From a virus: a stretch of DNA of 64,000 nucleotides. Positions within the stretch are counted from its first letter, which is position 1. Every line of letters begins with the position of its first letter. The notes beneath the pieces were generated by a model. The model saw only the letters and a list, made by a program, of their open reading frames with translations. It was not told where the DNA came from and did not search any database. The position numbers and the translations under genes are program-made. This document shows positions 1-64,000 of the stretch, piece after piece. The DNA lies in IMG/VR virus record IMGVR_UViG_3300032229_000533, positions 1-64,000 of that record; one strand, 5' to 3'.

Positions 1-3000
1 GCCTGAGGCTCCGTCTATTCCTGACGTTCCACTTGAACCGTCTGTTCCTGAAGTTCCTGAAGAGCCGCTTGTTCCTGAAGAGCCGCTAGTACCTGAAGAA
101 CCATCTGTACCACTAGTACCTGATGTTCCAGAACTTCCAGAACTTCCCGCTGCGCCGTATACTACAACTTCAATTCCAAGTTTTGAGGAATTCGTAAATG
201 TTCCATTTCCGTTGCTGTACCCATTACACATGAAAGTGAATCCAGTAGCACCGTAAATTTCTATATTATAGATACTTGCATTTACATAATTGATAGGGTT
301 ATCACAATCATATATGCGGAATAAACCAAGAGGTACACTAAGTCCATTGTTAATTATTTTGACCCCATTTAAAGCGTTAGCCACTCCTAGTAATTGGTTG
401 GGAACTGTGTTTGTTTGGGAGCAATCCTCATATCCACCAAAAGAAACTGCGACTGTGTGAACATAATCAGTAGAAGTAAATTGATTAGGTGTTGTTATTG
501 AGCCGTGGTAATTCCAAGCGACTGTGTTAGAAACTATGTCTGATGAAGTGTATTGTAACCCGTTAATAGTTTGATTAAGTTGGGCATCCATAAAAGCAGA
601 ATAAACCACATATCCGCTTGTTCCTGAAGAACCGTCTGTCCCTGAAGTTCCGCTAGTCCCTGAAGAACCACTTGAACCTGAAGTTCCGCTAGTTCCTGAA
701 GAGCCACTTGTTCCTGAAGTGCCAGATGAACCACTTGTTCCATCTGTACCATCTATACCACTTATACCTGAAGTACCTGAAGAACCACTTGTTCCTGATG
801 AACCATCCGTGCCGCTAGTTCCACTTGAACCATCTGTACCACTTGTTCCTGAAGACCCTGAAGTACCTGAAGAACCACTTGTTCCTGATGAACCATCCGT
901 GCCGCTAGTTCCACTTGAACCATCCGTTCCTGAAGTTCCTGAAGTTCCTGATGCACCATCAATACCACTAGTTCCACTTGACCCATCTGTACCACTAGTT
1001 CCTGAAGTTCCTGATGAACCATCTGTACCACTAGTCCCTGATGTTCCTGAAGTTCCACTTGAGCCATCTGTACCACTAGTTCCTGATGTTCCTGACGCTC
1101 CGTCAATACCACTTGTCCCTGAAGAACCACTTGTCCCTGAACTACCATCTGTACCACTTGTTCCACTTGAACCTGAAGTTCCTGAAGAACCACTAGTACC
1201 CGATGAACCATCTGTACCACTTGTTCCACTTGAACCGTCAGTACCGCTAGTTCCGCTTGAACCATCTGTACCACTAGTCCCTGAACTACCATCCGTACCA
1301 CTTGTTCCTGAAGACCCTGAAGTTCCTGATGAACCATCTGTACCACTAGTCCCTGATGTCCCTGAAGTTCCGCTTGAACCATCTGTACCACTAGTCCCTG
1401 ATGTTCCTGATGTTCCTGACGCTCCGTCAATACCACTTGTCCCTGAAGAACCATCTGTTCCACTTGTTCCTGATGAACCTGAGGTTCCTGAAGAACCACT
1501 AGTTCCACTTGAACCGTCAGTACCGCTAGTTCCTGATGTTCCCGAAGAACCGTCAGTACCGCTAGTTCCTGATGTTCCCGAAGAACCGTCAGTACCGCTA
1601 GTTCCGCTTGAACCATCTGTACCACTAGTTCCTGATGAACCGTCAGTACCGCTAGTTCCGCTTGAACCATCTGTACCACTAGTTCCTGATGAACCATCTG
1701 TACCTGAAGTTCCTGAAGTTCCACTTGTCCCTGACGCACCATCTATTCCACTAGTTCCTGAAGAACCATCTGTTCCTGAAGTACCACTTGAACCACTAAC
1801 TCCTGAGGTTCCGCTTGAACCTGAAGTTCCGCTTGAACCTGAAGTTCCAGAAGAACCATTTACCCCACTTATACCGCTAGTTCCTGAAGTACCATCCGTT
1901 CCTGAGGTTCCACTTGTACCTGAAGAACCATCTGTTCCTGAGGTTCCACTTGTTCCTGATGAGCCATCTGTACCTGATGAGCCATCTGTACCTGATGTAC
2001 CTGAACTTCCATCTACACCACTAGTTCCACTTGAGCCGTCCGTTCCGCTAGTCCCTGAAGTTCCTGAGGCTCCATCTACACCACTTGTACCTGAAGAACC
2101 ATCTGTACCACTAGTTCCCGATGAACCGCTAACTCCTGAAGTCCCACTTGAACCATCGGTACCACTTGTTCCTGAACTACCATCGGTACCACTAGTTCCT
2201 GATGAACCATCGGTACCACTAGTTCCTGATGTGCCAGAAGCACCGTCTATACCACTAGTTCCTGAAGAACCTGAAGTTCCACTTGAACCATTTGTTCCAC
2301 TTGTTCCTGAAGTGCCAGATGAACCACTTGTTCCATCTGTACCATCTATACCACTTATACCTGAAGTTCCGCTTGAACCATCTGTTCCGCTAGTTCCTGA
2401 AGTTCCGCTTGAACCATCTGTTCCGCTAGTTCCTGAAGTTCCGCTTGAACCATCTGTTCCGCTAGTTCCTGAAGTTCCGCTTGAACCATCTATTCCGCTA
2501 GTTCCTGAAGTTCCTGAAGAACCATCCGTTCCACTAGTTCCTGAAGTTCCTGAAGCTCCATCAATTCCTGAAGTACCACTTGAACCATTTGTTCCTGAAG
2601 TACCACTTGAACCATCTGTTCCTGAAGTGCCTGATGAACCTGAACTACCATCAGTACCTGAAGTTCCTGAAGAACCATCCGTTCCACTAGTTCCTGAAGT
2701 TCCTGAAGCTCCATCAATTCCTGAAGTACCACTTGAACCATTTGTTCCACTAGTTCCTGATGAACCTGAAGTTCCTGATGAACCATCTGTACCGCTAGTT
2801 CCACTTGACCCATCTGTACCACTAGTTCCTGATGTACCATCTGTACCTGAAGTACCGCTTGAACCATCTGTTCCGCTAGTTCCTGAAGTTCCTGATGAAC
2901 CGTCTACACCACTAGTTCCTGAAGAACCGTCGGTACCTGAAGTACCACTAGTTCCTGAAGAACCGTCGGCACCTGAAGTACCACTAGTTCCTGAAGAACC

Positions 3001-4419
3001 ATCTGTACCACTAGTTCCTGAAGAACCATTGGTTCCACTTGAACCTGAAGTTCCGTCAACACCACTTAATCCTGAAGTACCACTAGTTCCATTTGTTCCT
3101 GATGAACCATTTGTACCACTAGTTCCTGATGAACCATCTGTTCCGCTTGTCCCTGATGAACCATCTGTTCCACTTGTACCATCTGTTCCGCTAGTTCCAT
3201 CTGTTCCGCTAGTTCCTGAAGTACCATTGGTTCCACTTGAACCTGAAGTTCCGTCAACGCCACTTAATCCTGAAGTTCCACTTGTTCCTGATGACCCATC
3301 AATTCCTGAAGTACCACTTGAACCATCCGTACCGCTAGTTCCTGAACTACCATCTGTACCACTAGTACCTGATGAACCATCTATTCCGCTAGTTCCTGAA
3401 GTTCCATTTGTACCACTAGTACCTGAACTACCATTTGTACCACTAGTACCTGAACTACCATTTGTACCTGAGGTTCCGTCAGTTCCTGAAGTACCATCAA
3501 CTCCACTTAATCCTGAAGTTCCGCTAGTTCCTGAAGTTCCTGATGAACCTGTTCCTCCTGTAAATGTAATTACTACGTTTCCACCTCCGTTATCAATAAC
3601 AGAAGCCCCCGAAAAAGTCATACCTGTAACGTTTGTTGCCGTTACACCTGACGTGGCATCATAAACTGTAAGAGGACTTCCACCTCCACCTGTTGTAAAT
3701 CCTGTAACATTAAAAGAAGAACCATCACTACTACTTAAAGTAAGCGTACCTGTCCCACTATTATATGTTCCACCTGTAACAGTACCATTAAATCCTGAGA
3801 TTGTAATGGTTCCACCTGTACTATTATATAAATCTAATTCTTGAGTTCCTGAGAAATATGTCCCACCCGTTATTTGAACGTCAGTACCATAAAATATTTG
3901 CCATCTAGCATTATTCCTTGTAACACCACCAATCCCTTCAATAGTTGAAGCTGTCCAAGCATTAATAAACGCAATACCTTCAGGTGTATCATCATAAACT
4001 TCATATCCTCCACCCAAATCAACGATTGAACCCACAAATTCTGCCGCATCCCATAACGCGGTAAATCCATTAATAGTGTATTGGTAAACTGTGTCATTCT
4101 CTTGAACGTGAACTTGCATACCAAGTCTTCTTCTACCTGAAGAAATACCATCATTATTTAAACTAAGTGTATTTGGAAAACTAAAAGGTACGTTATATAT
4201 AAAACTAATCGGAATTGAGTTTCCAGAATATAATACAGGTCCTCCATTTATTAATACATCATTTGGAATGGTCCAATCTAAATCAGACAGATTGAAAACT
4301 TCTTGATATCCACCAACAAGGTTAACGGAAAATACTGTTCCAAAATCTTGCTCTCTAAGGACTGAAGATGTTCCAGGTACTAAAATTGCCGATACAGGAT
4401 TTTTATATTGAAAACTCAT
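1..4419 (-). CDS. Giant collagen-like tail fibre protein (3' end beyond window)
   Basis: The minus frame is open from ATG 4417-4419 to the left edge, at least 1473 residues, with no stop seen. Residues 1-290 are a non-repetitive, Gly/Thr/Ser-rich head. About residues 290-1268 form an unbroken Gly-X-Y array, mostly GTS, GSS, GTD, GAS, GID. About 1268-1425 is a globular, beta-rich non-collagen domain, after which Gly-X-Y resumes to the edge. Gly-X-Y tracts in phage fibres form trimeric rods, so this is probably a long, thin receptor-binding fibre; that role is inferred. It is the last of a fibre cluster and starts 33 nt after the Pro/Thr-rich gene. Proline is nearly absent, so stability would depend on Thr/Ser/Asp, as in other bacterial collagen-like proteins. 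The opposite strand has a long open frame that is a codon artefact of the repeat. Confidence 0.85.
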   Translation of the reverse strand, partial: MSFQYKNPVSAILVPGTSSVLREQDFGTVFSVNLVGGYQEVFNLSDLDWTIPNDVLINGGPVLYSGNSIPISFIYNVPFSFPNTLSLNNDGISSGRRRLGMQVHVQENDTVYQYTINGFTALWDAAEFVGSIVDLGGGYEVYDDTPEGIAFINAWTASTIEGIGGVTRNNARWQIFYGTDVQITGGTYFSGTQELDLYNSTGGTITISGFNGTVTGGTYNSGTGTLTLSSSDGSSFNVTGFTTGGGGSPLTVYDATSGVTATNVTGMTFSGASVIDNGGGNVVITFTGGTGSSGTSGTSGTSGLSGVDGTSGTDGTSGTNGSSGTSGTNGSSGTSGTNGTSGTSGIDGSSGTSGTDGSSGTSGTDGSSGTSGIDGSSGTSGTSGLSGVDGTSGSSGTNGTSGTSGTDGTSGTDGTSGTDGSSGTSGTDGSSGTSGTNGSSGTNGTSGTSGLSGVDGTSGSSGTNGSSGTSGTDGSSGTSGTSGADGSSGTSGTSGTDGSSGTSGVDGSSGTSGTSGTDGSSGTSGTDGTSGTSGTDGSSGTSGTDGSSGTSGSSGTSGTNGSSGTSGIDGASGTSGTSGTDGSSGTSGTDGSSGSSGTSGTDGSSGTSGTNGSSGTSGIDGASGTSGTSGTDGSSGTSGTSGIDGSSGTSGTSGTDGSSGTSGTSGTDGSSGTSGTSGTDGSSGTSGISGIDGTDGTSGSSGTSGTSGTNGSSGTSGSSGTSGIDGASGTSGTSGTDGSSGTSGTDGSSGTSGTDGSSGTSGVSGSSGTSGTDGSSGTSGVDGASGTSGTSGTDGSSGTSGVDGSSGTSGTDGSSGTDGSSGTSGTSGTDGSSGTSGTSGTDGTSGTSGISGVNGSSGTSGSSGTSGSSGTSGVSGSSGTSGTDGSSGTSGIDGASGTSGTSGTSGTDGSSGTSGTDGSSGTSGTDGSSGTSGTDGSSGTSGTDGSSGTSGTSGTDGSSGTSGTSGTDGSSGTSGSSGTSGSSGTSGTDGSSGTSGIDGASGTSGTSGTSGTDGSSGTSGTSGTSGTDGSSGTSGSSGTSGTDGSSGTSGTDGSSGTSGTDGSSGTSGTDGSSGTSGSSGTSGSSGTSGTDGSSGTSGSSGTSGIDGASGTSGTSGTDGSSGTSGTSGTSGTDGSSGTSGTSGTDGSSGTSGIDGASGTSGTSGTDGSSGTSGTDGSSGTSGSSGTSGSSGTSGTDGSSGTSGTDGSSGTSGSSGTSGISGIDGTDGTSGSSGTSGTSGSSGTSGTSGSSGSSGTSGTSGTDGSSGTSGYVVYSAFMDAQLNQTINGLQYTSSDIVSNTVAWNYHGSITTPNQFTSTDYVHTVAVSFGGYEDCSQTNTVPNQLLGVANALNGVKIINNGLSVPLGLFRIYDCDNPINYVNASIYNIEIYGATGFTFMCNGYSNGNGTFTNSSKLGIEVVVYGAAGSSGSSGTSGTSGTDGSSGTSGSSGTSGSSGTSGTDGSSGTSGIDGASG
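615..3555 (-). repeat. Gly-X-Y coding repeat array
   Basis: About 325 consecutive 9-nt units encode Gly-X-Y. The middle and last residues come from a small set (T, S, D, L, I, V, A, F, N). Larger blocks are duplicated almost exactly: the stretch at 719-776 recurs at 2311-2366. Such an array is prone to slipped-strand and recombination length change. Confidence 0.9.
2364..2508 (-). repeat. 36-bp tandem repeat, four copies
   Basis: Within the collagen array a 36-nt unit (12 residues, four Gly-X-Y triplets) recurs four times head to tail. The first copies are identical by eye and the last has a single change. This is the signature of recent tandem duplication. Confidence 0.8.
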
Positions 4420-4452
4420 TTTTTATTTCTTTATTATTAAATATTTTATTTT

Positions 4453-6036
4453 TTATATTAAATTACCTCCTTGCCAATATAAATTACCACCGCTGTTAGT
4501 AATGTTCATACCAGAGGTTGGTTTACTTGTATAGACTTTATAAACACCCGCAGGAATGTTTGTGGAACCTGTATAATTTACGATTAAGTTAGAGTAACTT
4601 ACGTTAGCGGTTATACTTGTTCCTGGCGGGTTAGTGTTATTACCAAACTTGATTGTTTGATATTGTTGTCCGTTTGTCGCACCTGTTGGTACCATCCATG
4701 TGTACCAAGCAACTTCTGATGATGGAACTGTGGATGATGGGATAAACGCGGTTTGGAACGTATAAGCAACAACAGGATTTCCTTGTAAGTCAAAACCTCC
4801 TGAAGTAGTTGTAACACCAGTTGTGACAATAGCAGGCTCTGAAGTTCCCCATCCACTATAAGCAATGTATGCATTCATTTGTGAATTGAATGTTGCCTGT
4901 ACTGTTGATGGTGATGTTAAATTAAATCCTCTAAATACACTACCTTGAGACGCCATGTAGGTATTCAACGCACCTCTAATTGTTACATCATTTCTATCTA
5001 TAAATAGAAATGCTAATAATCCTGGAGGTGTAGATGTTGGAGTTATTGTTGGTGTTGGAGTTATTGTACTTGTTGGTGTTTGAGTAGGTGTTTGTGTTGG
5101 AGTTCCACTAGGTGTTTGACTAGGTGTTTGAGTTTGTGTCGGTGTTATTGAAGGTGTTGGAGTTATTGTACTTGTTGGACTTGAAGTTGGGGTTAATGTA
5201 GGTGTTTGGGTTGATGTTTGTGTTGGTGTTTGAGTAGGTGATAATGTAGGGGTTTGAGTTGATGTTTGTGTAGGGGTTTGAGTTGATGTTTGTGTAGGGG
5301 TTTGTGTAGGGGTTTGTGTAGGAGTTTGAGTTGGTGTTTGAGTTGGTGTTTGAGTTGGCGTAGTTGTATTAGACGGTGTTACCGTTTGAGTAGGTGTTTG
5401 TGTTGGTGTGGCACTATTAGACGGTGTTATTGTTTGAGTAGGCGTTTGTGTCTGAGTTGGGGTCTGAGTTGGGGTTTGCGTAGGTGTCTCACTTGGAGTT
5501 TGTGTAGGAGTTGGTGTTTGAGTTTGTGTTGGTGTTTGAGACGCACCAGGACTCATTGTCGGAGTCTGTGTTGGAGTTTGAGTAGGTGTTTGTGTTGGCG
5601 TTTGTGTTGGAGTCGCAGTATTTGTAGTTGTTGGCGTATTAGTCGTTGTTGGAGTTTGTGTTGGAGTTTGTGTTGGAGTTTGTGATGGTGAAGCTCCAGG
5701 AGTTGATGTATTAGTAGGTGTTACGGTATTAGTAGGTGTTACGGTATTAGTAGGTGTAACACTTGGCGTTACACTGGCAGGAGTTGGTGTCGGAGTTGGT
5801 GTCGGAGTTGGTGTACCACATTCAATAGTAACCAAAACACCCTCCAACATTGCATTTCTTGTTTGAGCAGAATAAATTAAAGTAGAATCCAAATAAACAT
5901 TAAATGGACCCAATGCATTTGAGTTAGAAGTTAATCTGACAATATATGTGGAACAACCAGTTACCGATATTTGCTGTTCAATTTCGTTGTTACAACCAAC
6001 AGCATTATTGGTAACCGTTATAGTGTATGTAGTCAT
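4453..6036 (-). CDS. Pro/Thr-repeat tail fibre or adhesin protein
   Basis: 527 residues. The N-terminal ~75 residues form a small beta-rich domain with four cysteines. Residues ~75-337 are an almost pure TPTQ/TPTP/TPTN array. The C-terminal ~190 residues are a globular, aromatic-rich domain that could be the tip. Pro/Thr arrays act as stiff, extended linkers in adhesins and cellulases, so this looks like a stalk carrying a terminal binding domain; I do not recognise the tip fold. The gene lies between a 102-residue gene and the collagen-like fibre on the same strand, with a TATTTATT motif before the ATG. The N-terminal domain resembles the start of the SprB-repeat protein in style (VTGCSTYIV), suggesting a common attachment mode; this is a guess. 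Confidence 0.7.
5025..5815 (-). repeat. TPTQ-type coding repeat array
   Basis: About 260 residues of Thr-Pro-Thr-Gln and related tetrads are encoded by near-identical 12-nt units. A similar Pro/Thr linker occurs twice in the neighbouring SprB-repeat gene, offering homology for recombination between the two fibres. Confidence 0.85.
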
Positions 6037-6050
6037 CCGCGATAATTTAT

Positions 6051-6060
6051 TAAATAAATA
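6051..6060 (-). promoter_or_regulatory. Candidate late promoter motif (coding strand TATTTATTTA)
   Basis: The motif lies 14-17 nt before the ATG of the Pro/Thr fibre gene. It belongs to a set of TATTTAT-type motifs that precede many virion genes in this window on the coding strand. Confidence 0.4.
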
Positions 6061-6112
6061 CCTTAAATGATTACTTTTATTTTAAAAATGGGAAAATTAA
6101 CCAACTAAATAA

Positions 6113-6421
6113 TTAAGTTACTTGCGTGATGTTAATATTAACGATACACGAAGCTAATTGAATGGTTATTTCAAACGCACAACCGTAAGTACATTCTAAG
6201 ATTTTAAATATTTGGCAACCGTTCGCATCAATTAATGTTAACATCACTTCAGGAGCTGTGTTAAATATTGATGGGATTGTTGAATTATAAGTTTGAACAG
6301 GCGGAACAGGTCCAGAGTTTATCGTTGCAAGTGTAGTCGCATTATTACCATAAATGTCAGAAAGTATGACTTGTATTGGGAATGTACCTCCCGATATTTC
6401 CGTTATTCTTATTTGTACCAT
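6113..6421 (-). CDS. Small virion-cluster protein, unknown
   Basis: 102 residues, beta-rich, with five cysteines towards the C-terminus (DANGCQIF, LECTYGCAF). The spacing and the phrase LIDANGC resemble the end of a SprB-type repeat, so it may be a single Ig-like domain that assembles on a neighbouring fibre. There is no signal peptide or membrane segment. It sits between the SprB-repeat fibre and the Pro/Thr fibre, 16 nt after the former, probably on the same message. Function is not recognised; an accessory fibre or chaperone role is only suggested by position. Confidence 0.6.
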   Translation of the reverse strand: MVQIRITEISGGTFPIQVILSDIYGNNATTLATINSGPVPPVQTYNSTIPSIFNTAPEVMLTLIDANGCQIFKILECTYGCAFEITIQLASCIVNINITQVT

Positions 6422-6437
6422 ATTAATTTTAATTTAT

Positions 6438-9400
6438 TTATAATGGACATTCTTCTTGACAAGCAATTGTACAAACATTATGTGGTGTGACGCCAGCAAT
6501 AATTGGTCCTGAATTATTTAGTGAGTTACCAATTATCAAAAACACAATTCCTGAACATCCTCCAGGATTTGGTGCATAGAATCTACCAGGTATTGGCGAA
6601 ATTGATGTTGGGAATCTAACATCAACACTACTTGAGGTTAATGTACAACCTGTTGCGAGACCAAATGTGTCATATCCACAAGTGTATTCATCCGCTAAAT
6701 AACCAACATAGGTTATTGGTGGTGCTGGTGTCCCTGTTGGTGTTGAGGTAACTGTAGGTGTAATAGTAGGGGTTGAGGTAACCGTAGGTGTTGTAGTTGT
6801 TGTTGGAGTGCTATTCGGAGTTTTAGTTGGAGTTGGTGTTGTTGTGTTAGTTGGTGTTTGAGTTTGAGTTGTTGTTGGTGTTGGAGTCGGAGTTCTAGTT
6901 AGAGTCGCGGTTGGACATGGGACTGTAGAACACGGCGGTAAAGAACTAAAGTTGTATATTCCTGCAATTACTCCATTTACTATTTCCATAACTTGTGAAG
7001 AGGTAACTCCGTATACCACATTTATAGTTGCAGTTAAAGGTACCGATGTTGTTTGTGTTAATGTTGTGTATAGTTGGGTTCCAACCGTAATACCATCCGT
7101 AACGTAATAGTAATATCCTCTACCCCCAAAAGGTGGAACTTTATTTTCCCAATAACATTTAACATTAGATATTGTATCATTTGCAAAATAATATTCTGAA
7201 CCACAAATAGTCGCACTAGTATATACCACAACTGTCCCAATTTGTCGTGTTGTTGGAGTTGGTGTTTTAGTCACTGTTGGTGTTATTGTTATTGTTGGTG
7301 TTATTGTTGGTGTTATTGTTGGTGTAGGTGTATTTGTTGGTAGGTCACAAGATAAACACATAATATCATAAACAATTGTTAGTTCAACAACAATTTCTTG
7401 ACCATTTAATGTGTCATTACCAGGTTCTGTATTAACAGTTATTTGATTATTTAGTGAATCAAAATTTACCCCACCAATACCAGGTACTGTCAATAATAAA
7501 TCTTTAACAGCGTCATAATAAAGGTTATCACTTGGTGCGGTAACCAAAGTTGTTCCTGTAAAGAAATTTTGGCTTGTAGTTAATCCCATAGGATTAACAG
7601 AAACTTTAACCCCAAACACTGCAGATATTAAATCACAACTAACTTTATCATTAGTTAAATCATCAAAACCTTCGTTTAACATTTGAAGTAACCCGTATTT
7701 AGTTTGTGTTTGAATATTAAATTGTTCGCCACCCATAACATACGTTTGATATGATACATAAAGCTCGTCACAATCAATAACTGTTTCTCTTTGTAAAACA
7801 CAACCAAGGCTATCAACAACAGTTAAACTATATGTTCCAGCGGTTAATCCTGTAACCTGAATTTGTTGTGGATTATTAGGTACATTAGTTGACCAATTAA
7901 ATGTATATGGTGGTGTACCTGTTGAAATTAGTGCGGTCAAAGCCCCGTCGGAACCGCTTCCACATGAAGTGTTATATAAACTGAATTCTAATGGTTCACT
8001 TTCTGCAACATAAACTTGTGTTGTTTGTGTACATCCTGTAGCATCAACCACTGTTATTGTATGTTGTCCTGAAGAAACGTTTGTAAATGTAACCGCGGAT
8101 AATGTTGTGTCTATTACATTTTGAACACCATCTAAAGAATAGTCATAAGGTGACGCTCCCCCTTCAGTTTTAGTAACTAATATTGACCCATTATTCTGAT
8201 TACATGTTGTCCCTGTTACTTCAGTAGATATTGTATATGTGTTAGTCGCAAACAAAGTTATTTCGTCCATATATGAACACCCTGAAGCGTCTTGTACTGC
8301 AACACTATATGTTCCACTTGATAGATTATTGAATACTTGAGTAGTTTGTGAATTTATAACATTGGTTGTATCACCATTAGGATAAATTAAAGTAAAAGTA
8401 TATGGTGATGTACCACCTGCAACCGAAACCGTAATAGAGCCACCATTACTTGAACATGTTGTTCCCTGACTTGAAATTGTAACTGACGCAATACCAAGAG
8501 GTGTTAACAATGAGGCGTTAACAAGTATGTTACAAAAAGCAGAATCAGTTACCAATATATTGTAATCACCAGCAGACAATCCAGATATTGACCAAGAAGT
8601 ACCATATTGAATTTGAACATCCCCTGTTGACGCCGAATAATAATAAGGTGCAGTTCCACCTGTTATTTGTAGTGTTAAAACACCGTCAGCAGAAAAACAA
8701 GTTGGCTGTATTGCAGTGAACGCGCCAAATCCAAGAACGTCAACATCATTTACAACTGCAGTTTCTGTTAATGTACAACCCAAACTATCAGTAACAACAA
8801 CCGAATAAGTTCCTGAAGTTAATCCTGTAATACTACTTGTAGTAAATCCATTATTCCAAAGATAAGTATAAGGAGCAACCCCTGTTTGTCCTGTTACTAT
8901 TATTTTACCTATTGGTGTACCACCACAACTTGAGTTTGGTACCACATATAATCCATAAGTAAATGGCTCACTATCTTCAACAATAAAATTTGCACTTTGT
9001 CCTGTACATCCTCCCAAATCTTGGGCAACCATATAATACGTTCCCGCGGTCAAACTACCAAAAACAATGGTTGAAGTATTTGTTGTTGCAGAGCTAACAA
9101 GTGTATTATCAGCAAAATATAAATAAAAACTGGTTGACGAATAATTTGAAGTAGATGTACCTGTAACTGAACCATTATCTAATTCACAAGTTGTACTTTG
9201 AACTGAAAGGATAGTAGTACAAACACCTGAGGAAACAGGTATATTAATGTAAAATTCTGCGTTAGTAGGTAATGTACTATCATTAACTCTAAGAGCATAT
9301 GTGTCAGCACTTAATGAAGTCCTAACTGATGGGTCTAATGTTACAACATCGGTACCTAAATTTGGACTTACCCATTCAACAGTATATGGAGGAGTTCCAC

Positions 9401-9482
9401 CTGTAAATAAAATAGAGATTGAGCCCGCATCTATGTTTGAACAATCACCCGTTACCGATATATTATAGTTAAATGCTGACAT
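6438..9482 (-). CDS. SprB-repeat tail fibre/adhesin
   Basis: 1014 residues. Residues ~1-560 contain about six or seven Ig-like repeats of the SprB type: each begins near a conserved Cys with GG(T)xPYxYxW and ends in (L)xAGTYxxxVxDxxGC. SprB repeats are typical of gliding and surface adhesins of Bacteroidota. Residues ~560-710 form another domain. A Pro/Thr linker follows (~715-747), then a beta domain, a second Pro/Thr linker (~855-922) and a C-terminal Cys-rich domain ending near CQEECPL. Located among fibre genes, it most likely forms a receptor-binding fibre. The ATG overlaps the stop of the upstream baseplate gene by one base (TAATG), so translation is probably coupled. The host-like repeats suggest capture from or mimicry of a Bacteroidota adhesin. 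Confidence 0.8.
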   Translation of the reverse strand: MSAFNYNISVTGDCSNIDAGSISILFTGGTPPYTVEWVSPNLGTDVVTLDPSVRTSLSADTYALRVNDSTLPTNAEFYINIPVSSGVCTTILSVQSTTCELDNGSVTGTSTSNYSSTSFYLYFADNTLVSSATTNTSTIVFGSLTAGTYYMVAQDLGGCTGQSANFIVEDSEPFTYGLYVVPNSSCGGTPIGKIIVTGQTGVAPYTYLWNNGFTTSSITGLTSGTYSVVVTDSLGCTLTETAVVNDVDVLGFGAFTAIQPTCFSADGVLTLQITGGTAPYYYSASTGDVQIQYGTSWSISGLSAGDYNILVTDSAFCNILVNASLLTPLGIASVTISSQGTTCSSNGGSITVSVAGGTSPYTFTLIYPNGDTTNVINSQTTQVFNNLSSGTYSVAVQDASGCSYMDEITLFATNTYTISTEVTGTTCNQNNGSILVTKTEGGASPYDYSLDGVQNVIDTTLSAVTFTNVSSGQHTITVVDATGCTQTTQVYVAESEPLEFSLYNTSCGSGSDGALTALISTGTPPYTFNWSTNVPNNPQQIQVTGLTAGTYSLTVVDSLGCVLQRETVIDCDELYVSYQTYVMGGEQFNIQTQTKYGLLQMLNEGFDDLTNDKVSCDLISAVFGVKVSVNPMGLTTSQNFFTGTTLVTAPSDNLYYDAVKDLLLTVPGIGGVNFDSLNNQITVNTEPGNDTLNGQEIVVELTIVYDIMCLSCDLPTNTPTPTITPTITPTITITPTVTKTPTPTTRQIGTVVVYTSATICGSEYYFANDTISNVKCYWENKVPPFGGRGYYYYVTDGITVGTQLYTTLTQTTSVPLTATINVVYGVTSSQVMEIVNGVIAGIYNFSSLPPCSTVPCPTATLTRTPTPTPTTTQTQTPTNTTTPTPTKTPNSTPTTTTTPTVTSTPTITPTVTSTPTGTPAPPITYVGYLADEYTCGYDTFGLATGCTLTSSSVDVRFPTSISPIPGRFYAPNPGGCSGIVFLIIGNSLNNSGPIIAGVTPHNVCTIACQEECPL
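6715..6918 (-). repeat. Pro/Thr linker repeat (second of two in this gene)
   Basis: The stretch encodes ~68 residues rich in TPT, TPTN and TVTSTPT units just before the C-terminal domain. A shorter linker of the same kind is encoded at 7240-7343. Confidence 0.75.
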
Positions 9483-12466
9483 TATTGTGTACAGTTAATA
9501 TTAATGTTTATTCCCACGTTTAATGAAACCGTATCAATGATATTCTGAGTTAAACATGTTAAATTTGTTATGGTTAATGTATTACCATTTAAGTAATATG
9601 TGTAGCCATAATTATACAATTGAGGTAAATAATTTATTAACGCATTTCTCCATTGTGCATTAGTTGGTACGTCAGACATACCATATCCAGTATAGAAAGA
9701 TTCTTTAATAATTTGTTCCCCACTAATTGTTAAATCAACATACCAATCACTTAGTATTGAATTTTCATAACATTCATTAATAGTTAATCCGCTTTGAGCT
9801 AACATATTATTAACTCTATTTACCAATATACTACTAAAGTTTGATACAGTAACATCACCATTAAACCATGGATAAATGTTAAAGTCTGCATATTCAGTAT
9901 TACATGTATAATCAAATATGTTTGATATGATAAAACATGGGTCAACAGGAACAGGTATAAATTGACAACCTCTTTGTCTTCTATAAACAAACTTTTGTTT
10001 ATTAAAGATTGAGTTTTCTAATCTAACCCCTCCATTCCAAATAGTTGTTGCAGGAACCATTTGTTCCACCAACTTAGTCCAATAAGGACCAATACCATTA
10101 ACATAGTCAATTAACTTTTGATATGTATATTTGTTGTTAGGTATTCCAACAGTTTGTTCTGATTCAATATATTTCCAAAATATTGATTGTAATGTAGGAT
10201 ATCCACCCGTTTTACCATCTGTAATATATTGTCTGTTTCTCGTATTAATCATGTTCTCCCAAAAAGTTTGAGAAAATTCAAAGAATGTTTTTTTCTTTGG
10301 TTCAGGATTAATGTAAGTCCAATCAACCCCACCAGGAACAGGATAACCAACAGTTATACCTGATTCAGGGATTGGGTAATCATATTGAACCGATTGATTC
10401 CAAACGTCATATACGATACCTTGAGCGGGATTTAAAAATATATCAACATTCTTAACGTTTAATACCAATTTCTCATTATCCACAAAATAATAAGCGTTGT
10501 AATCTCCTTGGGTTGAAACTCTAATTCTATCATCATCAGATAACCAAGATTTATTATTATCAACAACTTTTTGTAATTTAAACCCTTCATTCATATATGG
10601 GAAATTTCTATATCGGTTAAGATAAGTTTGACCATAAGTGAATGGAGTTAATTGAGTTTGAATATTATAGTTTTGACCTGTATAAACATTACCCGTAAGT
10701 TGAACTTGGTCAGGGCTTCTATGTTGTGGTGTAACTTCATACCAACCCGCACCTATTTGGAAAAAGAATGTTTCAGTATTTGCAGGAGCATTTGGGTAAC
10801 CCTCAGCATCCATTGGATAATCCTCTAATCTAATTGCAACATCTTGATACGTTGCGGTTGAGGTGAAGGCGGTATATAATTGTCCTTTAATTTTATAAGT
10901 TTCTCCTGGTAAGTAAGCAGGGACATCATTAACATAAGTTCCTCCTGATATACTTGCCCATTGTGTATAGAATTGGTCAAGATTAATTCTTTGGTCCGCC
11001 AAGTAAATGTGTTCGTTGTACTCAATTAGTGAATCAGGAGCCCCAATCAATCTTAATAAAAACTCAATAGACCTTCTAGTTCCTTTTGATTTAAAAAGAT
11101 AAGAAGCGTTAAGAATTAAATTTCTATAATACGCATAGTTTAATTCTGTTGGTGTTAAAGCTCTAGCATACCCAGGATACGTTGGAGTTGACGTATTACC
11201 AAACACAGAACTTAAAAAATTTTCATTAGTTATTGGTGAAAAGTTTGATGACCAACCTAATGTTCTTGCCAAGTTAACTAATAATTCTGAAGGTATATCG
11301 TTTGATGGATTATAATTAACAGAATTCATATACGCCAAACCGTCAATAAATTGTTTTACTTGGTCAAAACTTCTACCATAGATTTGAAATATTTTTTCAA
11401 CTTTCTGACCTAACGTATCAAACTCTTTTAATGAATCCGTTATTAAAAACCTTGAAATTAAATTTGTTTTAAATGAATCTAGATTAACTGCAATCGCTTG
11501 GATTTCCTCCAAATATCGGTCAAACAAAAATGAACGAATATCTAAATTCCATGTACCTTGTTTTGGCCAAGTAACTTGTTTATATTCAGTATAAATTTGA
11601 CCAAATTCATTTTGTTGTGGAACTTGAAACACTGCGGTATATTCAGGTCTTACCAATCTATTAACCAAGAATTTTTCAACTTCATCAAATGATTCTAAAA
11701 AAACTTTGTCAACAATATAATCATTTGGTCTTATCTCAAAGTCGTCATTTATTGTTGTTGCACTAACACCAAACGGAGCACCAGAAACATAAAATTGTAT
11801 TTCCCCTGATGACAATGTTTCGGAAGGTACAAAAGATAATATTCTGAATATATTATCATTAATACTAACACAATAATCCAAATAAGTGTTATATAAATTT
11901 CTATACGGTGAGACACTAATTTCTCTAACTGATAAGTTAGTTGCCGCGCTAATAGAGTAATCAATATCAAAAGGATTATTAATCCTATCAACATTTACTT
12001 TAAAGTATGTTTCGTCCGCCTGAGCGTCATAAACAATATCATAAGCAGTATTACCTGTTGTAAAATCATCGTTATTAAACATTACATCTAATGACGCAGG
12101 AAAATAATTAATAATTTTTGTTATTGAAACTCTAAATCTTTCAGACAATGACCCATACATTGAGAAATTAAGAACTTGCGAAATATCGTAATTTGGGTAA
12201 ACCCTAAATTGGGTTGCCATAATTCTTCTACTTTCCGCTAAATCCTCAATTCCCATCATGTCTAAAGACATGGGTTCAGAGAACGCCCCTACATTAAAAG
12301 TTCTATTAACCTTTTCCGTTACACCAGTAGTAAATTCAAAATTACCTTGCGTAAGTCCTCCACCCTCAACAGTTTGTAATCCTACAATGTTGTCAGAGAA
12401 GGTACCCGCTCCATTACCTGGTCTTGGGGGATAAAAGTATTTAGTATTTCTAGTTTCTACTGCCAT
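9482..12466 (-). CDS. Baseplate protein, P2 gpI-like
   Basis: 994 residues. The central part (~300-500) matches the pattern of tail proteins of the P2 gpI family: a helical stretch followed by YRNLILNASYLFKSKGTR and SIEFLLRLIGAP, a phrase typical of baseplate proteins that link the wedge to fibres. The N-terminal ~290 residues and the C-terminal ~450 are beta-rich and not recognised. In P2 the order is W (gp25 family), J (gp6 family), I, then fibres; here gp25, gp6, five large genes, this gene, then fibres. Its role is therefore inferred as connector from baseplate wedge to fibre. Both ends show one-base stop/start overlaps with neighbours, indicating tight coupling. It is far longer than P2 gpI (~175 residues). 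Confidence 0.65.
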   Translation of the reverse strand: MAVETRNTKYFYPPRPGNGAGTFSDNIVGLQTVEGGGLTQGNFEFTTGVTEKVNRTFNVGAFSEPMSLDMMGIEDLAESRRIMATQFRVYPNYDISQVLNFSMYGSLSERFRVSITKIINYFPASLDVMFNNDDFTTGNTAYDIVYDAQADETYFKVNVDRINNPFDIDYSISAATNLSVREISVSPYRNLYNTYLDYCVSINDNIFRILSFVPSETLSSGEIQFYVSGAPFGVSATTINDDFEIRPNDYIVDKVFLESFDEVEKFLVNRLVRPEYTAVFQVPQQNEFGQIYTEYKQVTWPKQGTWNLDIRSFLFDRYLEEIQAIAVNLDSFKTNLISRFLITDSLKEFDTLGQKVEKIFQIYGRSFDQVKQFIDGLAYMNSVNYNPSNDIPSELLVNLARTLGWSSNFSPITNENFLSSVFGNTSTPTYPGYARALTPTELNYAYYRNLILNASYLFKSKGTRRSIEFLLRLIGAPDSLIEYNEHIYLADQRINLDQFYTQWASISGGTYVNDVPAYLPGETYKIKGQLYTAFTSTATYQDVAIRLEDYPMDAEGYPNAPANTETFFFQIGAGWYEVTPQHRSPDQVQLTGNVYTGQNYNIQTQLTPFTYGQTYLNRYRNFPYMNEGFKLQKVVDNNKSWLSDDDRIRVSTQGDYNAYYFVDNEKLVLNVKNVDIFLNPAQGIVYDVWNQSVQYDYPIPESGITVGYPVPGGVDWTYINPEPKKKTFFEFSQTFWENMINTRNRQYITDGKTGGYPTLQSIFWKYIESEQTVGIPNNKYTYQKLIDYVNGIGPYWTKLVEQMVPATTIWNGGVRLENSIFNKQKFVYRRQRGCQFIPVPVDPCFIISNIFDYTCNTEYADFNIYPWFNGDVTVSNFSSILVNRVNNMLAQSGLTINECYENSILSDWYVDLTISGEQIIKESFYTGYGMSDVPTNAQWRNALINYLPQLYNYGYTYYLNGNTLTITNLTCLTQNIIDTVSLNVGINININCTQ

Positions 12467-13374
12467 TAAGTTGTTATCGTTGTGAAGTTTTTACTAAAAT
12501 CAATATTATTTCCTCTATTTTGTCTAACCTCATAAAGTAATGCATTAAATTGGTCTCTAATCTCATACAAGTTGTACTGTCTGTAAATGTTATTTTCAGA
12601 GTCGTAAATTGTGTAGATACCGTCATCAATAGATTTGGTTTGATTACCGTAAAGAGCAATTGCAAGAGACGAAATATCGTACTCAACCATTTCAATCTCT
12701 AATGTAACAGGGTTAAAAAACGTATTACTAATTATTATATTTTGGTCAGGTTGTCCAATAAACGGTGTTGCGTTTGGCTTATTTGTTGGTGAAGATGATG
12801 GTGATAATGTTAAAAATATTAAATTTGAATTACCATCAACATATCTATATCTTATAGATTTTTGGGTTGTATTAATCTCGTTTGTAACAACTGGTTCACA
12901 GAAGAATGATGATGTGACAACTCTAAAGAAATTAGGTATTTTTGAACCGTCAGGATTTAAATATTCAATTCTAAATCCAACTAATCCTTGGGGTACAAAT
13001 TTATTTTGAAATTGTACAGGTACGTTTGTAACATCAATTACAATACCTTTAACGTTTGGTAATGCACTTAACACACCACAATCCGTAATTTTTGTTCTGA
13101 TTTGAGCAGGTCTTAAATACAAAGTGTAAATCCCAAGAGCATTAAATTGTTCTGCAGGTAATGTTAAGTTATATAATCCACCTAAAATTTCAACGTCAGG
13201 GGTTCCACCAGTTTCAGTGTTATTAAAATAAGGTCTTAATAATGTCTGAGCATCAAGTTCTGTAAGGATAAAAGTATCCGTAACATCCCTTGATGGTGTA
13301 TAGTTCATTATAATTTGCACATCTTCAGGTGATACGTCTGAAGGTCTAATTGTTCCATATGAGCCGATTGCCAT
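12466..13374 (-). CDS. Virion-cluster protein, unknown
   Basis: 302 residues, acidic and beta-rich, without signal peptide or membrane segment. A Ser/Pro-rich stretch lies near residue 195 (LSPSSSPTNKP). The N-terminus (IRPSDVSPEDVQIIMNYTPS) and the alternation of strands suit a structural baseplate or fibre-connector subunit, but I do not recognise a family. It is followed directly by the gpI-like gene with a one-base overlap and preceded by a 25-nt gap holding a TATTTATA motif, so it probably starts a transcription unit with the fibre genes. Confidence 0.6.
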   Translation of the reverse strand: MAIGSYGTIRPSDVSPEDVQIIMNYTPSRDVTDTFILTELDAQTLLRPYFNNTETGGTPDVEILGGLYNLTLPAEQFNALGIYTLYLRPAQIRTKITDCGVLSALPNVKGIVIDVTNVPVQFQNKFVPQGLVGFRIEYLNPDGSKIPNFFRVVTSSFFCEPVVTNEINTTQKSIRYRYVDGNSNLIFLTLSPSSSPTNKPNATPFIGQPDQNIIISNTFFNPVTLEIEMVEYDISSLAIALYGNQTKSIDDGIYTIYDSENNIYRQYNLYEIRDQFNALLYEVRQNRGNNIDFSKNFTTITT

Positions 13375-13387
13375 AGTTTCTTTTTAT

Positions 13388-13398
13388 CTTATAAATAG
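13388..13398 (-). promoter_or_regulatory. Candidate late promoter motif (coding strand CTATTTATAAG)
   Basis: The motif lies about 13-16 nt before the ATG of the 302-residue gene, in a 25-nt gap between two virion genes. It shares the core of the other coding-strand motifs. Confidence 0.45.
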
Positions 13399-13399
13399 T

Positions 13400-14509
13400 T
13401 TAGTTCTTTTTTTCAACGTTAAAAAATCCATATCCGTAATTAATCATATCTCCAAGATTATCCACCTCTCCCATTCGTTGAATTCTTTCGTACGCCGAGT
13501 TCTTTCCTCTTTCAATGAAAATGTTTGTTTGTATCTGTGCTTGGTCCACAACTTTAAGTAAAACCTCATCTTTAGTTATTGGTCTTTGAGTTAAATTATT
13601 TTCTGTAAATCCCGATGATTGTTCAAAAAATATTGTAATTCCGTCAGAATAATCATAATAATTAACCCCATTTATTGTGTAGGCAGTAAATAATGGATTC
13701 ATATCTGTAACCGCACCCCATATTTGACCATTCTTAATTACAGGTACCCCAACAACATATTTTACAGAACCATATAAAGCCAAATCAGTTATACTTGACT
13801 TAGTTAATCCTGAAATTGTATATGGTATAGTAACATAATTTACTGATGTTTGAGCAGATACTTCATTAACTGCATCACCTGAAAAGATATAATCATAACT
13901 AACAGGTGTTCCCGCCCAATTACCGCCAGCAGGAATAAAAAACGCCTCCCCATTTGGATTTGTTGGTGTTACCAAACTATACGGTGTTGTAATAGTTTTA
14001 GAAACCCTTGTAACCCCCCACGGATTTGTTTGTTCTAATGAAATTGTATAAGTCGTATTTGCCGTTGGGTAAGTATGACTTAACGAGTTTGGAGTATACG
14101 TTGTTATTGTTTGTTTTGGTGACCCATCACCCCAATCTACTTTATATTCAGATAAGTCAAGGAATTTTTGAAACTCACTTGAAGTATTGTAGATATTATA
14201 CACATAAGGGTTTGATGTTGTTGAAGAAAATATAAAATTAGCAACAACATCTTTTTGTAATACAGCTCCGTCAAACGGACTATAATACCCAACATCAATA
14301 GCTGTTTGTCTAATTAGGATTGGTACGGTCAATCCTGTTAACAAAGAAGTACCATTAGGACCTGAACTAACAACTTGAGTCATTGCAGAATAAACCCCAA
14401 CAGTTTCTCCTGTATAAGTGTTATTAACATCCTGTCCTTGTAAATCTACTAAAAATAAATCTCCAAGTATTGTCTCAGGTGATACAATTATTTTATAAAA
14501 ATCTTCCAT
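13400..14509 (-). CDS. Virion protein with PKD-like domain
   Basis: 369 residues. Around residues 105-180 it carries a PKD-type Ig fold signature: YKVDWGDGSP followed by LSHTYPTANTTYTISL. PKD domains are common in Bacteroidota surface proteins and serve in carbohydrate or protein contacts. The rest is beta-rich; the C-terminus (~310-369) has a short helical, charged tail. Placed in the baseplate periphery cluster, it probably decorates the baseplate or a fibre. Its ATG overlaps the stop of the upstream gene by one base. The exact partner is unknown. Confidence 0.6.
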   Translation of the reverse strand: MEDFYKIIVSPETILGDLFLVDLQGQDVNNTYTGETVGVYSAMTQVVSSGPNGTSLLTGLTVPILIRQTAIDVGYYSPFDGAVLQKDVVANFIFSSTTSNPYVYNIYNTSSEFQKFLDLSEYKVDWGDGSPKQTITTYTPNSLSHTYPTANTTYTISLEQTNPWGVTRVSKTITTPYSLVTPTNPNGEAFFIPAGGNWAGTPVSYDYIFSGDAVNEVSAQTSVNYVTIPYTISGLTKSSITDLALYGSVKYVVGVPVIKNGQIWGAVTDMNPLFTAYTINGVNYYDYSDGITIFFEQSSGFTENNLTQRPITKDEVLLKVVDQAQIQTNIFIERGKNSAYERIQRMGEVDNLGDMINYGYGFFNVEKKN

Positions 14510-15351
14510 TATTTTGGATTAACATATTCGTACCATTTTATGGGTATTGTTGCCCCCGCTCTTCCACCCAAATTACTATAAAGTGTTTGTGTTGGGTTCA
14601 TATTAAACACTTGGTAGTTGTGTTTTTCATAATCCAATTCAACCCTATAATAGAAATACTGCGTACTATCAAAAACAAACTTGTCTCCAGTAATTGACGA
14701 TTGTGGAACATTCATCATTTTGGTAAAATATCCGTTTTTCGCATCATAAAATTTAGCGGTCATAAAGAAAGTTTTTATATTTAAAAAGTTTCTTTTCTTT
14801 AACCAATAAATAAAAAACCCTTCCTTATCTCCAACATAATCTAAAACAAAATATGGTTTTTTAATTTTAACTGGAGTCCTTTGCATTACTGCATCCATGG
14901 TTAACCCTTGTTGCGTTGGTATTATAATTGTTAAATAATTTGTTTGTCTTTTTTCATCAACATTGTCATAGAAGTCTAATTTAAAAAATGAATTTGAAAA
15001 ATTATTTGTATAATAATATATTTCATCTGTAGTAAAACCTTCGGACATATAATTGTTTCTCCAATTTGAAGAATTGTCTAAAGAACCTCCAGAATAAAAA
15101 TTAAATTCATATTGAATATCAGTATATTCAAATGGATTATCAGTATATGGGTCTGAAACCGTAATCGGCGCATGTGCAAATCTTGTTACTTCAAAATCAC
15201 CATAATCACCTGTAACTTTTTTTATTATATCTGCCTCATATTCATCAATACTTTGGTCTAATCCCAAATAGTCCCAAGTTAATTCTATCGGTATTACTAG
15301 TTCTTGATTAGTAAACCCGTCTTTTCTTATTTGTATTTTATTCACATCCAT
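14509..15351 (-). CDS. Virion-cluster protein, unknown
   Basis: 280 residues, rich in aromatic residues (many Tyr and Phe) and beta strands; no membrane segment or known motif seen. It overlaps the 3' end of the upstream 564-residue gene by 14 nt and the downstream PKD gene by one base, so it is translated as part of a tight baseplate-periphery set. A structural role is likely from context only. Confidence 0.55.
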   Translation of the reverse strand: MDVNKIQIRKDGFTNQELVIPIELTWDYLGLDQSIDEYEADIIKKVTGDYGDFEVTRFAHAPITVSDPYTDNPFEYTDIQYEFNFYSGGSLDNSSNWRNNYMSEGFTTDEIYYYTNNFSNSFFKLDFYDNVDEKRQTNYLTIIIPTQQGLTMDAVMQRTPVKIKKPYFVLDYVGDKEGFFIYWLKKRNFLNIKTFFMTAKFYDAKNGYFTKMMNVPQSSITGDKFVFDSTQYFYYRVELDYEKHNYQVFNMNPTQTLYSNLGGRAGATIPIKWYEYVNPK

Positions 15352-17032
15352 CTATCAAAGGTTTAACAGGGAAAGGAACTCCAAGTAATGCGGAGTTATA
15401 GTTTATTCCTTCAGGTATCAATCTAAATTGAATATCTTTAAACGGATACTGAGCACGATTAAGAAATGGATAATCAACACCTCTACCTAAATTATCAATA
15501 AACCCATAACTATATAAATCCCTCCATCTAAATTGTTGGTCTGAGTTTGAAAAATATGCGTAACCAGGTACTCCATCAACAGATTGAATATCTCCCGTCT
15601 CAACATAATCCGAAAAAACTCTAATTGTCATTGGTGTGTGTGGCTCATAATAATATCCTGGCGCGTTTGTATTTGAAGTTGATGTTGTTTGAAATATATC
15701 TTGATTAAATTTTAATTTATGGTAATAAGGTGAAACAACTCTTTCCAATTGTTCATAATCATTCCACTCACAAAAATCACCATCAATGGTATCCCCCGAC
15801 ATTAAATTTTGATTATAATAAAATGTCTTGGTTACACCACTTGTTAAAGTATAACTTGATGTTAATATATTTGTATTTGAATTTAAGTTAGTTGAATCCC
15901 ACCAAAAATTACTAGTTTTAGTTAAATTAAATCCCCACCCTTGTTTTAACCCAACACCATTAGTTGGTTGATTAAAATAACCAGTATATCCTTTATTTAT
16001 TATAGTTAAAAACAATTCACTAACAGGTCTTTTTTGATTATCTAATAGATTGTTTAAATCTAAATCATAATTAACAGTAATATTATAAGAATTACTACTT
16101 GTCTTTTGAGATACTCTTGAAATATTATTTGGTGTAATTGAACTGTATTCAAATTTCTTTTCCTCAATAAAAACGTTTTTTTCAAATGCGTTTTTTGTCA
16201 TCACGCAATCACCAACATTTGTTAAAATTTTGTGCTCTCTAACGTAGTATTTTGATTTAGTTTCCAAAATAGTTTCAGGGTTAATAACTCGTTTGAATGT
16301 CCCTGTAACTTTGTTGGCAAATGTAGCTCCAGTATACCCAACATTGTAAATGTTAAAAACATTAACATCACTACCAAATTGACCGTTACCTAACGAATAA
16401 ACTTGGAATAATTTAATTCCATTATAGTTAAACGATAATTCAACATACTCTCCAACAGTCAACCCGTGAGGTGCGACACATTGAAATGCAATAACGTTAC
16501 TACCGTTTTGAAGAGCATTATTAATATAAAACGGTATCCCTTCTGACGCCTTCCAATTTAAACTAGTCCCATTTAAATTATAAAATAAATCTTTATCATA
16601 ATTGTTTGTATGGGCATAACTTATATAGTAAGTCCAATTATATGTGTAAGCACTTTTTGCGTAATATCTAATATGTTGGTCACCAATATCTGGTCTAAAA
16701 AAATCAAACTCATAATACTGAGGGAACCCTTTCCAAATATTGTTTGATTTTGAAACTATTGGGTCAACATAATATAGTGTATTTCTAAATGGTACGTAGT
16801 TTGTTGTACCAGTATAAGTGTTTGAGTATAAATAATTTACTTTAAATGTTGGTCTAAAGATTGTACAAGCTTGTCTTTCATCATCATATAATTGAGCAAG
16901 ACTAATACTTTGACTCCTGTCGTATTCCGTTATCTCTTGACTCTGTTGTGTTAAAGACAATGAGATTTCTTGGTCAACAAACGGAGCTGACTTAAATTCT
17001 AAACTACTTGGTATGATTGTGTACTTATTCAA
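15338..17032 (-). CDS. Virion-cluster protein, unknown
   Basis: 564 residues, strongly aromatic and Asn-rich with long beta-prone stretches, typical of phage baseplate or fibre-connector proteins. A segment near residue 185-205 (VAPHGLTVGEYVELSF) resembles short beta-hairpin motifs found in tail spike connectors. It overlaps the upstream 1689-residue gene by 8 nt and the downstream gene by 14 nt. I do not recognise a family; a periphery subunit analogous to T4 gp8, gp9 or gp10 is possible by position only. Confidence 0.55.
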   Translation of the reverse strand: MNKYTIIPSSLEFKSAPFVDQEISLSLTQQSQEITEYDRSQSISLAQLYDDERQACTIFRPTFKVNYLYSNTYTGTTNYVPFRNTLYYVDPIVSKSNNIWKGFPQYYEFDFFRPDIGDQHIRYYAKSAYTYNWTYYISYAHTNNYDKDLFYNLNGTSLNWKASEGIPFYINNALQNGSNVIAFQCVAPHGLTVGEYVELSFNYNGIKLFQVYSLGNGQFGSDVNVFNIYNVGYTGATFANKVTGTFKRVINPETILETKSKYYVREHKILTNVGDCVMTKNAFEKNVFIEEKKFEYSSITPNNISRVSQKTSSNSYNITVNYDLDLNNLLDNQKRPVSELFLTIINKGYTGYFNQPTNGVGLKQGWGFNLTKTSNFWWDSTNLNSNTNILTSSYTLTSGVTKTFYYNQNLMSGDTIDGDFCEWNDYEQLERVVSPYYHKLKFNQDIFQTTSTSNTNAPGYYYEPHTPMTIRVFSDYVETGDIQSVDGVPGYAYFSNSDQQFRWRDLYSYGFIDNLGRGVDYPFLNRAQYPFKDIQFRLIPEGINYNSALLGVPFPVKPLIDGCE

Positions 17033-20000
17033 TTACTGAGTATTTTCTTTTAAATAGGTCTAAAGCTGTTTGACCTTTTATTGTTCCAAAATAAAAATGG
17101 AAAGGTGCTCCAACAATAAATTTACTAGGGCTAGTTGATATTGCCGATACATAATTACCACTACTGTCCATACTAAAAATATAACCTCTAAAGTTTAAAT
17201 CATTTGCTGTTGCCGTTGATGGTCTAAAATAATTTGGAGTGATTAATGAAGTTCTATCAAGTGATTGGTATCTTCTATTTTGAACAATATCAGCTTGTTT
17301 TGTTGCCCAATTATTAAGTTGACTACCAAAAATAAGATTACCTCTATTACTTTTTAATTCCCATTGATAATTTGGTACTACTTGTGACTTAATACCATAA
17401 GGGTATGGATAATTTGCACTATTATCTGGTGTTCTAAAATTAATTCTACCAGGTGTTAGGTAATCTTTTGTTTGTAAATCTTGTGTCGTTGATGAAAACC
17501 AAACAGCCATTACAGGGTTATTGGATGAACCTAAAATAGTTGTCGGTGAATTAGTTGCGGTTGTTGCATAATATTCAGGCGAAAAATTAACATTACCTAT
17601 TTCACTATTAATTGAACATAACTGAACAAAGTCACCATCAACCCTACCTTTTGGGTCAAATAATTGAAGTGGGTATCCTAAATTACGTGGTCTTGAGAAT
17701 AATATTCCAATTGAATCGTTAAGCCAACCAAGTATTGATTCTAAAAAACCTGCGTCAACCATTCTTGAAATAACAAAAAGATTTACTAAATCGGACGTAT
17801 CACCATAACTTGTTGGATTTAAACCAGGTATAATGTAAGCCTTAGTTGATGGGTCAAATGTTAATTCAGAATAAATAACATCTTTATAACCTAAATTAAT
17901 AATTGTTGTTGGGAACATTAAATTTCTTTCATTTGTTGCACTAGCAACTGTACTTCTACCAATAAATTCATTTGTACTTAAATCATAAGGACTACTTCTA
18001 AAGTAGAAATTTGTAGTAGGTTTATCAAAATAAACTATCTCTTGAGGTATTTTAGGGTCTTCAGGTTGATTTTGTGTATCATAAAAAACATTAGTTTGGA
18101 TTGGGAACATATACAATGAACCGTTAATCCAATTATTGGTAAATGTTTGAGATAAAACTCCTCTACATAGACCATACATAAATCTAAATCTATATCCCCA
18201 TTCCGCCCATATCTTCCAATCGTCAACGAATCCAAATAAATTAAGTGGGTTGTAAAATAAAATGTAACAACCTCTTGTTACAAAATTATGACCAACGCCT
18301 GATGGGTCATTACAAGGAGTTTTAACTCTAAATGCATCACCAAATCCTTCATAACAATCTAATGGTACCATACCAGCACAACTAAAACTTTCTAATACAT
18401 TAACAGCGTTAGGTAGTCCTTCAATATCAGGACCAACTTGTGATGCACCAGAACCAAATCCAAATGATTCTGAAGTCCCGTCTCTATTAATTCCATAAAT
18501 CGCAAATTGTAAATTTTGTTGTAAAATACTAGGATTGTCCACCCAATTACCTCCATCAAGAGCATCTGAAGTTGGTAGTCTATCTGTTCTCATTACATTC
18601 TTAGATGAATCGGTAATTGGTATTAACCACCCTGGTCCATATGCCTTTGTAACGTAATAACTTGTATCTATTGGACCTGAAGGCCAATTTATGGCAACTG
18701 TAGGGCATGGTCTTCCTCTATTAACTATTGTACTTCTAGCACCAAGCGGTCCAGTTGGGCTTGACCAATAAGGGGTGGTCCCTTTTAGTACACATATTTC
18801 TCCATTATCGGGGCCCCCACCAATTTTACTGTCAATAGATTTAGGATTACCATCGCAATCTGTATAATATAATGTATTACTCAAAGGCCAATAACTATTA
18901 TCAAAATACCATACTGTACACGCATTTGTTGAATAATTTGTTATTGACATTTCACCCATACCTGAAACATCTTCACTTGAATCATATTTTGAAGCTCCAA
19001 TACTTGATGACCAAAACCCATTTACCGTTTTACTTATAACCTCAGTACCTGAAGAGTTTAGATAAAAACCAGCAGAATAAGGTGGTGAATTATAATTAAC
19101 ATTATCTAAAGAACCATAATATCCAAGATTAGTACTCGTGAATGCAGTGTATGCTTGTCCATATGTTGAACTTCCTGCAATACCAGGGTTAAAGAAGTAC
19201 GATTGGTAATATATTTCTTCTTGTCCACCAAATCCTTGAACACTAATGTTAGTAGTGAGAGGTAAAGGTGGTGCTAATTTTTGAATTGGTATGTTTAATC
19301 TTGTATTCCCTGTTATTATAACTGCATCTTCAGTACTATAACCTAATATTTTACCAATACCATATTGATTAGTATATAATGGAGAATATGGGTCAACACC
19401 TCTCTGTAATATTAAAATTACTTGGTCACCATAATCATTAAAATATTCTAACGGATTTATGGTTTTATTATCATTAATAAACAATCTACCAGCAAAACGT
19501 TGCCAAATTTGATATTTTGTTGGTTGATTTAATAAATTCGGTAATGTTTGTGTTAATCCAGTACTCCACATTGTTGCCGCTTGAGATACTGTAATTGCGG
19601 TAACAACTTGGAAATATTCAATATCAGCAGCAAATTTATAGTTAGTAATTGTTGACCCTGATGGTAAACTGTAAATAATTGGAGTTGAATTAGTATATTG
19701 ACCAGTCGCATAACTAACATTAACGGTAGTTGGTGCACTTGAACTATATGATGTACCACTAATTCCATATATATCACCAGTCAATGTTGTCGCACTGTAC
19801 TTATAATTTACATCACTACTATCTACAGGGTTGACAAAACTTAACAAATCACCTGTATTATAAGTAAGGTCAGGAGTAGCTAAAACAGTAATTGTATTAT
19901 CAAAGTGAGATTTACCAATATTTGAATTTACTGCAAAACTAACTTTAATTCTATTTACCCCAGTAAAAAAGTTTTTCCTTTGATTAAATAAATTAATTCT

Positions 20001-22094
20001 TTCACCTAAAGGTAAATCTTTTGATGACGCCGCAATTTCACGACGATTATCACTTGGGAGTGTTAATATGTTAGATATTGGTAATTTATATCTATAGGCA
20101 TTACCAATCTGACTTGGGTCAGCTAAACCCGCAGTTGCTTCCGAAGAAATTATAACGTAACTATCAATATCGTCTTTAGTAATTGATGGGTCATTATAAA
20201 GAGTTGTAAATTTGGAATCATAATTTATTGGGTCTGAAAAATATGATAAAGCACCTGTAGGGTTTGGATTTTTTGGTAATTCTACTGGTTCAAATCCAGC
20301 ATCCGCATTACATTCACAAGTTTCACACTCAGGATATGTTAACATCGTTAATGACATATTTGTTGCAGATTTATCAGGAGGACATGTTATACCCAATCCC
20401 CTACAAATCCAACCAAAAGGACAAATTCTCCCAACTAAAGGGAGTTTTGGAAGACAAATACCACATATCAAACAGAAAAACGCAACAACTAAAGCATATA
20501 TAAATAAAACTACTCTTACAATAAAAATTAATGGTATACCAATTAATTGTATTATTTGAAATAAAAATGAAAATAAAAAGAACAGTAAATCAAAGTTTCT
20601 GAACCCATCATTTACGGGAAATTTATTTATTGTTGATTCACAATCACTACTATCAATTTCTTTAATTCCAATAAATCTAGACCTACCACCTTTTTTATAT
20701 TCATCAATTAATTGTGAAACTGTATAAACTCTATTAAATCCAAACTCATAAAAAGTGTCTTCACAATCTATAATTTCATTTAATCTATCATAATAATTAG
20801 TACCTGTTCCAAATCCGTTAGTGTATCCACTCCAAGCCAATCCAAAATAATATGAACTTGCCAACTGATTCCTCTCCGCAATACTGCCTGTTAATGGGTC
20901 TGAATTAGAATTATCCCAACCATATTCTTTAACATTTGGAACTAAAAAATATGGTCTTCTTGTTTGCTCAGTTAATGTTGGCGGTTGTTGCCATTTAATT
21001 TTAAATCTATATTTGGCTTTAGTTGGTATACCAATTGTTGGGTCATATGAAATTACTTTTTCACCAAATTCATTTGTAATAAAATAATCCAAATTCATTG
21101 GTAGTTCGGTTAACCAAACTCCATTACCATCAATAATATTACCCGCCTGTTCTAACTGATATTGTTCCAATACAGGATTACCATCTTCATCTTGGTCAAT
21201 AGTTTGTCTTATAGCTAATACTTGTCCTGGTCCTGCAATTAATCCACACATATTACCTAAATTATCTTTAGGTCTACCATTAGGTCTAATTCTCATACTA
21301 TCAGGGCTACTGTAAATTGACCCCATAAACGTTGCCGTTGGTTGGATATCAACGTTTGCATCGTCTCTCAAATCAAAATCAACTCGGTTAATTGCAATAC
21401 TACATAATTCAGGGTCACCCCAAAGTGGAGATACTTCAAAACTTTTAACAACATTAATAATTTGTGGTAATGAGTTTAAATCGTTTGAAGTTCTAAATCT
21501 GTTACCTGCAACTTGAGCGTCAGTTGCAAGACCCATTCTAATTAAGTCTTGTGGTGTTAATGAAAATTCACCAATATCTGACAAGTCAACATCCATAACT
21601 AAAGAATATTGACCCTGAGGAACCCCCATTATCATATAATCACCACTTTCATTTGTCTTTACGGTGAATTTATAATACTTGTCGTAAATTTCAATTGCGG
21701 TAGTACCTGTTAATGCGTCTAATCTTGTTGGTAATGTACCTGTGGCTGAGTGTGTTGAGTATGATTTCTCGTATGGAAGTAGGTTGTATCTATAACCATC
21801 TTCATTTCTATCATTTGGTGATTTATATGGGTATATACTTGAGATTAATGGATTTGATTCGTCAACGGATTCAATTGGTATGAAGACAGAAACTCTAGCA
21901 TTTGGAATCCCAAAACCATTATTTGCGGTTACTCTCCCAACAACAACACCATAATCCGCACAACTTTTTGCATAAACATCCTCTTGTTGAAGTTTTAAAG
22001 ATAAAATCTCTAAAAATTCAAACTCTTGGTCTAACTGAATATTAATAGATTTATTAATACCCAACTCAGTTCTTATTCTATATGATTGACCCAT
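17025..22094 (-). CDS. Large baseplate-periphery protein with membrane-like segment
   Basis: 1689 residues. The N-terminus (~50-175) looks like a carboxypeptidase regulatory-type Ig fold: VVGRVTANNGFGIPNARVSV, later KTNESGDYMIMGVPQGQYSL. At about residues 498-545 there is a long, very hydrophobic stretch (LLFFLFSFLFQIIQLIG, then IPLIFIVRVVLFIYALVVA) followed by a Cys-rich loop of about ten cysteines (LICGICLPKL, GRICPFGWICRG, ECETCEC). The remaining ~1100 residues are beta-rich. It directly follows gp6, the place held by gp7 in T4, so a wedge or periphery role is likely. A hydrophobic helix pair is unusual for a virion protein and might insert in the host membrane or pack against another hydrophobic part. 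The assignment to gp7 is by position, not similarity. Confidence 0.6.
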   Translation of the reverse strand: MGQSYRIRTELGINKSINIQLDQEFEFLEILSLKLQQEDVYAKSCADYGVVVGRVTANNGFGIPNARVSVFIPIESVDESNPLISSIYPYKSPNDRNEDGYRYNLLPYEKSYSTHSATGTLPTRLDALTGTTAIEIYDKYYKFTVKTNESGDYMIMGVPQGQYSLVMDVDLSDIGEFSLTPQDLIRMGLATDAQVAGNRFRTSNDLNSLPQIINVVKSFEVSPLWGDPELCSIAINRVDFDLRDDANVDIQPTATFMGSIYSSPDSMRIRPNGRPKDNLGNMCGLIAGPGQVLAIRQTIDQDEDGNPVLEQYQLEQAGNIIDGNGVWLTELPMNLDYFITNEFGEKVISYDPTIGIPTKAKYRFKIKWQQPPTLTEQTRRPYFLVPNVKEYGWDNSNSDPLTGSIAERNQLASSYYFGLAWSGYTNGFGTGTNYYDRLNEIIDCEDTFYEFGFNRVYTVSQLIDEYKKGGRSRFIGIKEIDSSDCESTINKFPVNDGFRNFDLLFFLFSFLFQIIQLIGIPLIFIVRVVLFIYALVVAFFCLICGICLPKLPLVGRICPFGWICRGLGITCPPDKSATNMSLTMLTYPECETCECNADAGFEPVELPKNPNPTGALSYFSDPINYDSKFTTLYNDPSITKDDIDSYVIISSEATAGLADPSQIGNAYRYKLPISNILTLPSDNRREIAASSKDLPLGERINLFNQRKNFFTGVNRIKVSFAVNSNIGKSHFDNTITVLATPDLTYNTGDLLSFVNPVDSSDVNYKYSATTLTGDIYGISGTSYSSSAPTTVNVSYATGQYTNSTPIIYSLPSGSTITNYKFAADIEYFQVVTAITVSQAATMWSTGLTQTLPNLLNQPTKYQIWQRFAGRLFINDNKTINPLEYFNDYGDQVILILQRGVDPYSPLYTNQYGIGKILGYSTEDAVIITGNTRLNIPIQKLAPPLPLTTNISVQGFGGQEEIYYQSYFFNPGIAGSSTYGQAYTAFTSTNLGYYGSLDNVNYNSPPYSAGFYLNSSGTEVISKTVNGFWSSSIGASKYDSSEDVSGMGEMSITNYSTNACTVWYFDNSYWPLSNTLYYTDCDGNPKSIDSKIGGGPDNGEICVLKGTTPYWSSPTGPLGARSTIVNRGRPCPTVAINWPSGPIDTSYYVTKAYGPGWLIPITDSSKNVMRTDRLPTSDALDGGNWVDNPSILQQNLQFAIYGINRDGTSESFGFGSGASQVGPDIEGLPNAVNVLESFSCAGMVPLDCYEGFGDAFRVKTPCNDPSGVGHNFVTRGCYILFYNPLNLFGFVDDWKIWAEWGYRFRFMYGLCRGVLSQTFTNNWINGSLYMFPIQTNVFYDTQNQPEDPKIPQEIVYFDKPTTNFYFRSSPYDLSTNEFIGRSTVASATNERNLMFPTTIINLGYKDVIYSELTFDPSTKAYIIPGLNPTSYGDTSDLVNLFVISRMVDAGFLESILGWLNDSIGILFSRPRNLGYPLQLFDPKGRVDGDFVQLCSINSEIGNVNFSPEYYATTATNSPTTILGSSNNPVMAVWFSSTTQDLQTKDYLTPGRINFRTPDNSANYPYPYGIKSQVVPNYQWELKSNRGNLIFGSQLNNWATKQADIVQNRRYQSLDRTSLITPNYFRPSTATANDLNFRGYIFSMDSSGNYVSAISTSPSKFIVGAPFHFYFGTIKGQTALDLFKRKYSVIE

Positions 22095-22108
22095 TAAGTT
22101 ACTTTAAT

Positions 22109-22118
22109 TTATAAATAG
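22109..22118 (-). promoter_or_regulatory. Candidate late promoter motif (coding strand CTATTTATAA)
   Basis: The motif lies 14-16 nt before the ATG of the 1689-residue gene in the 92-nt gap after gp6. Nothing else notable was seen in that gap apart from a weak 5-bp inverted repeat (GTGGA/TCCAC) near 22124-22150. Confidence 0.45.
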
Positions 22119-22186
22119 TTTATGTGGAATTTTTAAAGGTGTCCACACTACTAAATAATAAACTAAAGAAAAATAAAATAAACTTG

Positions 22187-24025
22187 TTATGAAAAAGTTA
22201 CTGATTGGAAGTTTTTAACCGAAATTCTAATATCCTTGTTTGGATATCTAATTTGATAAACTTGTGATGGTTGTGCAAAAATAGTATCATCAACAGGTGC
22301 AATTAATTTTGTTTCTTCGTTGGCATATACCATTGAAGTTTCTGCTGAAGAGTATTGTCCTCCAACTTCATTGAATACATCAATATTAGCAACTGTTAAT
22401 ACTCCATTAGTATTTTGTATTAAACTTCTAATTTCGGATAAATAAACATTTTGACCTAATTGTCTTGTCTGAGGATTAAAATACGCTGATATTTTATCTA
22501 CAACACTTGAAATTACTTGACCAGAATTTTGAGCGGAGTCTAATACAATTGAGATATCCATACTTAAATCAATTACTTCCGCAGTAAAAATAGAAATGTA
22601 ATCATTCATCATTCTATAGTTTGATAAATAATTTGCAATATTTTGTCTTAATGTATTTGAAACAATGTTAGTTAATTTACCTGAAGTATCATATGATAAT
22701 ATTTGAATTAAAATTTTATTATCATTTTCTGTGATGGATACTTTTGCTGGCGCTCCAAACTGAGATGGCATATTTCTGATTAATGATTCATAATCCTGAA
22801 CGGTTACCGCTCTTTTTTGTGCTGCAAAGTTAAATGACACATAGTTTCTAATCTCTTCTAATGAAGGAATACCTGCTCCACCAACTGCCGCAGTTACGTT
22901 AACACATCTTAATGAATTAACAACAGATGAGTTTGTTGTCTCTGAAGGTCCATTAACAAAGAATGATACGGTACCCAATGAATTAATAACGTTTGTTCCT
23001 AAGTTTGTTGCCAAACCACCACCGACTCTATATTGAACAAACAATGTTGAATTTGGAGTTAATGTAGCGCCTAATGAAAGGTTGTTTGAATATCGTTGTA
23101 AGTCTAATGTTGTACCTAATGTGGTGAATTGATTTAATTGGTCTTGAGCGGTATTGGTACCTCCACCGAATGTCATCTTTTTAAACCCTTCAGGTGTGTA
23201 CTCAGTTATAAATCTATCTTGTGTTTGAATATACTTACCAACTTTAATTCCAGGTTGGTCAGATACTTTTGTTGGGTCTTCAATAAACACTCTATCTTCG
23301 GCTAACGCATCTACCTCATACCATCTATTATCTAAACCTAAAAACTCTGCTGTTGTTGGTGTATTTGTATAGTTTGTACCATTTTTTAATAACACACTTG
23401 TAATACCTAAAACATTTTTTTCAGGTAAGAATAATTCAAAGAAAGGTTTAACGTCATTTGCGCCAATAACTTTTTTAAACACTTTAGTAATACCATTAAC
23501 TACGACTTCTCTTTTGGTAATTGTATAATTAACTAAAATATTATTAGCGTTAAAGTTTGGAATTTTTAATCTATTTGGAAACCCCTGAGCGTTGTATGGT
23601 GAAGCAAAATCAATATCATAAACATTCTCAAATACGATACCAGCACCAACAACTTGAGAACCTCTGGCTAATGTACCAAGATATCTTTCATCTTCTTTAT
23701 CCCCAAATGCAGGAACCGTAATTGAAAAATCAACCAACGCAACTGATGGTCTTTGTCCTGGCAATTTTAATCCGTATGTTCTTGCAATGTTGTAAATTGA
23801 AGACCTTTGTTGAGCATACTGTAAAACGGTTTCTTGAATACTTCTATCAATATTATAATGTAGGTTATCTGCAACCGCGGCATTTAAATCAAGGAAAACC
23901 GTAAACACTGAAGCGTCATTAAAATCTTGAATTAAATCAGGATAGTAAGTTCTTGCGTAATTTAGGAGTTCAGTTCTTATTGACTGATAATCTCTACTAG
24001 CGTATGATATTCTGTTATTTGCCAT
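22187..24025 (-). CDS. 6: Baseplate wedge protein gp6 (baseplate J family)
   Basis: 612 residues, close to T4 gp6 (660). The N-terminus (SYASRDYQSIRTELLNYART) is the hallmark of gp6/baseplate J proteins, followed by a helical region with AAVADNLHYNIDRSIQET. The middle holds the J-type core and the C-terminal part has AVTVQDYESLIRNM and repeated small beta domains. gp6 forms the ring that joins wedges around the hub and triggers sheath contraction. It starts 5 nt after the gp25 gene, the same pair found in T4 and P2 (W-J). No irregularities seen. Confidence 0.9.
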   Translation of the reverse strand: MANNRISYASRDYQSIRTELLNYARTYYPDLIQDFNDASVFTVFLDLNAAVADNLHYNIDRSIQETVLQYAQQRSSIYNIARTYGLKLPGQRPSVALVDFSITVPAFGDKEDERYLGTLARGSQVVGAGIVFENVYDIDFASPYNAQGFPNRLKIPNFNANNILVNYTITKREVVVNGITKVFKKVIGANDVKPFFELFLPEKNVLGITSVLLKNGTNYTNTPTTAEFLGLDNRWYEVDALAEDRVFIEDPTKVSDQPGIKVGKYIQTQDRFITEYTPEGFKKMTFGGGTNTAQDQLNQFTTLGTTLDLQRYSNNLSLGATLTPNSTLFVQYRVGGGLATNLGTNVINSLGTVSFFVNGPSETTNSSVVNSLRCVNVTAAVGGAGIPSLEEIRNYVSFNFAAQKRAVTVQDYESLIRNMPSQFGAPAKVSITENDNKILIQILSYDTSGKLTNIVSNTLRQNIANYLSNYRMMNDYISIFTAEVIDLSMDISIVLDSAQNSGQVISSVVDKISAYFNPQTRQLGQNVYLSEIRSLIQNTNGVLTVANIDVFNEVGGQYSSAETSMVYANEETKLIAPVDDTIFAQPSQVYQIRYPNKDIRISVKNFQSVTFS

Positions 24026-24030
24026 CTTAT

Positions 24031-24501
24031 TTAAATATTGATAATTACAAAATCACTCTGACCAAATGTTGAACCATTGGTTGAGTAATCAATTCTTATT
24101 TTTGCAGTATATTCCGATGTTCCTTTACCAGGAAACCTATATACTGATGATTCACTTGTTCCTGCTAAGTTTTGACCTGTCGCAATATCCACTTCTTCTT
24201 GTGGGTCCGCAGGTGTTATACTTAAACTATTAACCAATAAGTTTGGCATAAAGTTTTCAATTGCGTCCCTAATGTCAGATTCAATTGCATTAAATGTTAG
24301 TCCGTCAAATGGTTCAAAAAGAAATTCATATAATCTTGTACCAAATTGTGGTAAAAAATATCTTGAACCCTTTCTTGTTAACAATAAATGAATTAAGTCA
24401 GCCTTAATTTCATCAGATTGAAATTCTGTTAATTCTAAATAATCCCCTCGTCTTGAATCTCTGAACGGAAAATTTATACCATATGTAACACCATTTGCCA
24501 T
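24031..24501 (-). CDS. 25: Baseplate wedge protein gp25 (gpW/gp25 family)
   Basis: 156 residues (T4 gp25 is 132). The conserved pattern LLLTRKGSRYFLPQFGTRLYEFLFEPFD, written here as RKGSRYFLP then FGTRLYEFLFEP at about residues 42-67, identifies the family, followed by a helical segment and a beta C-terminus. gp25 sits at the base of the sheath, docks the first sheath ring and binds gp6. The gene is directly upstream of gp6 and follows two TATTTATA motifs, so it likely opens the wedge transcription unit. The C-terminal ~30 residues extend beyond the usual length. Confidence 0.9.
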   Translation of the reverse strand: MANGVTYGINFPFRDSRRGDYLELTEFQSDEIKADLIHLLLTRKGSRYFLPQFGTRLYEFLFEPFDGLTFNAIESDIRDAIENFMPNLLVNSLSITPADPQEEVDIATGQNLAGTSESSVYRFPGKGTSEYTAKIRIDYSTNGSTFGQSDFVIINI

Positions 24502-24504
24502 AAC

Positions 24505-24512
24505 TATAAATA
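24505..24512 (-). promoter_or_regulatory. TATTTATA motif immediately before gp25
   Basis: The coding strand reads TATTTATA only 3 nt before the ATG. It may belong to the ribosome-binding region or be a second copy of the promoter motif found at 24531-24538. Confidence 0.3.
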
Positions 24513-24530
24513 TAATGTGTTGTTTTTTTC

Positions 24531-24538
24531 TATAAATA
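24531..24538 (-). promoter_or_regulatory. Candidate late promoter motif before gp25
   Basis: The coding strand carries CTATTTATAG 29 nt before the ATG, just after the terminator that closes the nucleotide-metabolism unit. Termination followed at once by this motif supports a promoter for the wedge genes. Confidence 0.5.
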
Positions 24539-24542
24539 GATT

Positions 24543-24574
24543 AAAAAACAAAATCCCAACTTATGTTGGGATTT
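24543..24574 (-). terminator. Intrinsic terminator after nrdA
   Basis: A perfect 10-bp stem (24551-24560 with 24565-24574) and a 4-nt loop are followed on the minus strand by a T-rich run. It lies 11 nt past the nrdA stop and separates the replication unit from the baseplate wedge genes. Confidence 0.85.
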
Positions 24575-24584
24575 TTATTAATGT

Positions 24585-27005
24585 TTACGCCGAACATCCA
24601 AAACATTCAAATGGACTATCTTCAGGTTTGTTAGTTAATTCTGATATTTCAACTTTTGGTATTTCAACCTTAACTTTAGGTTGAGATATTTTAGAAACGT
24701 CAACCGCTAAATGTTTAGCCCCTGTTGAAATTGCTTTAGTTCTAACATAGTAACATAAAGTCTTCAAACCTTTTTCCCATGAATGGAAGTGTGATGAAGT
24801 AATCTTTGACAATGTTGGGTTAGCCATATAGATATTCATTGATTGTGATTGGTCAATAAATGGTGCTCTATCTGCCGCCATATCAATAAGTTCTCTTTGT
24901 GATATCTCCCAAATTGTTTTGTACTTACTAATCAAGTGTTCAGTTCGTTTAACTTTCTTGGTGTAGTTTTTATCTTCAGGGTCCAAATGATTGTTGAAGT
25001 TGATATTTTGAATTGACCCTTCATTCATGATAATTTCATTCTTTAAGTCTTCACTCCAAATACCAAGTTTTTCAAAGTCATTAATTAGATATTTGTTAAC
25101 AATCATAATTTCACCACCAACAACTCTTCTATTAAACAATGCCGAGTGAGCTGGTTCTGTCATTTCAAATGAACCTGTAATCTTAGCCGAAGATGCAACT
25201 GGCATCTGAGCCGTGAATAATGAATTACAAACACCATATTGTTTAACATCCTCTTTTAAAGATGCCCAATCCAAGAATAAGTCAGACTCATTTAATCCCC
25301 ACATATCAAATTGGAAAATACCTTTTGACATTGGTGAACCCTTGAAATGTTTATATGGTTCTCTACCACCTGTTTTACACAACTCCATACTTTCAGTAAT
25401 AGCGGCAAAATAGATAGCTTCAAAAATGTTTTTATTTAATGTTCTTGCTTCTTCAGAAGTGAAAATATAGTCCATCAAATAGAATACATCTGCAAGACCT
25501 TGAGTTCCAATAGCAATAGCTCTTTGTTCAAGACCACCTTTTAAACCTTTTTCGGTTGAATAACTGTTTTTATCTACAACATTATTCAACGCTCTAACAA
25601 CTTTTCTTGTCTCATCAATCAACAACTTGTAGTCAAATTTACCATCTTTAATAAAATTCTTTAATACCATTGAAGATAGTGTACAGATTGCTGTAGTTTC
25701 TTCGTCTGTATACTGATAAATCTCATTACAAAGATTTGATTGTTTAATTACCCCAATATTTTGGTGGTTAGTTTTTTTATTAGCATTGTCTTTAGAACAT
25801 AAATAAGGAACACCTGTTTCAATTTGTGATTCAACAATTTTAGTCCAAACATCTTGAGCTTTGATTTTTTTACCAAGACCCATTTGAACTGCCATGTTAT
25901 AGTTTGATTCGTATTCATCACCATAACACTCTTGAAGTGGTTTAATACCTGCTTTTAAGATATCGTTAGGACAGAATAAATACCAATCACCACCTTCTTT
26001 AACGGCCCTCATAAAGTTATCAGGCATCCATAGAGCTGTGAATAAATCTCTTGCTCTTAATTCTTCAGCTCCTGTGTTCTTTTTAATTTCAAGTAAGTCC
26101 ATGATATCTTTGTGCCATGGTTCAAGGTAAATTGCTGCGCTACCAGGTCTTCTTCCTTGTTGGTTAAAGAACCTCAACGATTCGTTAACAATTTTTAGGT
26201 ACTTTAATAAACCACCAGCAAATCCACCTGATGAGTTAATTCTACTTTCTTTACTTCTAATGTTAGACATTGATAATCCAATACCCGCAGCGTCTGAAGA
26301 GTAAGTTGAGATATCATTTAAGGTTTGTAGTAAACCATTACGTGAATCTGAATTATTGTAATGTAACACACATGAAGCTAATTGTGGTACCTTGGTACCC
26401 GCATTAATCATGATTGGTGTTGCAGGTGAAATAAGTTGGTTGGACAATGATTTATAGTAATCTACCGCCTCTTCAAATGTATTTGTAACCCATAATGCAA
26501 CTCTCATGTACATATGTTGTGGTCTTTCAATTACTTTACCTTGAGGTGTTTTTAACAAATACATCTCTTGTAATGAACGCCATGCAAAGTAATCAAAGTT
26601 ATAGTCGTTTTCATGGTTAATAATACTGTTAATATTTTCATGACCGTAATCATTCATAATCTCAATTAACTTTTCATTAACCACCCCCGCATCAAATAAC
26701 TCCATGATAGTTTCAGAAAAACTATCCTTTGTTTCTTTGTGATAAGAAGAAATTGCAACTGAAGACGCTAATCTTGAATAGTCATGATGACTACCAGTGT
26801 AAGCTGCCGCAATTTCGTATACAAGTTTATCTAACTCTTTTGTGGTAATCAAACCTTCAGTTGGTACCGAAGTTATAACTTTAATAAAAATCTCGTCTGA
26901 ATTAACATTTAATCCTTTTGCCGCTCTTTTAATTCTATTGTAAATTTTTTGTGGATTAAAGGACGCGTCCTCACCACTTCTTTTTTTAATTTTTAATGAC
27001 ATCAT
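24585..27005 (-). CDS. nrdA: Ribonucleoside-diphosphate reductase, alpha subunit
   Basis: 806 residues. It reduces NDPs to dNDPs for phage DNA synthesis, with NrdB. Visible parts: N-terminal ATP cone (~4-95), the redox cysteine C212 (LASCVLHY), the active-site loop SNLCNEI with N424, C426 and E428, the partner cysteine C441, the radical-transfer tyrosines (LCYYVRTKA), and the C-terminal FECFGCSA with a CxxC shuttle pair. All catalytic cysteines are present. The start is a double ATG; either is possible. It follows nrdB by 12 nt in the same operon and is closed by a terminator. The full ATP cone implies dATP feedback control is retained. No thioredoxin or glutaredoxin gene is in the window. 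Confidence 0.95.
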   Translation of the reverse strand: MMSLKIKKRSGEDASFNPQKIYNRIKRAAKGLNVNSDEIFIKVITSVPTEGLITTKELDKLVYEIAAAYTGSHHDYSRLASSVAISSYHKETKDSFSETIMELFDAGVVNEKLIEIMNDYGHENINSIINHENDYNFDYFAWRSLQEMYLLKTPQGKVIERPQHMYMRVALWVTNTFEEAVDYYKSLSNQLISPATPIMINAGTKVPQLASCVLHYNNSDSRNGLLQTLNDISTYSSDAAGIGLSMSNIRSKESRINSSGGFAGGLLKYLKIVNESLRFFNQQGRRPGSAAIYLEPWHKDIMDLLEIKKNTGAEELRARDLFTALWMPDNFMRAVKEGGDWYLFCPNDILKAGIKPLQECYGDEYESNYNMAVQMGLGKKIKAQDVWTKIVESQIETGVPYLCSKDNANKKTNHQNIGVIKQSNLCNEIYQYTDEETTAICTLSSMVLKNFIKDGKFDYKLLIDETRKVVRALNNVVDKNSYSTEKGLKGGLEQRAIAIGTQGLADVFYLMDYIFTSEEARTLNKNIFEAIYFAAITESMELCKTGGREPYKHFKGSPMSKGIFQFDMWGLNESDLFLDWASLKEDVKQYGVCNSLFTAQMPVASSAKITGSFEMTEPAHSALFNRRVVGGEIMIVNKYLINDFEKLGIWSEDLKNEIIMNEGSIQNINFNNHLDPEDKNYTKKVKRTEHLISKYKTIWEISQRELIDMAADRAPFIDQSQSMNIYMANPTLSKITSSHFHSWEKGLKTLCYYVRTKAISTGAKHLAVDVSKISQPKVKVEIPKVEISELTNKPEDSPFECFGCSA

Positions 27006-27017
27006 AGTTTTTATATT

Positions 27018-27965
27018 TTAGAAATCTTCATCAAATGTGATTGTCTCGTTTAATTTTGCTTTTTGGTACTCAACAGTTCTTGACTCAAAGAAGTTACCTT
27101 TAGTTTCAACCGCGATTTGTTCCATGAATTTAAATGGTTGTTCAACATTAAATTCTTTTTTACATCCAAGCTTAATTAATAATCCATCAACAACAAACTC
27201 AAGATATTGTTTCATTAAGTTTGAATTCATACCAATAAGTGATACTGGTAATGATTCTGTGATAAATTCTTTCTCAATCTCTAACGCTGATAATAAAATT
27301 TCTCTAATTCTTTTCTCACTTGGTTTGTTCTCTACGTGATTGTTCAACAAGTGAATTGCAAAATCACAATGTAAGTTTTCGTCTTTAAATATTAATGAAT
27401 TAGCGTTACATAATCCTTGCATAATTCCTCTTGATTTTAACCAAAAAATTGAACAGAATGACCCTGAAAAGAAAATACCCTCAACTGCTGCAAAGGCAAC
27501 CAATCTTTCTTGGAATGAAGCATTTTGAATCCAATTTAATGCCCAATTTGCTTTTTTCTGTACTGCAGGTAATCTATCAATTGCGTGGAAACATTCATCT
27601 TTTTCCTCTGCACTTGACACATAAGTGTCAATAAGTAATGAATACATTAATGAATGTATATTCTCCATCATAAGTTGGAACCCGTAAAAGAATTTTGCCT
27701 CAGGGTATTGAACTTCTTTTAAGAAGTTTTCTGCTAAATTCTCATTTACAATACCATCGGATGCCGCAAAAAATGACAATATATTCTTTACAAAATATTT
27801 TTCATTATCGGATAAATTCTCCCAATCACGAATGTCATTTGTTAAATCTATTTCCTCTGCAGTCCAAAAAGCTGCTTGATGTTGTTTGTAATATTCCCAA
27901 ATGTCGTTATGTTCAATAGGGAAGATAACAAACCTGTTTGGGTTTTCTTTTAAAATTTTTTCCAT
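27018..27965 (-). CDS. nrdB: Ribonucleoside-diphosphate reductase, beta subunit
   Basis: 315 residues. It holds the di-iron tyrosyl radical cofactor of class Ia reductase. All ligands can be placed: D70, E101, H104, E162, E196 and H199, with the radical tyrosine Y108 in the normal E-x2-H-x3-Y spacing. The C-terminal tail ([13 protein letters not shown]) is the usual alpha-binding peptide. It is shorter than E. coli NrdB (375) and looks closer to the short eukaryote/Bacteroidota type. It lies 11 nt downstream of the helicase gene and just before nrdA, so both subunits are made together. Confidence 0.95.
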
Positions 27966-27976
27966 AATTATTTTTT

Positions 27977-29350
27977 TTACGATTGTTGTTCTCTTTGTTT
28001 TCTTTTTTCTAAAAGTTCTTTAACTCTATCACGTTTTCTTTCTTCTTGTTGTTCTTCAAACCCTAAGAAAGTTACAGAACTTTCAGTATCTATTTCAAGG
28101 AGTTCGTTGTTGAACTTACAGTTCTCAAATACAACTCCATCTTTACCAATACGTGACTTGGTAATTGCTATAGTAGCCAAATTCATTTCTTTTTGTTGTA
28201 ATGTTTTTGCTACTGATATAATGACGTGACCTACCTGAGCTTTCTTAATAGAACCACCCATTTGGTCAGTGGTTACAACCTCAGAAGAGATTGATGACCT
28301 GTTACCTTGTGTTGCTGTCCAACCGACTAACGATAACTCATGACACATCGCTTCAAACCCTCTCATAACCGAACCTTCGGCTTTCCACTCATCTTTACTT
28401 GTACTCTCAGGAACCACACAATCAATATAGTCCAACAGAACCAAATCAATTTTAGTTCCATCAGCAATCATTTTTCTGATTTGATTTTTGATTTGATTCA
28501 TAGACATAGAATCTGAAGGTAGTTTTTTTAAGATTAACTCATTCTTCATTGTTTCTTTAATCTCAGTAATCTTACTCATCACCACTTCTTTATGTTGAAC
28601 CAAATTATCAGGTTCAATACCTGTCCAAAGGGTAAAGTGTTTACGTTGAACAATCTTTGGATTATCCTCAAAAAAGATTTGAAGTACATTATACCCAAGA
28701 TTAAATGCGGTGTTAGCAATCTTAGTAAGGATGGTAGTTTTACCAACCCCCGTAGGAGCCAATATAACGCCTATCTCACCCTTTGCAAGACCACCCTTAA
28801 GTAATCTGTCAATACCTGGTATTCCGATTGGTATAGGGTGTCTAAAATCCTCATCTAATACTGTTTCAAGATTAGAGAAAATATCGGTTGTACCAGTATC
28901 TCTTTCTCCAACTTGTAAAGCTTCACGTACCAATCCCTCAACCTTGTCGTAAGACTCAAAGTCACCTTCGGTGATAATCTTTTGAGCCTTATCCATCGCC
29001 TTCTGAAGTTCTTGTTGTTTACAAAACTTCAATGCTTTTTCTTGAACAAATTGGGTTCCTTCAAATGGTGCGTCTTTGATTTGTTTAATAGTATCAAGAA
29101 CGATTTTTGCAACCAATTCTTGTGAGATTTCTGATTTAACGATTTGCTCAAGAGTATCAAAGTTAGGGGTAGACTGATATTTCGCATGATACTCCTTTGT
29201 CATCTGCAAGATGATTTTAAAGTACTTGTTGTCAAAATAAGTGCTTTCAATAACATCCATAATTGATGTTGAAAATTCTTTATCTACAATAAGTTGGTTT
29301 AAAAGTTGTATCTGGAAAGTGTTCCCTAAGTAATCAAAATTCTTGTTCAT
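27977..29350 (-). CDS. 41: Replicative DNA helicase, gp41/DnaB family
   Basis: 457 residues. An N-terminal helical domain (~1-150) precedes a RecA-type motor: Walker [10 protein letters not shown] (198-206), H1a with E228 (FFEDNP), Walker B LVLLDYID (D307), and a later Gln/Arg region ([10 protein letters not shown]). It should form the hexameric 5'-3' helicase that unwinds the fork and loads primase. The C-terminus is a charged helix ([20 protein letters not shown]). It is encoded between an unknown 150-residue gene and nrdB. No separate loader like T4 gp59 was recognised in the window. Confidence 0.9.
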
Positions 29351-29385
29351 ATCTCGTTTTTGTAATCCCCTGTTTTATTAAATAT

Positions 29386-29838
29386 TTACTTGTTTAGGTC
29401 AACGCCCAAATATTCAAAACTTAATTTTGAGGATGAAAAAATGTCAGTTAGTTCACGAAGAACGTCTTTCAAAAATGGTCTCACATCAACGGTGTAACGA
29501 ACTTTTGGTGGGAATAATTTTCCATCAAAATATCTGTGACAAATTGTCTGTTCTCCAATTCTTACATAAAGATTGAATTGTTCGCTACCTTCAGTAAATG
29601 AAGTATCCATAATTGCAGGGTCATTAATAATCGCATCTTTGTTATCAATCATATAGATAACCGTTTTCATCTTTAGATGATACTGAAGTTCTTCTTTCAG
29701 TTGTCTCATAAAGTAATACAATTCCAATGAGTTTTTTGCCTCAGGATTGAACCCTCTAACGTTAAAGAATCTTTGAACTACGATGTTGTCATTCAACGTC
29801 AATAGGAATTCCATTTTGGTGCTGTCTTGCTCTTTCAT
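29386..29838 (-). CDS. Unknown protein in replication operon
   Basis: 150 residues with alternating strands and helices and no cysteine-rich, nuclease or ATPase motif that I recognise. The middle has YYFMRQLKEELQYHLKMKT and the end an acidic/hydrophobic tail (LSFEYLGVDLNK). Its place between the RNase H gene (3 nt gap) and the helicase gene suggests a replication accessory role, for example helicase loading, but there is no sequence support for that. Codon use matches the neighbours. Confidence 0.65.
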   Translation of the reverse strand: MKEQDSTKMEFLLTLNDNIVVQRFFNVRGFNPEAKNSLELYYFMRQLKEELQYHLKMKTVIYMIDNKDAIINDPAIMDTSFTEGSEQFNLYVRIGEQTICHRYFDGKLFPPKVRYTVDVRPFLKDVLRELTDIFSSSKLSFEYLGVDLNK

Positions 29839-29841
29839 AAT

Positions 29842-30846
29842 TTAATTTTTGTTTGTTATGTTTCTTTTTTCTTTTCTTGTTAATTTCATAAATGGTTTGA
29901 GGAAGTTGACCCAAGCTTCGTCATTCTTGGGTAGATACTTAAAGAGACCGTCTTCCATCATCATTCTCATTAAGTTTTTGTATCCCCTATCTGTAGGGTC
30001 TATCGTATCCGTTAATATCTGTTCTACCAATTCTTTTCCATCATCCGTAATTAAAGGGTTACCAAGGTCTACTATTGTTTTATTAGTAATGTAAAACTGT
30101 TCTCCAAATATAGTTGATTTTGTCTTACCTTCCAAAAGATTTACCAATGTTTTTATAGGTTTCTTTTGCGGGATGTTTCGTGCATAATCCAAGATTTCGT
30201 CAATAGTGCATGGTTTCTCCTGCACCTGAGGGAAATACTTGATTAATGTTTTCTCTCCAAGCCCTTCAATACCACTGATATTATCTGACTTGTCACCTGT
30301 AAAAATTTTAGTTAATAAAACATTATAATGAGGGATATCAACTTTGTTAATGGTTATCATATCCCCATTCTTATAATATTGTTTTGATATTGGTGAGTAA
30401 ATGGTTACTCTCTCCGAAATAAGTTGAGTAAGGTCTTTGTCCGCTGAAAAGATAATAATATTCTCGTCTTTAGATATCTTACAATAATAAGCAATAAGGT
30501 CATCAGCCTCGTTACTAACCATCTCAACCTGACGAACAAAGATTTCTTCCAAGTATTGTTTAACTCGTGACTTTTGATACAAATACGACTCGTACTTGTA
30601 CTCATTCATATCTTGTCGTCTGTTTGCCTTATATGGTGGGTATATAGACTTTCTGATAGATGAATTTGAATCCCCATCCCAAAATACAACAACTTTATCA
30701 TGGTTGTGCTCTTCAAGGAATTTGCGGAGTATGTTCACAAAGTGAAATACTCCACCCACATGAGCTCCGTCGTTATACACGTCTTTTGCTCCGTGGAATC
30801 CTATCTTAAATAAATTATCTCCGTCTACTAATAATGTTTTAATCAC
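29842..30846 (-). CDS. rnh: RNase H / 5'-3' exonuclease, FEN family
   Basis: 334 residues, about the size of T4 RNase H (305). It removes RNA primers and 5' flaps on the lagging strand. The PIN-type metal site is complete: D8 and D10 (LLVDGDN), D57 and D59 (FWDGDS), E113, D115 and D116 (NEADDLIAY), D136 and D138 (SADKDL), and D185 and D188 (TGDKSDN). The helix-3-turn-helix follows (GIEGLGEKT). The start is GTG at 30844-30846: no ATG fits better, and LLVDGDN must be near the N-terminus. That GTG lies in a small perfect hairpin (30841-30856). Confidence 0.93.
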   Translation of the reverse strand: MIKTLLVDGDNLFKIGFHGAKDVYNDGAHVGGVFHFVNILRKFLEEHNHDKVVVFWDGDSNSSIRKSIYPPYKANRRQDMNEYKYESYLYQKSRVKQYLEEIFVRQVEMVSNEADDLIAYYCKISKDENIIIFSADKDLTQLISERVTIYSPISKQYYKNGDMITINKVDIPHYNVLLTKIFTGDKSDNISGIEGLGEKTLIKYFPQVQEKPCTIDEILDYARNIPQKKPIKTLVNLLEGKTKSTIFGEQFYITNKTIVDLGNPLITDDGKELVEQILTDTIDPTDRGYKNLMRMMMEDGLFKYLPKNDEAWVNFLKPFMKLTRKEKRNITNKN

Positions 30847-30856
30847 TTTTGTGATT
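30841..30856 (-). promoter_or_regulatory. Hairpin over the RNase H start codon
   Basis: AATCAC and GTGATT form a perfect 6-bp stem with a 4-nt loop. The GTG start codon lies in one arm, which could lower initiation. The stem is short and A+T-rich, so the effect is uncertain. Confidence 0.35.
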
Positions 30857-30875
30857 TAAATGGTGGAACAATATA

Positions 30876-31880
30876 CTAATCCTCTTTCTCTTCTTTTAAA
30901 TCAAAATCTAAAGATGTAACTCCAAGAATATCTTTCCAATAGTCAGCATATTCTTTTTTGTAGTTTTCAATAGATGCCTTTTCTTCCGAAGCTTCTTTTC
31001 CTGCTAAGAAACCGTGTGGTGTCACAATAATCTTTCCGTCTTCATAACCCAATCCATTGATGTGGTTTTTCATAACAGAAACTTTTGTTCTAATTGCAAA
31101 CTTAACACTTCTCTTGTCTTTTGTTGCGGTAATCTTGTTTGTTCCCGCTCCTTTTTGGTTACCAAATAAGAACACCAAAGATGAGTTTAACCAAATCGCC
31201 TCACCACCTTTTGCTTTGATTTTTGGTTGACCGAATGGATTGTCAGGTAATTCAACCCAAGGTTGGTTAACAATAACCAATGTGTTTTCGTATTTTGAAT
31301 CTGCTTTACGAGAACCTGAAATACGTTGATTGATACCCATACCAATCTTGTCCGCTAACGTAGATGCGTTGTGTTGTTTACCACCCTTACCTTCGTAAGT
31401 CATCTTACAAGGAACTGAACCAACAGAATCCCACAAGAACAATAGACTATAGTCCAACTCACCTTTTTCTTGTGCGTCCAACAAACTATTGATGTAGTCT
31501 GTGATTTGCTCAATGTAGTCAAAGTCGTTATTGAAGATGTAGAAACCATCCCAATCAACTTCACCTGTTGCTTCGTCAACAACTTCCTCACATTCAAAAC
31601 CCATAAGTTTTGCGTGTTCAAAAGACCACTTTTGTTCTGTGATGATGAATACAGGTAGAATACCTTTCTTCTGAGCATCAACGGCAGTTTTAACCAACGC
31701 TGTAGTTTTTCCTGTATCTGAGTGACCCAAGAACATATTCAAATGTCCGATAGCGGGACCAGGTAATCCAACCGCATCTAAGAAGTCTTGTCCTAAGTCA
31801 AAAAATCTTTGGGGTTTGTATTTTGCAGAAGTTGAGAATTTCTTCTTAACTGAACTGAAATCGTTTTTCTTTATTGCCAT
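30876..31880 (-). CDS. uvsX: UvsX/RecA-family recombinase
   Basis: 334 residues. It forms filaments on ssDNA and drives strand exchange for recombination-dependent replication and repair. The Walker A is GHSDTGKTT (52-60; K58, T59), Walker B is LLFLWDS (D151), and the region SGSRKADSKYENTLVIVNQ fits the L1/L2 DNA-binding area. The acidic C-terminus (DLKEEKED) is like T4 UvsX. It follows gp32 by 65 nt containing an inverted repeat and precedes the RNase H gene, the expected replication-recombination neighbourhood. Confidence 0.92.
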   Translation of the reverse strand: MAIKKNDFSSVKKKFSTSAKYKPQRFFDLGQDFLDAVGLPGPAIGHLNMFLGHSDTGKTTALVKTAVDAQKKGILPVFIITEQKWSFEHAKLMGFECEEVVDEATGEVDWDGFYIFNNDFDYIEQITDYINSLLDAQEKGELDYSLLFLWDSVGSVPCKMTYEGKGGKQHNASTLADKIGMGINQRISGSRKADSKYENTLVIVNQPWVELPDNPFGQPKIKAKGGEAIWLNSSLVFLFGNQKGAGTNKITATKDKRSVKFAIRTKVSVMKNHINGLGYEDGKIIVTPHGFLAGKEASEEKASIENYKKEYADYWKDILGVTSLDFDLKEEKED

Positions 31881-31896
31881 GTGTTGTATAAATTAA

Positions 31897-31932
31897 ATCA
31901 TGCATGGTACCATATAAGATACCATACATGAT
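31897..31932 (-). promoter_or_regulatory. Inverted repeat between gp32 and uvsX
   Basis: Arms 31897-31909 and 31920-31932 pair over 13 positions with one C-A mismatch around a 10-nt loop. No T-run follows on the minus strand, so it is not a typical terminator. It might be an mRNA-processing or attenuation element, or an operator. Confidence 0.5.
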
Positions 31933-31945
31933 GTGTTTTGTTTAA

Positions 31946-32806
31946 TTAGAAAGGTAAGTCTGTGTCAACCTCATCATTTGCTTGAGGGTCAACGATAGGT
32001 GCTTTTGTTTCAGCCTTTTTAGCGCCACCCATTGATGTTGTAGATTCGGTATCGTTACCGTATACATAACCACCTTTATCACTATCCCATTTTGGAGTTT
32101 CTCCACGAGCAATTGCTTCAAGATAGTCAACAGGTTTTTTAGAATATACGTCCAACCAAGTCAACTCGTCATTAATCCAAGAATCTCCTTGAACTTTTTC
32201 TTCGTGTATTGGTGTTGGGTCGTCATACATAATTGTAGACACACTTGTGTATTCTTTACCTGCAGGTGTTTTAGATTTTGTTAATTCAATAATAAGGTCA
32301 CGACCTTTCTCAGGGTCAGTGATATCACCTTTGTTTCTCCAAATTGGAATGATTTTATCCAAGATACCATCGTTCTTGTAATTGTGTTTAAATCTCCAAA
32401 ATTTTGGACCGTCTTCTTCTCTGTCTCTGTCAATAACTTTAACGATATAGAATTTACGAGACTTGTATTGTTTCGCCAATTCTTTATCAGATTCTTTACC
32501 TGTTGACATCAATTCTTCATAAACCTCATTTAAAGGAGAACGTTCGTTGTCATTCTTTCCTGGGTCATAGAATTTTTGCCATTGTCCACCTACTTGGATT
32601 TCGTGATACCAAGCTTCTTTGAATGGTGAACTACCATCTTGTGTTGGGAGGATACGTACTCTACGTTGTCCCGATTTCTCTTTATCACTAAGGATTAAAG
32701 CGAAATACTTTTTCATTCTCTCGTCTTGCGACATTTTACTTTGGGCCCCGCCCCCTTGTTGTGCTTTTTCGTACTGTGCCAATACGGCGTCTAATGAACT
32801 CATCAT
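31946..32806 (-). CDS. 32: Single-stranded DNA-binding protein, gp32-like
   Basis: 286 residues (T4 gp32 is 301). The N-terminal basic/helical region, the core with RVRILPTQDG and FWRFKHNYKND, and an acidic C-terminus fit the gp32 family, which coats ssDNA and organises the replisome. Two oddities: there is no cysteine at all, so the zinc site of T4 gp32 is absent; and the last residues are DEVDTDLPF, which looks like the protein-recruiting tip of bacterial SSB (acidic then PF). It heads the replication operon behind a TTTG-N20-TATATTTG promoter. The start could be either of two adjacent ATGs. Confidence 0.85.
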   Translation of the reverse strand: MMSSLDAVLAQYEKAQQGGGAQSKMSQDERMKKYFALILSDKEKSGQRRVRILPTQDGSSPFKEAWYHEIQVGGQWQKFYDPGKNDNERSPLNEVYEELMSTGKESDKELAKQYKSRKFYIVKVIDRDREEDGPKFWRFKHNYKNDGILDKIIPIWRNKGDITDPEKGRDLIIELTKSKTPAGKEYTSVSTIMYDDPTPIHEEKVQGDSWINDELTWLDVYSKKPVDYLEAIARGETPKWDSDKGGYVYGNDTESTTSMGGAKKAETKAPIVDPQANDEVDTDLPF

Positions 32807-32839
32807 GTTTTCTAAATTTTAAATTGTTAAGTTGTTATG

Positions 32840-32871
32840 CAAATATAGTCTAGTTTTCTGGTTTTGTCAAA
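32840..32871 (-). promoter_or_regulatory. Bacteroidota-type promoter for gp32 operon
   Basis: On the minus strand TTTG (32871-32868), 20 nt, then TATATTTG (32847-32840) match the -33 TTTG and -7 TAnnTTTG consensus of Bacteroidota housekeeping promoters. It lies about 33 nt before the gp32 start and overlaps the T-run of the upstream terminator. Confidence 0.65.
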
Positions 32872-32898
32872 TAAAAAAGCCACCTTTTGGGTGGCTTT
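32871..32898 (-). terminator. Intrinsic terminator before gp32
   Basis: A perfect 9-bp stem (32876-32884 with 32890-32898), a 5-nt loop and a following T-rich run on the minus strand end the upstream virion unit about 20 nt past the 226-residue gene. Confidence 0.85.
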
Positions 32899-32918
32899 CA
32901 TTAGTGTCTCAATTAGTA

Positions 32919-33599
32919 TTATTTATATTGAAATTCATCTTTGAACCCATTTCCTTGAAAGGAACTTTTGATGTCATTAACATTAATGTCTGTTACATCT
33001 TCAGGAGTTAAAACATAATCATTTTTTCCTGTTTTTTCCATTTCTTCTTGTTTGTCGTCAAAAAATTGTGAAAGTTTTTGGTTGAATGGGTATGAATCAT
33101 AACTTCTTAACTCTAATTTTTCTTGAGGTGTCTTTTCTCTGTATTTCTCAATTTTGTTTTCAAGAGCGTTAAGTTTATTCATAATTGCATCCATCTCACC
33201 TAATCTTGATTCCAATTTATTTAATTGACCAAATAAGTTTTCAAAATAATCGTCTTGTTTAGATTGAATGTCTTTTTGCGCGGTAACTAATTCTGTAATG
33301 TCTAATTCTTCTGAATCAGATGATTCGTCTTTCTTTTCATCAGATTTACCTTCGTCATCAATTTTTTCAACATCTGGGTCATTTTCAACGTCAATTGGTT
33401 CTGAACCAGTTGGTGCTGCTGGAGGTGGTGGAGGAGTTGCCCCTGCTTCTGCTGGAGGTGGTGGAGGAGTTGCTCCTTCTTCAGGCGCCAACGCTCCTAA
33501 ATCAGGTGGTAGTCCTGCCTCAGCATCTTGTTCCATAATATAGTTATTGATACTTCTGTATCTATTAATTTCACTTAATATTTTTTTATCTAAACCCAT
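32919..33599 (-). CDS. Acidic Pro-rich coiled-coil protein, unknown
   Basis: 226 residues. The N-terminal helix (ILSEINRYRSINNYIMEQ) precedes a low-complexity section with two PPPPP runs and many Ala/Glu (~30-70), a highly acidic stretch (~70-105), and a coiled-coil region near 115-165 (LFGQLNKLESRLGEMDAIMN). The C-terminus is soluble and charged. Lack of enzymatic motifs and its place at the end of the tail gene set suggest a structural or assembly (scaffold-like) role, but this is only inference. It ends just before the terminator that closes this unit. Confidence 0.6.
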   Translation of the reverse strand: MGLDKKILSEINRYRSINNYIMEQDAEAGLPPDLGALAPEEGATPPPPPAEAGATPPPPPAAPTGSEPIDVENDPDVEKIDDEGKSDEKKDESSDSEELDITELVTAQKDIQSKQDDYFENLFGQLNKLESRLGEMDAIMNKLNALENKIEKYREKTPQEKLELRSYDSYPFNQKLSQFFDDKQEEMEKTGKNDYVLTPEDVTDINVNDIKSSFQGNGFKDEFQYK

Positions 33600-33603
33600 A
33601 ATA

Positions 33604-33828
33604 TTATCCGTTTAATAATTGTTTTATACCGTTAGCAGTTTCAACTCTAACTTTTCTGTTGGCAGTTGTTTGGTGACCAGCTCTTTCAATAAGACCGTCT
33701 CTTTCTCTTACAGTATAACAATCTCCTGTATCTAAGTCACAAACTTGTTTAGTTCCGTCACCGTTATCTTCTTGGGAGAATCTTGTTGATTTACCAAGAT
33801 AATTGTCTAATGCTGATTTAATATCCAT
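33604..33828 (-). CDS. Small protein, unknown
   Basis: 74 residues with a Cys pair in VCDLDTGDCYTVRERDGLIE and a basic C-terminal half. The CxLDTGxC phrase could form a disulfide or bind a metal, but two cysteines alone do not show it. It starts 31 nt after the giant hub gene, preceded by a TATTTATA motif, and ends 4 nt before the acidic coiled-coil gene. Not recognised. Confidence 0.6.
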   Translation of the reverse strand: MDIKSALDNYLGKSTRFSQEDNGDGTKQVCDLDTGDCYTVRERDGLIERAGHQTTANRKVRVETANGIKQLLNG

Positions 33829-33841
33829 AATAATGTTTCTA

Positions 33842-33849
33842 TATAAATA
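33842..33849 (-). promoter_or_regulatory. Candidate late promoter motif before 74-residue gene
   Basis: The coding strand has TATTTATA 13 nt before the ATG, in the 31-nt gap after the hub gene. Confidence 0.4.
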
Positions 33850-33859
33850 TACGATTAGT

Positions 33860-36800
33860 TTATAAAGTGAATGGAGGTCCAGTTACTGTTTGTACTAATA
33901 CCTGACCACCAACAGGAGATTTAAATCCATAAGGACGGTATTTAACCACCAATCTAAATTCACCTTTACCTTTTATATTATAAACAAAAGTGTAATTAGT
34001 ACTTGCACCTCCTCTACCTTCAACTGCCGCTCTTTCACCTGTTGAATCTATGAAGTATCTATCGGCATAATCTTGGTCTTGAAAACCTGGCGCATTAAAT
34101 CTAAATGTTACGTACCCACTATTGTCAGGTTTTTGAATGTTAAAATATTCAAATCCATTTCCAGTTATGTTTGTATTTGTACCTTCAGATGTTATTGAAA
34201 GAGCAACCTCAGGGAATGTTGGTGTTGTTGAAGGTGTTGGTATAAAAGTGAAATTAAATGATTGTTGAACATTTTGTGGGTTCTTAGTTTTATCTGTTGG
34301 TACCGCAGTTAATTCAAATTTAATTTTAACAGTCTGACTAGAAGTAACAGGTGTTGTTTTAAATTCGTTAATTGGATTAGTAATTAACATACTTTGAACA
34401 TTATCGTATGTTATAGTAAACGTATTACTTGACACATAACTTGATGTCGTTGTTTCTATAGTTCTATTTAAAGTTTCTGTTTTAACATTATTAACCACGT
34501 TATTATCATAAACAGATATTATCATTTTAACATTTTGTTGTAATGTCCAAGTGTTAGTTGATGCCGCCTTAGGATTAACACCAACAGTTAAGGTTGATGT
34601 TGAACCGTTTGGATTGGATGTTGTATTTCCATCTAAAGTAACAGGACCTGTTTGTTGTGGTTGATTATTTGAATTACTTGGATTACTTGGTGTTGGGCTT
34701 ACTTGAGCGGGGTTATAAGTAAACCCACTTAAAGTTGTTCCATTACCGTAAGTTCCTCTAAGAACTATTGGGTTGGTTTGTGCAACAGTTGTATTACTAC
34801 GCGGAACAACAATTGCGATATTAAATGCACTATTAATAGTAATTCCTGTTGTTGTAGTTACATTATTTATTGTTACTCCCGTTACTTCGTCTAAGTTCTT
34901 ACCAACAATAGTTAAAATAGTACCACTCACACCCGTTAACGGTGAGAAAGATGTTATAGTTGGTGGAGGACATGGTGGTACAACAGTTGTAGTTGTATTT
35001 AAATTGTTTGGTAGTGGTGTTACTCCTGCATATGTATCGGCGATTTTTTTCTTTTGTAATTTTGTTTGATTTTTTAAGGTGGTTGTTGCCTCAACATTTA
35101 GTCCTGCCTCACCCGCAGATTTAAACGCTTGGTTAAACCTTGCTTCTAAAGTTTTAAATTCACTTATATGAGAATCAAAATATTCTTCTGTAACCCCAGC
35201 AACAGGCCAGTAACAAACATAATACTTAGTAATACCTAATCCTGTTGTTGCACCAAATACCCTACTCACATTTGCAGATAATTTAGATATCATAAAATCA
35301 AAGAATTTTCCAATAGTATCAAAATTTGCAACAGGTTGTGATGTGTCTTTACCTGTTAAATTTGGAATATTAACACAAGAGTATTTTTTAGGACTGAAGA
35401 ATCCACCACTCGCACCATAATCATTTGTCAAAGTAACATTGGCATAATTATTATTGAAATCATAAAATTTATTTTCATTAAATGTTTTAGCATAACATAT
35501 CATATAAATTAAAACTTGTAAGTCAGGGTTATTTGTTTTCTTTTCAAGTTCCCTAACAAACTCAACAGGTGTAAGACCATGTGTTGTCGCTGTTTGAACA
35601 TCACCCCAAGTACTATAAGCGGGTGCCAAATTACTGCTACAAGAATTTTGTGCCGCTGCGGTACTGTTACCTGTTTGACTTACATATTTAGCTTTATCAA
35701 TATTTGTGATTGCCTTACCTGAAACATCATCTTTTTTAGTTTTAATAATCGCTTCAATTTTACTTAATAAGTTTTGATTAATACTTTGTAAATAATTGTC
35801 TATTGACGGTAAATCGTATATACCTTGTCTTGTCCCTTTAAAAGTTGTTTGAAAACTTCCTTGTGTAATATTATGGTCTACTTCAGTTATAAAATACGGT
35901 CCATTAAACATTGGGACATGTCTAAGATTAAAATACATTGTTGGTTGCAATAAAGCATTACCTAAACAAACAACACTGCATTGATAGCTTCTTTGTTTGT
36001 ATAAATTATATAAACTAACGTTTTGTGTTGCAACATTTCTACCTGATGCTTGGTCAACCATGTTAAGTTGGGTTTGAACACTTTCAGAAGTTGCCCTTCC
36101 TCCATCCATTCCAACTTGCAACGAATAAAATATGTTTTGGTTTCTAATACCAACATCAACATTAAAACCAACACATTTATTTGAAACCGCATAATCTTTT
36201 TTACCTGCAGGGTCTTCAATTAGTGGGTTATCCGATGCTCTTCTTAATTCAAAAGCGTCGTCCCTAAATCTTGAATTTCCTTTTGGTAAGTCTAAGTGTG
36301 TTGATGGCTGACCTGCATAAAAACAAATCATTTTAGGTCCTGATTTTCTATAATCAACATCTAAAAATGTCCCCCACATGTTGTCAGCAAATTCTAATTT
36401 ACCTTCAGGTTGCGGTATCGTAGTACCATCCACATCTTGTATATTATAAAAATTAACATAAGCGGGTAACGGCATCACATTAAATTTATTTTTAATTAAT
36501 AAACCACTAATAAATGTGAATACACTCATTTCCATGTTAATAGAATTCTCACTGAGAATATTTTTTAAATCAAAAATGTCAATAATAATTGTATCACCAA
36601 TATTTCTTGAAGCCCTATCTAAAAACATAAAATCTTCAAATAAAGTTTTTGAAATATAATCTGACCCAGCAATCCACTTATCATTTAATCCTTTGAATAC
36701 TTCATAATTTTCAACCTTACTTTGTTGCCCGTCAATTGTACTTTTAATTACTCTTTCAGGTAATTGTTGTTGGTCGGGTAAATTATTTCTTACTTTTGTT

Positions 36801-39800
36801 AGAATTTGATTTAATATATTGTTTTGAAACTGAGAGGTTAATCCTAAATAAGTTTCAAGACTATTTTTAAAAACAGTTGGGCTTAAATTTGGATTAAACA
36901 ATTTTTGTGTGGCATACATTTTAATAATTGGTGCCAACAGTACTACATTATCAGAAGTAAATTCAATATTATTATCAATAAAAAAATCTGTAATATATGA
37001 ACCGTTATTATCATATATTAAATTTTCAATTGTTGAAAACCCGACTTCCGTTTCTAATGACAACCAAGCTTGTGGATATCTTGACTTAGACAATGCCAAA
37101 GTAATTGTATTAGTCCTTGACGGTAAACTATCTTTAATATATGGTGCAAAGTTAATTGGGTCTTGTATTGGATACTCTCCATTACCTTGAGTTAAATAAG
37201 ACGCCATAACCCTTCTATCATATTCTGCGGGATTACCGTATTTTAAAATCACATCATACTCTAAAAATGATTTTATAATGTTTGAAAATATTGTTAATTG
37301 TGATTCTCCAATAGTTTTAAAATATTCTCCAATTGTGACAGAGTCCCCTTTACCTTCAATTTCCATTAAATTTCTAAACAGGTATTGGAAATTTTTAAAT
37401 AATGCGTTTTGGTCAACAGGTGAAACACCGATAGGTACAAAAAGTTGTGGACCTAAATCAATATTGGCAACTGGTTTACAAAAATTTAAAAACTCTTGTT
37501 CAAATTTGTCTAAAATAGTTTTGTCAAAAACTGAAAATATTTCTTCAATTTTAGAATAATCCCCATCCATTAATAATTTAAATGGCGATTGTTGTTTTGT
37601 ACCAGTTTCTATTTTATTAACATAAGAATTTGGCTGCGGTTTTGATATTTCAGTATTTTTAAAATATCCATAATTTGGTGATGACCATAATAATCTAACA
37701 GACCCATTATATATTGACGGATTATCAATAAATGGACAAACAGGAATATTACCAACTAAACATTCATTTTTTACTTGATTTATCTGAGAACCAAAAGACG
37801 GTACTACATAATATTTTACCGCAGTTGTGTTGTTGTTTGGATTACATTCATTTGATAAATCTTCTACATTGTTAGGTAAAATAACAGACCATGTTTGAAT
37901 AGTTGAAAATACCGAACTTGAGGTTAACGGATACGTAATACTTTGAGCATTGATATTTGAATCTGTAAAATTATATACTTTAACTCCATTATCTATACTC
38001 GCCTGTATTTCTGTATCAGTGTAACCGCTGTATAAATCATATCCATTGTAAAAAACGTTAAAATCGTTAATTACTTTTGGGTAAAATCCTGTTTGAAGTT
38101 TAACAATATTACTTGCCGAGCTTTGTAATGTAATTTTATTAACACCATTAAATTTAAATGTATATGTTTTAGTATCTGAGCTGGTAATAGGGTCAAAATT
38201 TGTTTTATAGCTAAAATCTTTCCATGCAGAATCTAATATATCAAGATTACTATTAACGTAAGTTTTATATCTATACCACACAGAACCCATTTTTAATACC
38301 CAAGCATATGGCATTTTGTGAATTGCACCAAACTTCTTAAAACAAGACGCAATATAATCTAAGTCACTTGACGCACCATTTGTTTTGTATTTTTCTTTTA
38401 ATGATGCTAATGGTAAAGAATTAATAAATAGATACGCGGCTTGTGTGTATGGATACGGGTCTTTCCTTCTCCAATTGTTAACACCATTTTGAATTGCATT
38501 AACAAAATAAGGAGTGTTCAACATTGAAGTTGTTGTTTCAACCGATATGTTTTTACTTGGTGAAATATAATTAACATATCCTTCTGTAGGTATAAAATAC
38601 TTAGGGTCTTTTCTAATTAAATAAAACCCATCCAAACCAATTGAGGTTATTTGATTTACAGGATTAGAAACATTTAAATATGAAAAATTAGTAACGGGTC
38701 TATTTTTACTGTAATCATATACACTATTAAAATTTGAAATAACATCTCTATCTTCAAAAACAGTTAATACTCTATTTGTGTTATACACAGAATTTTTAGT
38801 ATTGTTAACACTATTCGCCATGTTTTTAGAAACCCATGTTGGGTCCGTGAATGGATAAGTGTCAATAATTAATGGGTCGTTAGTTACACTTTTGGTTAAC
38901 TGTAATAATCCATCTGAGTTTGTAGTTGTTTGAGGTTCTTTACCCAAATCAGTTAGACTTAAAATATTAAAAGAATTTTGAGTTAAATTTCTAATATATG
39001 GTGTAACAAAAAAATCTCTAAGGTAATCTTGATATGCTCTACCAGTACCTTGGTTTGATATGTTTGATAAAAAAGTTGGGTAGTTTTGTGCGGTAATATT
39101 ATAATTTTTAAGTTTTAACGTTAAAAATGGTGAACTTACCCCCAAACCTGTTACAATGTTATTTGTTTCGGCACTAACAATTAATTTTGTTAGTTGGTCT
39201 ATCTGATTGTTATTCGCTCTTATAAAACCAGAATAATTTGATGTTAAAAATTGTCTTTCCCATATTTCATAAAAGAACTTAATTTCTTCTTTATTTACAT
39301 AGGCAATACCTTCTGAAGGATATTCAATCGCATTTACATTAATAATGTTTGTAGTGTTTTGACTATCTATTGGAGGTTGAGTTATAGGTAGATTAAATTT
39401 TTGTGTTAACCCTTTCATGTATTCTTCAACAAATTCAACTTCAGGCCATTTGTCATAAAGATATCCTTTAGTTAAATTAACTACTGAAGGGTCGGCAATA
39501 TATTTTAATTGAAATCTACCTTTTTTATCTTCAGGTGTTTCAACAAAAAATTGAGGCCATGGGTATACTGGTATTTGTCCGTTAACTAACCCTTGGTTAT
39601 CACTTTGAGCCGCGTTAGTAATTTTAACATTACCTTCAGTATCTGTACCTTGGGCGGATGATGGGTTATCAAGTATTGCATTTTTTCTTACAGGGTCGTA
39701 TTTTACATTCCAAGCTTTAGTATGAACCTCATCAAGTAGACGAATGAATCCTTCTGCCGACGCCATAATTACCGCACAAATATTTCTAACCGTTGGCTTA

Positions 39801-41506
39801 AACCCAAGACCTGTAGACGAGTCTTCAATCTTTTTAGCCAAATCTGCGGTTATCGCCGTTTCATATTCAGATAACTTTTTATTGGCCTCGGTTTCCATCT
39901 TTGATATTAAATTTTGAAATTCATCAAATATAAACGCACCTGGTTTAACCAAATTCCCAAACAGATTTTCAAATGTAGTATTAGAAGTGTCCTTTTCTAA
40001 AGTTGGTTTAAAACTTTTTTCTAACAATAACAAAACAGCCTTAGTGTCTGCTGTTGTTGGTGATAAAATACCTGTTTGTGATGTTGTTGTTTTAACTATG
40101 TCTATTTCGGTTGGCGCAACTTGTTTAACCATAGTATTATATGTTATACTATTTTTAATTGGTGTTTTACTTAACGTACCTAAAGTTGGGTTAGGTCCCA
40201 AAACATTAGCATTAAAATCAACAGTATACGCACTTAATAAACTTTTAGCTTCTTCTTTTTTTGTGGGATTATCAATAAACTCTTGTTTGAAAATATAAAC
40301 TTCTTGATTAGTCCCTTTTAGTATTATTGGGTTTGGATTCATGTATGTATTAAACCAAGAATCTTTATTACCATAAATTTCATTATAATAATTTTTTAAA
40401 CCTTCTTTATAATTTCTAATGTTAGTTAATGGTTCAATAATAACTGGCGGGTATGCATTTTGGATTGTTTGTTCAAAGGTTTGTAATTGATTCATTAATT
40501 GAGCAACTGTCCATTCGGGAAAATCTGGACTAAGTAACCCTTTAGCCTTATACTCACTATAAACTTCAGTAATTTTTTGATAACCTTTTTCAGCAACTAA
40601 TTCACTTGTAAGATTATCTGTTGATATTGTAGATTGCCTTCCTGACGCTCGGTCAACCACACCTAATTGAGATTGAATGTTTGCGTTTCCCGCCCCTTCA
40701 GGAGATGTTGGTGATTTTGAAACACCAAAGGTTGTACTATACATATGTGGCGTAGCAAATAAACTACCCATTGAAATTTCATTTAAAATGTTGAATTTGT
40801 ATCCAACAAACTCTAACGTTATTTGGTAGTTTCCACTAAACGTGTTGAATCTAGCATTAAATGTTTTAAGATTTAATTGATATCTAATTGCTTGTCCGTA
40901 ATATCCTTTAAGAGTTAAATAAAAGGGGCAATAGGGTAAATTAAAAAATGCCGAATATGGTGAATTATTCCCTAATTGGAACAGCGCTCTTCCTTGAATA
41001 TCCTCCAATTCCATTGTTACTTGTGGTACAAAAGACGAATTAGTTTTAACTGAAATACTTGTAATACCTAATAACCCATTGTCTGTCGCAGTTTGGCCAG
41101 GATTGTTAACGGTCATTTTTGAATATGGTTTGGTACCATTTTTTGGGTCAATGATTTGTTCGGCCATTTGGTTTACACCTAAACCATTTCTTGAATTTTT
41201 ACCAGTTAATTCATCATAATAACCAGTAGTTAAATTAGTCCCCTCGGTAGGTCTTAAGAAGTTCATCTTAGCAACAGATAGAATTCTAATCCTATCTTCA
41301 GGACTACCTCCCACAGATAATTTTGTTCTTGGCACAACTTCAGCTTCAAGATTAGCATACATCACCAAATTTTCATGGTCAACCAATCTTTCACGAATAT
41401 TTCCAAATGCATCAATGGTTTTATTAGGGTCAACCACAATAATGTTATTGTAATCAAACTCTACTAAAATATTACCACTGTTATCTCCTTGTACGTTACC
41501 TGCCAT
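33860..41506 (-). CDS. Giant baseplate hub protein (gp27/gp5-like) with added domains
   Basis: 2548 residues, much larger than T4 gp27 (391) plus gp5 (575). A hub core is suggested by the N-terminal strands (~1-280) and by ~1800-1920, with CLGNALLQPTMYFNLRHVPM and NGPYFITEVDHNIT, a phrase typical of contractile-tail hub proteins. Two similar segments, VVDRASGRQ (~284) and MVDQASGRN (~1817), flank a large middle part of unknown fold. Residues ~1970-2130 (LQVLIYMICYAKTFNENKFY, then DFNNNYANV) loosely resemble a muramidase-type domain. An IPT/TIG fold follows at ~2177-2262 (PTITSFSPLTGVSGTILTIV), then two beta domains. It should form the central hub and spike base. The ATG overlaps the gp53 stop by 11 nt. 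Confidence 0.7.
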   Translation of the reverse strand: MAGNVQGDNSGNILVEFDYNNIIVVDPNKTIDAFGNIRERLVDHENLVMYANLEAEVVPRTKLSVGGSPEDRIRILSVAKMNFLRPTEGTNLTTGYYDELTGKNSRNGLGVNQMAEQIIDPKNGTKPYSKMTVNNPGQTATDNGLLGITSISVKTNSSFVPQVTMELEDIQGRALFQLGNNSPYSAFFNLPYCPFYLTLKGYYGQAIRYQLNLKTFNARFNTFSGNYQITLEFVGYKFNILNEISMGSLFATPHMYSTTFGVSKSPTSPEGAGNANIQSQLGVVDRASGRQSTISTDNLTSELVAEKGYQKITEVYSEYKAKGLLSPDFPEWTVAQLMNQLQTFEQTIQNAYPPVIIEPLTNIRNYKEGLKNYYNEIYGNKDSWFNTYMNPNPIILKGTNQEVYIFKQEFIDNPTKKEEAKSLLSAYTVDFNANVLGPNPTLGTLSKTPIKNSITYNTMVKQVAPTEIDIVKTTTSQTGILSPTTADTKAVLLLLEKSFKPTLEKDTSNTTFENLFGNLVKPGAFIFDEFQNLISKMETEANKKLSEYETAITADLAKKIEDSSTGLGFKPTVRNICAVIMASAEGFIRLLDEVHTKAWNVKYDPVRKNAILDNPSSAQGTDTEGNVKITNAAQSDNQGLVNGQIPVYPWPQFFVETPEDKKGRFQLKYIADPSVVNLTKGYLYDKWPEVEFVEEYMKGLTQKFNLPITQPPIDSQNTTNIINVNAIEYPSEGIAYVNKEEIKFFYEIWERQFLTSNYSGFIRANNNQIDQLTKLIVSAETNNIVTGLGVSSPFLTLKLKNYNITAQNYPTFLSNISNQGTGRAYQDYLRDFFVTPYIRNLTQNSFNILSLTDLGKEPQTTTNSDGLLQLTKSVTNDPLIIDTYPFTDPTWVSKNMANSVNNTKNSVYNTNRVLTVFEDRDVISNFNSVYDYSKNRPVTNFSYLNVSNPVNQITSIGLDGFYLIRKDPKYFIPTEGYVNYISPSKNISVETTTSMLNTPYFVNAIQNGVNNWRRKDPYPYTQAAYLFINSLPLASLKEKYKTNGASSDLDYIASCFKKFGAIHKMPYAWVLKMGSVWYRYKTYVNSNLDILDSAWKDFSYKTNFDPITSSDTKTYTFKFNGVNKITLQSSASNIVKLQTGFYPKVINDFNVFYNGYDLYSGYTDTEIQASIDNGVKVYNFTDSNINAQSITYPLTSSSVFSTIQTWSVILPNNVEDLSNECNPNNNTTAVKYYVVPSFGSQINQVKNECLVGNIPVCPFIDNPSIYNGSVRLLWSSPNYGYFKNTEISKPQPNSYVNKIETGTKQQSPFKLLMDGDYSKIEEIFSVFDKTILDKFEQEFLNFCKPVANIDLGPQLFVPIGVSPVDQNALFKNFQYLFRNLMEIEGKGDSVTIGEYFKTIGESQLTIFSNIIKSFLEYDVILKYGNPAEYDRRVMASYLTQGNGEYPIQDPINFAPYIKDSLPSRTNTITLALSKSRYPQAWLSLETEVGFSTIENLIYDNNGSYITDFFIDNNIEFTSDNVVLLAPIIKMYATQKLFNPNLSPTVFKNSLETYLGLTSQFQNNILNQILTKVRNNLPDQQQLPERVIKSTIDGQQSKVENYEVFKGLNDKWIAGSDYISKTLFEDFMFLDRASRNIGDTIIIDIFDLKNILSENSINMEMSVFTFISGLLIKNKFNVMPLPAYVNFYNIQDVDGTTIPQPEGKLEFADNMWGTFLDVDYRKSGPKMICFYAGQPSTHLDLPKGNSRFRDDAFELRRASDNPLIEDPAGKKDYAVSNKCVGFNVDVGIRNQNIFYSLQVGMDGGRATSESVQTQLNMVDQASGRNVATQNVSLYNLYKQRSYQCSVVCLGNALLQPTMYFNLRHVPMFNGPYFITEVDHNITQGSFQTTFKGTRQGIYDLPSIDNYLQSINQNLLSKIEAIIKTKKDDVSGKAITNIDKAKYVSQTGNSTAAAQNSCSSNLAPAYSTWGDVQTATTHGLTPVEFVRELEKKTNNPDLQVLIYMICYAKTFNENKFYDFNNNYANVTLTNDYGASGGFFSPKKYSCVNIPNLTGKDTSQPVANFDTIGKFFDFMISKLSANVSRVFGATTGLGITKYYVCYWPVAGVTEEYFDSHISEFKTLEARFNQAFKSAGEAGLNVEATTTLKNQTKLQKKKIADTYAGVTPLPNNLNTTTTVVPPCPPPTITSFSPLTGVSGTILTIVGKNLDEVTGVTINNVTTTTGITINSAFNIAIVVPRSNTTVAQTNPIVLRGTYGNGTTLSGFTYNPAQVSPTPSNPSNSNNQPQQTGPVTLDGNTTSNPNGSTSTLTVGVNPKAASTNTWTLQQNVKMIISVYDNNVVNNVKTETLNRTIETTTSSYVSSNTFTITYDNVQSMLITNPINEFKTTPVTSSQTVKIKFELTAVPTDKTKNPQNVQQSFNFTFIPTPSTTPTFPEVALSITSEGTNTNITGNGFEYFNIQKPDNSGYVTFRFNAPGFQDQDYADRYFIDSTGERAAVEGRGGASTNYTFVYNIKGKGEFRLVVKYRPYGFKSPVGGQVLVQTVTGPPFTL

Positions 41507-41819
41507 AATAATAGAAATAATTATCTAATGACGCTTTATAGTCTTGTAATGAAGGTAGTAGAGGATAAGGAATAATCAATACCGCACCATCATATATATA
41601 ATTTTCCAACCCACCAAACTCAGGATTTGCCTGTAAAATTAACCACCCAAAATACGGAGAGTTATAAAATTCTTGGGAAACAATGTCTAACCTACTTCTA
41701 CCAACTTTATATATGTAAGTCTTATCTGTTGTCTTTTGTGGTATGTTAACAAAAGGGACAACGGTTTGTTCTCCATTAATTAAAAATTCATTATATCTGT
41801 TCGAATATTGATACGCCAT
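41496..41819 (-). CDS. 53: Baseplate wedge protein gp53
   Basis: 107 residues with a LysM-like pattern: YKVGRSRLDIVSQEFYNSPY and FGWLILQANPEFGG, then a C-terminal helix. This matches gp53-family wedge proteins, which staple wedges to the hub in T4 (gp53 is 196 residues there). Shorter than T4 but covering the conserved core. The ATG overlaps the upstream stop by one base (TAATG) and its end overlaps the hub gene, so the three are co-translated. Confidence 0.8.
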   Translation of the reverse strand: MAYQYSNRYNEFLINGEQTVVPFVNIPQKTTDKTYIYKVGRSRLDIVSQEFYNSPYFGWLILQANPEFGGLENYIYDGAVLIIPYPLLPSLQDYKASLDNYFYYYGR

Positions 41820-44800
41820 TAGTTAAGTTTCGCTTTAGATATAAATACGTTTGCAGGATTTTCATCATTCCACGTTTTATTATTTGTGTTTTGGTTTTCA
41901 ATCCAACCTAAACCTTTTATTAATTTTTGTTGAGCATCCGTGTTTGCGTCAACAGTAGTATAAGTAAACGTTCTTTTCTTTTTAAGATTAAATGGAGTAT
42001 ATTTTAGGAAGTCTTTTAATCTATCCTTTTCCATAGAATCAATAAACGCTTTAGTAATATCATTTTCCTCAACAAATACAGGTTTAGCTGTCTTATCCCA
42101 ATAAGCATCAAAAGCGGTACTGATATCACCTGAACTTTTACTTGTTAATGCAGTATTATTAAGTATATTACCAATTAATGCATTTTTAAATGTTTCATAT
42201 TTTTTACTATCGGTAACATCATTAGAAACAATCATATAAACTCTTCTAAAAATATAACCATTAGTATTACTATCAAATAATGAATTAGTACTAAATGGTG
42301 TGAAAACTTGTTCTGTCGGAAACTTGTAATTTGGTGGGAAAACTAAAGTACCTTTATAAGATTTACTGTTGTATGTAAAAGTATTTGAACTCCATATAAT
42401 ATCGTTAAATTCAGTGATACCACTTTTTATTTTTTTAACATCATTAATAAGCTCAGTCATAGTATTTGTAACACCTTGTGAACTTGGGTCCACCTCTGTT
42501 GTCCCTGATATTATATATGAAATAACTTTTCCGTCTTTTATTTGATATCCATCGGTACCTGTATTTGAATATGCGGGCACATTATATGATATTGTATTTA
42601 CCCTTCCAATGTAACCTATATAACTTTGTTGAACTGATACCATGCTATTTGTTATGTTAGTAACAGCACTTTGGAATGAACTTCTTTTGTTTTTAACAAA
42701 ATTTGAATAATTTTCTTGTACTTGGTTAACAAGACGATTTGAAAAATTGTTAGATTTCTTAAGTTCACTAATAAATCCTTCGTCCCCATTCTTAATGTCT
42801 TTTTCTAACTTAGCAAAAATATCATCGGTTCTTTTTTCTAAATTGTAAGGTTTACCAAATAAAATTGTCTCACTGTCTTTAGTTAATGTAAATTTACCAT
42901 CTTGATAAGTTCTTTCCATCATCCATTGTTGACGAACAGCATTATTATATTGGTTTACAGTTTCCTTATTTTTATTAACAACATTAGTAAAATAGGTTTG
43001 AGTTTCTCCAACCACTTTATCCATAAACTCACTATAATTAATAGTCCCTGTTTGACCACTACTATTAACAACATTACTAGTTACTGTTCCAATTGGTTTG
43101 TCATTACTTTGACCGTTATTAGGAGCTGTCTGATTTATAGTTGGGGGAGCAACGTTCCTTGGAGCTAATTTTAAGAATTGAGCATCAATAACTTTATAAC
43201 TTAAATCGGTAGCATCGGCTCTGTCGTCATATATTTCAGTATTTGCGTAGTAATTGAATGTTAAAGCATTTTGTAATTTATCTACAGATTCTTTTAATCC
43301 GCTACCACCAACAAAATTAAACCCTAATGTAATATTTGCAATCATAGGTTGAACCCCGATACCCTCAGGATTTATATCTAAATTTTCATATTGAATAGAT
43401 AAATTATTCGGAATAATCTTTGTATTGTAAAAATCTCCAACTCTTAAAACTAACACAGGTGGAGCACCAAAAGATGTGTTTGTTGCATCGTTATATACGG
43501 GTGTTGGTGCACCGTCAATAGTTTTAATTGTTGGTATTGTATCGCCAGGTCTCATACACTGTTGTAAAAACGTTAGTCTTGAATTAAGACCTTCTGGTGT
43601 AATTGAGTGGAATGCTGGTTGAAAGAATTTTAATTTGTCTCTAAGGTTATCGTAAACCATAGGGGTTTCCTCTTTAATTGTTTCAAAATAATCACACTCT
43701 GACAATAAAGAACGTAAAATTCTTTTACTTATATTATCTCTATCAACTATTTTTTGTTCAATTACAGGCACTGTTTCTGTTTTTGTAACAACATTTCCTG
43801 TTATAACAGTAGTATCTTTTGGTGTTGCTACTGCTTTAGGTGCCTTTAATGTTGATTGGATATTAGAAATATATGCCCTTCTACACGCCATTGCGTTTGT
43901 TGTGTAGATTTCTTTATTTAACGCTTGACTGTTACCATCGTTATCTCCACAAGAAACACTACTCCCTGGTACAAAAGTTTTAGTTTTTTCGTCAAATTTC
44001 ATTACTTGAGCATTCTCACCACGGCCTTCACCAATTTTAACAATTAAATTTGTTCCAACATATGGTTTCATTCTAGTATCACCTGTAATGAATATTGCCG
44101 CGGAATTAATTCTTTTGGCCGATAAAATATTATTGTAAGCTTGTTTAGCTGCGGGTGAAGTACTACTATCAATTGTAATTGTTACCGTACCTTCTATATT
44201 ACCTTCAGCGTTTTTACTATTTATAAATTCTTTTTCTAACGCAGTAATTAAAGTATCAAGTTTTTGTTTATTAGATATAACAACACTATCAAAAAACGAA
44301 CTTGTTTGACCTGAAGTTGTTGGAGATAATTTTTGATAATTTTCTTTTTTTGAGATATAAGTATCATACAACGGAGTAAACGGTTGGTTAAACTCTAACG
44401 GTCTATCGTTATCAAAATAAAATCCAACATTTTCAAATGTCTTAAGTGTTGATTCAGGTGCTCCACCAGTTCCCGTATCACTAGATAGGTCAGGAGTTGT
44501 TTGGATTGTACTAATTGTATACTCTAATTGTTCTTTAGTTAATTCTTTTGATGAAATCGCCTGTTGTATTTCAAATAAATCATTAGGGGATATTTTATAA
44601 TATTTTTTTGCAAGTTCATATAAATCATACTTTCTACATCCCGCAAAAAATGATTCCAAAATACTATCAACTCTAACTTTATTTGTTTCATTTGCCAACA
44701 CTTTATTAACAATAACATTTAAAACAGACGGATGGTCAACAACTATTTTCCAAGTTAAACTACCACCTCTATTGGTATTTTTATAAGTGTATATTGGTTC

Positions 44801-46843
44801 TGGTCTACCTATAAATTCATTAGCATTCCAATTGGCTGTAACGGTTTCACTAAAAGTTAAACCATAAGGCGGGAACCACATAACCCTACCTCCGTTTGGT
44901 CCTCGTTCACAAACAGGTAAATCCGCAACGGCAAATCCTGGTGTGTTTGAAGTCGCCCACGCTAAATTTTCAAGTGAGAACATATATTTTTTAGCATATG
45001 CATTATTATAAGTTCCAATTAAATTGGTTGAGTCCTGTCCACCCTCTTGTTTGTTTGGTGCGATGTTAAGATTATATGTCTTGTCTAATACTGAATACGA
45101 AAATCTTCTACCTTCGGTTACAATACCATCAGTTTTTTGAAGGTCATTATATTGAAGATATGGTATATCTTTAGCAAATACTCTACAATACTCGGTTCCA
45201 ACTTCTTGTCCAATTGAACCAGTATATCTAATAACCCTTGAACCTTTAGTTAATTCTTTATAACCATCATGAAACACTTTACTAACTTGGTCAATCGCAT
45301 TACCAACGTGTTGTAATCTTTTACCCCCTTGTGGTTGACTATCAATAATTCTTTGAGTGTCATCAAGGATTGAACCTTGTTTAAATTTTCTTTCGGTTGA
45401 CTCGGTTGAATTGTATGATGAAGGTTTAAAGTCTTCGTCTTGGTTTAATATAACCCCACCAACACCTACTTTTTTACCCGCATTTCCTTTGTATTTTGGA
45501 GACACCCAAGTGAATCCACCTTCAACACCACCACCATTACTATATGTTGGACCATTAGCACCTAATCGAACATCCTTACTTGGACCTTCATATAATTGAG
45601 CCAATTCTTGTGGACCAAAAACAGGTGATTGCTGTTCATTACCAAAAGCATCTACGGGTAACGCTCTACTTGGTGAGAATACTCTTGATGGGTCTGATGT
45701 TGTTGAACCAATATAAAAGTTAGCGTTGTTTGTTTCGGTACCTACAATAGCCCCGCCCAATCTGTCAAGTAATGTTCTGTCGTAATTTGGTTTGTACCTA
45801 TTGTAGTTAATGTTTTTCCACAATATAGATTTTTGACCCGCACCTGTATTATTATAGAATATTTGTGAGCCAGTCTTACCAGCCCCTAATAAATTACTAA
45901 CAAAGTTACCTACGGCAGCAAGTGGATTCCCCAACAAAGCCTGTCCGATTGTTGTTGGCTGACCTGGATTAATATTTGGGTCAAAGTATGAGCCAGGTAT
46001 TAATGAAAACGGTAAAAGACTACCACCTAATCTAAGCCCAAAATCCGCAGCCGCACTTATAGGGTTAGCAGGGACTGTAATCTGATAATTAGGTTCAATT
46101 AACGGAACTCTACCTGTTAAAATATTAACAAGATTGGTACTACTATTAACATTTAAAAAGTTAGCACGACCAACCGTTTCTCTAATAATCGCTCTACCAA
46201 TTCTTTCTTCAAATTCTCTTTTAAGTGTTTTTGCACCTAAACGAGCAATAAATGAATCTTGACTTAATAGTCCATTACTACCTGTTGGGTCAGGGCTTAA
46301 TAAAATTGATAGTGGACGATATGAAGAAGGATTAAAAGTTGTTGGATACGGTTGATTATTATATAACTGTCTTACACCACCAGGAAGTGTGCTTGATATT
46401 GTGTCTGGCGTTGTAATATAAACACCAGCATCATATTGTTCTAAACCTCCATTACCAAACGCATTAACGGCCAAATACGGTACAGTAATACCGTTAAAAC
46501 CTGTTTGTGCCGCAATCTTAGCTTGGTCAATAATATGAGCGTCTTGTTGACCAGGACCATATTCACCTTTATTTGATACAGTATTTAAGTTTCCACTGAT
46601 ATCAGGTACTAGTTTGTAACCTCCGTCATTACCCCACTTATTAAGTGGATATTGTTTATCCGCAAAAAAAGTTGTATCAATAAGACCGTCAGGACTATCA
46701 ATTACAGATAAGTCTGATTGAATTATTTCGTAAGTTGTTGGGGGCGTAACTTTAGTAGGGGACTTAGCATAAGGTACTAAATTCCTTGTTATAAGTTTTT
46801 TTCTAAACCCTTCTGTGCTTATATAATCTAATGGACTACCCAT
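41819..46843 (-). CDS. Baseplate tube-initiator-like protein (gp48/gp54 position)
   Basis: 1674 residues. Around residues 621-705 it carries VMWFPPYGLTFSETVTANW followed by IGRPEPIYTYKNTNRGGSLT, a pattern seen in tail-tube initiator or LysM-adaptor proteins of contractile systems. A related beta region at ~1110-1240 has MRPGDTIPTI and VLRVGDFYNTKIIPN. The rest is Asn/Thr-rich with coiled segments near ~1340-1420. Position between tape measure and gp53 fits a protein joining hub, tube and wedge, like gp48/gp54 of T4, though it is about five times larger. Domain identity is inferred from short phrases. Confidence 0.6.
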   Translation of the reverse strand: MGSPLDYISTEGFRKKLITRNLVPYAKSPTKVTPPTTYEIIQSDLSVIDSPDGLIDTTFFADKQYPLNKWGNDGGYKLVPDISGNLNTVSNKGEYGPGQQDAHIIDQAKIAAQTGFNGITVPYLAVNAFGNGGLEQYDAGVYITTPDTISSTLPGGVRQLYNNQPYPTTFNPSSYRPLSILLSPDPTGSNGLLSQDSFIARLGAKTLKREFEERIGRAIIRETVGRANFLNVNSSTNLVNILTGRVPLIEPNYQITVPANPISAAADFGLRLGGSLLPFSLIPGSYFDPNINPGQPTTIGQALLGNPLAAVGNFVSNLLGAGKTGSQIFYNNTGAGQKSILWKNINYNRYKPNYDRTLLDRLGGAIVGTETNNANFYIGSTTSDPSRVFSPSRALPVDAFGNEQQSPVFGPQELAQLYEGPSKDVRLGANGPTYSNGGGVEGGFTWVSPKYKGNAGKKVGVGGVILNQDEDFKPSSYNSTESTERKFKQGSILDDTQRIIDSQPQGGKRLQHVGNAIDQVSKVFHDGYKELTKGSRVIRYTGSIGQEVGTEYCRVFAKDIPYLQYNDLQKTDGIVTEGRRFSYSVLDKTYNLNIAPNKQEGGQDSTNLIGTYNNAYAKKYMFSLENLAWATSNTPGFAVADLPVCERGPNGGRVMWFPPYGLTFSETVTANWNANEFIGRPEPIYTYKNTNRGGSLTWKIVVDHPSVLNVIVNKVLANETNKVRVDSILESFFAGCRKYDLYELAKKYYKISPNDLFEIQQAISSKELTKEQLEYTISTIQTTPDLSSDTGTGGAPESTLKTFENVGFYFDNDRPLEFNQPFTPLYDTYISKKENYQKLSPTTSGQTSSFFDSVVISNKQKLDTLITALEKEFINSKNAEGNIEGTVTITIDSSTSPAAKQAYNNILSAKRINSAAIFITGDTRMKPYVGTNLIVKIGEGRGENAQVMKFDEKTKTFVPGSSVSCGDNDGNSQALNKEIYTTNAMACRRAYISNIQSTLKAPKAVATPKDTTVITGNVVTKTETVPVIEQKIVDRDNISKRILRSLLSECDYFETIKEETPMVYDNLRDKLKFFQPAFHSITPEGLNSRLTFLQQCMRPGDTIPTIKTIDGAPTPVYNDATNTSFGAPPVLVLRVGDFYNTKIIPNNLSIQYENLDINPEGIGVQPMIANITLGFNFVGGSGLKESVDKLQNALTFNYYANTEIYDDRADATDLSYKVIDAQFLKLAPRNVAPPTINQTAPNNGQSNDKPIGTVTSNVVNSSGQTGTINYSEFMDKVVGETQTYFTNVVNKNKETVNQYNNAVRQQWMMERTYQDGKFTLTKDSETILFGKPYNLEKRTDDIFAKLEKDIKNGDEGFISELKKSNNFSNRLVNQVQENYSNFVKNKRSSFQSAVTNITNSMVSVQQSYIGYIGRVNTISYNVPAYSNTGTDGYQIKDGKVISYIISGTTEVDPSSQGVTNTMTELINDVKKIKSGITEFNDIIWSSNTFTYNSKSYKGTLVFPPNYKFPTEQVFTPFSTNSLFDSNTNGYIFRRVYMIVSNDVTDSKKYETFKNALIGNILNNTALTSKSSGDISTAFDAYWDKTAKPVFVEENDITKAFIDSMEKDRLKDFLKYTPFNLKKKRTFTYTTVDANTDAQQKLIKGLGWIENQNTNNKTWNDENPANVFISKAKLN

Positions 46844-46857
46844 TTATACTTTTATTA

Positions 46858-46865
46858 ATAAATAG
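46858..46865 (-). promoter_or_regulatory. Candidate late promoter motif (CTATTTAT) before 1674-residue gene
   Basis: The coding strand has CTATTTATTAATA 14 nt before the ATG, in the 48-nt gap after the tape measure gene. Confidence 0.4.
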
Positions 46866-46891
46866 GTTGATGGTGTTTTTTTGTTAGACAT

Positions 46892-48730
46892 TTATCTTCT
46901 TTCTAACTCTTTTGCTTTTTGATTATAGTATTCGTAAATTTTTCTTTTGAATTCATCTGATTCAAAAAATGTTTTAAATTGTTGTTCACTTACACCCGCA
47001 GGTGCGTCAACTTTAATTGTAATAGTACCACCAAAATCGACTTGCGAATTAACATTAGTTGTTTTAGTTTTTGTTTCTTTTGGTGTTGGAGTACTACCTC
47101 TACCAAAAACAGAACTTCTAGACAACGGTTCTGATTTTTGAGTACCTGAAATTGCAGATGTTTTACTTGTGGTTTCTGGAGTTCTTCCAACACCTGTTAA
47201 TATTTCTGATGTGTATTTTTTAAATTCTTTTTCAATTGCACTACTACCAGTAATTTTTTTATTACTTTCTTCTAAAATATCTTTTAAAGCCTCCATACCT
47301 TTTTCTCCATACGAATTTGCTTTACTTTTAATCTCGTCTTGAATTTTTTCTATTTTAGTTGCAAAGTCCGCGCTACTAATCTTACCAGTGTCTTTTTGAG
47401 TAAAAAGTTCCGCCATTTTACCCACAGCACTGTTAACACTTTTTGTTATTTCAGCACTTTCAGGTACGTTTTTATCAACAGCACCAGTAACCGCTCTGGT
47501 TATTCTATCAGCACCTAATATGTTACCTCTAACTACCGTAGAACCAGCAATACCAAAAGCCCCCTTAGCAAGATTAGAATCAAGAGATGCTTGTATATTT
47601 TTCAAAACATCTAATTGACTTATTTGTATTTCTTCTAAAGTTTTTGGGGCTTCTTCTTGTTGTTTCCTTAATTTTTCCATCTCTTCTTGGGTAATATCAC
47701 CTAATCTTTTTTGTTCAACATTACCTTTATCATCTTTAATTTGTACGACATACTCACCATCTTTCATTGTTGCCATATTAGCCAAAAACTGCTTATCTTC
47801 TTCGTTTTTAAAATTTAAAGATGGGCTAATAGCTGAGAGTCTTTTATCTAAATCGGCGGCCGCTAATGCGGTTTTTGCAAGGTCTTTTGAACTAATACCT
47901 GTCACTTGTTGCATTTCTTTTAACATTAAGATACCTTGTGGGTTTATCTTAAATGATTTTGTTTTTTCGTCAAATTCAGTATATTGTTTAGTTGCCTTTA
48001 TTATACTATCTTGTAAAGCACCTGGGTCATTAATTGAATCGTTCATTAACGCAAATGGGTCAACCAAGTTACCAATATTAACACCTAATCTTTGAAAACC
48101 CGCTGCCGCCTCAATAGCCTTTTCGGGACTCATTACATCATCCGCAAATCTGGCTGTATTTTGCATGTCAAACCTCAACATAGATGCTTGAGCAGCCATT
48201 TTGGTTAATCCAACTACCCCCTCACTGAAGTTGAATCTATTCATCAACTCCATGTTATCCGCAACATCTTTTACAACTGTTTTTGCATTAAGACCGACAC
48301 TTTGAACATATTCTATTGAATTTTCTAAATTTGGTCCAATTTGAGAAGTTTCATATCCAACGCTAGCAAACGCCTCAACTAAACTGCTCGCCTCCTTTCC
48401 AAGAATGGTTGACGCAGCATATAACTTACTAACTTGTTCTTCTGTTGCAATAACATTTCTTCTAGACCCCTCGGCAATTCCAATCATTGTTCGACTAACA
48501 TCAGAAATGTCACCACCTAAACGAATTACACCAGCAGCGGCTCTTGAAACCGCGTCATTCATTTCATCTAGTCTAGTTCTACCTTGTAGGAAAGCATTGT
48601 TTAACTTGTCCGCTTCATCGTACATGTTACCAATTGCATCTAATATTTGTTCAATAGGTGCTCCTAACTTTTCAAAACTTTTTTGAAGGTCTTCAATTTT
48701 TCCTTTATCGTCTGGATTATTACTCGCCAT
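46892..48730 (-). CDS. 29: Tail tape measure protein (gp29-like)
   Basis: 612 residues (T4 gp29 is 590). Mostly alpha-helical: ILDAIGNMYDEADKLNNAF, then VSRAAAGVIRLGGDISDVSR and a helical body with Ala-rich segments (~110-430), and a Ser/Thr/Pro-rich region before a beta C-terminus (~555-600; TITIKVDAPAGVSEQQ). The tape measure sets tail length and passes through the tube. It follows gp26-like and the overlapping small frame, as expected for a tape measure after its assembly chaperones. The 5' gap of 44 nt to the small frame holds a terminator-like hairpin and a TATTTATA motif, so it may be made from its own promoter. Confidence 0.85.
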   Translation of the reverse strand: MASNNPDDKGKIEDLQKSFEKLGAPIEQILDAIGNMYDEADKLNNAFLQGRTRLDEMNDAVSRAAAGVIRLGGDISDVSRTMIGIAEGSRRNVIATEEQVSKLYAASTILGKEASSLVEAFASVGYETSQIGPNLENSIEYVQSVGLNAKTVVKDVADNMELMNRFNFSEGVVGLTKMAAQASMLRFDMQNTARFADDVMSPEKAIEAAAGFQRLGVNIGNLVDPFALMNDSINDPGALQDSIIKATKQYTEFDEKTKSFKINPQGILMLKEMQQVTGISSKDLAKTALAAADLDKRLSAISPSLNFKNEEDKQFLANMATMKDGEYVVQIKDDKGNVEQKRLGDITQEEMEKLRKQQEEAPKTLEEIQISQLDVLKNIQASLDSNLAKGAFGIAGSTVVRGNILGADRITRAVTGAVDKNVPESAEITKSVNSAVGKMAELFTQKDTGKISSADFATKIEKIQDEIKSKANSYGEKGMEALKDILEESNKKITGSSAIEKEFKKYTSEILTGVGRTPETTSKTSAISGTQKSEPLSRSSVFGRGSTPTPKETKTKTTNVNSQVDFGGTITIKVDAPAGVSEQQFKTFFESDEFKRKIYEYYNQKAKELERR

Positions 48731-48750
48731 AATTTACAATTAGTTTTATA

Positions 48751-48759
48751 TATAAATAG
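48751..48759 (-). promoter_or_regulatory. Candidate late promoter motif before tape measure gene
   Basis: The coding strand has CTATTTATATATA about 20 nt before the ATG, directly after the hairpin at 48760-48786. Confidence 0.5.
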
Positions 48760-48786
48760 AAGAAGGACTAAAATTTAGTCCTTCTT
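48760..48786 (-). terminator. Hairpin terminator-like element at end of small frame
   Basis: A perfect 11-bp stem (48760-48770 with 48776-48786) with a 5-nt loop includes the stop codon of the 59-residue frame. The 3' arm is T-rich but a clean T-run is lacking. It could lower read-through into the tape measure gene. Confidence 0.55.
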
Positions 48787-48954
48787 ATTTTCCTCAATCC
48801 ATTTATCCAACAAATATTTTCTAACAAATATTGGCATTTGAATAAAATCTTGATATGTTATTTTCATTAAATTGTTCAGATAATAAAATTCATCTATCTG
48901 ACTTTTTCTATAATCAGAAGAAAGGGCGAAAAAATTCGACCCCAAACCCAACAT
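48775..48954 (-). CDS. 59-residue overlapping frame, candidate chaperone extension
   Basis: ATG 48954-48952 to TAA 48777-48775, 59 residues. It overlaps the last 41 nt of the gp26-like gene in the +1 (equivalently -2) frame and ends just before the tape measure. The C-terminal part (YQDFIQMPIFVRKYLLDKWI) looks like a genuine folded helical protein, not random frame. Tail-assembly chaperones of many phages (lambda G/GT, P2 E/E+E', Mu) are made by a frameshift at this exact position, between chaperone and tape measure. A run of six T (48934-48929) in the overlap could serve as slip site. It may instead be translated from its own ATG. The start is chosen only as the first ATG in frame. Confidence 0.65.
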   Translation of the reverse strand: MLGLGSNFFALSSDYRKSQIDEFYYLNNLMKITYQDFIQMPIFVRKYLLDKWIEENKKD

Positions 48955-49657
48955 TCACTGTTAGCTTTTCTCCTGACGGGGCCATAATTGTTTTAGTCAT
49001 ATCCAATCTTGGTTCATTTTCATTCATGAAACTTCTAATAAATTTTGAATCCGCGATTGGCATTGATTCAACAAATTTTGCAATAACCGCTTTATCGGTT
49101 GAACCGTCAACCTCAATAATTTCTTTTTGCATTCTCCAAGTAATTTTTGGAACAACTCTTCCTTGGGGGTATGTATCAGCCATTTTACTAATCTCCAAAA
49201 TTTCACCATAAGTTAATGGTTTAAGTTTGATTGTTGATTGTGTCTTTGGTAAATTAATAATAAAACTTCCATCTTCATTTGGTTGTTGACCATTAATAAT
49301 TGATAATTGGTCTAACATAACATTTGTTTGGAACTGTTTTTTAGTTCCAGGGTCAGTAAGGTTTAACGTCATTTCAGGTCCAAATCCTGTGTTTCTTAAG
49401 AAAATTAAGATAGCTTCAACATCTCCTTCAATAAGGTCTTCAACCCTCATATCTGGTTCATATATTTTTGCTCTTAACAAATTAAGTGTTAAATCACTTC
49501 CACCTGCCATTATAATATTTTCATCCGCGGCAGTTAAATAACCAACCTTAATTGATTTTTTTCTGTTTTTGTAAAAAATACCTTGGGATGGTAATGGTAC
49601 CACATCGTGTGGTAATGTAAAATTTTGTTGACCGTAGTCGATTGTTTGATTGTCCAT
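48914..49657 (-). CDS. gp26-like baseplate/tail assembly protein
   Basis: 247 residues. The N-terminus (YGQQNFTLPHDVVPLPSQG, then YLTAADENIIMAGGSDLTLN) and the middle with LIFLRNTGFGPEM are typical of the T4 gp26-type baseplate family, whose members act before the tape measure. The C-terminal helices end in VEFFRPFF. Position directly upstream of the tape measure and overlap with a second reading frame agree with a tail-assembly chaperone. It begins right after the terminator behind the tube gene, so the promoter is unclear; some read-through from upstream is likely. Confidence 0.7.
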   Translation of the reverse strand: MDNQTIDYGQQNFTLPHDVVPLPSQGIFYKNRKKSIKVGYLTAADENIIMAGGSDLTLNLLRAKIYEPDMRVEDLIEGDVEAILIFLRNTGFGPEMTLNLTDPGTKKQFQTNVMLDQLSIINGQQPNEDGSFIINLPKTQSTIKLKPLTYGEILEISKMADTYPQGRVVPKITWRMQKEIIEVDGSTDKAVIAKFVESMPIADSKFIRSFMNENEPRLDMTKTIMAPSGEKLTVNVGFGVEFFRPFF

Positions 49658-49663
49658 ATAAAA

Positions 49664-49697
49664 AAATTAACCGTAAAGTTTATTGCTCTACGGTTAA
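49664..49697 (-). terminator. Intrinsic terminator after tail tube gene
   Basis: A 9-bp stem (TTAACCGTA with TACGGTTAA) has a loop of about 13 nt and on the minus strand is followed by a run of seven T. It lies between the tube and gp26-like genes and would let tube be made in excess over downstream proteins. Confidence 0.75.
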
Positions 49698-49729
49698 ATA
49701 TAATTAGATTTAAAAATTCGTAAATAGTA

Positions 49730-50218
49730 TTAGTAAACTAACACACATCTGTCCATTCTTAATGTTGCAGATATTGTTGCTAGTCCATCAGTATTGTAAG
49801 CCAATGAATCAAAGTTAACGTCTGTTAAGAATGTTCCATAAAGAATCCATTTCTCAACAACAACTCCTGTTGGGTCCAACATTTCAAGGTCAATGTCTTT
49901 TTTGTAACCCGCAGCATAACCCATACGACCTGTCACTGATTCAGCGTGTAAACGAACCCACTCCATAAGAGCCTGAGCCGCTGAAGGTCCAATAGGGTCA
50001 CGGAATTTAACTGGAATTGTTTGCCAGTTGAATCTACCTGCAACATATGTTGAGGTGTTTAAGAATGGTATTTCCGTTGCAGCAATTGTGATGTGTGGTC
50101 TAGCCGTTGACTCAACAAACCATTCGTTTATACCCAAACTTGATGGAAACCTTAGGATAAAACGATTTTGACGTTTAGGTTCGTAAGGTATCGGCATTTT
50201 CATTAATAAATCAGCCAT
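49730..50218 (-). CDS. 19: Tail tube protein gp19
   Basis: 162 residues, the same size as T4 gp19 (163). The family pattern is clear: RQNRFILRFPSSLGINEWFV, IPFLNTSTYVAGRFNWQ and the FRDPIGPSAAQALMEWVR stretch, ending in a beta strand (ISATLRMDRCVLVY). It polymerises into the inner tail tube. A terminator follows, and a TATTTATA motif sits 40 nt upstream, consistent with high late expression. Confidence 0.93.
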   Translation of the reverse strand: MADLLMKMPIPYEPKRQNRFILRFPSSLGINEWFVESTARPHITIAATEIPFLNTSTYVAGRFNWQTIPVKFRDPIGPSAAQALMEWVRLHAESVTGRMGYAAGYKKDIDLEMLDPTGVVVEKWILYGTFLTDVNFDSLAYNTDGLATISATLRMDRCVLVY

Positions 50219-50257
50219 GTTATTTTAATTTTTTTTAGTTTCTTTTTTGTTTATAAC

Positions 50258-50265
50258 TATAAATA
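50258..50265 (-). promoter_or_regulatory. Candidate late promoter motif before tail tube gene
   Basis: The coding strand has CTATATTTATAG about 39 nt before the ATG in the 99-nt gap after the HAD gene. The rest of the gap is A+T-rich without other features. Confidence 0.5.
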
Positions 50266-50317
50266 TAGTCTTGTTAAAAAATTTTTCTCTTTACTTTTAA
50301 TTTGGTGAGATTATTCT

Positions 50318-51145
50318 TTATTTATATTCCTTTTTAATGCCTCCAGCAGTAGAATAAGTCTTAACTATATTATCTGGTTTATCTTTAAAATGTTTACTCA
50401 TTACTTCTACATTTCTTATATCATCGTCTGAAAATCCTATACTAGGTTCCATTGGTATAAAGTTATTAGATATATCGTTTTTGATATATGCCTTTTTATT
50501 AAGTATACCTGCCATTCCTTTTATATAAGAAACAAAATCTTCCATTGCTCTAACTTTTAGTTCTTCAGGGTTGGCAGCACTTCCTTCACCAAAAGTAACT
50601 GGATGATATTTGTTAAGTTCTAAATATGATTTAATTAAATCGTCATCACTCATGTCTTCCTCGTCTACAAACGTCCTGTATTTTTTAAGGTTCTTAACTA
50701 GTTGGTCTTTATCTATACCATTATACCCACTAACAATATAATTGTAAACCGCTTGTTTTAATGTATTAGGGTTGTGACCTCTTGCAGTAATGATTGAAAA
50801 AATTGAACCGTTGTTAATAGCTTCTCTAAAATCTCCAAATGCAGGACCTTCTTTAGCCCTCATTGCATCAATTAAAAAATCTTTATCTCCTGCGGTTTTA
50901 AAGTTTCTAAAAGGTTCTTCCGCAAAACCAACAATGGTTTCACCTTTATATTGAAAAGGTTTTTTACCCAAATCATGTCTGTGTTCAGCAAAGTCATCAG
51001 TACTCATACCAATTTCTTCACCATCTTCACTCTTTACCATAATTTTTGTTGGCATATGAACAATATTGTCATCCCAATCAAAAGCATAGTATTTCATGTC
51101 TGGAGTTCCCTCTCCTTTAAATCCTTCTTTAAGTTGTCTTTTCAT
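50318..51145 (-). CDS. HAD-superfamily hydrolase
   Basis: 275 residues. HAD motif I is YYAFDWDDN with D23 and D25 (DxD), motif II is SIITARG (T120), and motif IV is IGFSDDDIRN near residue 240. These give a complete phosphatase/phosphotransferase active site. The cap region is helical. Substrate cannot be told: phage HADs include nucleotide phosphatases and end-healing enzymes. The position between sheath (51191-54412) and tube (49730-50218) is odd for a metabolic enzyme and might mean a virion-linked role or simply late expression. A terminator-like hairpin with a UUCG loop lies just upstream, and no promoter motif was recognised. Confidence 0.8.
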   Translation of the reverse strand: MKRQLKEGFKGEGTPDMKYYAFDWDDNIVHMPTKIMVKSEDGEEIGMSTDDFAEHRHDLGKKPFQYKGETIVGFAEEPFRNFKTAGDKDFLIDAMRAKEGPAFGDFREAINNGSIFSIITARGHNPNTLKQAVYNYIVSGYNGIDKDQLVKNLKKYRTFVDEEDMSDDDLIKSYLELNKYHPVTFGEGSAANPEELKVRAMEDFVSYIKGMAGILNKKAYIKNDISNNFIPMEPSIGFSDDDIRNVEVMSKHFKDKPDNIVKTYSTAGGIKKEYK

Positions 51146-51155
51146 ACTTTGGCAA

Positions 51156-51179
51156 TTAAAGGGGATACCGAAGTACCCC
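51156..51179 (-). terminator. UUCG hairpin after tail sheath gene
   Basis: On the minus strand GGGG-TAC, a TTCG loop, GTA-(T)-CCCC form a stem with one bulge, followed by TTTAATT. The very stable tetraloop could terminate transcription or protect the sheath mRNA 3' end. The T-run is short. Confidence 0.55.
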
Positions 51180-51190
51180 CGTTAAATTTA

Positions 51191-54100
51191 TTAGATATTT
51201 TCAAACGAAGCTCCTGTTGGAGTGATGAAGAACTCAATGTCAATGAATTCTAATGCTTTCGTTGGTTTTAAGTAGATTTTACCTACAAGTCTGTTAGCAT
51301 CTAAATCTTCAGGTGTTGAAGATACAGTTACACGGAAATCGTATAAACCTCTATCTCTTCTGATTGAATCTAAGATAGGATTAACACTATCCAAGAACTG
51401 TTGTCTAACAACTTGGTCGTTTTGTTCAAACAATAATCTAACCGCTACCGCTGAAATTAATTTACGAGCTTGAAGTAATAATCTTCTTACATTTAATCTG
51501 TTAAGTGCTGTGTCAGCAACCTGTAGAGTTTTGTTACCCCAAATTACAGTTCCAACATCAGAGAAAGTTGCGATAGGGTTGATTCTACCTTGATACAATG
51601 TATCTCTGTCAGTTTGTGTAAGTTTTTGTCTAGCTTTGATTGAGTTTACAAGACCTCTTGTGTAACCCGCTGATGCGAACCAAGGGAATGAAATGTTATC
51701 AGTTAATGCTAAGTTTCTACAAACCTCACCTGTTGGTGGTAAGTAAATTTGAGTATTATTTACTGTATCTCTTGTTAAAATCCAAGGGTAATAAGTTGCG
51801 GTATAGTTAGAATCAATTCCTGTGTTATCCAAGTTATCAACCGCTTCTTGTGAGTAAATGATATCTTGTGGGTTAGTTGAGTCTGGTGTATACATTTGAT
51901 AGTCAGGAGTTGTACAGATATAAACTGAGTCAGCTCTTGAGAATTGTACCATGTCAATTGCTTCTTCTACTAAGTTTGAGTTATTAACATAATCAATCGC
52001 AGTTGTTGCAAAAACGTTAATGTTTGTAGATTCGGGGTTAGCAAAGGTCAAGATACCAAGTAAGTACGCGTAGTAGTCAGTATTTGCAAAGTCTTGTGTG
52101 TTATTTTGAATTACAATTCTTTTAAACAAACCGTCACCTGTTGCGGTTGGGTATCTTGAAGATGCTGAAGCACCTGCCAAATAACCCGAAGCACCTAATT
52201 GGAATCTATCTTGGTTAGTTCTCCACTCTCTATAAATGTCCCATCCGTCAAATCCACCTGCAAAACATACTGTATATTTTCTTGAGTAGATAAAGTAGTA
52301 TGGGTTATCTTGAGTTCCAGGGTCTTCTCTGAATTCAGCAACACCACATTCAAATGCGGTTTGACCACTGTCAACCGAAAGATTACCAATTGTAACAACA
52401 GTTGCTCCTGAGTCCATGTGGAACCCTTTACTTAATACATTCCAAGGTTGAGCAACCGCTAAAGGATTTGAAATCCAATTTGATGGAGTTTTTTTACCTT
52501 TATATGTTAAGAAAGATTCGTCAATACCAAATTCACTTGAAAACCCTAAATAACTTCTTCTAACAATATCTCCCGCAGACTCAATAGAATTTGAACCTCC
52601 TGTTGGTGTACCAAATGGTGGGTTAGCAATAACTTCACCAGGAAAATAATATTTTGTTTTAAATTTAGGATATGGTGATGGGTAAAGAGTGTAATCATCA
52701 TATTCTCTTTGAGTATAACCATAAAAACCACAAGGTAATGCATCTATTGGTGCCTCGTCAGCCATTTCAACCATAATATATTTTGAAATTAATGCAAACT
52801 CACCGTTAGATGAACCTATTTTTTTAGCCACAAAATTATTTGTTGCTGGGTCCATATTACAATTTGTGAATTTTTCAATTACAACAGGGTTTGCGTCAGT
52901 ATCAAAGAAATTTCTAACTAATACATCAAATGACATATTATTATAGGATAAGTTAGCAATAGACACTTTAATTTCAGTATTCGCCGAATCACCATCAGAT
53001 ATTGAAATAAATTTGAATAATTTGTAAACTTTATTACCTCTTAATTCTGAAACTAAATAAGGTGTTTCTGGTGATTGATATTGTTCTAAGTTATAAGCGA
53101 TTGATGAGCTACTTTCACTTCTAGCGTCAGGTAACGCAATTAAATCACATGATAATCCACGAATATAACCTTGATTGTAAGCATAATTTAAAGATGCTTG
53201 ATACGATTCTTCAACATAAATCGGAACCTCAAATCTTGATTTACCAAAATTATCAACACCAAATACTTTAGTAATATATTTTGCCGATGATGCTAATAAT
53301 GAAGTTTCAAATGAGAATGTATTTGATTCTCTTGTCACTCCTGATAATAAGAAAGTTGCGTAAGGTGATTTTGTAATACCCGAATATTGACCAGTGCATA
53401 CTAATTGTAAATCTGTAAGACCACTTACTTGATAAACAGGACCGTGGTTTTCACTAGCACTACTATTATCAAAAAGAGAAATTCCTCTAGAACGAATAGT
53501 TCCGACAACCATGTTGTTAAATTCTGAAAACGCAGTACCAGTAAAGGTATATGAATTACCAACAACAGTTCCTGTAAATGCACCAGATGCACCTGAAACT
53601 AAATTAGAAACAGTATAATAGAATGAATAACCTGTATAATTACCCGTTAATGAGTTATTGTTTTCAAATTCAAAGTTAGCATAATACCAAGAATCGTTAG
53701 CACCTTCAGTTAATTCGTTTTGTGTAAAATTATTTTCACACCCATATGGACTATAATCTGTAGTGTATGTCCCAACTAAAATTTGGTAATCAGTTTCGGG
53801 TATTGCACCATAAATAACCGCAGTTGTTGCTGATGTTGATGGGATATCAATAATATTACCTAAGTAAGTATTAAAATCATCTTGTAATGTTGATGTTGTA
53901 CCGTCTTGTAATCTATATTGTACATTTAAATTCGTTTGAACCTCAACAGGAAGTTGAGAAAGGTTTGTAAATGTAACAGTATTACCTGTTGAAGTACCTG
54001 TAAATGTTGCAGTAAATGATACACCAACAGATGGATTACCAATAGTTGTTGGGTCTACGTTGGCAGTAACATTAAGAGACCATGATGGACCCGCGTCATA

Positions 54101-54412
54101 ACCTGATAAACCTAAAACTCTGGTAACAAACAATTGGTTAGATTGTTGTAAATATGATTTAGCGATATAAGCAGCTTCATACTTTGGTATTTGAGTGTTG
54201 TAAAACTTAACGGGTTCTGTTCCCCCGAAATAAGCTTGGAACTCATCATAATTGGTTATGAATACTGGTTCGAATGCTGGACCTTTTATAGTTTCTCCAA
54301 CAAGACCTAAAGTCGTTACACCCACACTTTGGGCTACGAAAGATAAGTCGGTTTCAGATGTGTATACGCCTGGTGATACGAATACTTTTTGATTTGCTTG
54401 TGCTGTTGCCAT
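51191..54412 (-). CDS. 18: Tail sheath protein gp18
   Basis: 1073 residues (T4 gp18 is 659). The N-terminus QKVFVSPGVYTSETDLS and GLVGETIKGPAFEPVFITNY is the classic start of contractile sheath proteins. The C-terminal ~170 residues (NRLNVRRLLLQARKLISAVA, then LDSVNPILDSIRRDRGLYDF) form the conserved inner domain that interlocks neighbours. The extra ~400 residues lie in the middle, in beta-rich, surface-type sequence (~130-420), and probably form outward domains on the sheath. It starts about 35 nt after a TATTTATC motif and is followed by a hairpin. The enlargement is unusual but the core is intact. Confidence 0.93.
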   Translation of the reverse strand: MATAQANQKVFVSPGVYTSETDLSFVAQSVGVTTLGLVGETIKGPAFEPVFITNYDEFQAYFGGTEPVKFYNTQIPKYEAAYIAKSYLQQSNQLFVTRVLGLSGYDAGPSWSLNVTANVDPTTIGNPSVGVSFTATFTGTSTGNTVTFTNLSQLPVEVQTNLNVQYRLQDGTTSTLQDDFNTYLGNIIDIPSTSATTAVIYGAIPETDYQILVGTYTTDYSPYGCENNFTQNELTEGANDSWYYANFEFENNNSLTGNYTGYSFYYTVSNLVSGASGAFTGTVVGNSYTFTGTAFSEFNNMVVGTIRSRGISLFDNSSASENHGPVYQVSGLTDLQLVCTGQYSGITKSPYATFLLSGVTRESNTFSFETSLLASSAKYITKVFGVDNFGKSRFEVPIYVEESYQASLNYAYNQGYIRGLSCDLIALPDARSESSSSIAYNLEQYQSPETPYLVSELRGNKVYKLFKFISISDGDSANTEIKVSIANLSYNNMSFDVLVRNFFDTDANPVVIEKFTNCNMDPATNNFVAKKIGSSNGEFALISKYIMVEMADEAPIDALPCGFYGYTQREYDDYTLYPSPYPKFKTKYYFPGEVIANPPFGTPTGGSNSIESAGDIVRRSYLGFSSEFGIDESFLTYKGKKTPSNWISNPLAVAQPWNVLSKGFHMDSGATVVTIGNLSVDSGQTAFECGVAEFREDPGTQDNPYYFIYSRKYTVCFAGGFDGWDIYREWRTNQDRFQLGASGYLAGASASSRYPTATGDGLFKRIVIQNNTQDFANTDYYAYLLGILTFANPESTNINVFATTAIDYVNNSNLVEEAIDMVQFSRADSVYICTTPDYQMYTPDSTNPQDIIYSQEAVDNLDNTGIDSNYTATYYPWILTRDTVNNTQIYLPPTGEVCRNLALTDNISFPWFASAGYTRGLVNSIKARQKLTQTDRDTLYQGRINPIATFSDVGTVIWGNKTLQVADTALNRLNVRRLLLQARKLISAVAVRLLFEQNDQVVRQQFLDSVNPILDSIRRDRGLYDFRVTVSSTPEDLDANRLVGKIYLKPTKALEFIDIEFFITPTGASFENI

Positions 54413-54446
54413 TATTAAATTATTCTGTTACAGATTTATTTTATAG

Positions 54447-54453
54447 ATAAATA
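54447..54453 (-). promoter_or_regulatory. Candidate late promoter motif before tail sheath gene
   Basis: The coding strand has TATTTATCTATAAAAT about 34 nt before the ATG. It lies in a 120-nt gap shared with the small plus-strand gene. Confidence 0.45.
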
Positions 54454-54490
54454 TTCATTATTATATGAAAAAACTTTACTTTTAGGTAAG

Positions 54491-54498
54491 TATTTATA
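54491..54498 (+). promoter_or_regulatory. TATTTATA motif before plus-strand small gene
   Basis: TATTTATA lies 34 nt before the ATG of the 53-residue gene, this time on the plus strand, so the motif keeps its orientation relative to the gene. A GGTAG...CTACC hairpin followed by six T (54502-54526) lies between motif and ATG and might act as an attenuator. Confidence 0.4.
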
Positions 54499-54532
54499 AA
54501 CGGTAGGAATTAATTCTACCTTTTTTCTCACC

Positions 54533-54694
54533 ATGAAAACAAAGAAAGAAATCAAGAATATAAAAATATCCCCTGAATCACATGATATACTGAAAAAGTA
54601 CTGTGATAAGAGGGGAATTAAGATTTATAAATTTTTAGAAAATTTAATTATTGAAAAGTGTAAAGAAAAAAAAGATATTTACGGGGAAGATTAA
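54533..54694 (+). CDS. Small ribbon-helix-helix-like protein
   Basis: ATG 54533 to TAA 54694, 53 residues. The sequence NIKISPESHDILKKYCDKRG, then IKIYKFLENLIIEKCKEKK, has the strand-helix-helix pattern of ribbon-helix-helix DNA-binding proteins, with basic N- and C-termini. Such proteins act as dimeric repressors of nearby promoters. It is a lone plus-strand gene within the minus-strand tail cluster and overlaps the 3' end of the gp15-like gene by 4 nt (convergent). A role in timing late transcription is possible but not shown. No toxin partner is next to it. Confidence 0.65.
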   Translation: MKTKKEIKNIKISPESHDILKKYCDKRGIKIYKFLENLIIEKCKEKKDIYGED

Positions 54695-55734
54695 ACTAAC
54701 TTATTATCAAAAGTTATTTTAGATTCTTTTGTGATATCAAGTTTTGTTACCTCAATTCTTAAAATGTCATTAGTTGTAATTTGAATAACTGAAACATCAC
54801 TACCATAATAGTCGTCATTAATGTAGACATCATATGTGTCAATATTATCTGTTCCCACAAGAGACATATTTGCTGTAAAGTCAATCATATCAATTAGTGT
54901 TGTATTACCTGAAACAAAAAGAAATTCAGTTGGAAACTCATCAGGGTTTTTTGGAAACTTATTAATTTTTTGTCTTCTTGTTGTAGTGTCTATTTCAAAT
55001 AATTGAGTAATTCTTTGAATTGCAGGTTTAACCTCAAACTCATCTTCATCAATTAGATAACCCAACATTGTAAAATCATAATTCTGAACATAGTACTTTC
55101 TTGCATCCATGGTCATTTGAGATTCGTCTGAAACGTTGTCTAAAATAATTGGAACGTACTGTCCTTTAATAAAGGTATATGCTTGTCTTGATGAGAATGT
55201 TTGCATAACAATTTTATTAAGTTGATTGAGTTCTCTCATTCTATTACAAATGATTTTAACACCATATTTAATATCAACAGGAACAGGTTGAGGTATTGTA
55301 TAAATGTCCATACCTTGTTCATTTCCATTCCAAGTCGGAACGGATGCATAATAAAACTGTTTTCTATTTGGAATTGTATATTGAAGTGATGGGTTTGTAC
55401 CATACTTAACTTCAGGTTGTCTAACTACCGTTATAAATGGTGGAGAAGGATTATAATCCAAATCAACAAATTTCCACGTCTCTAAATATTGTGACCAATT
55501 TTGTGTTGTAATAATAACATCCAACATAGGGACAATTTTACCCGCAGTAACAACTTCAAGTTCTGTTTTAACAAAATCCAACATACCCCTATCCAAATCG
55601 GCATGTAATACTGACTTAGGTAAATAAGTTCCGTCTTCTTTAATATATTCTAAAAGTTGTTCTCTTCTTTCAGATAAAACTTTTTTTGGTACTAAAGGTA
55701 AGGTTGGCTTAACTATGGTTTTAGGTAATGGCAT
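54691..55734 (-). CDS. Tail completion/terminator protein, gp15-like
   Basis: 347 residues (T4 gp15 is 272). The centre has VPVDIKYGVKIICNRMRELN followed by QLNKIVMQTFSSRQAYTFIK and VPIILDNVSDES, then a YYVQNYDFTMLGYLIDEDEF strand, an arrangement close to tail-terminator proteins, which cap the sheath and tube beneath the neck. The C-terminal domain (~280-347) is an added small beta fold. Located between neck-type genes and sheath, the expected place. Identification rests on pattern and position, not on strong similarity to T4. Confidence 0.55.
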   Translation of the reverse strand: MPLPKTIVKPTLPLVPKKVLSERREQLLEYIKEDGTYLPKSVLHADLDRGMLDFVKTELEVVTAGKIVPMLDVIITTQNWSQYLETWKFVDLDYNPSPPFITVVRQPEVKYGTNPSLQYTIPNRKQFYYASVPTWNGNEQGMDIYTIPQPVPVDIKYGVKIICNRMRELNQLNKIVMQTFSSRQAYTFIKGQYVPIILDNVSDESQMTMDARKYYVQNYDFTMLGYLIDEDEFEVKPAIQRITQLFEIDTTTRRQKINKFPKNPDEFPTEFLFVSGNTTLIDMIDFTANMSLVGTDNIDTYDVYINDDYYGSDVSVIQITTNDILRIEVTKLDITKESKITFDNKLV

Positions 55735-55738
55735 TATT

Positions 55739-56149
55739 TTATTTTACAACAAATAGTTTATTTTTTGCATTTATCATATCAACTTCTTGTGCACGATAAA
55801 CAGGTTCTTCTGTATCCTTAAATACAAATGTATCGTGTTTATATGGATTATATGTTACAACTTTATCTGATGATGGTGATGGCATTTCATCACAAGGATA
55901 TTCACAATAGTCTAATAATTTTCCAATTACAAATGCGTGAACATTTTTTGATTTTTCAGAACGAACCCTCTCTTTACCACCTTTCCTAACTCTAAATTCA
56001 ACATCACCCAATTTAACATAGTCTGCATGCATAATAACTTTATTATCGTAGGTAACAGAAAAAGTATGTTTGTGTAAATTATAATACACCATAACTTTTT
56101 TACCGATAAATAAAGAATCAAATTGTGATTCGGTGATTACAACTTTCAT
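55739..56149 (-). CDS. Unknown protein in neck gene cluster
   Basis: 136 residues, basic, with a His-containing N-terminal half (YYNLHKHTFSVTYDNKVIMH) and a Cys pair (YCEYPCDEM). The opening MKVVITESQFDSLF reads like a small N-terminal tag helix. It starts with a one-base overlap after the neck gene and ends 4 nt before the gp15-like gene, so it is co-translated with them. A head-tail connection role is only inferred. No enzyme motif is visible. Confidence 0.55.
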   Translation of the reverse strand: MKVVITESQFDSLFIGKKVMVYYNLHKHTFSVTYDNKVIMHADYVKLGDVEFRVRKGGKERVRSEKSKNVHAFVIGKLLDYCEYPCDEMPSPSSDKVVTYNPYKHDTFVFKDTEEPVYRAQEVDMINAKNKLFVVK

Positions 56150-56661
56150 TAAATTCCTCTAAATTCGTTTTCACTAACATATGTTGCAACAACCGTTCTA
56201 TAGAATGGTTTGTATCCCGCATATGTATGTTTATTGTCAGACCTTACGTATCCATCATCACTAACAGTATAATATCTAACTCGGTCTTCCGTTTCATAGT
56301 AACCAAGATAATCCCCCATGAATATTTCAACACCCAAGTCATCAAGCTGTTTTTGATAAAGTGAAAATTTCATATTACCTGGCTCTTGTTGTTCAACTTT
56401 AGAATTACCCAATAATTTATTGGTTGGTGCCATAACTTGGACAAGACCTTTTAATTCAACAGGTGCCAAGAATTGTACTCCATCTTCTAAAACTTCACCA
56501 TATACACTATCGGTCTTCGTCTTATATCGGTCAATACGGTATAGAACTACGGTAAAATTCATATCACCTTCTAACCACTCTTGACCCATACTAGTGTCCA
56601 AGGCGTAATCCTCTCCGCCAAAGAACTTACCTAATCTTGTAATTGGAACTAATTTCTGCAT
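56149..56661 (-). CDS. Neck protein, possibly gp14-like
   Basis: 170 residues from ATG 56661-56659. The open frame extends to a TTG at 56679, but the TATTTATC motif lies between TTG and ATG, and MQKLVPITRLGKFF is a better N-terminus. The body is beta-rich: NFTVVLYRIDRYKTKTDSVY, then VEIFMGDYLGYYETEDRVRY and a C-terminal TVVATYVSENEFRG. The pattern of a virion connector with a metal-free beta barrel suits gp14-type neck proteins, and it leads the tail gene cluster. Similarity is weak; another head-completion protein is possible. Confidence 0.5.
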   Translation of the reverse strand: MQKLVPITRLGKFFGGEDYALDTSMGQEWLEGDMNFTVVLYRIDRYKTKTDSVYGEVLEDGVQFLAPVELKGLVQVMAPTNKLLGNSKVEQQEPGNMKFSLYQKQLDDLGVEIFMGDYLGYYETEDRVRYYTVSDDGYVRSDNKHTYAGYKPFYRTVVATYVSENEFRGI

Positions 56662-56667
56662 ATATTG

Positions 56668-56674
56668 ATAAATA
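56668..56674 (-). promoter_or_regulatory. Candidate late promoter motif before neck gene
   Basis: The coding strand has GTATTTATCAATAT only 6 nt before the ATG at 56661. The short distance suggests a nearly leaderless message. Confidence 0.35.
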
Positions 56675-56718
56675 CTCAAACTTCAACTATATTTAATACA
56701 AACTTTTATTAAAAAAGA

Positions 56719-58470
56719 ATGGAAATAAGTTTGGAGTCAAAAGCGATGGCGATTCTTGAGACATATGATGGTGGTAATAACTATCTTTTAGAATTAAAAC
56801 GTAAATCACAGATTAACAAAAAATTCTATCCTACAAGAAGCCAATCGGAATATATTATATCATTCCACGACAAGCAACCAAAGGTTGCCAAGAAGTGGGT
56901 GATTCTTGATGCCTATTTTGCTCAGAAATTGGCTGACGATAAACTATACACAGAAATTCCACAAAAAGTTTGGGTTGAAAAGTTATTGGCGGATAAAGAA
57001 AAGGCGTATCACATTTGGGGTAAAGTTTTTGATGGTGAAGAGTTTCATGATTTTTGGTTACCAAAAGCTGCAATTATAAAAGACAACTCTGTTAAAGATG
57101 TTGTAATTGATTATTCAAAATACTCTCATCGTCCACCACTTGAACATCAAAAAGAAGCAATACAAAAATTAGTTGAAAATAAAAAGTTTATCTTGGCGGA
57201 TGATATGGGTCTTGGTAAAACAACTTCAACAATTATTGCGGCATTAGAAGCAGGTTCTAAAAAGACTTTAATTATTTGTCCAGCAACTTTAAAAATTAAC
57301 TGGAAACGTGAAATTGAAAACTATTCAGATAAAACCGTATTCATTGCCGAAAGTAAAAATTTTAGTACCGAAGCAGATTTTGTTATCATAAACTACGATA
57401 TTATTAAAAACTTCCATGACACTAAAAAGAAAGATGAGTCGCAAATTCTTGCTTCCAATTTTGATTTGGTCATTGTTGATGAGGCACACTATATTAAGAA
57501 TGCTACAGCACAAAGAACAAAATTAATTAACGACATTGTTAAAAAAACCGATAGATTGTGGTTGTTAACGGGAACACCAATGACATCACGACCAATTGAT
57601 TATTTCAATCTATTAAGTTTAATTGATTCACCTGTTGCAAAGAATTGGATGGCATATGCAATTAGATATTGTCAGGGTTATCAATTTAATGTTGGTGGGA
57701 GAAAGGTTTGGAACGTAACTGGTGCTTCAAACTTAGAGGAATTAAGAGACCGAACATTAGGGTTAACTTTAAGAAGATTAAAAGAAAATGTTCTTGACCT
57801 ACCAGACAAGATTATTACACCAGTCTACCTTAGACTAAAATCAAAACAATATGAAGAGGTAATGGGTGAATACTACGATTGGTACGACAAAAACCCTGAA
57901 GAGTCAAAATCACTTACAGTTCAATTCTCAAAACTAACAAAAGTTAGACAAATTATTGCAGACGAAAAAATTGCTCAAACAATTGAACTTGCTGAAAATA
58001 TTTTAGAACAAGATAAAAAAGTCATTATATTCTGTAACTTTACCGATTCATTAAATAAAATTACCGAACATTTTGGAAAGGCTGCGGTTAAACTTGACGG
58101 CTCAATGTCTAAACCTGAACGTCAACATTCAGTTGACCAATTTCAAGACAACCCAAAAGTTAAAGTTTTTGTTGGTAATATTAAAGCCGCAGGAGTCGGG
58201 ATTACATTAACCTCTGCGGAAGCGGTTATCATGAATGACCTGTCATTTTTACCATCAGACCACGCACAAGCAGAAGACCGAGCATATCGTTACGGTCAAA
58301 AAAATAATGTGTTAGTCTATTATCCAATCTTTGAAAATACAATAGAAGGAATTATATACGATATCCTAAACAGTAAAAAACAAGTGATTGCCACGGTGAT
58401 GGGTGATAATCATCATCCAGCCGACGCAGCAGAAGAAATTCTACAAAGAATTAATAATCTGCGAAATTAG
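56719..58470 (+). CDS. SNF2-family DNA translocase/helicase (SMARCAL1-like)
   Basis: 583 residues. The first ~135 residues form an N-terminal domain. The two RecA lobes of an SF2/SNF2 motor follow: LADDMGLGKTT (160-169), VIVDEAHYIKN (DEAH 254-257), LLTGTPMTSRP (TGTP 284-287), IIFCNFTDSLNKI, AAGVGITLTSAE (490-501) and motif VI QAEDRAYRYGQ (R521, R524). This set is closest to SMARCAL1/ZRANB3-type enzymes that re-anneal and remodel forks, so it may take the place of T4 UvsW. It is the first gene of a short plus-strand set, 39 nt from the divergent neck gene. All motifs are intact. Exact substrate is inferred. Confidence 0.88.
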   Translation: MEISLESKAMAILETYDGGNNYLLELKRKSQINKKFYPTRSQSEYIISFHDKQPKVAKKWVILDAYFAQKLADDKLYTEIPQKVWVEKLLADKEKAYHIWGKVFDGEEFHDFWLPKAAIIKDNSVKDVVIDYSKYSHRPPLEHQKEAIQKLVENKKFILADDMGLGKTTSTIIAALEAGSKKTLIICPATLKINWKREIENYSDKTVFIAESKNFSTEADFVIINYDIIKNFHDTKKKDESQILASNFDLVIVDEAHYIKNATAQRTKLINDIVKKTDRLWLLTGTPMTSRPIDYFNLLSLIDSPVAKNWMAYAIRYCQGYQFNVGGRKVWNVTGASNLEELRDRTLGLTLRRLKENVLDLPDKIITPVYLRLKSKQYEEVMGEYYDWYDKNPEESKSLTVQFSKLTKVRQIIADEKIAQTIELAENILEQDKKVIIFCNFTDSLNKITEHFGKAAVKLDGSMSKPERQHSVDQFQDNPKVKVFVGNIKAAGVGITLTSAEAVIMNDLSFLPSDHAQAEDRAYRYGQKNNVLVYYPIFENTIEGIIYDILNSKKQVIATVMGDNHHPADAAEEILQRINNLRN

Positions 58471-58478
58471 GCAACTAC

Positions 58479-58505
58479 GGATTATTTATATATAACGGAT
58501 AATCC
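58479..58505 (+). promoter_or_regulatory. Inverted repeat with TATTTATA before SOD-fusion gene
   Basis: GGATTAT (58479-58485) and ATAATCC (58499-58505) form a 7-bp stem around a loop holding TTATATATAA. The TATTTATA motif (58483-58490) overlaps it and lies 21 nt before the ATG. It could be an operator or promoter. Confidence 0.4.
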
Positions 58506-58511
58506 AAAATT

Positions 58512-60044
58512 ATGAAAAAAACACAAGAGAAAATCCAACAACTAGAAACACAAATACTTGAAAACCACGTTAACCAAGAAAAAGAGTTGTTGATTACCGA
58601 AATGAAAAAAATAGGAATAGAAAAATTACCTTACTCCTATACAGCCCTCAAACAGTTTATTGACCCAGAGACGATGAACTTTCATTATAATAAACATTAT
58701 AAAGGGTACGTGGATAAACTAAACGACGCATTGTCTAAAAAGAAATACGGAGATTTAGATTTAGAAAAAATTATTAAGACCATAAGTCGTTTTGATAAGA
58801 CAATAAGAAACAACGCAGGTGGGGCATTTAACCACGCATTGTTTTGGAACATGTTAACCCCCGACCCAAAAAAATTAGATGGTGAACTTTATAAAAAGAT
58901 AACCAAACAGTGGGGGACTTTCACAAACTTTAAAAAAGAATTTGAAAAACAAGCCAAAGACCGTTTTGGTTCAGGTTGGGTGTGGTTAGTATTAACATCA
59001 AGAAACACATTAAAAATTATGTCAACTCCGAACCAAGACAATCCATTAATGAATGTGATTGAAAATGGTGGGTTTCCTTTACTTGGATTAGATTTGTGGG
59101 AACACGCTTATTATCTAAAGTATAGAAACAAAAGAGACGAATATATCACAAACTTTTGGAAAGTTGTTAATTGGGATTTTGTAACCAAGATGTATGAAAT
59201 GAGAGTTGAGACAAAACTTACCGAATCAACAAAGATGAAACAAATCTTAAGTGAAGGTAAATCTGAAATGTGTTCTCAATCTGAAAATGAATTCTACAGA
59301 ATGTTGTTTAACGTAAATTCAGATGTTAAATGGACTTACATGAATGGTATCAACAAAATCATGAAAGATGTATTTCCTGAAAATTATATCACAAACCCTG
59401 AAAACGACCAATTACCTGGTGTTTACAATCTTGAGGGTCCTGGTAGGTCAGTTATTAATAAGTTAAACACAAACTATACTTCTTTTTGTATCTTATTAAA
59501 AGATTTGAATCAGGTTATTACAAAAATTCCTGGCAAAGAACCAATTAAGTTTTTAGGAAAAACACCCGCTGAACAGAAAAAAGAAGTTGTAAGATTTGTT
59601 AAAGCAATTGACCACTTTAAGTATAGAATCTTTGATAAAGATAGTTCAACTCTTCACAACTTATTAAGAACTTTAACTGAAAAAGATAAGGCAGGTTCTA
59701 AAAGAGAAGAAATAACCGCATCAATTCTTAAACGACATTTTGGTAAAGATGTTAAAATTGAGGTTATTGGTGAGCTAGGTAATAAAAAAGATGCAATTCA
59801 AGGGGTCGATTTGGAAATAACAAAAGATGACCAAGTTTTAACTGGTCAAATTAAACCATTTAGAACCATGATGATTGGTGAAGATGGTATTACTTTAGAA
59901 GGAACCGCAAGTGTTAAAATTTATAACACAGATTTAATGATTTTCCAAAAAGGTAAGAATGTTTTAATTTTTAATAAAAAACCAAAAATTGTTAGAGGTA
60001 ATTTTGTGTTCCCATTAGATTCACTAATGTATAATATACAATAA
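58512..60044 (+). CDS. Mn-type superoxide dismutase fused to predicted PD-(D/E)XK-like nuclease
   Basis: 510 residues in two parts. Residues ~37-225 are an iron/manganese superoxide dismutase with the full metal site: H58 (MNFHYNKHYKGYV), H108 (NNAGGAFNHALFW), D194 and H198 (LDLWEHAYYLKY). G104 and Q175 (STPNQDNP) are the features of the manganese form. Residues ~255-510 form a second domain; at ~396-480 a helix (SKREEITASILKRH) precedes GVDLEI (D433, E435) and TGQIKPF (Q446, K448), a D-x(n)-QxK layout as in Mrr-type nucleases, then DLMIFQKGKNVLIF. The first ~36 residues are a coiled extension. SOD would remove superoxide; the nuclease prediction is inferred from motif layout only. It follows the SNF2 gene by 41 nt. 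Confidence 0.8.
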   Translation: MKKTQEKIQQLETQILENHVNQEKELLITEMKKIGIEKLPYSYTALKQFIDPETMNFHYNKHYKGYVDKLNDALSKKKYGDLDLEKIIKTISRFDKTIRNNAGGAFNHALFWNMLTPDPKKLDGELYKKITKQWGTFTNFKKEFEKQAKDRFGSGWVWLVLTSRNTLKIMSTPNQDNPLMNVIENGGFPLLGLDLWEHAYYLKYRNKRDEYITNFWKVVNWDFVTKMYEMRVETKLTESTKMKQILSEGKSEMCSQSENEFYRMLFNVNSDVKWTYMNGINKIMKDVFPENYITNPENDQLPGVYNLEGPGRSVINKLNTNYTSFCILLKDLNQVITKIPGKEPIKFLGKTPAEQKKEVVRFVKAIDHFKYRIFDKDSSTLHNLLRTLTEKDKAGSKREEITASILKRHFGKDVKIEVIGELGNKKDAIQGVDLEITKDDQVLTGQIKPFRTMMIGEDGITLEGTASVKIYNTDLMIFQKGKNVLIFNKKPKIVRGNFVFPLDSLMYNIQ

Positions 60045-60056
60045 TAAACTAATTGA

Positions 60057-60063
60057 TATTTAT
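60057..60063 (+). promoter_or_regulatory. TATTTAT motif before neck gp13-like gene
   Basis: TATTTATTAG lies 5 nt before the ATG at 60069 on the plus strand. The gap to the SOD-fusion gene is 24 nt, so it may be a promoter or simply the leader. Confidence 0.35.
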
Positions 60064-60068
60064 TAGAT

Positions 60069-61190
60069 ATGGCAGTTATTCCAGAACCAGAAAGGTCAAA
60101 AATTTATACAAGAGTTAAGCACTTATTGGGGGCACCAATTAGAAGTGTTGAAATTGAAGATGAAATGATGGATTCTTTAATGGAACTTTCAATTCAAGAC
60201 TATGAACAATACATTTTAAATTGGTTGATTGATAGTCAATGGGTTAACTTAGTTAACTTGAATATGACAGAAAAGTCTGTATCAAGAGCATTGATTACAA
60301 GAACGATGGATTTTGAACAACAATTTTCATATTCATATTCAAAAATTGTAGGACTTCAAGCCGAAGGTCCTTGGGTATTAAAGAAAGATTATATCATTCT
60401 TGAAGAAAACAAACAAAACTACGAGATACCAGCTGGTCGTGAAATTAATGAAGTATTATGGTTTAGCAATCAACCTATTACCGCATTTGGTATGGGTGGT
60501 ATTGGTGGATTTGGTGGTGTAGGTCTTGGTGCCAACGAAGCGGGTTTTGCTCAAATGGGATACCAAGGTTCTTATTTTATGATGTCAGGTTTTGACTATC
60601 TAATAAGAATGCAAGAAGCGAATATCTTAAACAGAATCCTTGGTGGTTCTTTAACTTATAGAATTACCGCATTACCTGACGGTAAAAAAGATTTACAATT
60701 ATACAATGCGCCTGGTAATAGTTTTAACTGGGGAAATTATAGTCAATATGTTGGTAAGGCTGTTTGGTATTGGTATTACGATGTAACACCTGATAGTAGA
60801 GCTGACTGTTTAAAAAATAATCCTGATGTAATTAAATCACCAAATGATGTTCCATTAGAAGAACTTACTTGGTCTGACTTAAACGTACCTGCACAACAAT
60901 GGGTTAGAAGATGGTTTACCGCTTATGTTAAAGAAACATTAGGTAGAGTTAGAGGAAAATATAGTGGAAACTTAAAAGTTCCCGATTCAGAATTAACCAT
61001 GGACTACACAAGTTTGTTGACCGAAGGTAAGGATGAAAAAACAAAATTAATAGAAGAACTTACAGGTGCTGAAGGTTGGTTAACAAGATTAAGACCTGAG
61101 AAAGTTATGGAACGAGAAGCCTTAATTGCCGAGAACTTAAATAAACAAATGAAGTTCCGAGCAATGCCTCGTCAAATATATGTAATTTAA
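60069..61190 (+). CDS. 13: Neck protein gp13-like
   Basis: 373 residues (T4 gp13 is 309). The opening IYTRVKHLLGAPIRSVEIED plus a helical segment (MMDSLMELSIQDYEQYILNW) matches the first domain of gp13 neck proteins, and the C-terminal part has VPAQQWVRRWFTAYVKETLG followed by a helical tail, typical of that family. A Gly/Met-rich loop (~140-175, FGMGGIGGFGGVGLGA) is inserted. gp13 seals the filled head and accepts the tail. It is on the plus strand and split from the other neck genes by the SNF2 and SOD-fusion genes. Confidence 0.65.
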   Translation: MAVIPEPERSKIYTRVKHLLGAPIRSVEIEDEMMDSLMELSIQDYEQYILNWLIDSQWVNLVNLNMTEKSVSRALITRTMDFEQQFSYSYSKIVGLQAEGPWVLKKDYIILEENKQNYEIPAGREINEVLWFSNQPITAFGMGGIGGFGGVGLGANEAGFAQMGYQGSYFMMSGFDYLIRMQEANILNRILGGSLTYRITALPDGKKDLQLYNAPGNSFNWGNYSQYVGKAVWYWYYDVTPDSRADCLKNNPDVIKSPNDVPLEELTWSDLNVPAQQWVRRWFTAYVKETLGRVRGKYSGNLKVPDSELTMDYTSLLTEGKDEKTKLIEELTGAEGWLTRLRPEKVMEREALIAENLNKQMKFRAMPRQIYVI

Positions 61191-61194
61191 TATT

Positions 61195-61530
61195 ATGGCA
61201 ATTATAAAAACAATCCCATCTACAAGATTAATTAACGGGGAAATATTAGAAACATCAGAGATTTCAATTGTATCTGAAAGAGAATACAGAACTAATGGTG
61301 AAGAATGTATTATCATTAGAAATGTTGCAGAATCTACAGTTATTTTAGATTCTAAAACAACCGACCACGTTGTGGTAAAATCAATGACAAGACTAACAAT
61401 TAAACCAGATATTGGTAAAATTGATGAGGACTATGATGAACTTGTAGCCGACAAATACTCTTGTATTGAATTTAGATTCTGCAGTGGTAATTGGTATATT
61501 TTATCTTCAGACGGCCTCAAGAATTCCTAA
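61195..61530 (+). CDS. Small protein downstream of neck gene, unknown
   Basis: 111 residues, beta-rich, no cysteine-based or catalytic motif (two separate Cys). A fold of eight or so strands is likely (ECIIIRNVAESTVILDS). It starts 4 nt after the gp13-like gene, so it belongs to the same message. Its last 24 nt overlap the convergent 3' end of the DNA polymerase gene, with both frames encoding protein. Function not recognised; a head/neck accessory is possible from context. Confidence 0.6.
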   Translation: MAIIKTIPSTRLINGEILETSEISIVSEREYRTNGEECIIIRNVAESTVILDSKTTDHVVVKSMTRLTIKPDIGKIDEDYDELVADKYSCIEFRFCSGNWYILSSDGLKNS

Positions 61531-64000
61531 TTTTTCTTGCCAACCTTCTTCTGCTAAGTCATACATATAATCAGGTTTCAAACCTCGTTTTTCCCAATAT
61601 GACATTTCAGCGTCAGTAATTGTTAATACATCTTCCAATTTATCTTGGTCTCCATCTTCAAATGGTTGACCATTAATTAGTTCGCACTGTGCGGTTGTAA
61701 AGATACCTCTTTGTTCAGGGTCATTAACAATCAAACCATTTCTAACCTCATCTTTAAAACAAACCAATAACGGCTCAATTCTTTTATTGAATGTAGTAAT
61801 CGCTCTTGGTACATTATAGTCGCCAGTTAGGTTAGGGTCATTGTCCAAAATATCTTTATCCAACATATAACAGTTGATTTGAACTCCATCACCTTTCTTT
61901 TGAACGTCACCATGAGATGCTTTAATACCATTGTTAACATACATAATTACATCACCCAAACTTACATTCAGATTTGCAGCTAACGCAAGTTCCATATGGG
62001 CCATACGACTCATACTATTACCCGCTTTGGTTTTTTCGGTTAGACGTTTTTTATAATCATCCATGGTTAACTTAACCTTAGCTCTTTGAGCAATTTTACT
62101 TAATGGAACACGTTTGTCAAAAATCTTTTGTAAGTATTCGTAGTAGTATTCCACAAATGCTTTACCGTCACCCTGAAGCAACATCTTAACTCCCTTGTCC
62201 AAAAACTCCTCAATATAAAGTGGAAGTTTCTTTGATTTGATACTATTACCTGTCAATTTGATTTTACCTTTCGCATCCATAACCGCATAGTTCTTACGAG
62301 CTAAGTTAATACACGAAGGCCAAACCCCATCCGTATCAAGAGCCATTTCACCTCTCATGAAGATATCGTTATACTCTGCAACATCTGCTTCAGGGCCATA
62401 ATATTCTTTACCCAATTTAACTTTCCAATTCAAACCACGACCAACATAAACTCTGTCTTTTGCATCAGACGGAGTTGAAAAGTTCACACCGTCCGTGTCC
62501 ATTACCAAAGGAACATAACCTTTAGTCATGAAGAATTTAATCATTTGACGAAGGTATTGCCTACCTGTACAAGTAATTTGTTCTCCCATGTACATATCAC
62601 CCCAAGCATAAACCTGTGGGGCTGACAACGCACCGAACATGGAGTTAATAAAGATTTTAATAGGTAATTGTTTGTTACCATATGATTCAGATTTCTTACG
62701 GTCTGTTTCATAGTATTGTTCCGCAAGTTGTTTGTATTTGATACGAGTATCACGGAAATACTTTAACATTCCTTTCATCGCACCTGTAACATCACAATCA
62801 GGAAATACATCGTGTACCAACTGAATAGAGGGGTATAGAGACGAGAAGTCGAGCTTAAGTACATCTTTAGAGTAACCAACCTTAAGTAGTCTTGAAAGAC
62901 CTCCTACGAAGTCTGTCTTACCTTGTTTCGCGGGAATGGCAAGTCCATGTTTGTATGACCAAGCCAACATTAACATTTTCCATAATGTTGCGGTACCCAT
63001 GGTTGAAACCCTTTCATATGTTGTTGGAATCATCGCCGCCAACAAGAATGAACCTTGGTTGAACTCTTGGTCAACCTTCAGGGTTTCATCCAAGTCATCG
63101 TCAAGATACATCTCAACCAACTTGTCACCCGTAATCTTGTTATAAACATCAGAACGCTTTGAACACGCTTCGTCAATCTTAGAATCGGCACCAACTTTTT
63201 TATACTTTCCATTTTGAGTGTTTAACCAAAACTCTTCCTTCTTTGCATAGAATGGTCCGATATCCAAGTGGTCAATATATACACGGTCAGGTGCTTCAGC
63301 ATTAATGTATTGGGTAATGTATTTCAAACCCGCAGCCTTAATACTTGAGTTGATTGCCTGAGCTCTACGAACAGCGTGGATAATATCAATTACATTGTAA
63401 CCCCAAATAGAAGTTTGAGTAAATGTCTCAACCTCATTTGCGAGTTTCAACATACTATCTTTTCTTGTAAATGAATGGTCGGGGTGTAATGACCTACATA
63501 TTTTTTTTGGGTCAATTCCCAATATGTTACATCTCTCAAAAATCCAATGCCAGTCAAAGTTTGCTGAGTTATAACCACCAATAATACTTGGTTTTAATTC
63601 GTTAATAACTTTAAAGAATTCAATGATGGCATTTTTTTCTTCTGCTTCATCCATACACTCAATAACTCGGTGATATCCTTTATTTGTTTTAATTCCAATC
63701 ATGAAGATACGACCGTCCTTTGGTTCAAGAGCGGTCGTCTCCAAGTCATATACAAGTCTGGTTACCTCGTCATAGTTTTCAAATCCTTTAAATAAACGTT
63801 TTTCTTTTGAAATAAGATATTGTTCTACAGGAGGTAGAATCATTATTTTGTCTTTGGTCTTTTCACCCCATGGGTCACAACCACCCTCTCTAAAGAACTG
63901 AATAAGTTCTCTATATCCTTTGAGTGATTTAACCATGAAAGTCATACCATTCTGTAATCTTTCATTACCATGGGTTTCCAACTTGTCAATCATAATACCA
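61507..64000 (-). CDS. 43: DNA polymerase, family B (gp43), 5' end beyond window
   Basis: At least 830 codons are present; the frame stays open past the first ATG (63991-63993) to the right edge, so the true start is probably outside. T4 gp43 has ~898 residues. Counting from that ATG, the 3'-5' exonuclease has Exo I VYDLETT (D83, E85), Exo II GGYNSANFDWHW, and Exo III Y296-x3-D300. The polymerase has motif A LKLDFSSLYPS (D382), motif B KIFINSMFG (K446, N450) and motif C VMDTDGVNF (D499, D501). The C-terminal thumb follows, ending GWQEKLGILEAV, without the exact clamp-binding tail of T4. All catalytic residues are present. It replicates the phage genome with the helicase, SSB and nuclease encoded at 28-33 kb. 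Confidence 0.95.
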   Translation of the reverse strand, partial: GIMIDKLETHGNERLQNGMTFMVKSLKGYRELIQFFREGGCDPWGEKTKDKIMILPPVEQYLISKEKRLFKGFENYDEVTRLVYDLETTALEPKDGRIFMIGIKTNKGYHRVIECMDEAEEKNAIIEFFKVINELKPSIIGGYNSANFDWHWIFERCNILGIDPKKICRSLHPDHSFTRKDSMLKLANEVETFTQTSIWGYNVIDIIHAVRRAQAINSSIKAAGLKYITQYINAEAPDRVYIDHLDIGPFYAKKEEFWLNTQNGKYKKVGADSKIDEACSKRSDVYNKITGDKLVEMYLDDDLDETLKVDQEFNQGSFLLAAMIPTTYERVSTMGTATLWKMLMLAWSYKHGLAIPAKQGKTDFVGGLSRLLKVGYSKDVLKLDFSSLYPSIQLVHDVFPDCDVTGAMKGMLKYFRDTRIKYKQLAEQYYETDRKKSESYGNKQLPIKIFINSMFGALSAPQVYAWGDMYMGEQITCTGRQYLRQMIKFFMTKGYVPLVMDTDGVNFSTPSDAKDRVYVGRGLNWKVKLGKEYYGPEADVAEYNDIFMRGEMALDTDGVWPSCINLARKNYAVMDAKGKIKLTGNSIKSKKLPLYIEEFLDKGVKMLLQGDGKAFVEYYYEYLQKIFDKRVPLSKIAQRAKVKLTMDDYKKRLTEKTKAGNSMSRMAHMELALAANLNVSLGDVIMYVNNGIKASHGDVQKKGDGVQINCYMLDKDILDNDPNLTGDYNVPRAITTFNKRIEPLLVCFKDEVRNGLIVNDPEQRGIFTTAQCELINGQPFEDGDQDKLEDVLTITDAEMSYWEKRGLKPDYMYDLAEEGWQEKLGILEAV

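Follow-up and report, generated by a model that had tools for sequence, protein, structure and literature searches.

One gene of the window, the whole stretch of 64,000 nucleotides that was analysed, encodes a Mn-type superoxide dismutase (SOD) and a putative nuclease in one frame. The source record is a 182-kb virus contig (G000) with a T4-type gp23 capsid protein, a terminase and a prohead protease. Judged from its relatives, the SOD-nuclease is a real, old fusion and is a conserved gene in T4-like aquatic phages that form a large, uncultured group. The explanation favoured here, tentatively and at slightly under an even chance, is that of a late polyprotein that would be packaged like the internal proteins of T4, cut into SOD and nuclease, and possibly ejected with the DNA.

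The fused gene and its relatives

The gene and its two conserved neighbours are the following.

58512-60044, + strand: SOD-nuclease gene, whole, 510 aa; a single open frame, the same in all complete relatives examined.
56719-58470, + strand: SNF2/UvsW-like helicase, conserved upstream neighbour (Pfam SNF2-rel_dom, 3.1e-29; PHROG DNA helicase, 4e-115).
60069-61190, + strand: neck protein (head-tail adaptor Ad2-like), conserved downstream neighbour (phrog_211, 8.4e-10).

The open reading frame starts with ATG and has no internal stop, in line with the earlier note, which had described it as continuous through the SOD and the C-terminal domain. That note had also proposed a search for the same two-domain order in other phages: relatives are encoded in 561 IMG/VR stretches (IMG/VR scan), and both halves lie in one frame in each complete copy examined, with identities to the window protein down to 47%. 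The alignment set consists of 33 non-redundant proteins (<92% identity), the most distant of which is 47% identical to the window protein. Across the examined loci, the SOD halves are 58-99% identical and the C-terminal halves 36-92% identical to those of the window. Only one irregular copy was seen (L224), which has a single frameshift. Both domains are under purifying selection (dN/dS: SOD, 0.02-0.09; C-terminal half, 0.03-0.15). An assembly error joining two separate genes, raised beforehand as the finding that would undo the fusion, is ruled out because the same continuous frame is found in relatives on dozens of contigs, which come from different samples and were assembled separately; its probability is taken as negligible.

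One member of the same two-domain family is already deposited: UniProt A0A6J5L953 (uncultured Caudovirales phage, 501 aa), which is 36% identical to the window protein over the C-terminal domain and 49% identical to the relative L076 over 479 columns. It differs in that its name, 'superoxide dismutase', covers its SOD half only. The C-terminal domain without SOD was seen only in copies cut by contig ends, in a search seeded from the SOD-nuclease family that distant stand-alone relatives would escape. No sequence match to this domain was found elsewhere in 50,697 phage records (tblastn), in a profile search of three related phage records or, for a bacterial source, in a pattern-based, non-exhaustive scan of GTDB genomes. 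Searches of phage records found no cultured phage carrying the SOD-nuclease, and the literature searched holds no description of such a fusion.

In relatives with flanking sequence, the order is UvsW-like helicase, SOD-nuclease, neck protein, small protein, followed, where the contigs reach, by a DNA polymerase on the opposite strand. The SOD-nuclease gene is therefore positionally fixed and is not a roaming accessory. The best relatives of the terminase and of the neck protein are found in Flavobacterium, Microcystis and uncultured phages; a host among freshwater Bacteroidota would be a guess. The same synteny was looked for in Microcystis phage Mel-JY01 and Flavobacterium phage immuto and was rejected: their neck gene follows PhoH-type genes, not a SOD gene.

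The superoxide dismutase and nuclease-like halves

58617-59189, + strand: Mn-type superoxide dismutase domain, aa 36-226 (Pfam, PDB Mn-SODs, invariant metal ligands).
59256-59645, + strand: helical middle region, aa 249-378; invariant C254 and C326; motif GRSxxNxLNTNYTxFC (alignment).
59646-60041, + strand: PD-(D/E)XK nuclease-like core, aa 379-510 (AlphaFold model, Foldseek PDB matches, invariant residues).
59706-59708, 59808-59810 and 59847-59855, + strand: core residues E399, D433 and Q446-x-K448, respectively; invariant.

Both Pfam SOD domains are present, in order and above cut-off (PF00081 Sod_Fe_N, 1.5e-22; PF02777 Sod_Fe_C, 3.8e-40), and the closest PDB relatives of this half are Mn-SODs (E about 1e-57). 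The metal ligands H58, H108, D194 and H198, which the earlier note had placed correctly in what it called a complete Mn-type SOD, are invariant in the 33 relatives, as are the gateway tyrosine Y66, the active-site glutamine Q175 and the dimer-interface residues E197 and Y201. Q175 lies within NQDNP, which we take to indicate a Mn-type enzyme. With its ligands and second-shell residues invariant, the SOD half looks active. The complete fold, the metal ligands and the second-shell residues are shared with bacterial Mn-SODs (PF00081/PF02777; PDB 6gsc, 5a9g), whereas the phage version is extended at both ends and joined to the nuclease-like domain. Stand-alone SODs of phages (Pseudomonas PA5oct group, Vibrio phage 2.275.O) are likewise of the Fe/Mn type but are about 27% identical, over the SOD domain only, the C-terminal domain being unmatched. 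The best GTDB match of the SOD is from a Fluviicola MAG (51%), in a scan with phage-biased patterns from which no origin can be inferred. Ordinary SODs are also matched, at 42-48% identity, by several records labelled 'phage' that are short or lack annotation (e.g. OR850395, OR845917); these have the look of contaminating host DNA.

In the second half, nothing reaches the assignment threshold in Pfam, PHROG or PADLOC; the PADLOC search for a defence family was negative. Its commonest weak match is DUF6602 (13 of the 33 members; best E 0.0017, below the cut-off of that family), and no relative with a solved structure was found by sequence. AlphaFold gives a confident model for residues 228-510 (pLDDT 89.7, pTM 0.83). 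This model places E399 within a long helix, D433 directly before a strand and the QxK on the next strand; it departs from the PD-(D/E)XK layout by a beta hairpin at the expected place of the second helix. In Foldseek searches against the PDB, the top match is I-Ssp6803I (prob 0.99, E 0.015), followed by archaeal Hjc (prob 0.87-0.91). PD-(D/E)XK enzymes are the only high-probability matches (E 0.015-0.13), the other low-E matches being of low probability. Against the viral library, many small proteins are matched, some of them named PD(D/E)XK or Holliday junction resolvase. E399, D427, D433, Q446 and K448 are invariant in the 33 relatives, a Gln replacing the second acid of the PD-(D/E)XK active-site set. 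The fold statistics are modest, yet they agree among themselves and fit the invariant residues, and they support a PD-(D/E)XK nuclease-like fold, i.e. a putative nuclease. The nuclease-like layout D433...QxK448 that had been proposed from the letters alone is thus supported by the fold matches, in the comparison of an AlphaFold model with PD-(D/E)XK structures that the note had suggested, and by the invariant E..D..QxK set; a second half lacking a nuclease fold, which had been named as a refuting outcome, is not what the model gave. This set being invariant, the C-terminal half also looks active.

The phage domain shares with I-Ssp6803I and archaeal Hjc the fold over the last ~120 residues and the E..D..QxK set. 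It differs from them by the lack of any sequence match and by the addition of a helical region of ~130 aa, with its own invariant motif, and of the SOD. The predicted structure of BFVD A0A8D9CCA0 (uncultured marine phage, 1113 aa) contains the C-terminal fold (TM 0.80 of query, 18% identity), an indication that proteins of a different architecture carry this domain too.

Hjc and other resolvases being among the best fold matches, the nuclease could be a late Holliday-junction or debranching enzyme that would take over, before packaging, the role of T4 gp49 and act with the UvsW-like helicase, the SOD being a dimeriser or an accessory. The helicase is indeed the fixed upstream neighbour, and the contig yielded no RuvC, no RusA and no confident Endonuclease VII. 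In these whole-contig searches the RuvC, RusA and Endonuclease VII profiles do not match the SOD-nuclease gene either, and the full Pfam scan is also without a resolvase match. However, the contig is possibly incomplete and its HNH proteins could fill the role; the substrate is not predictable from similarity to the PD-(D/E)XK fold, and the seemingly active SOD and the border sites described below are left unexplained. This role is considered improbable.

Border sites, upstream motif and packaging

58483-58489, + strand: TATTTAT, promoter-like motif (enriched 7-mer), 29 bases upstream of the start codon.
58512-58601, + strand: variable N-terminal segment, aa 1-30, candidate capsid-targeting propeptide ending with I28-T-E30.
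59196-59255, + strand: disordered linker, aa 229-248, with two conserved [ILMV]-x-E sites (pLDDT <50; alignment).
59217-59225 and 59247-59255, + strand: codons of the linker sites ending with E238 and E248, respectively (alignment).

The linker sites E238 and E248 are found in 33/33 relatives, P2 being variable, and the predicted disorder (pLDDT <50) ends exactly at residue 248. E30 is kept in 29 of the 31 relatives that have a residue there, with P3 nearly always I or L and the middle residue again variable. The only other conserved [ILMV]-x-E triad in the whole protein is LWE197, which belongs to the SOD itself. When the columns of the border regions were shuffled, at least three such triads were obtained in 0.9% of the trials. 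In T4, the prohead protease gp21 cleaves after L/I-X-E, and internal proteins reach the head via short N-terminal propeptides (PMC9026906; PMC3012670). A prohead protease of the gp21 family is encoded by the same genome as the SOD-nuclease (Peptidase_S77, 1.1e-22), and the gp23 of this phage has an invariant I-N-E60, followed by A, at the expected place. Because conserved [IL]xE sites flank both domains, the head may be where the two halves are cut apart, a possibility that the earlier note had missed.

Across the proteins of this phage, the N-terminal 50 residues show a 2.4-fold enrichment of [IL]xE[AG] that the controls lack, and proteins with N-terminal sites of the [IL]xE type more often have an upstream TATTTAT (p=0.005). 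Many unrelated proteins start with such stretches (ITESQ, INESQL, LTESD); their genes include window 55739-56149 (-), L351:16678-17295 (+), L348:8077-8541 (+) and L349:17864-19030 (+), and one protein of this set is a M23 peptidase. Together they may make up a capsid-targeted group.

Among the 7-mers upstream of the genes of this phage, TATTTAT has the highest enrichment (16-fold): it lies within 60 bases upstream of 45 of the 162 predicted genes in G000, for 2.7 expected. It precedes the SOD-nuclease in 31/33 relatives; for the remaining two, the true start codon probably lies upstream of the one chosen. The motif is found before the scaffold, protease, portal and neck genes but not before the ribonucleotide reductase, DnaB and gp32 genes; the gp23 gene of this phage is without the exact motif. 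TATTTAT is also the reverse complement of the TATAAATA of T4. From the identity of the genes that carry it, the motif is likely to be a late promoter. Since the motif is shared with virion genes, the SOD-nuclease is probably expressed late with them.

The simplest joint reading of the linker disorder, the border sites, the protease and the motif is a head-packaged polyprotein. The late-expressed gene would yield a two-enzyme precursor, probably directed into the prohead by its N-terminal segment. The gp21-type serine protease would cut after the Glu of [I/L]-x-E, at E30 before the SOD and at E238 and E248 in the linker, freeing the Mn-SOD and the PD-(D/E)XK nuclease within the head, as for T4 internal proteins. 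Once freed, the SOD would clear superoxide from the surroundings of the DNA, in the head or just after ejection; the nuclease would be kept inactive until ejection and, in the new host, would act on defence elements or on the DNA of the host or of rivals. Packaging, cleavage, ejection, the activity of the enzymes and the target of the nuclease are what we infer here; the domains, the invariant catalytic residues, the border triads, the upstream motif, the synteny and the gp21-family protease are observed.

The T4 internal proteins IPI-III and Alt, which are capsid-targeted, processed by gp21 and ejected, are the closest model. The phage protein has in common with them an N-terminal extension and sites of the L/I-x-E type, and it too is encoded by a T4-like phage that has a gp21-family protease. 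It differs by its much larger size and by carrying two enzymes per chain with sites between them, and it is a candidate cargo. Several features argue against the polyprotein reading. [IL]xE is a short, common pattern, and amphipathic helices often contain it. The conservation around E248 extends over a longer string, E-G-x-S-x-x-C, which could be structural. The site before the SOD is missing in 2/31 relatives. The N-terminal segment of 30 aa is unlike other N-terminal modules of this phage and exceeds the propeptides of T4 internal proteins, which have 10-19 aa. Lastly, the late-promoter role of TATTTAT is itself deduced from the genes carrying the motif.

Both domains always share a chain, and the intact protein could work as one machine, in which the SOD dimer would pair two nuclease domains and guard or gate them, with C254 and C326 as a thiol switch. 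The invariance of E197 and Y201 at the dimer interface is consistent with this, as is that of C254 and C326, which are the sole cysteines in 27/33 proteins; the best fold match, I-Ssp6803I, functions as a tetramer (PMC12205087). If the protein stays whole, the C254/C326 pair would be a candidate redox switch. Against an intact machine stand the disordered linker with its conserved protease-type sites and the fact that a contact between the domains is seen in no model (the whole-protein model, pLDDT 69, is too weak to judge such contacts). Such a machine is judged rather unlikely.

Possible antioxidant genes and significance

Two other proteins of this phage share N-termini of the [IL]xE type that recur in their families: a Dps-like DUF5856 protein and a PPK2 polyphosphate kinase. 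The DUF5856 protein (L350:2738-3205 (-); G000 140234-140704) has a weak match to the Dps-type HP-NAP (6e-4). In its family, the N-terminus varies strongly, and nearly every member has a [LIM]-x-E site close to it, in most cases with Q or A as the next residue, a pattern that would suit head-packaged proteins. The N-terminus of PPK2 (L352:3437-4531 (-); G000 177933-179030) has a LLxEIxRIxxVMGIxxE pattern that is conserved in phage relatives; the gene 156616-157698 opens with a stretch like it (ILTEIRRISELMSINE) and is elsewhere unlike PPK2. A virion antioxidant kit can be imagined, in which the Mn-SOD cut from its precursor, the Dps-like protein and PPK2 would shield the DNA in the head from oxidants produced by light in surface waters, the nuclease being co-delivered with the genome; this extension is put forward as a doubtful one. 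The region L350:2160-13134 carries 24 tRNA genes covering most amino acids, with interspersed HNH proteins.

The SOD-nuclease is a positionally fixed gene in a widespread phage clade of which no cultured member was found. If the reading of the cut sites is true, these phages package whole enzymes as polyprotein cargo, pairing an antioxidant with a nuclease. An N-terminal [IL]xE together with an upstream TATTTAT would then be a simple sequence rule with which to predict, for uncultured T4-like phages, the set of proteins that are ejected.
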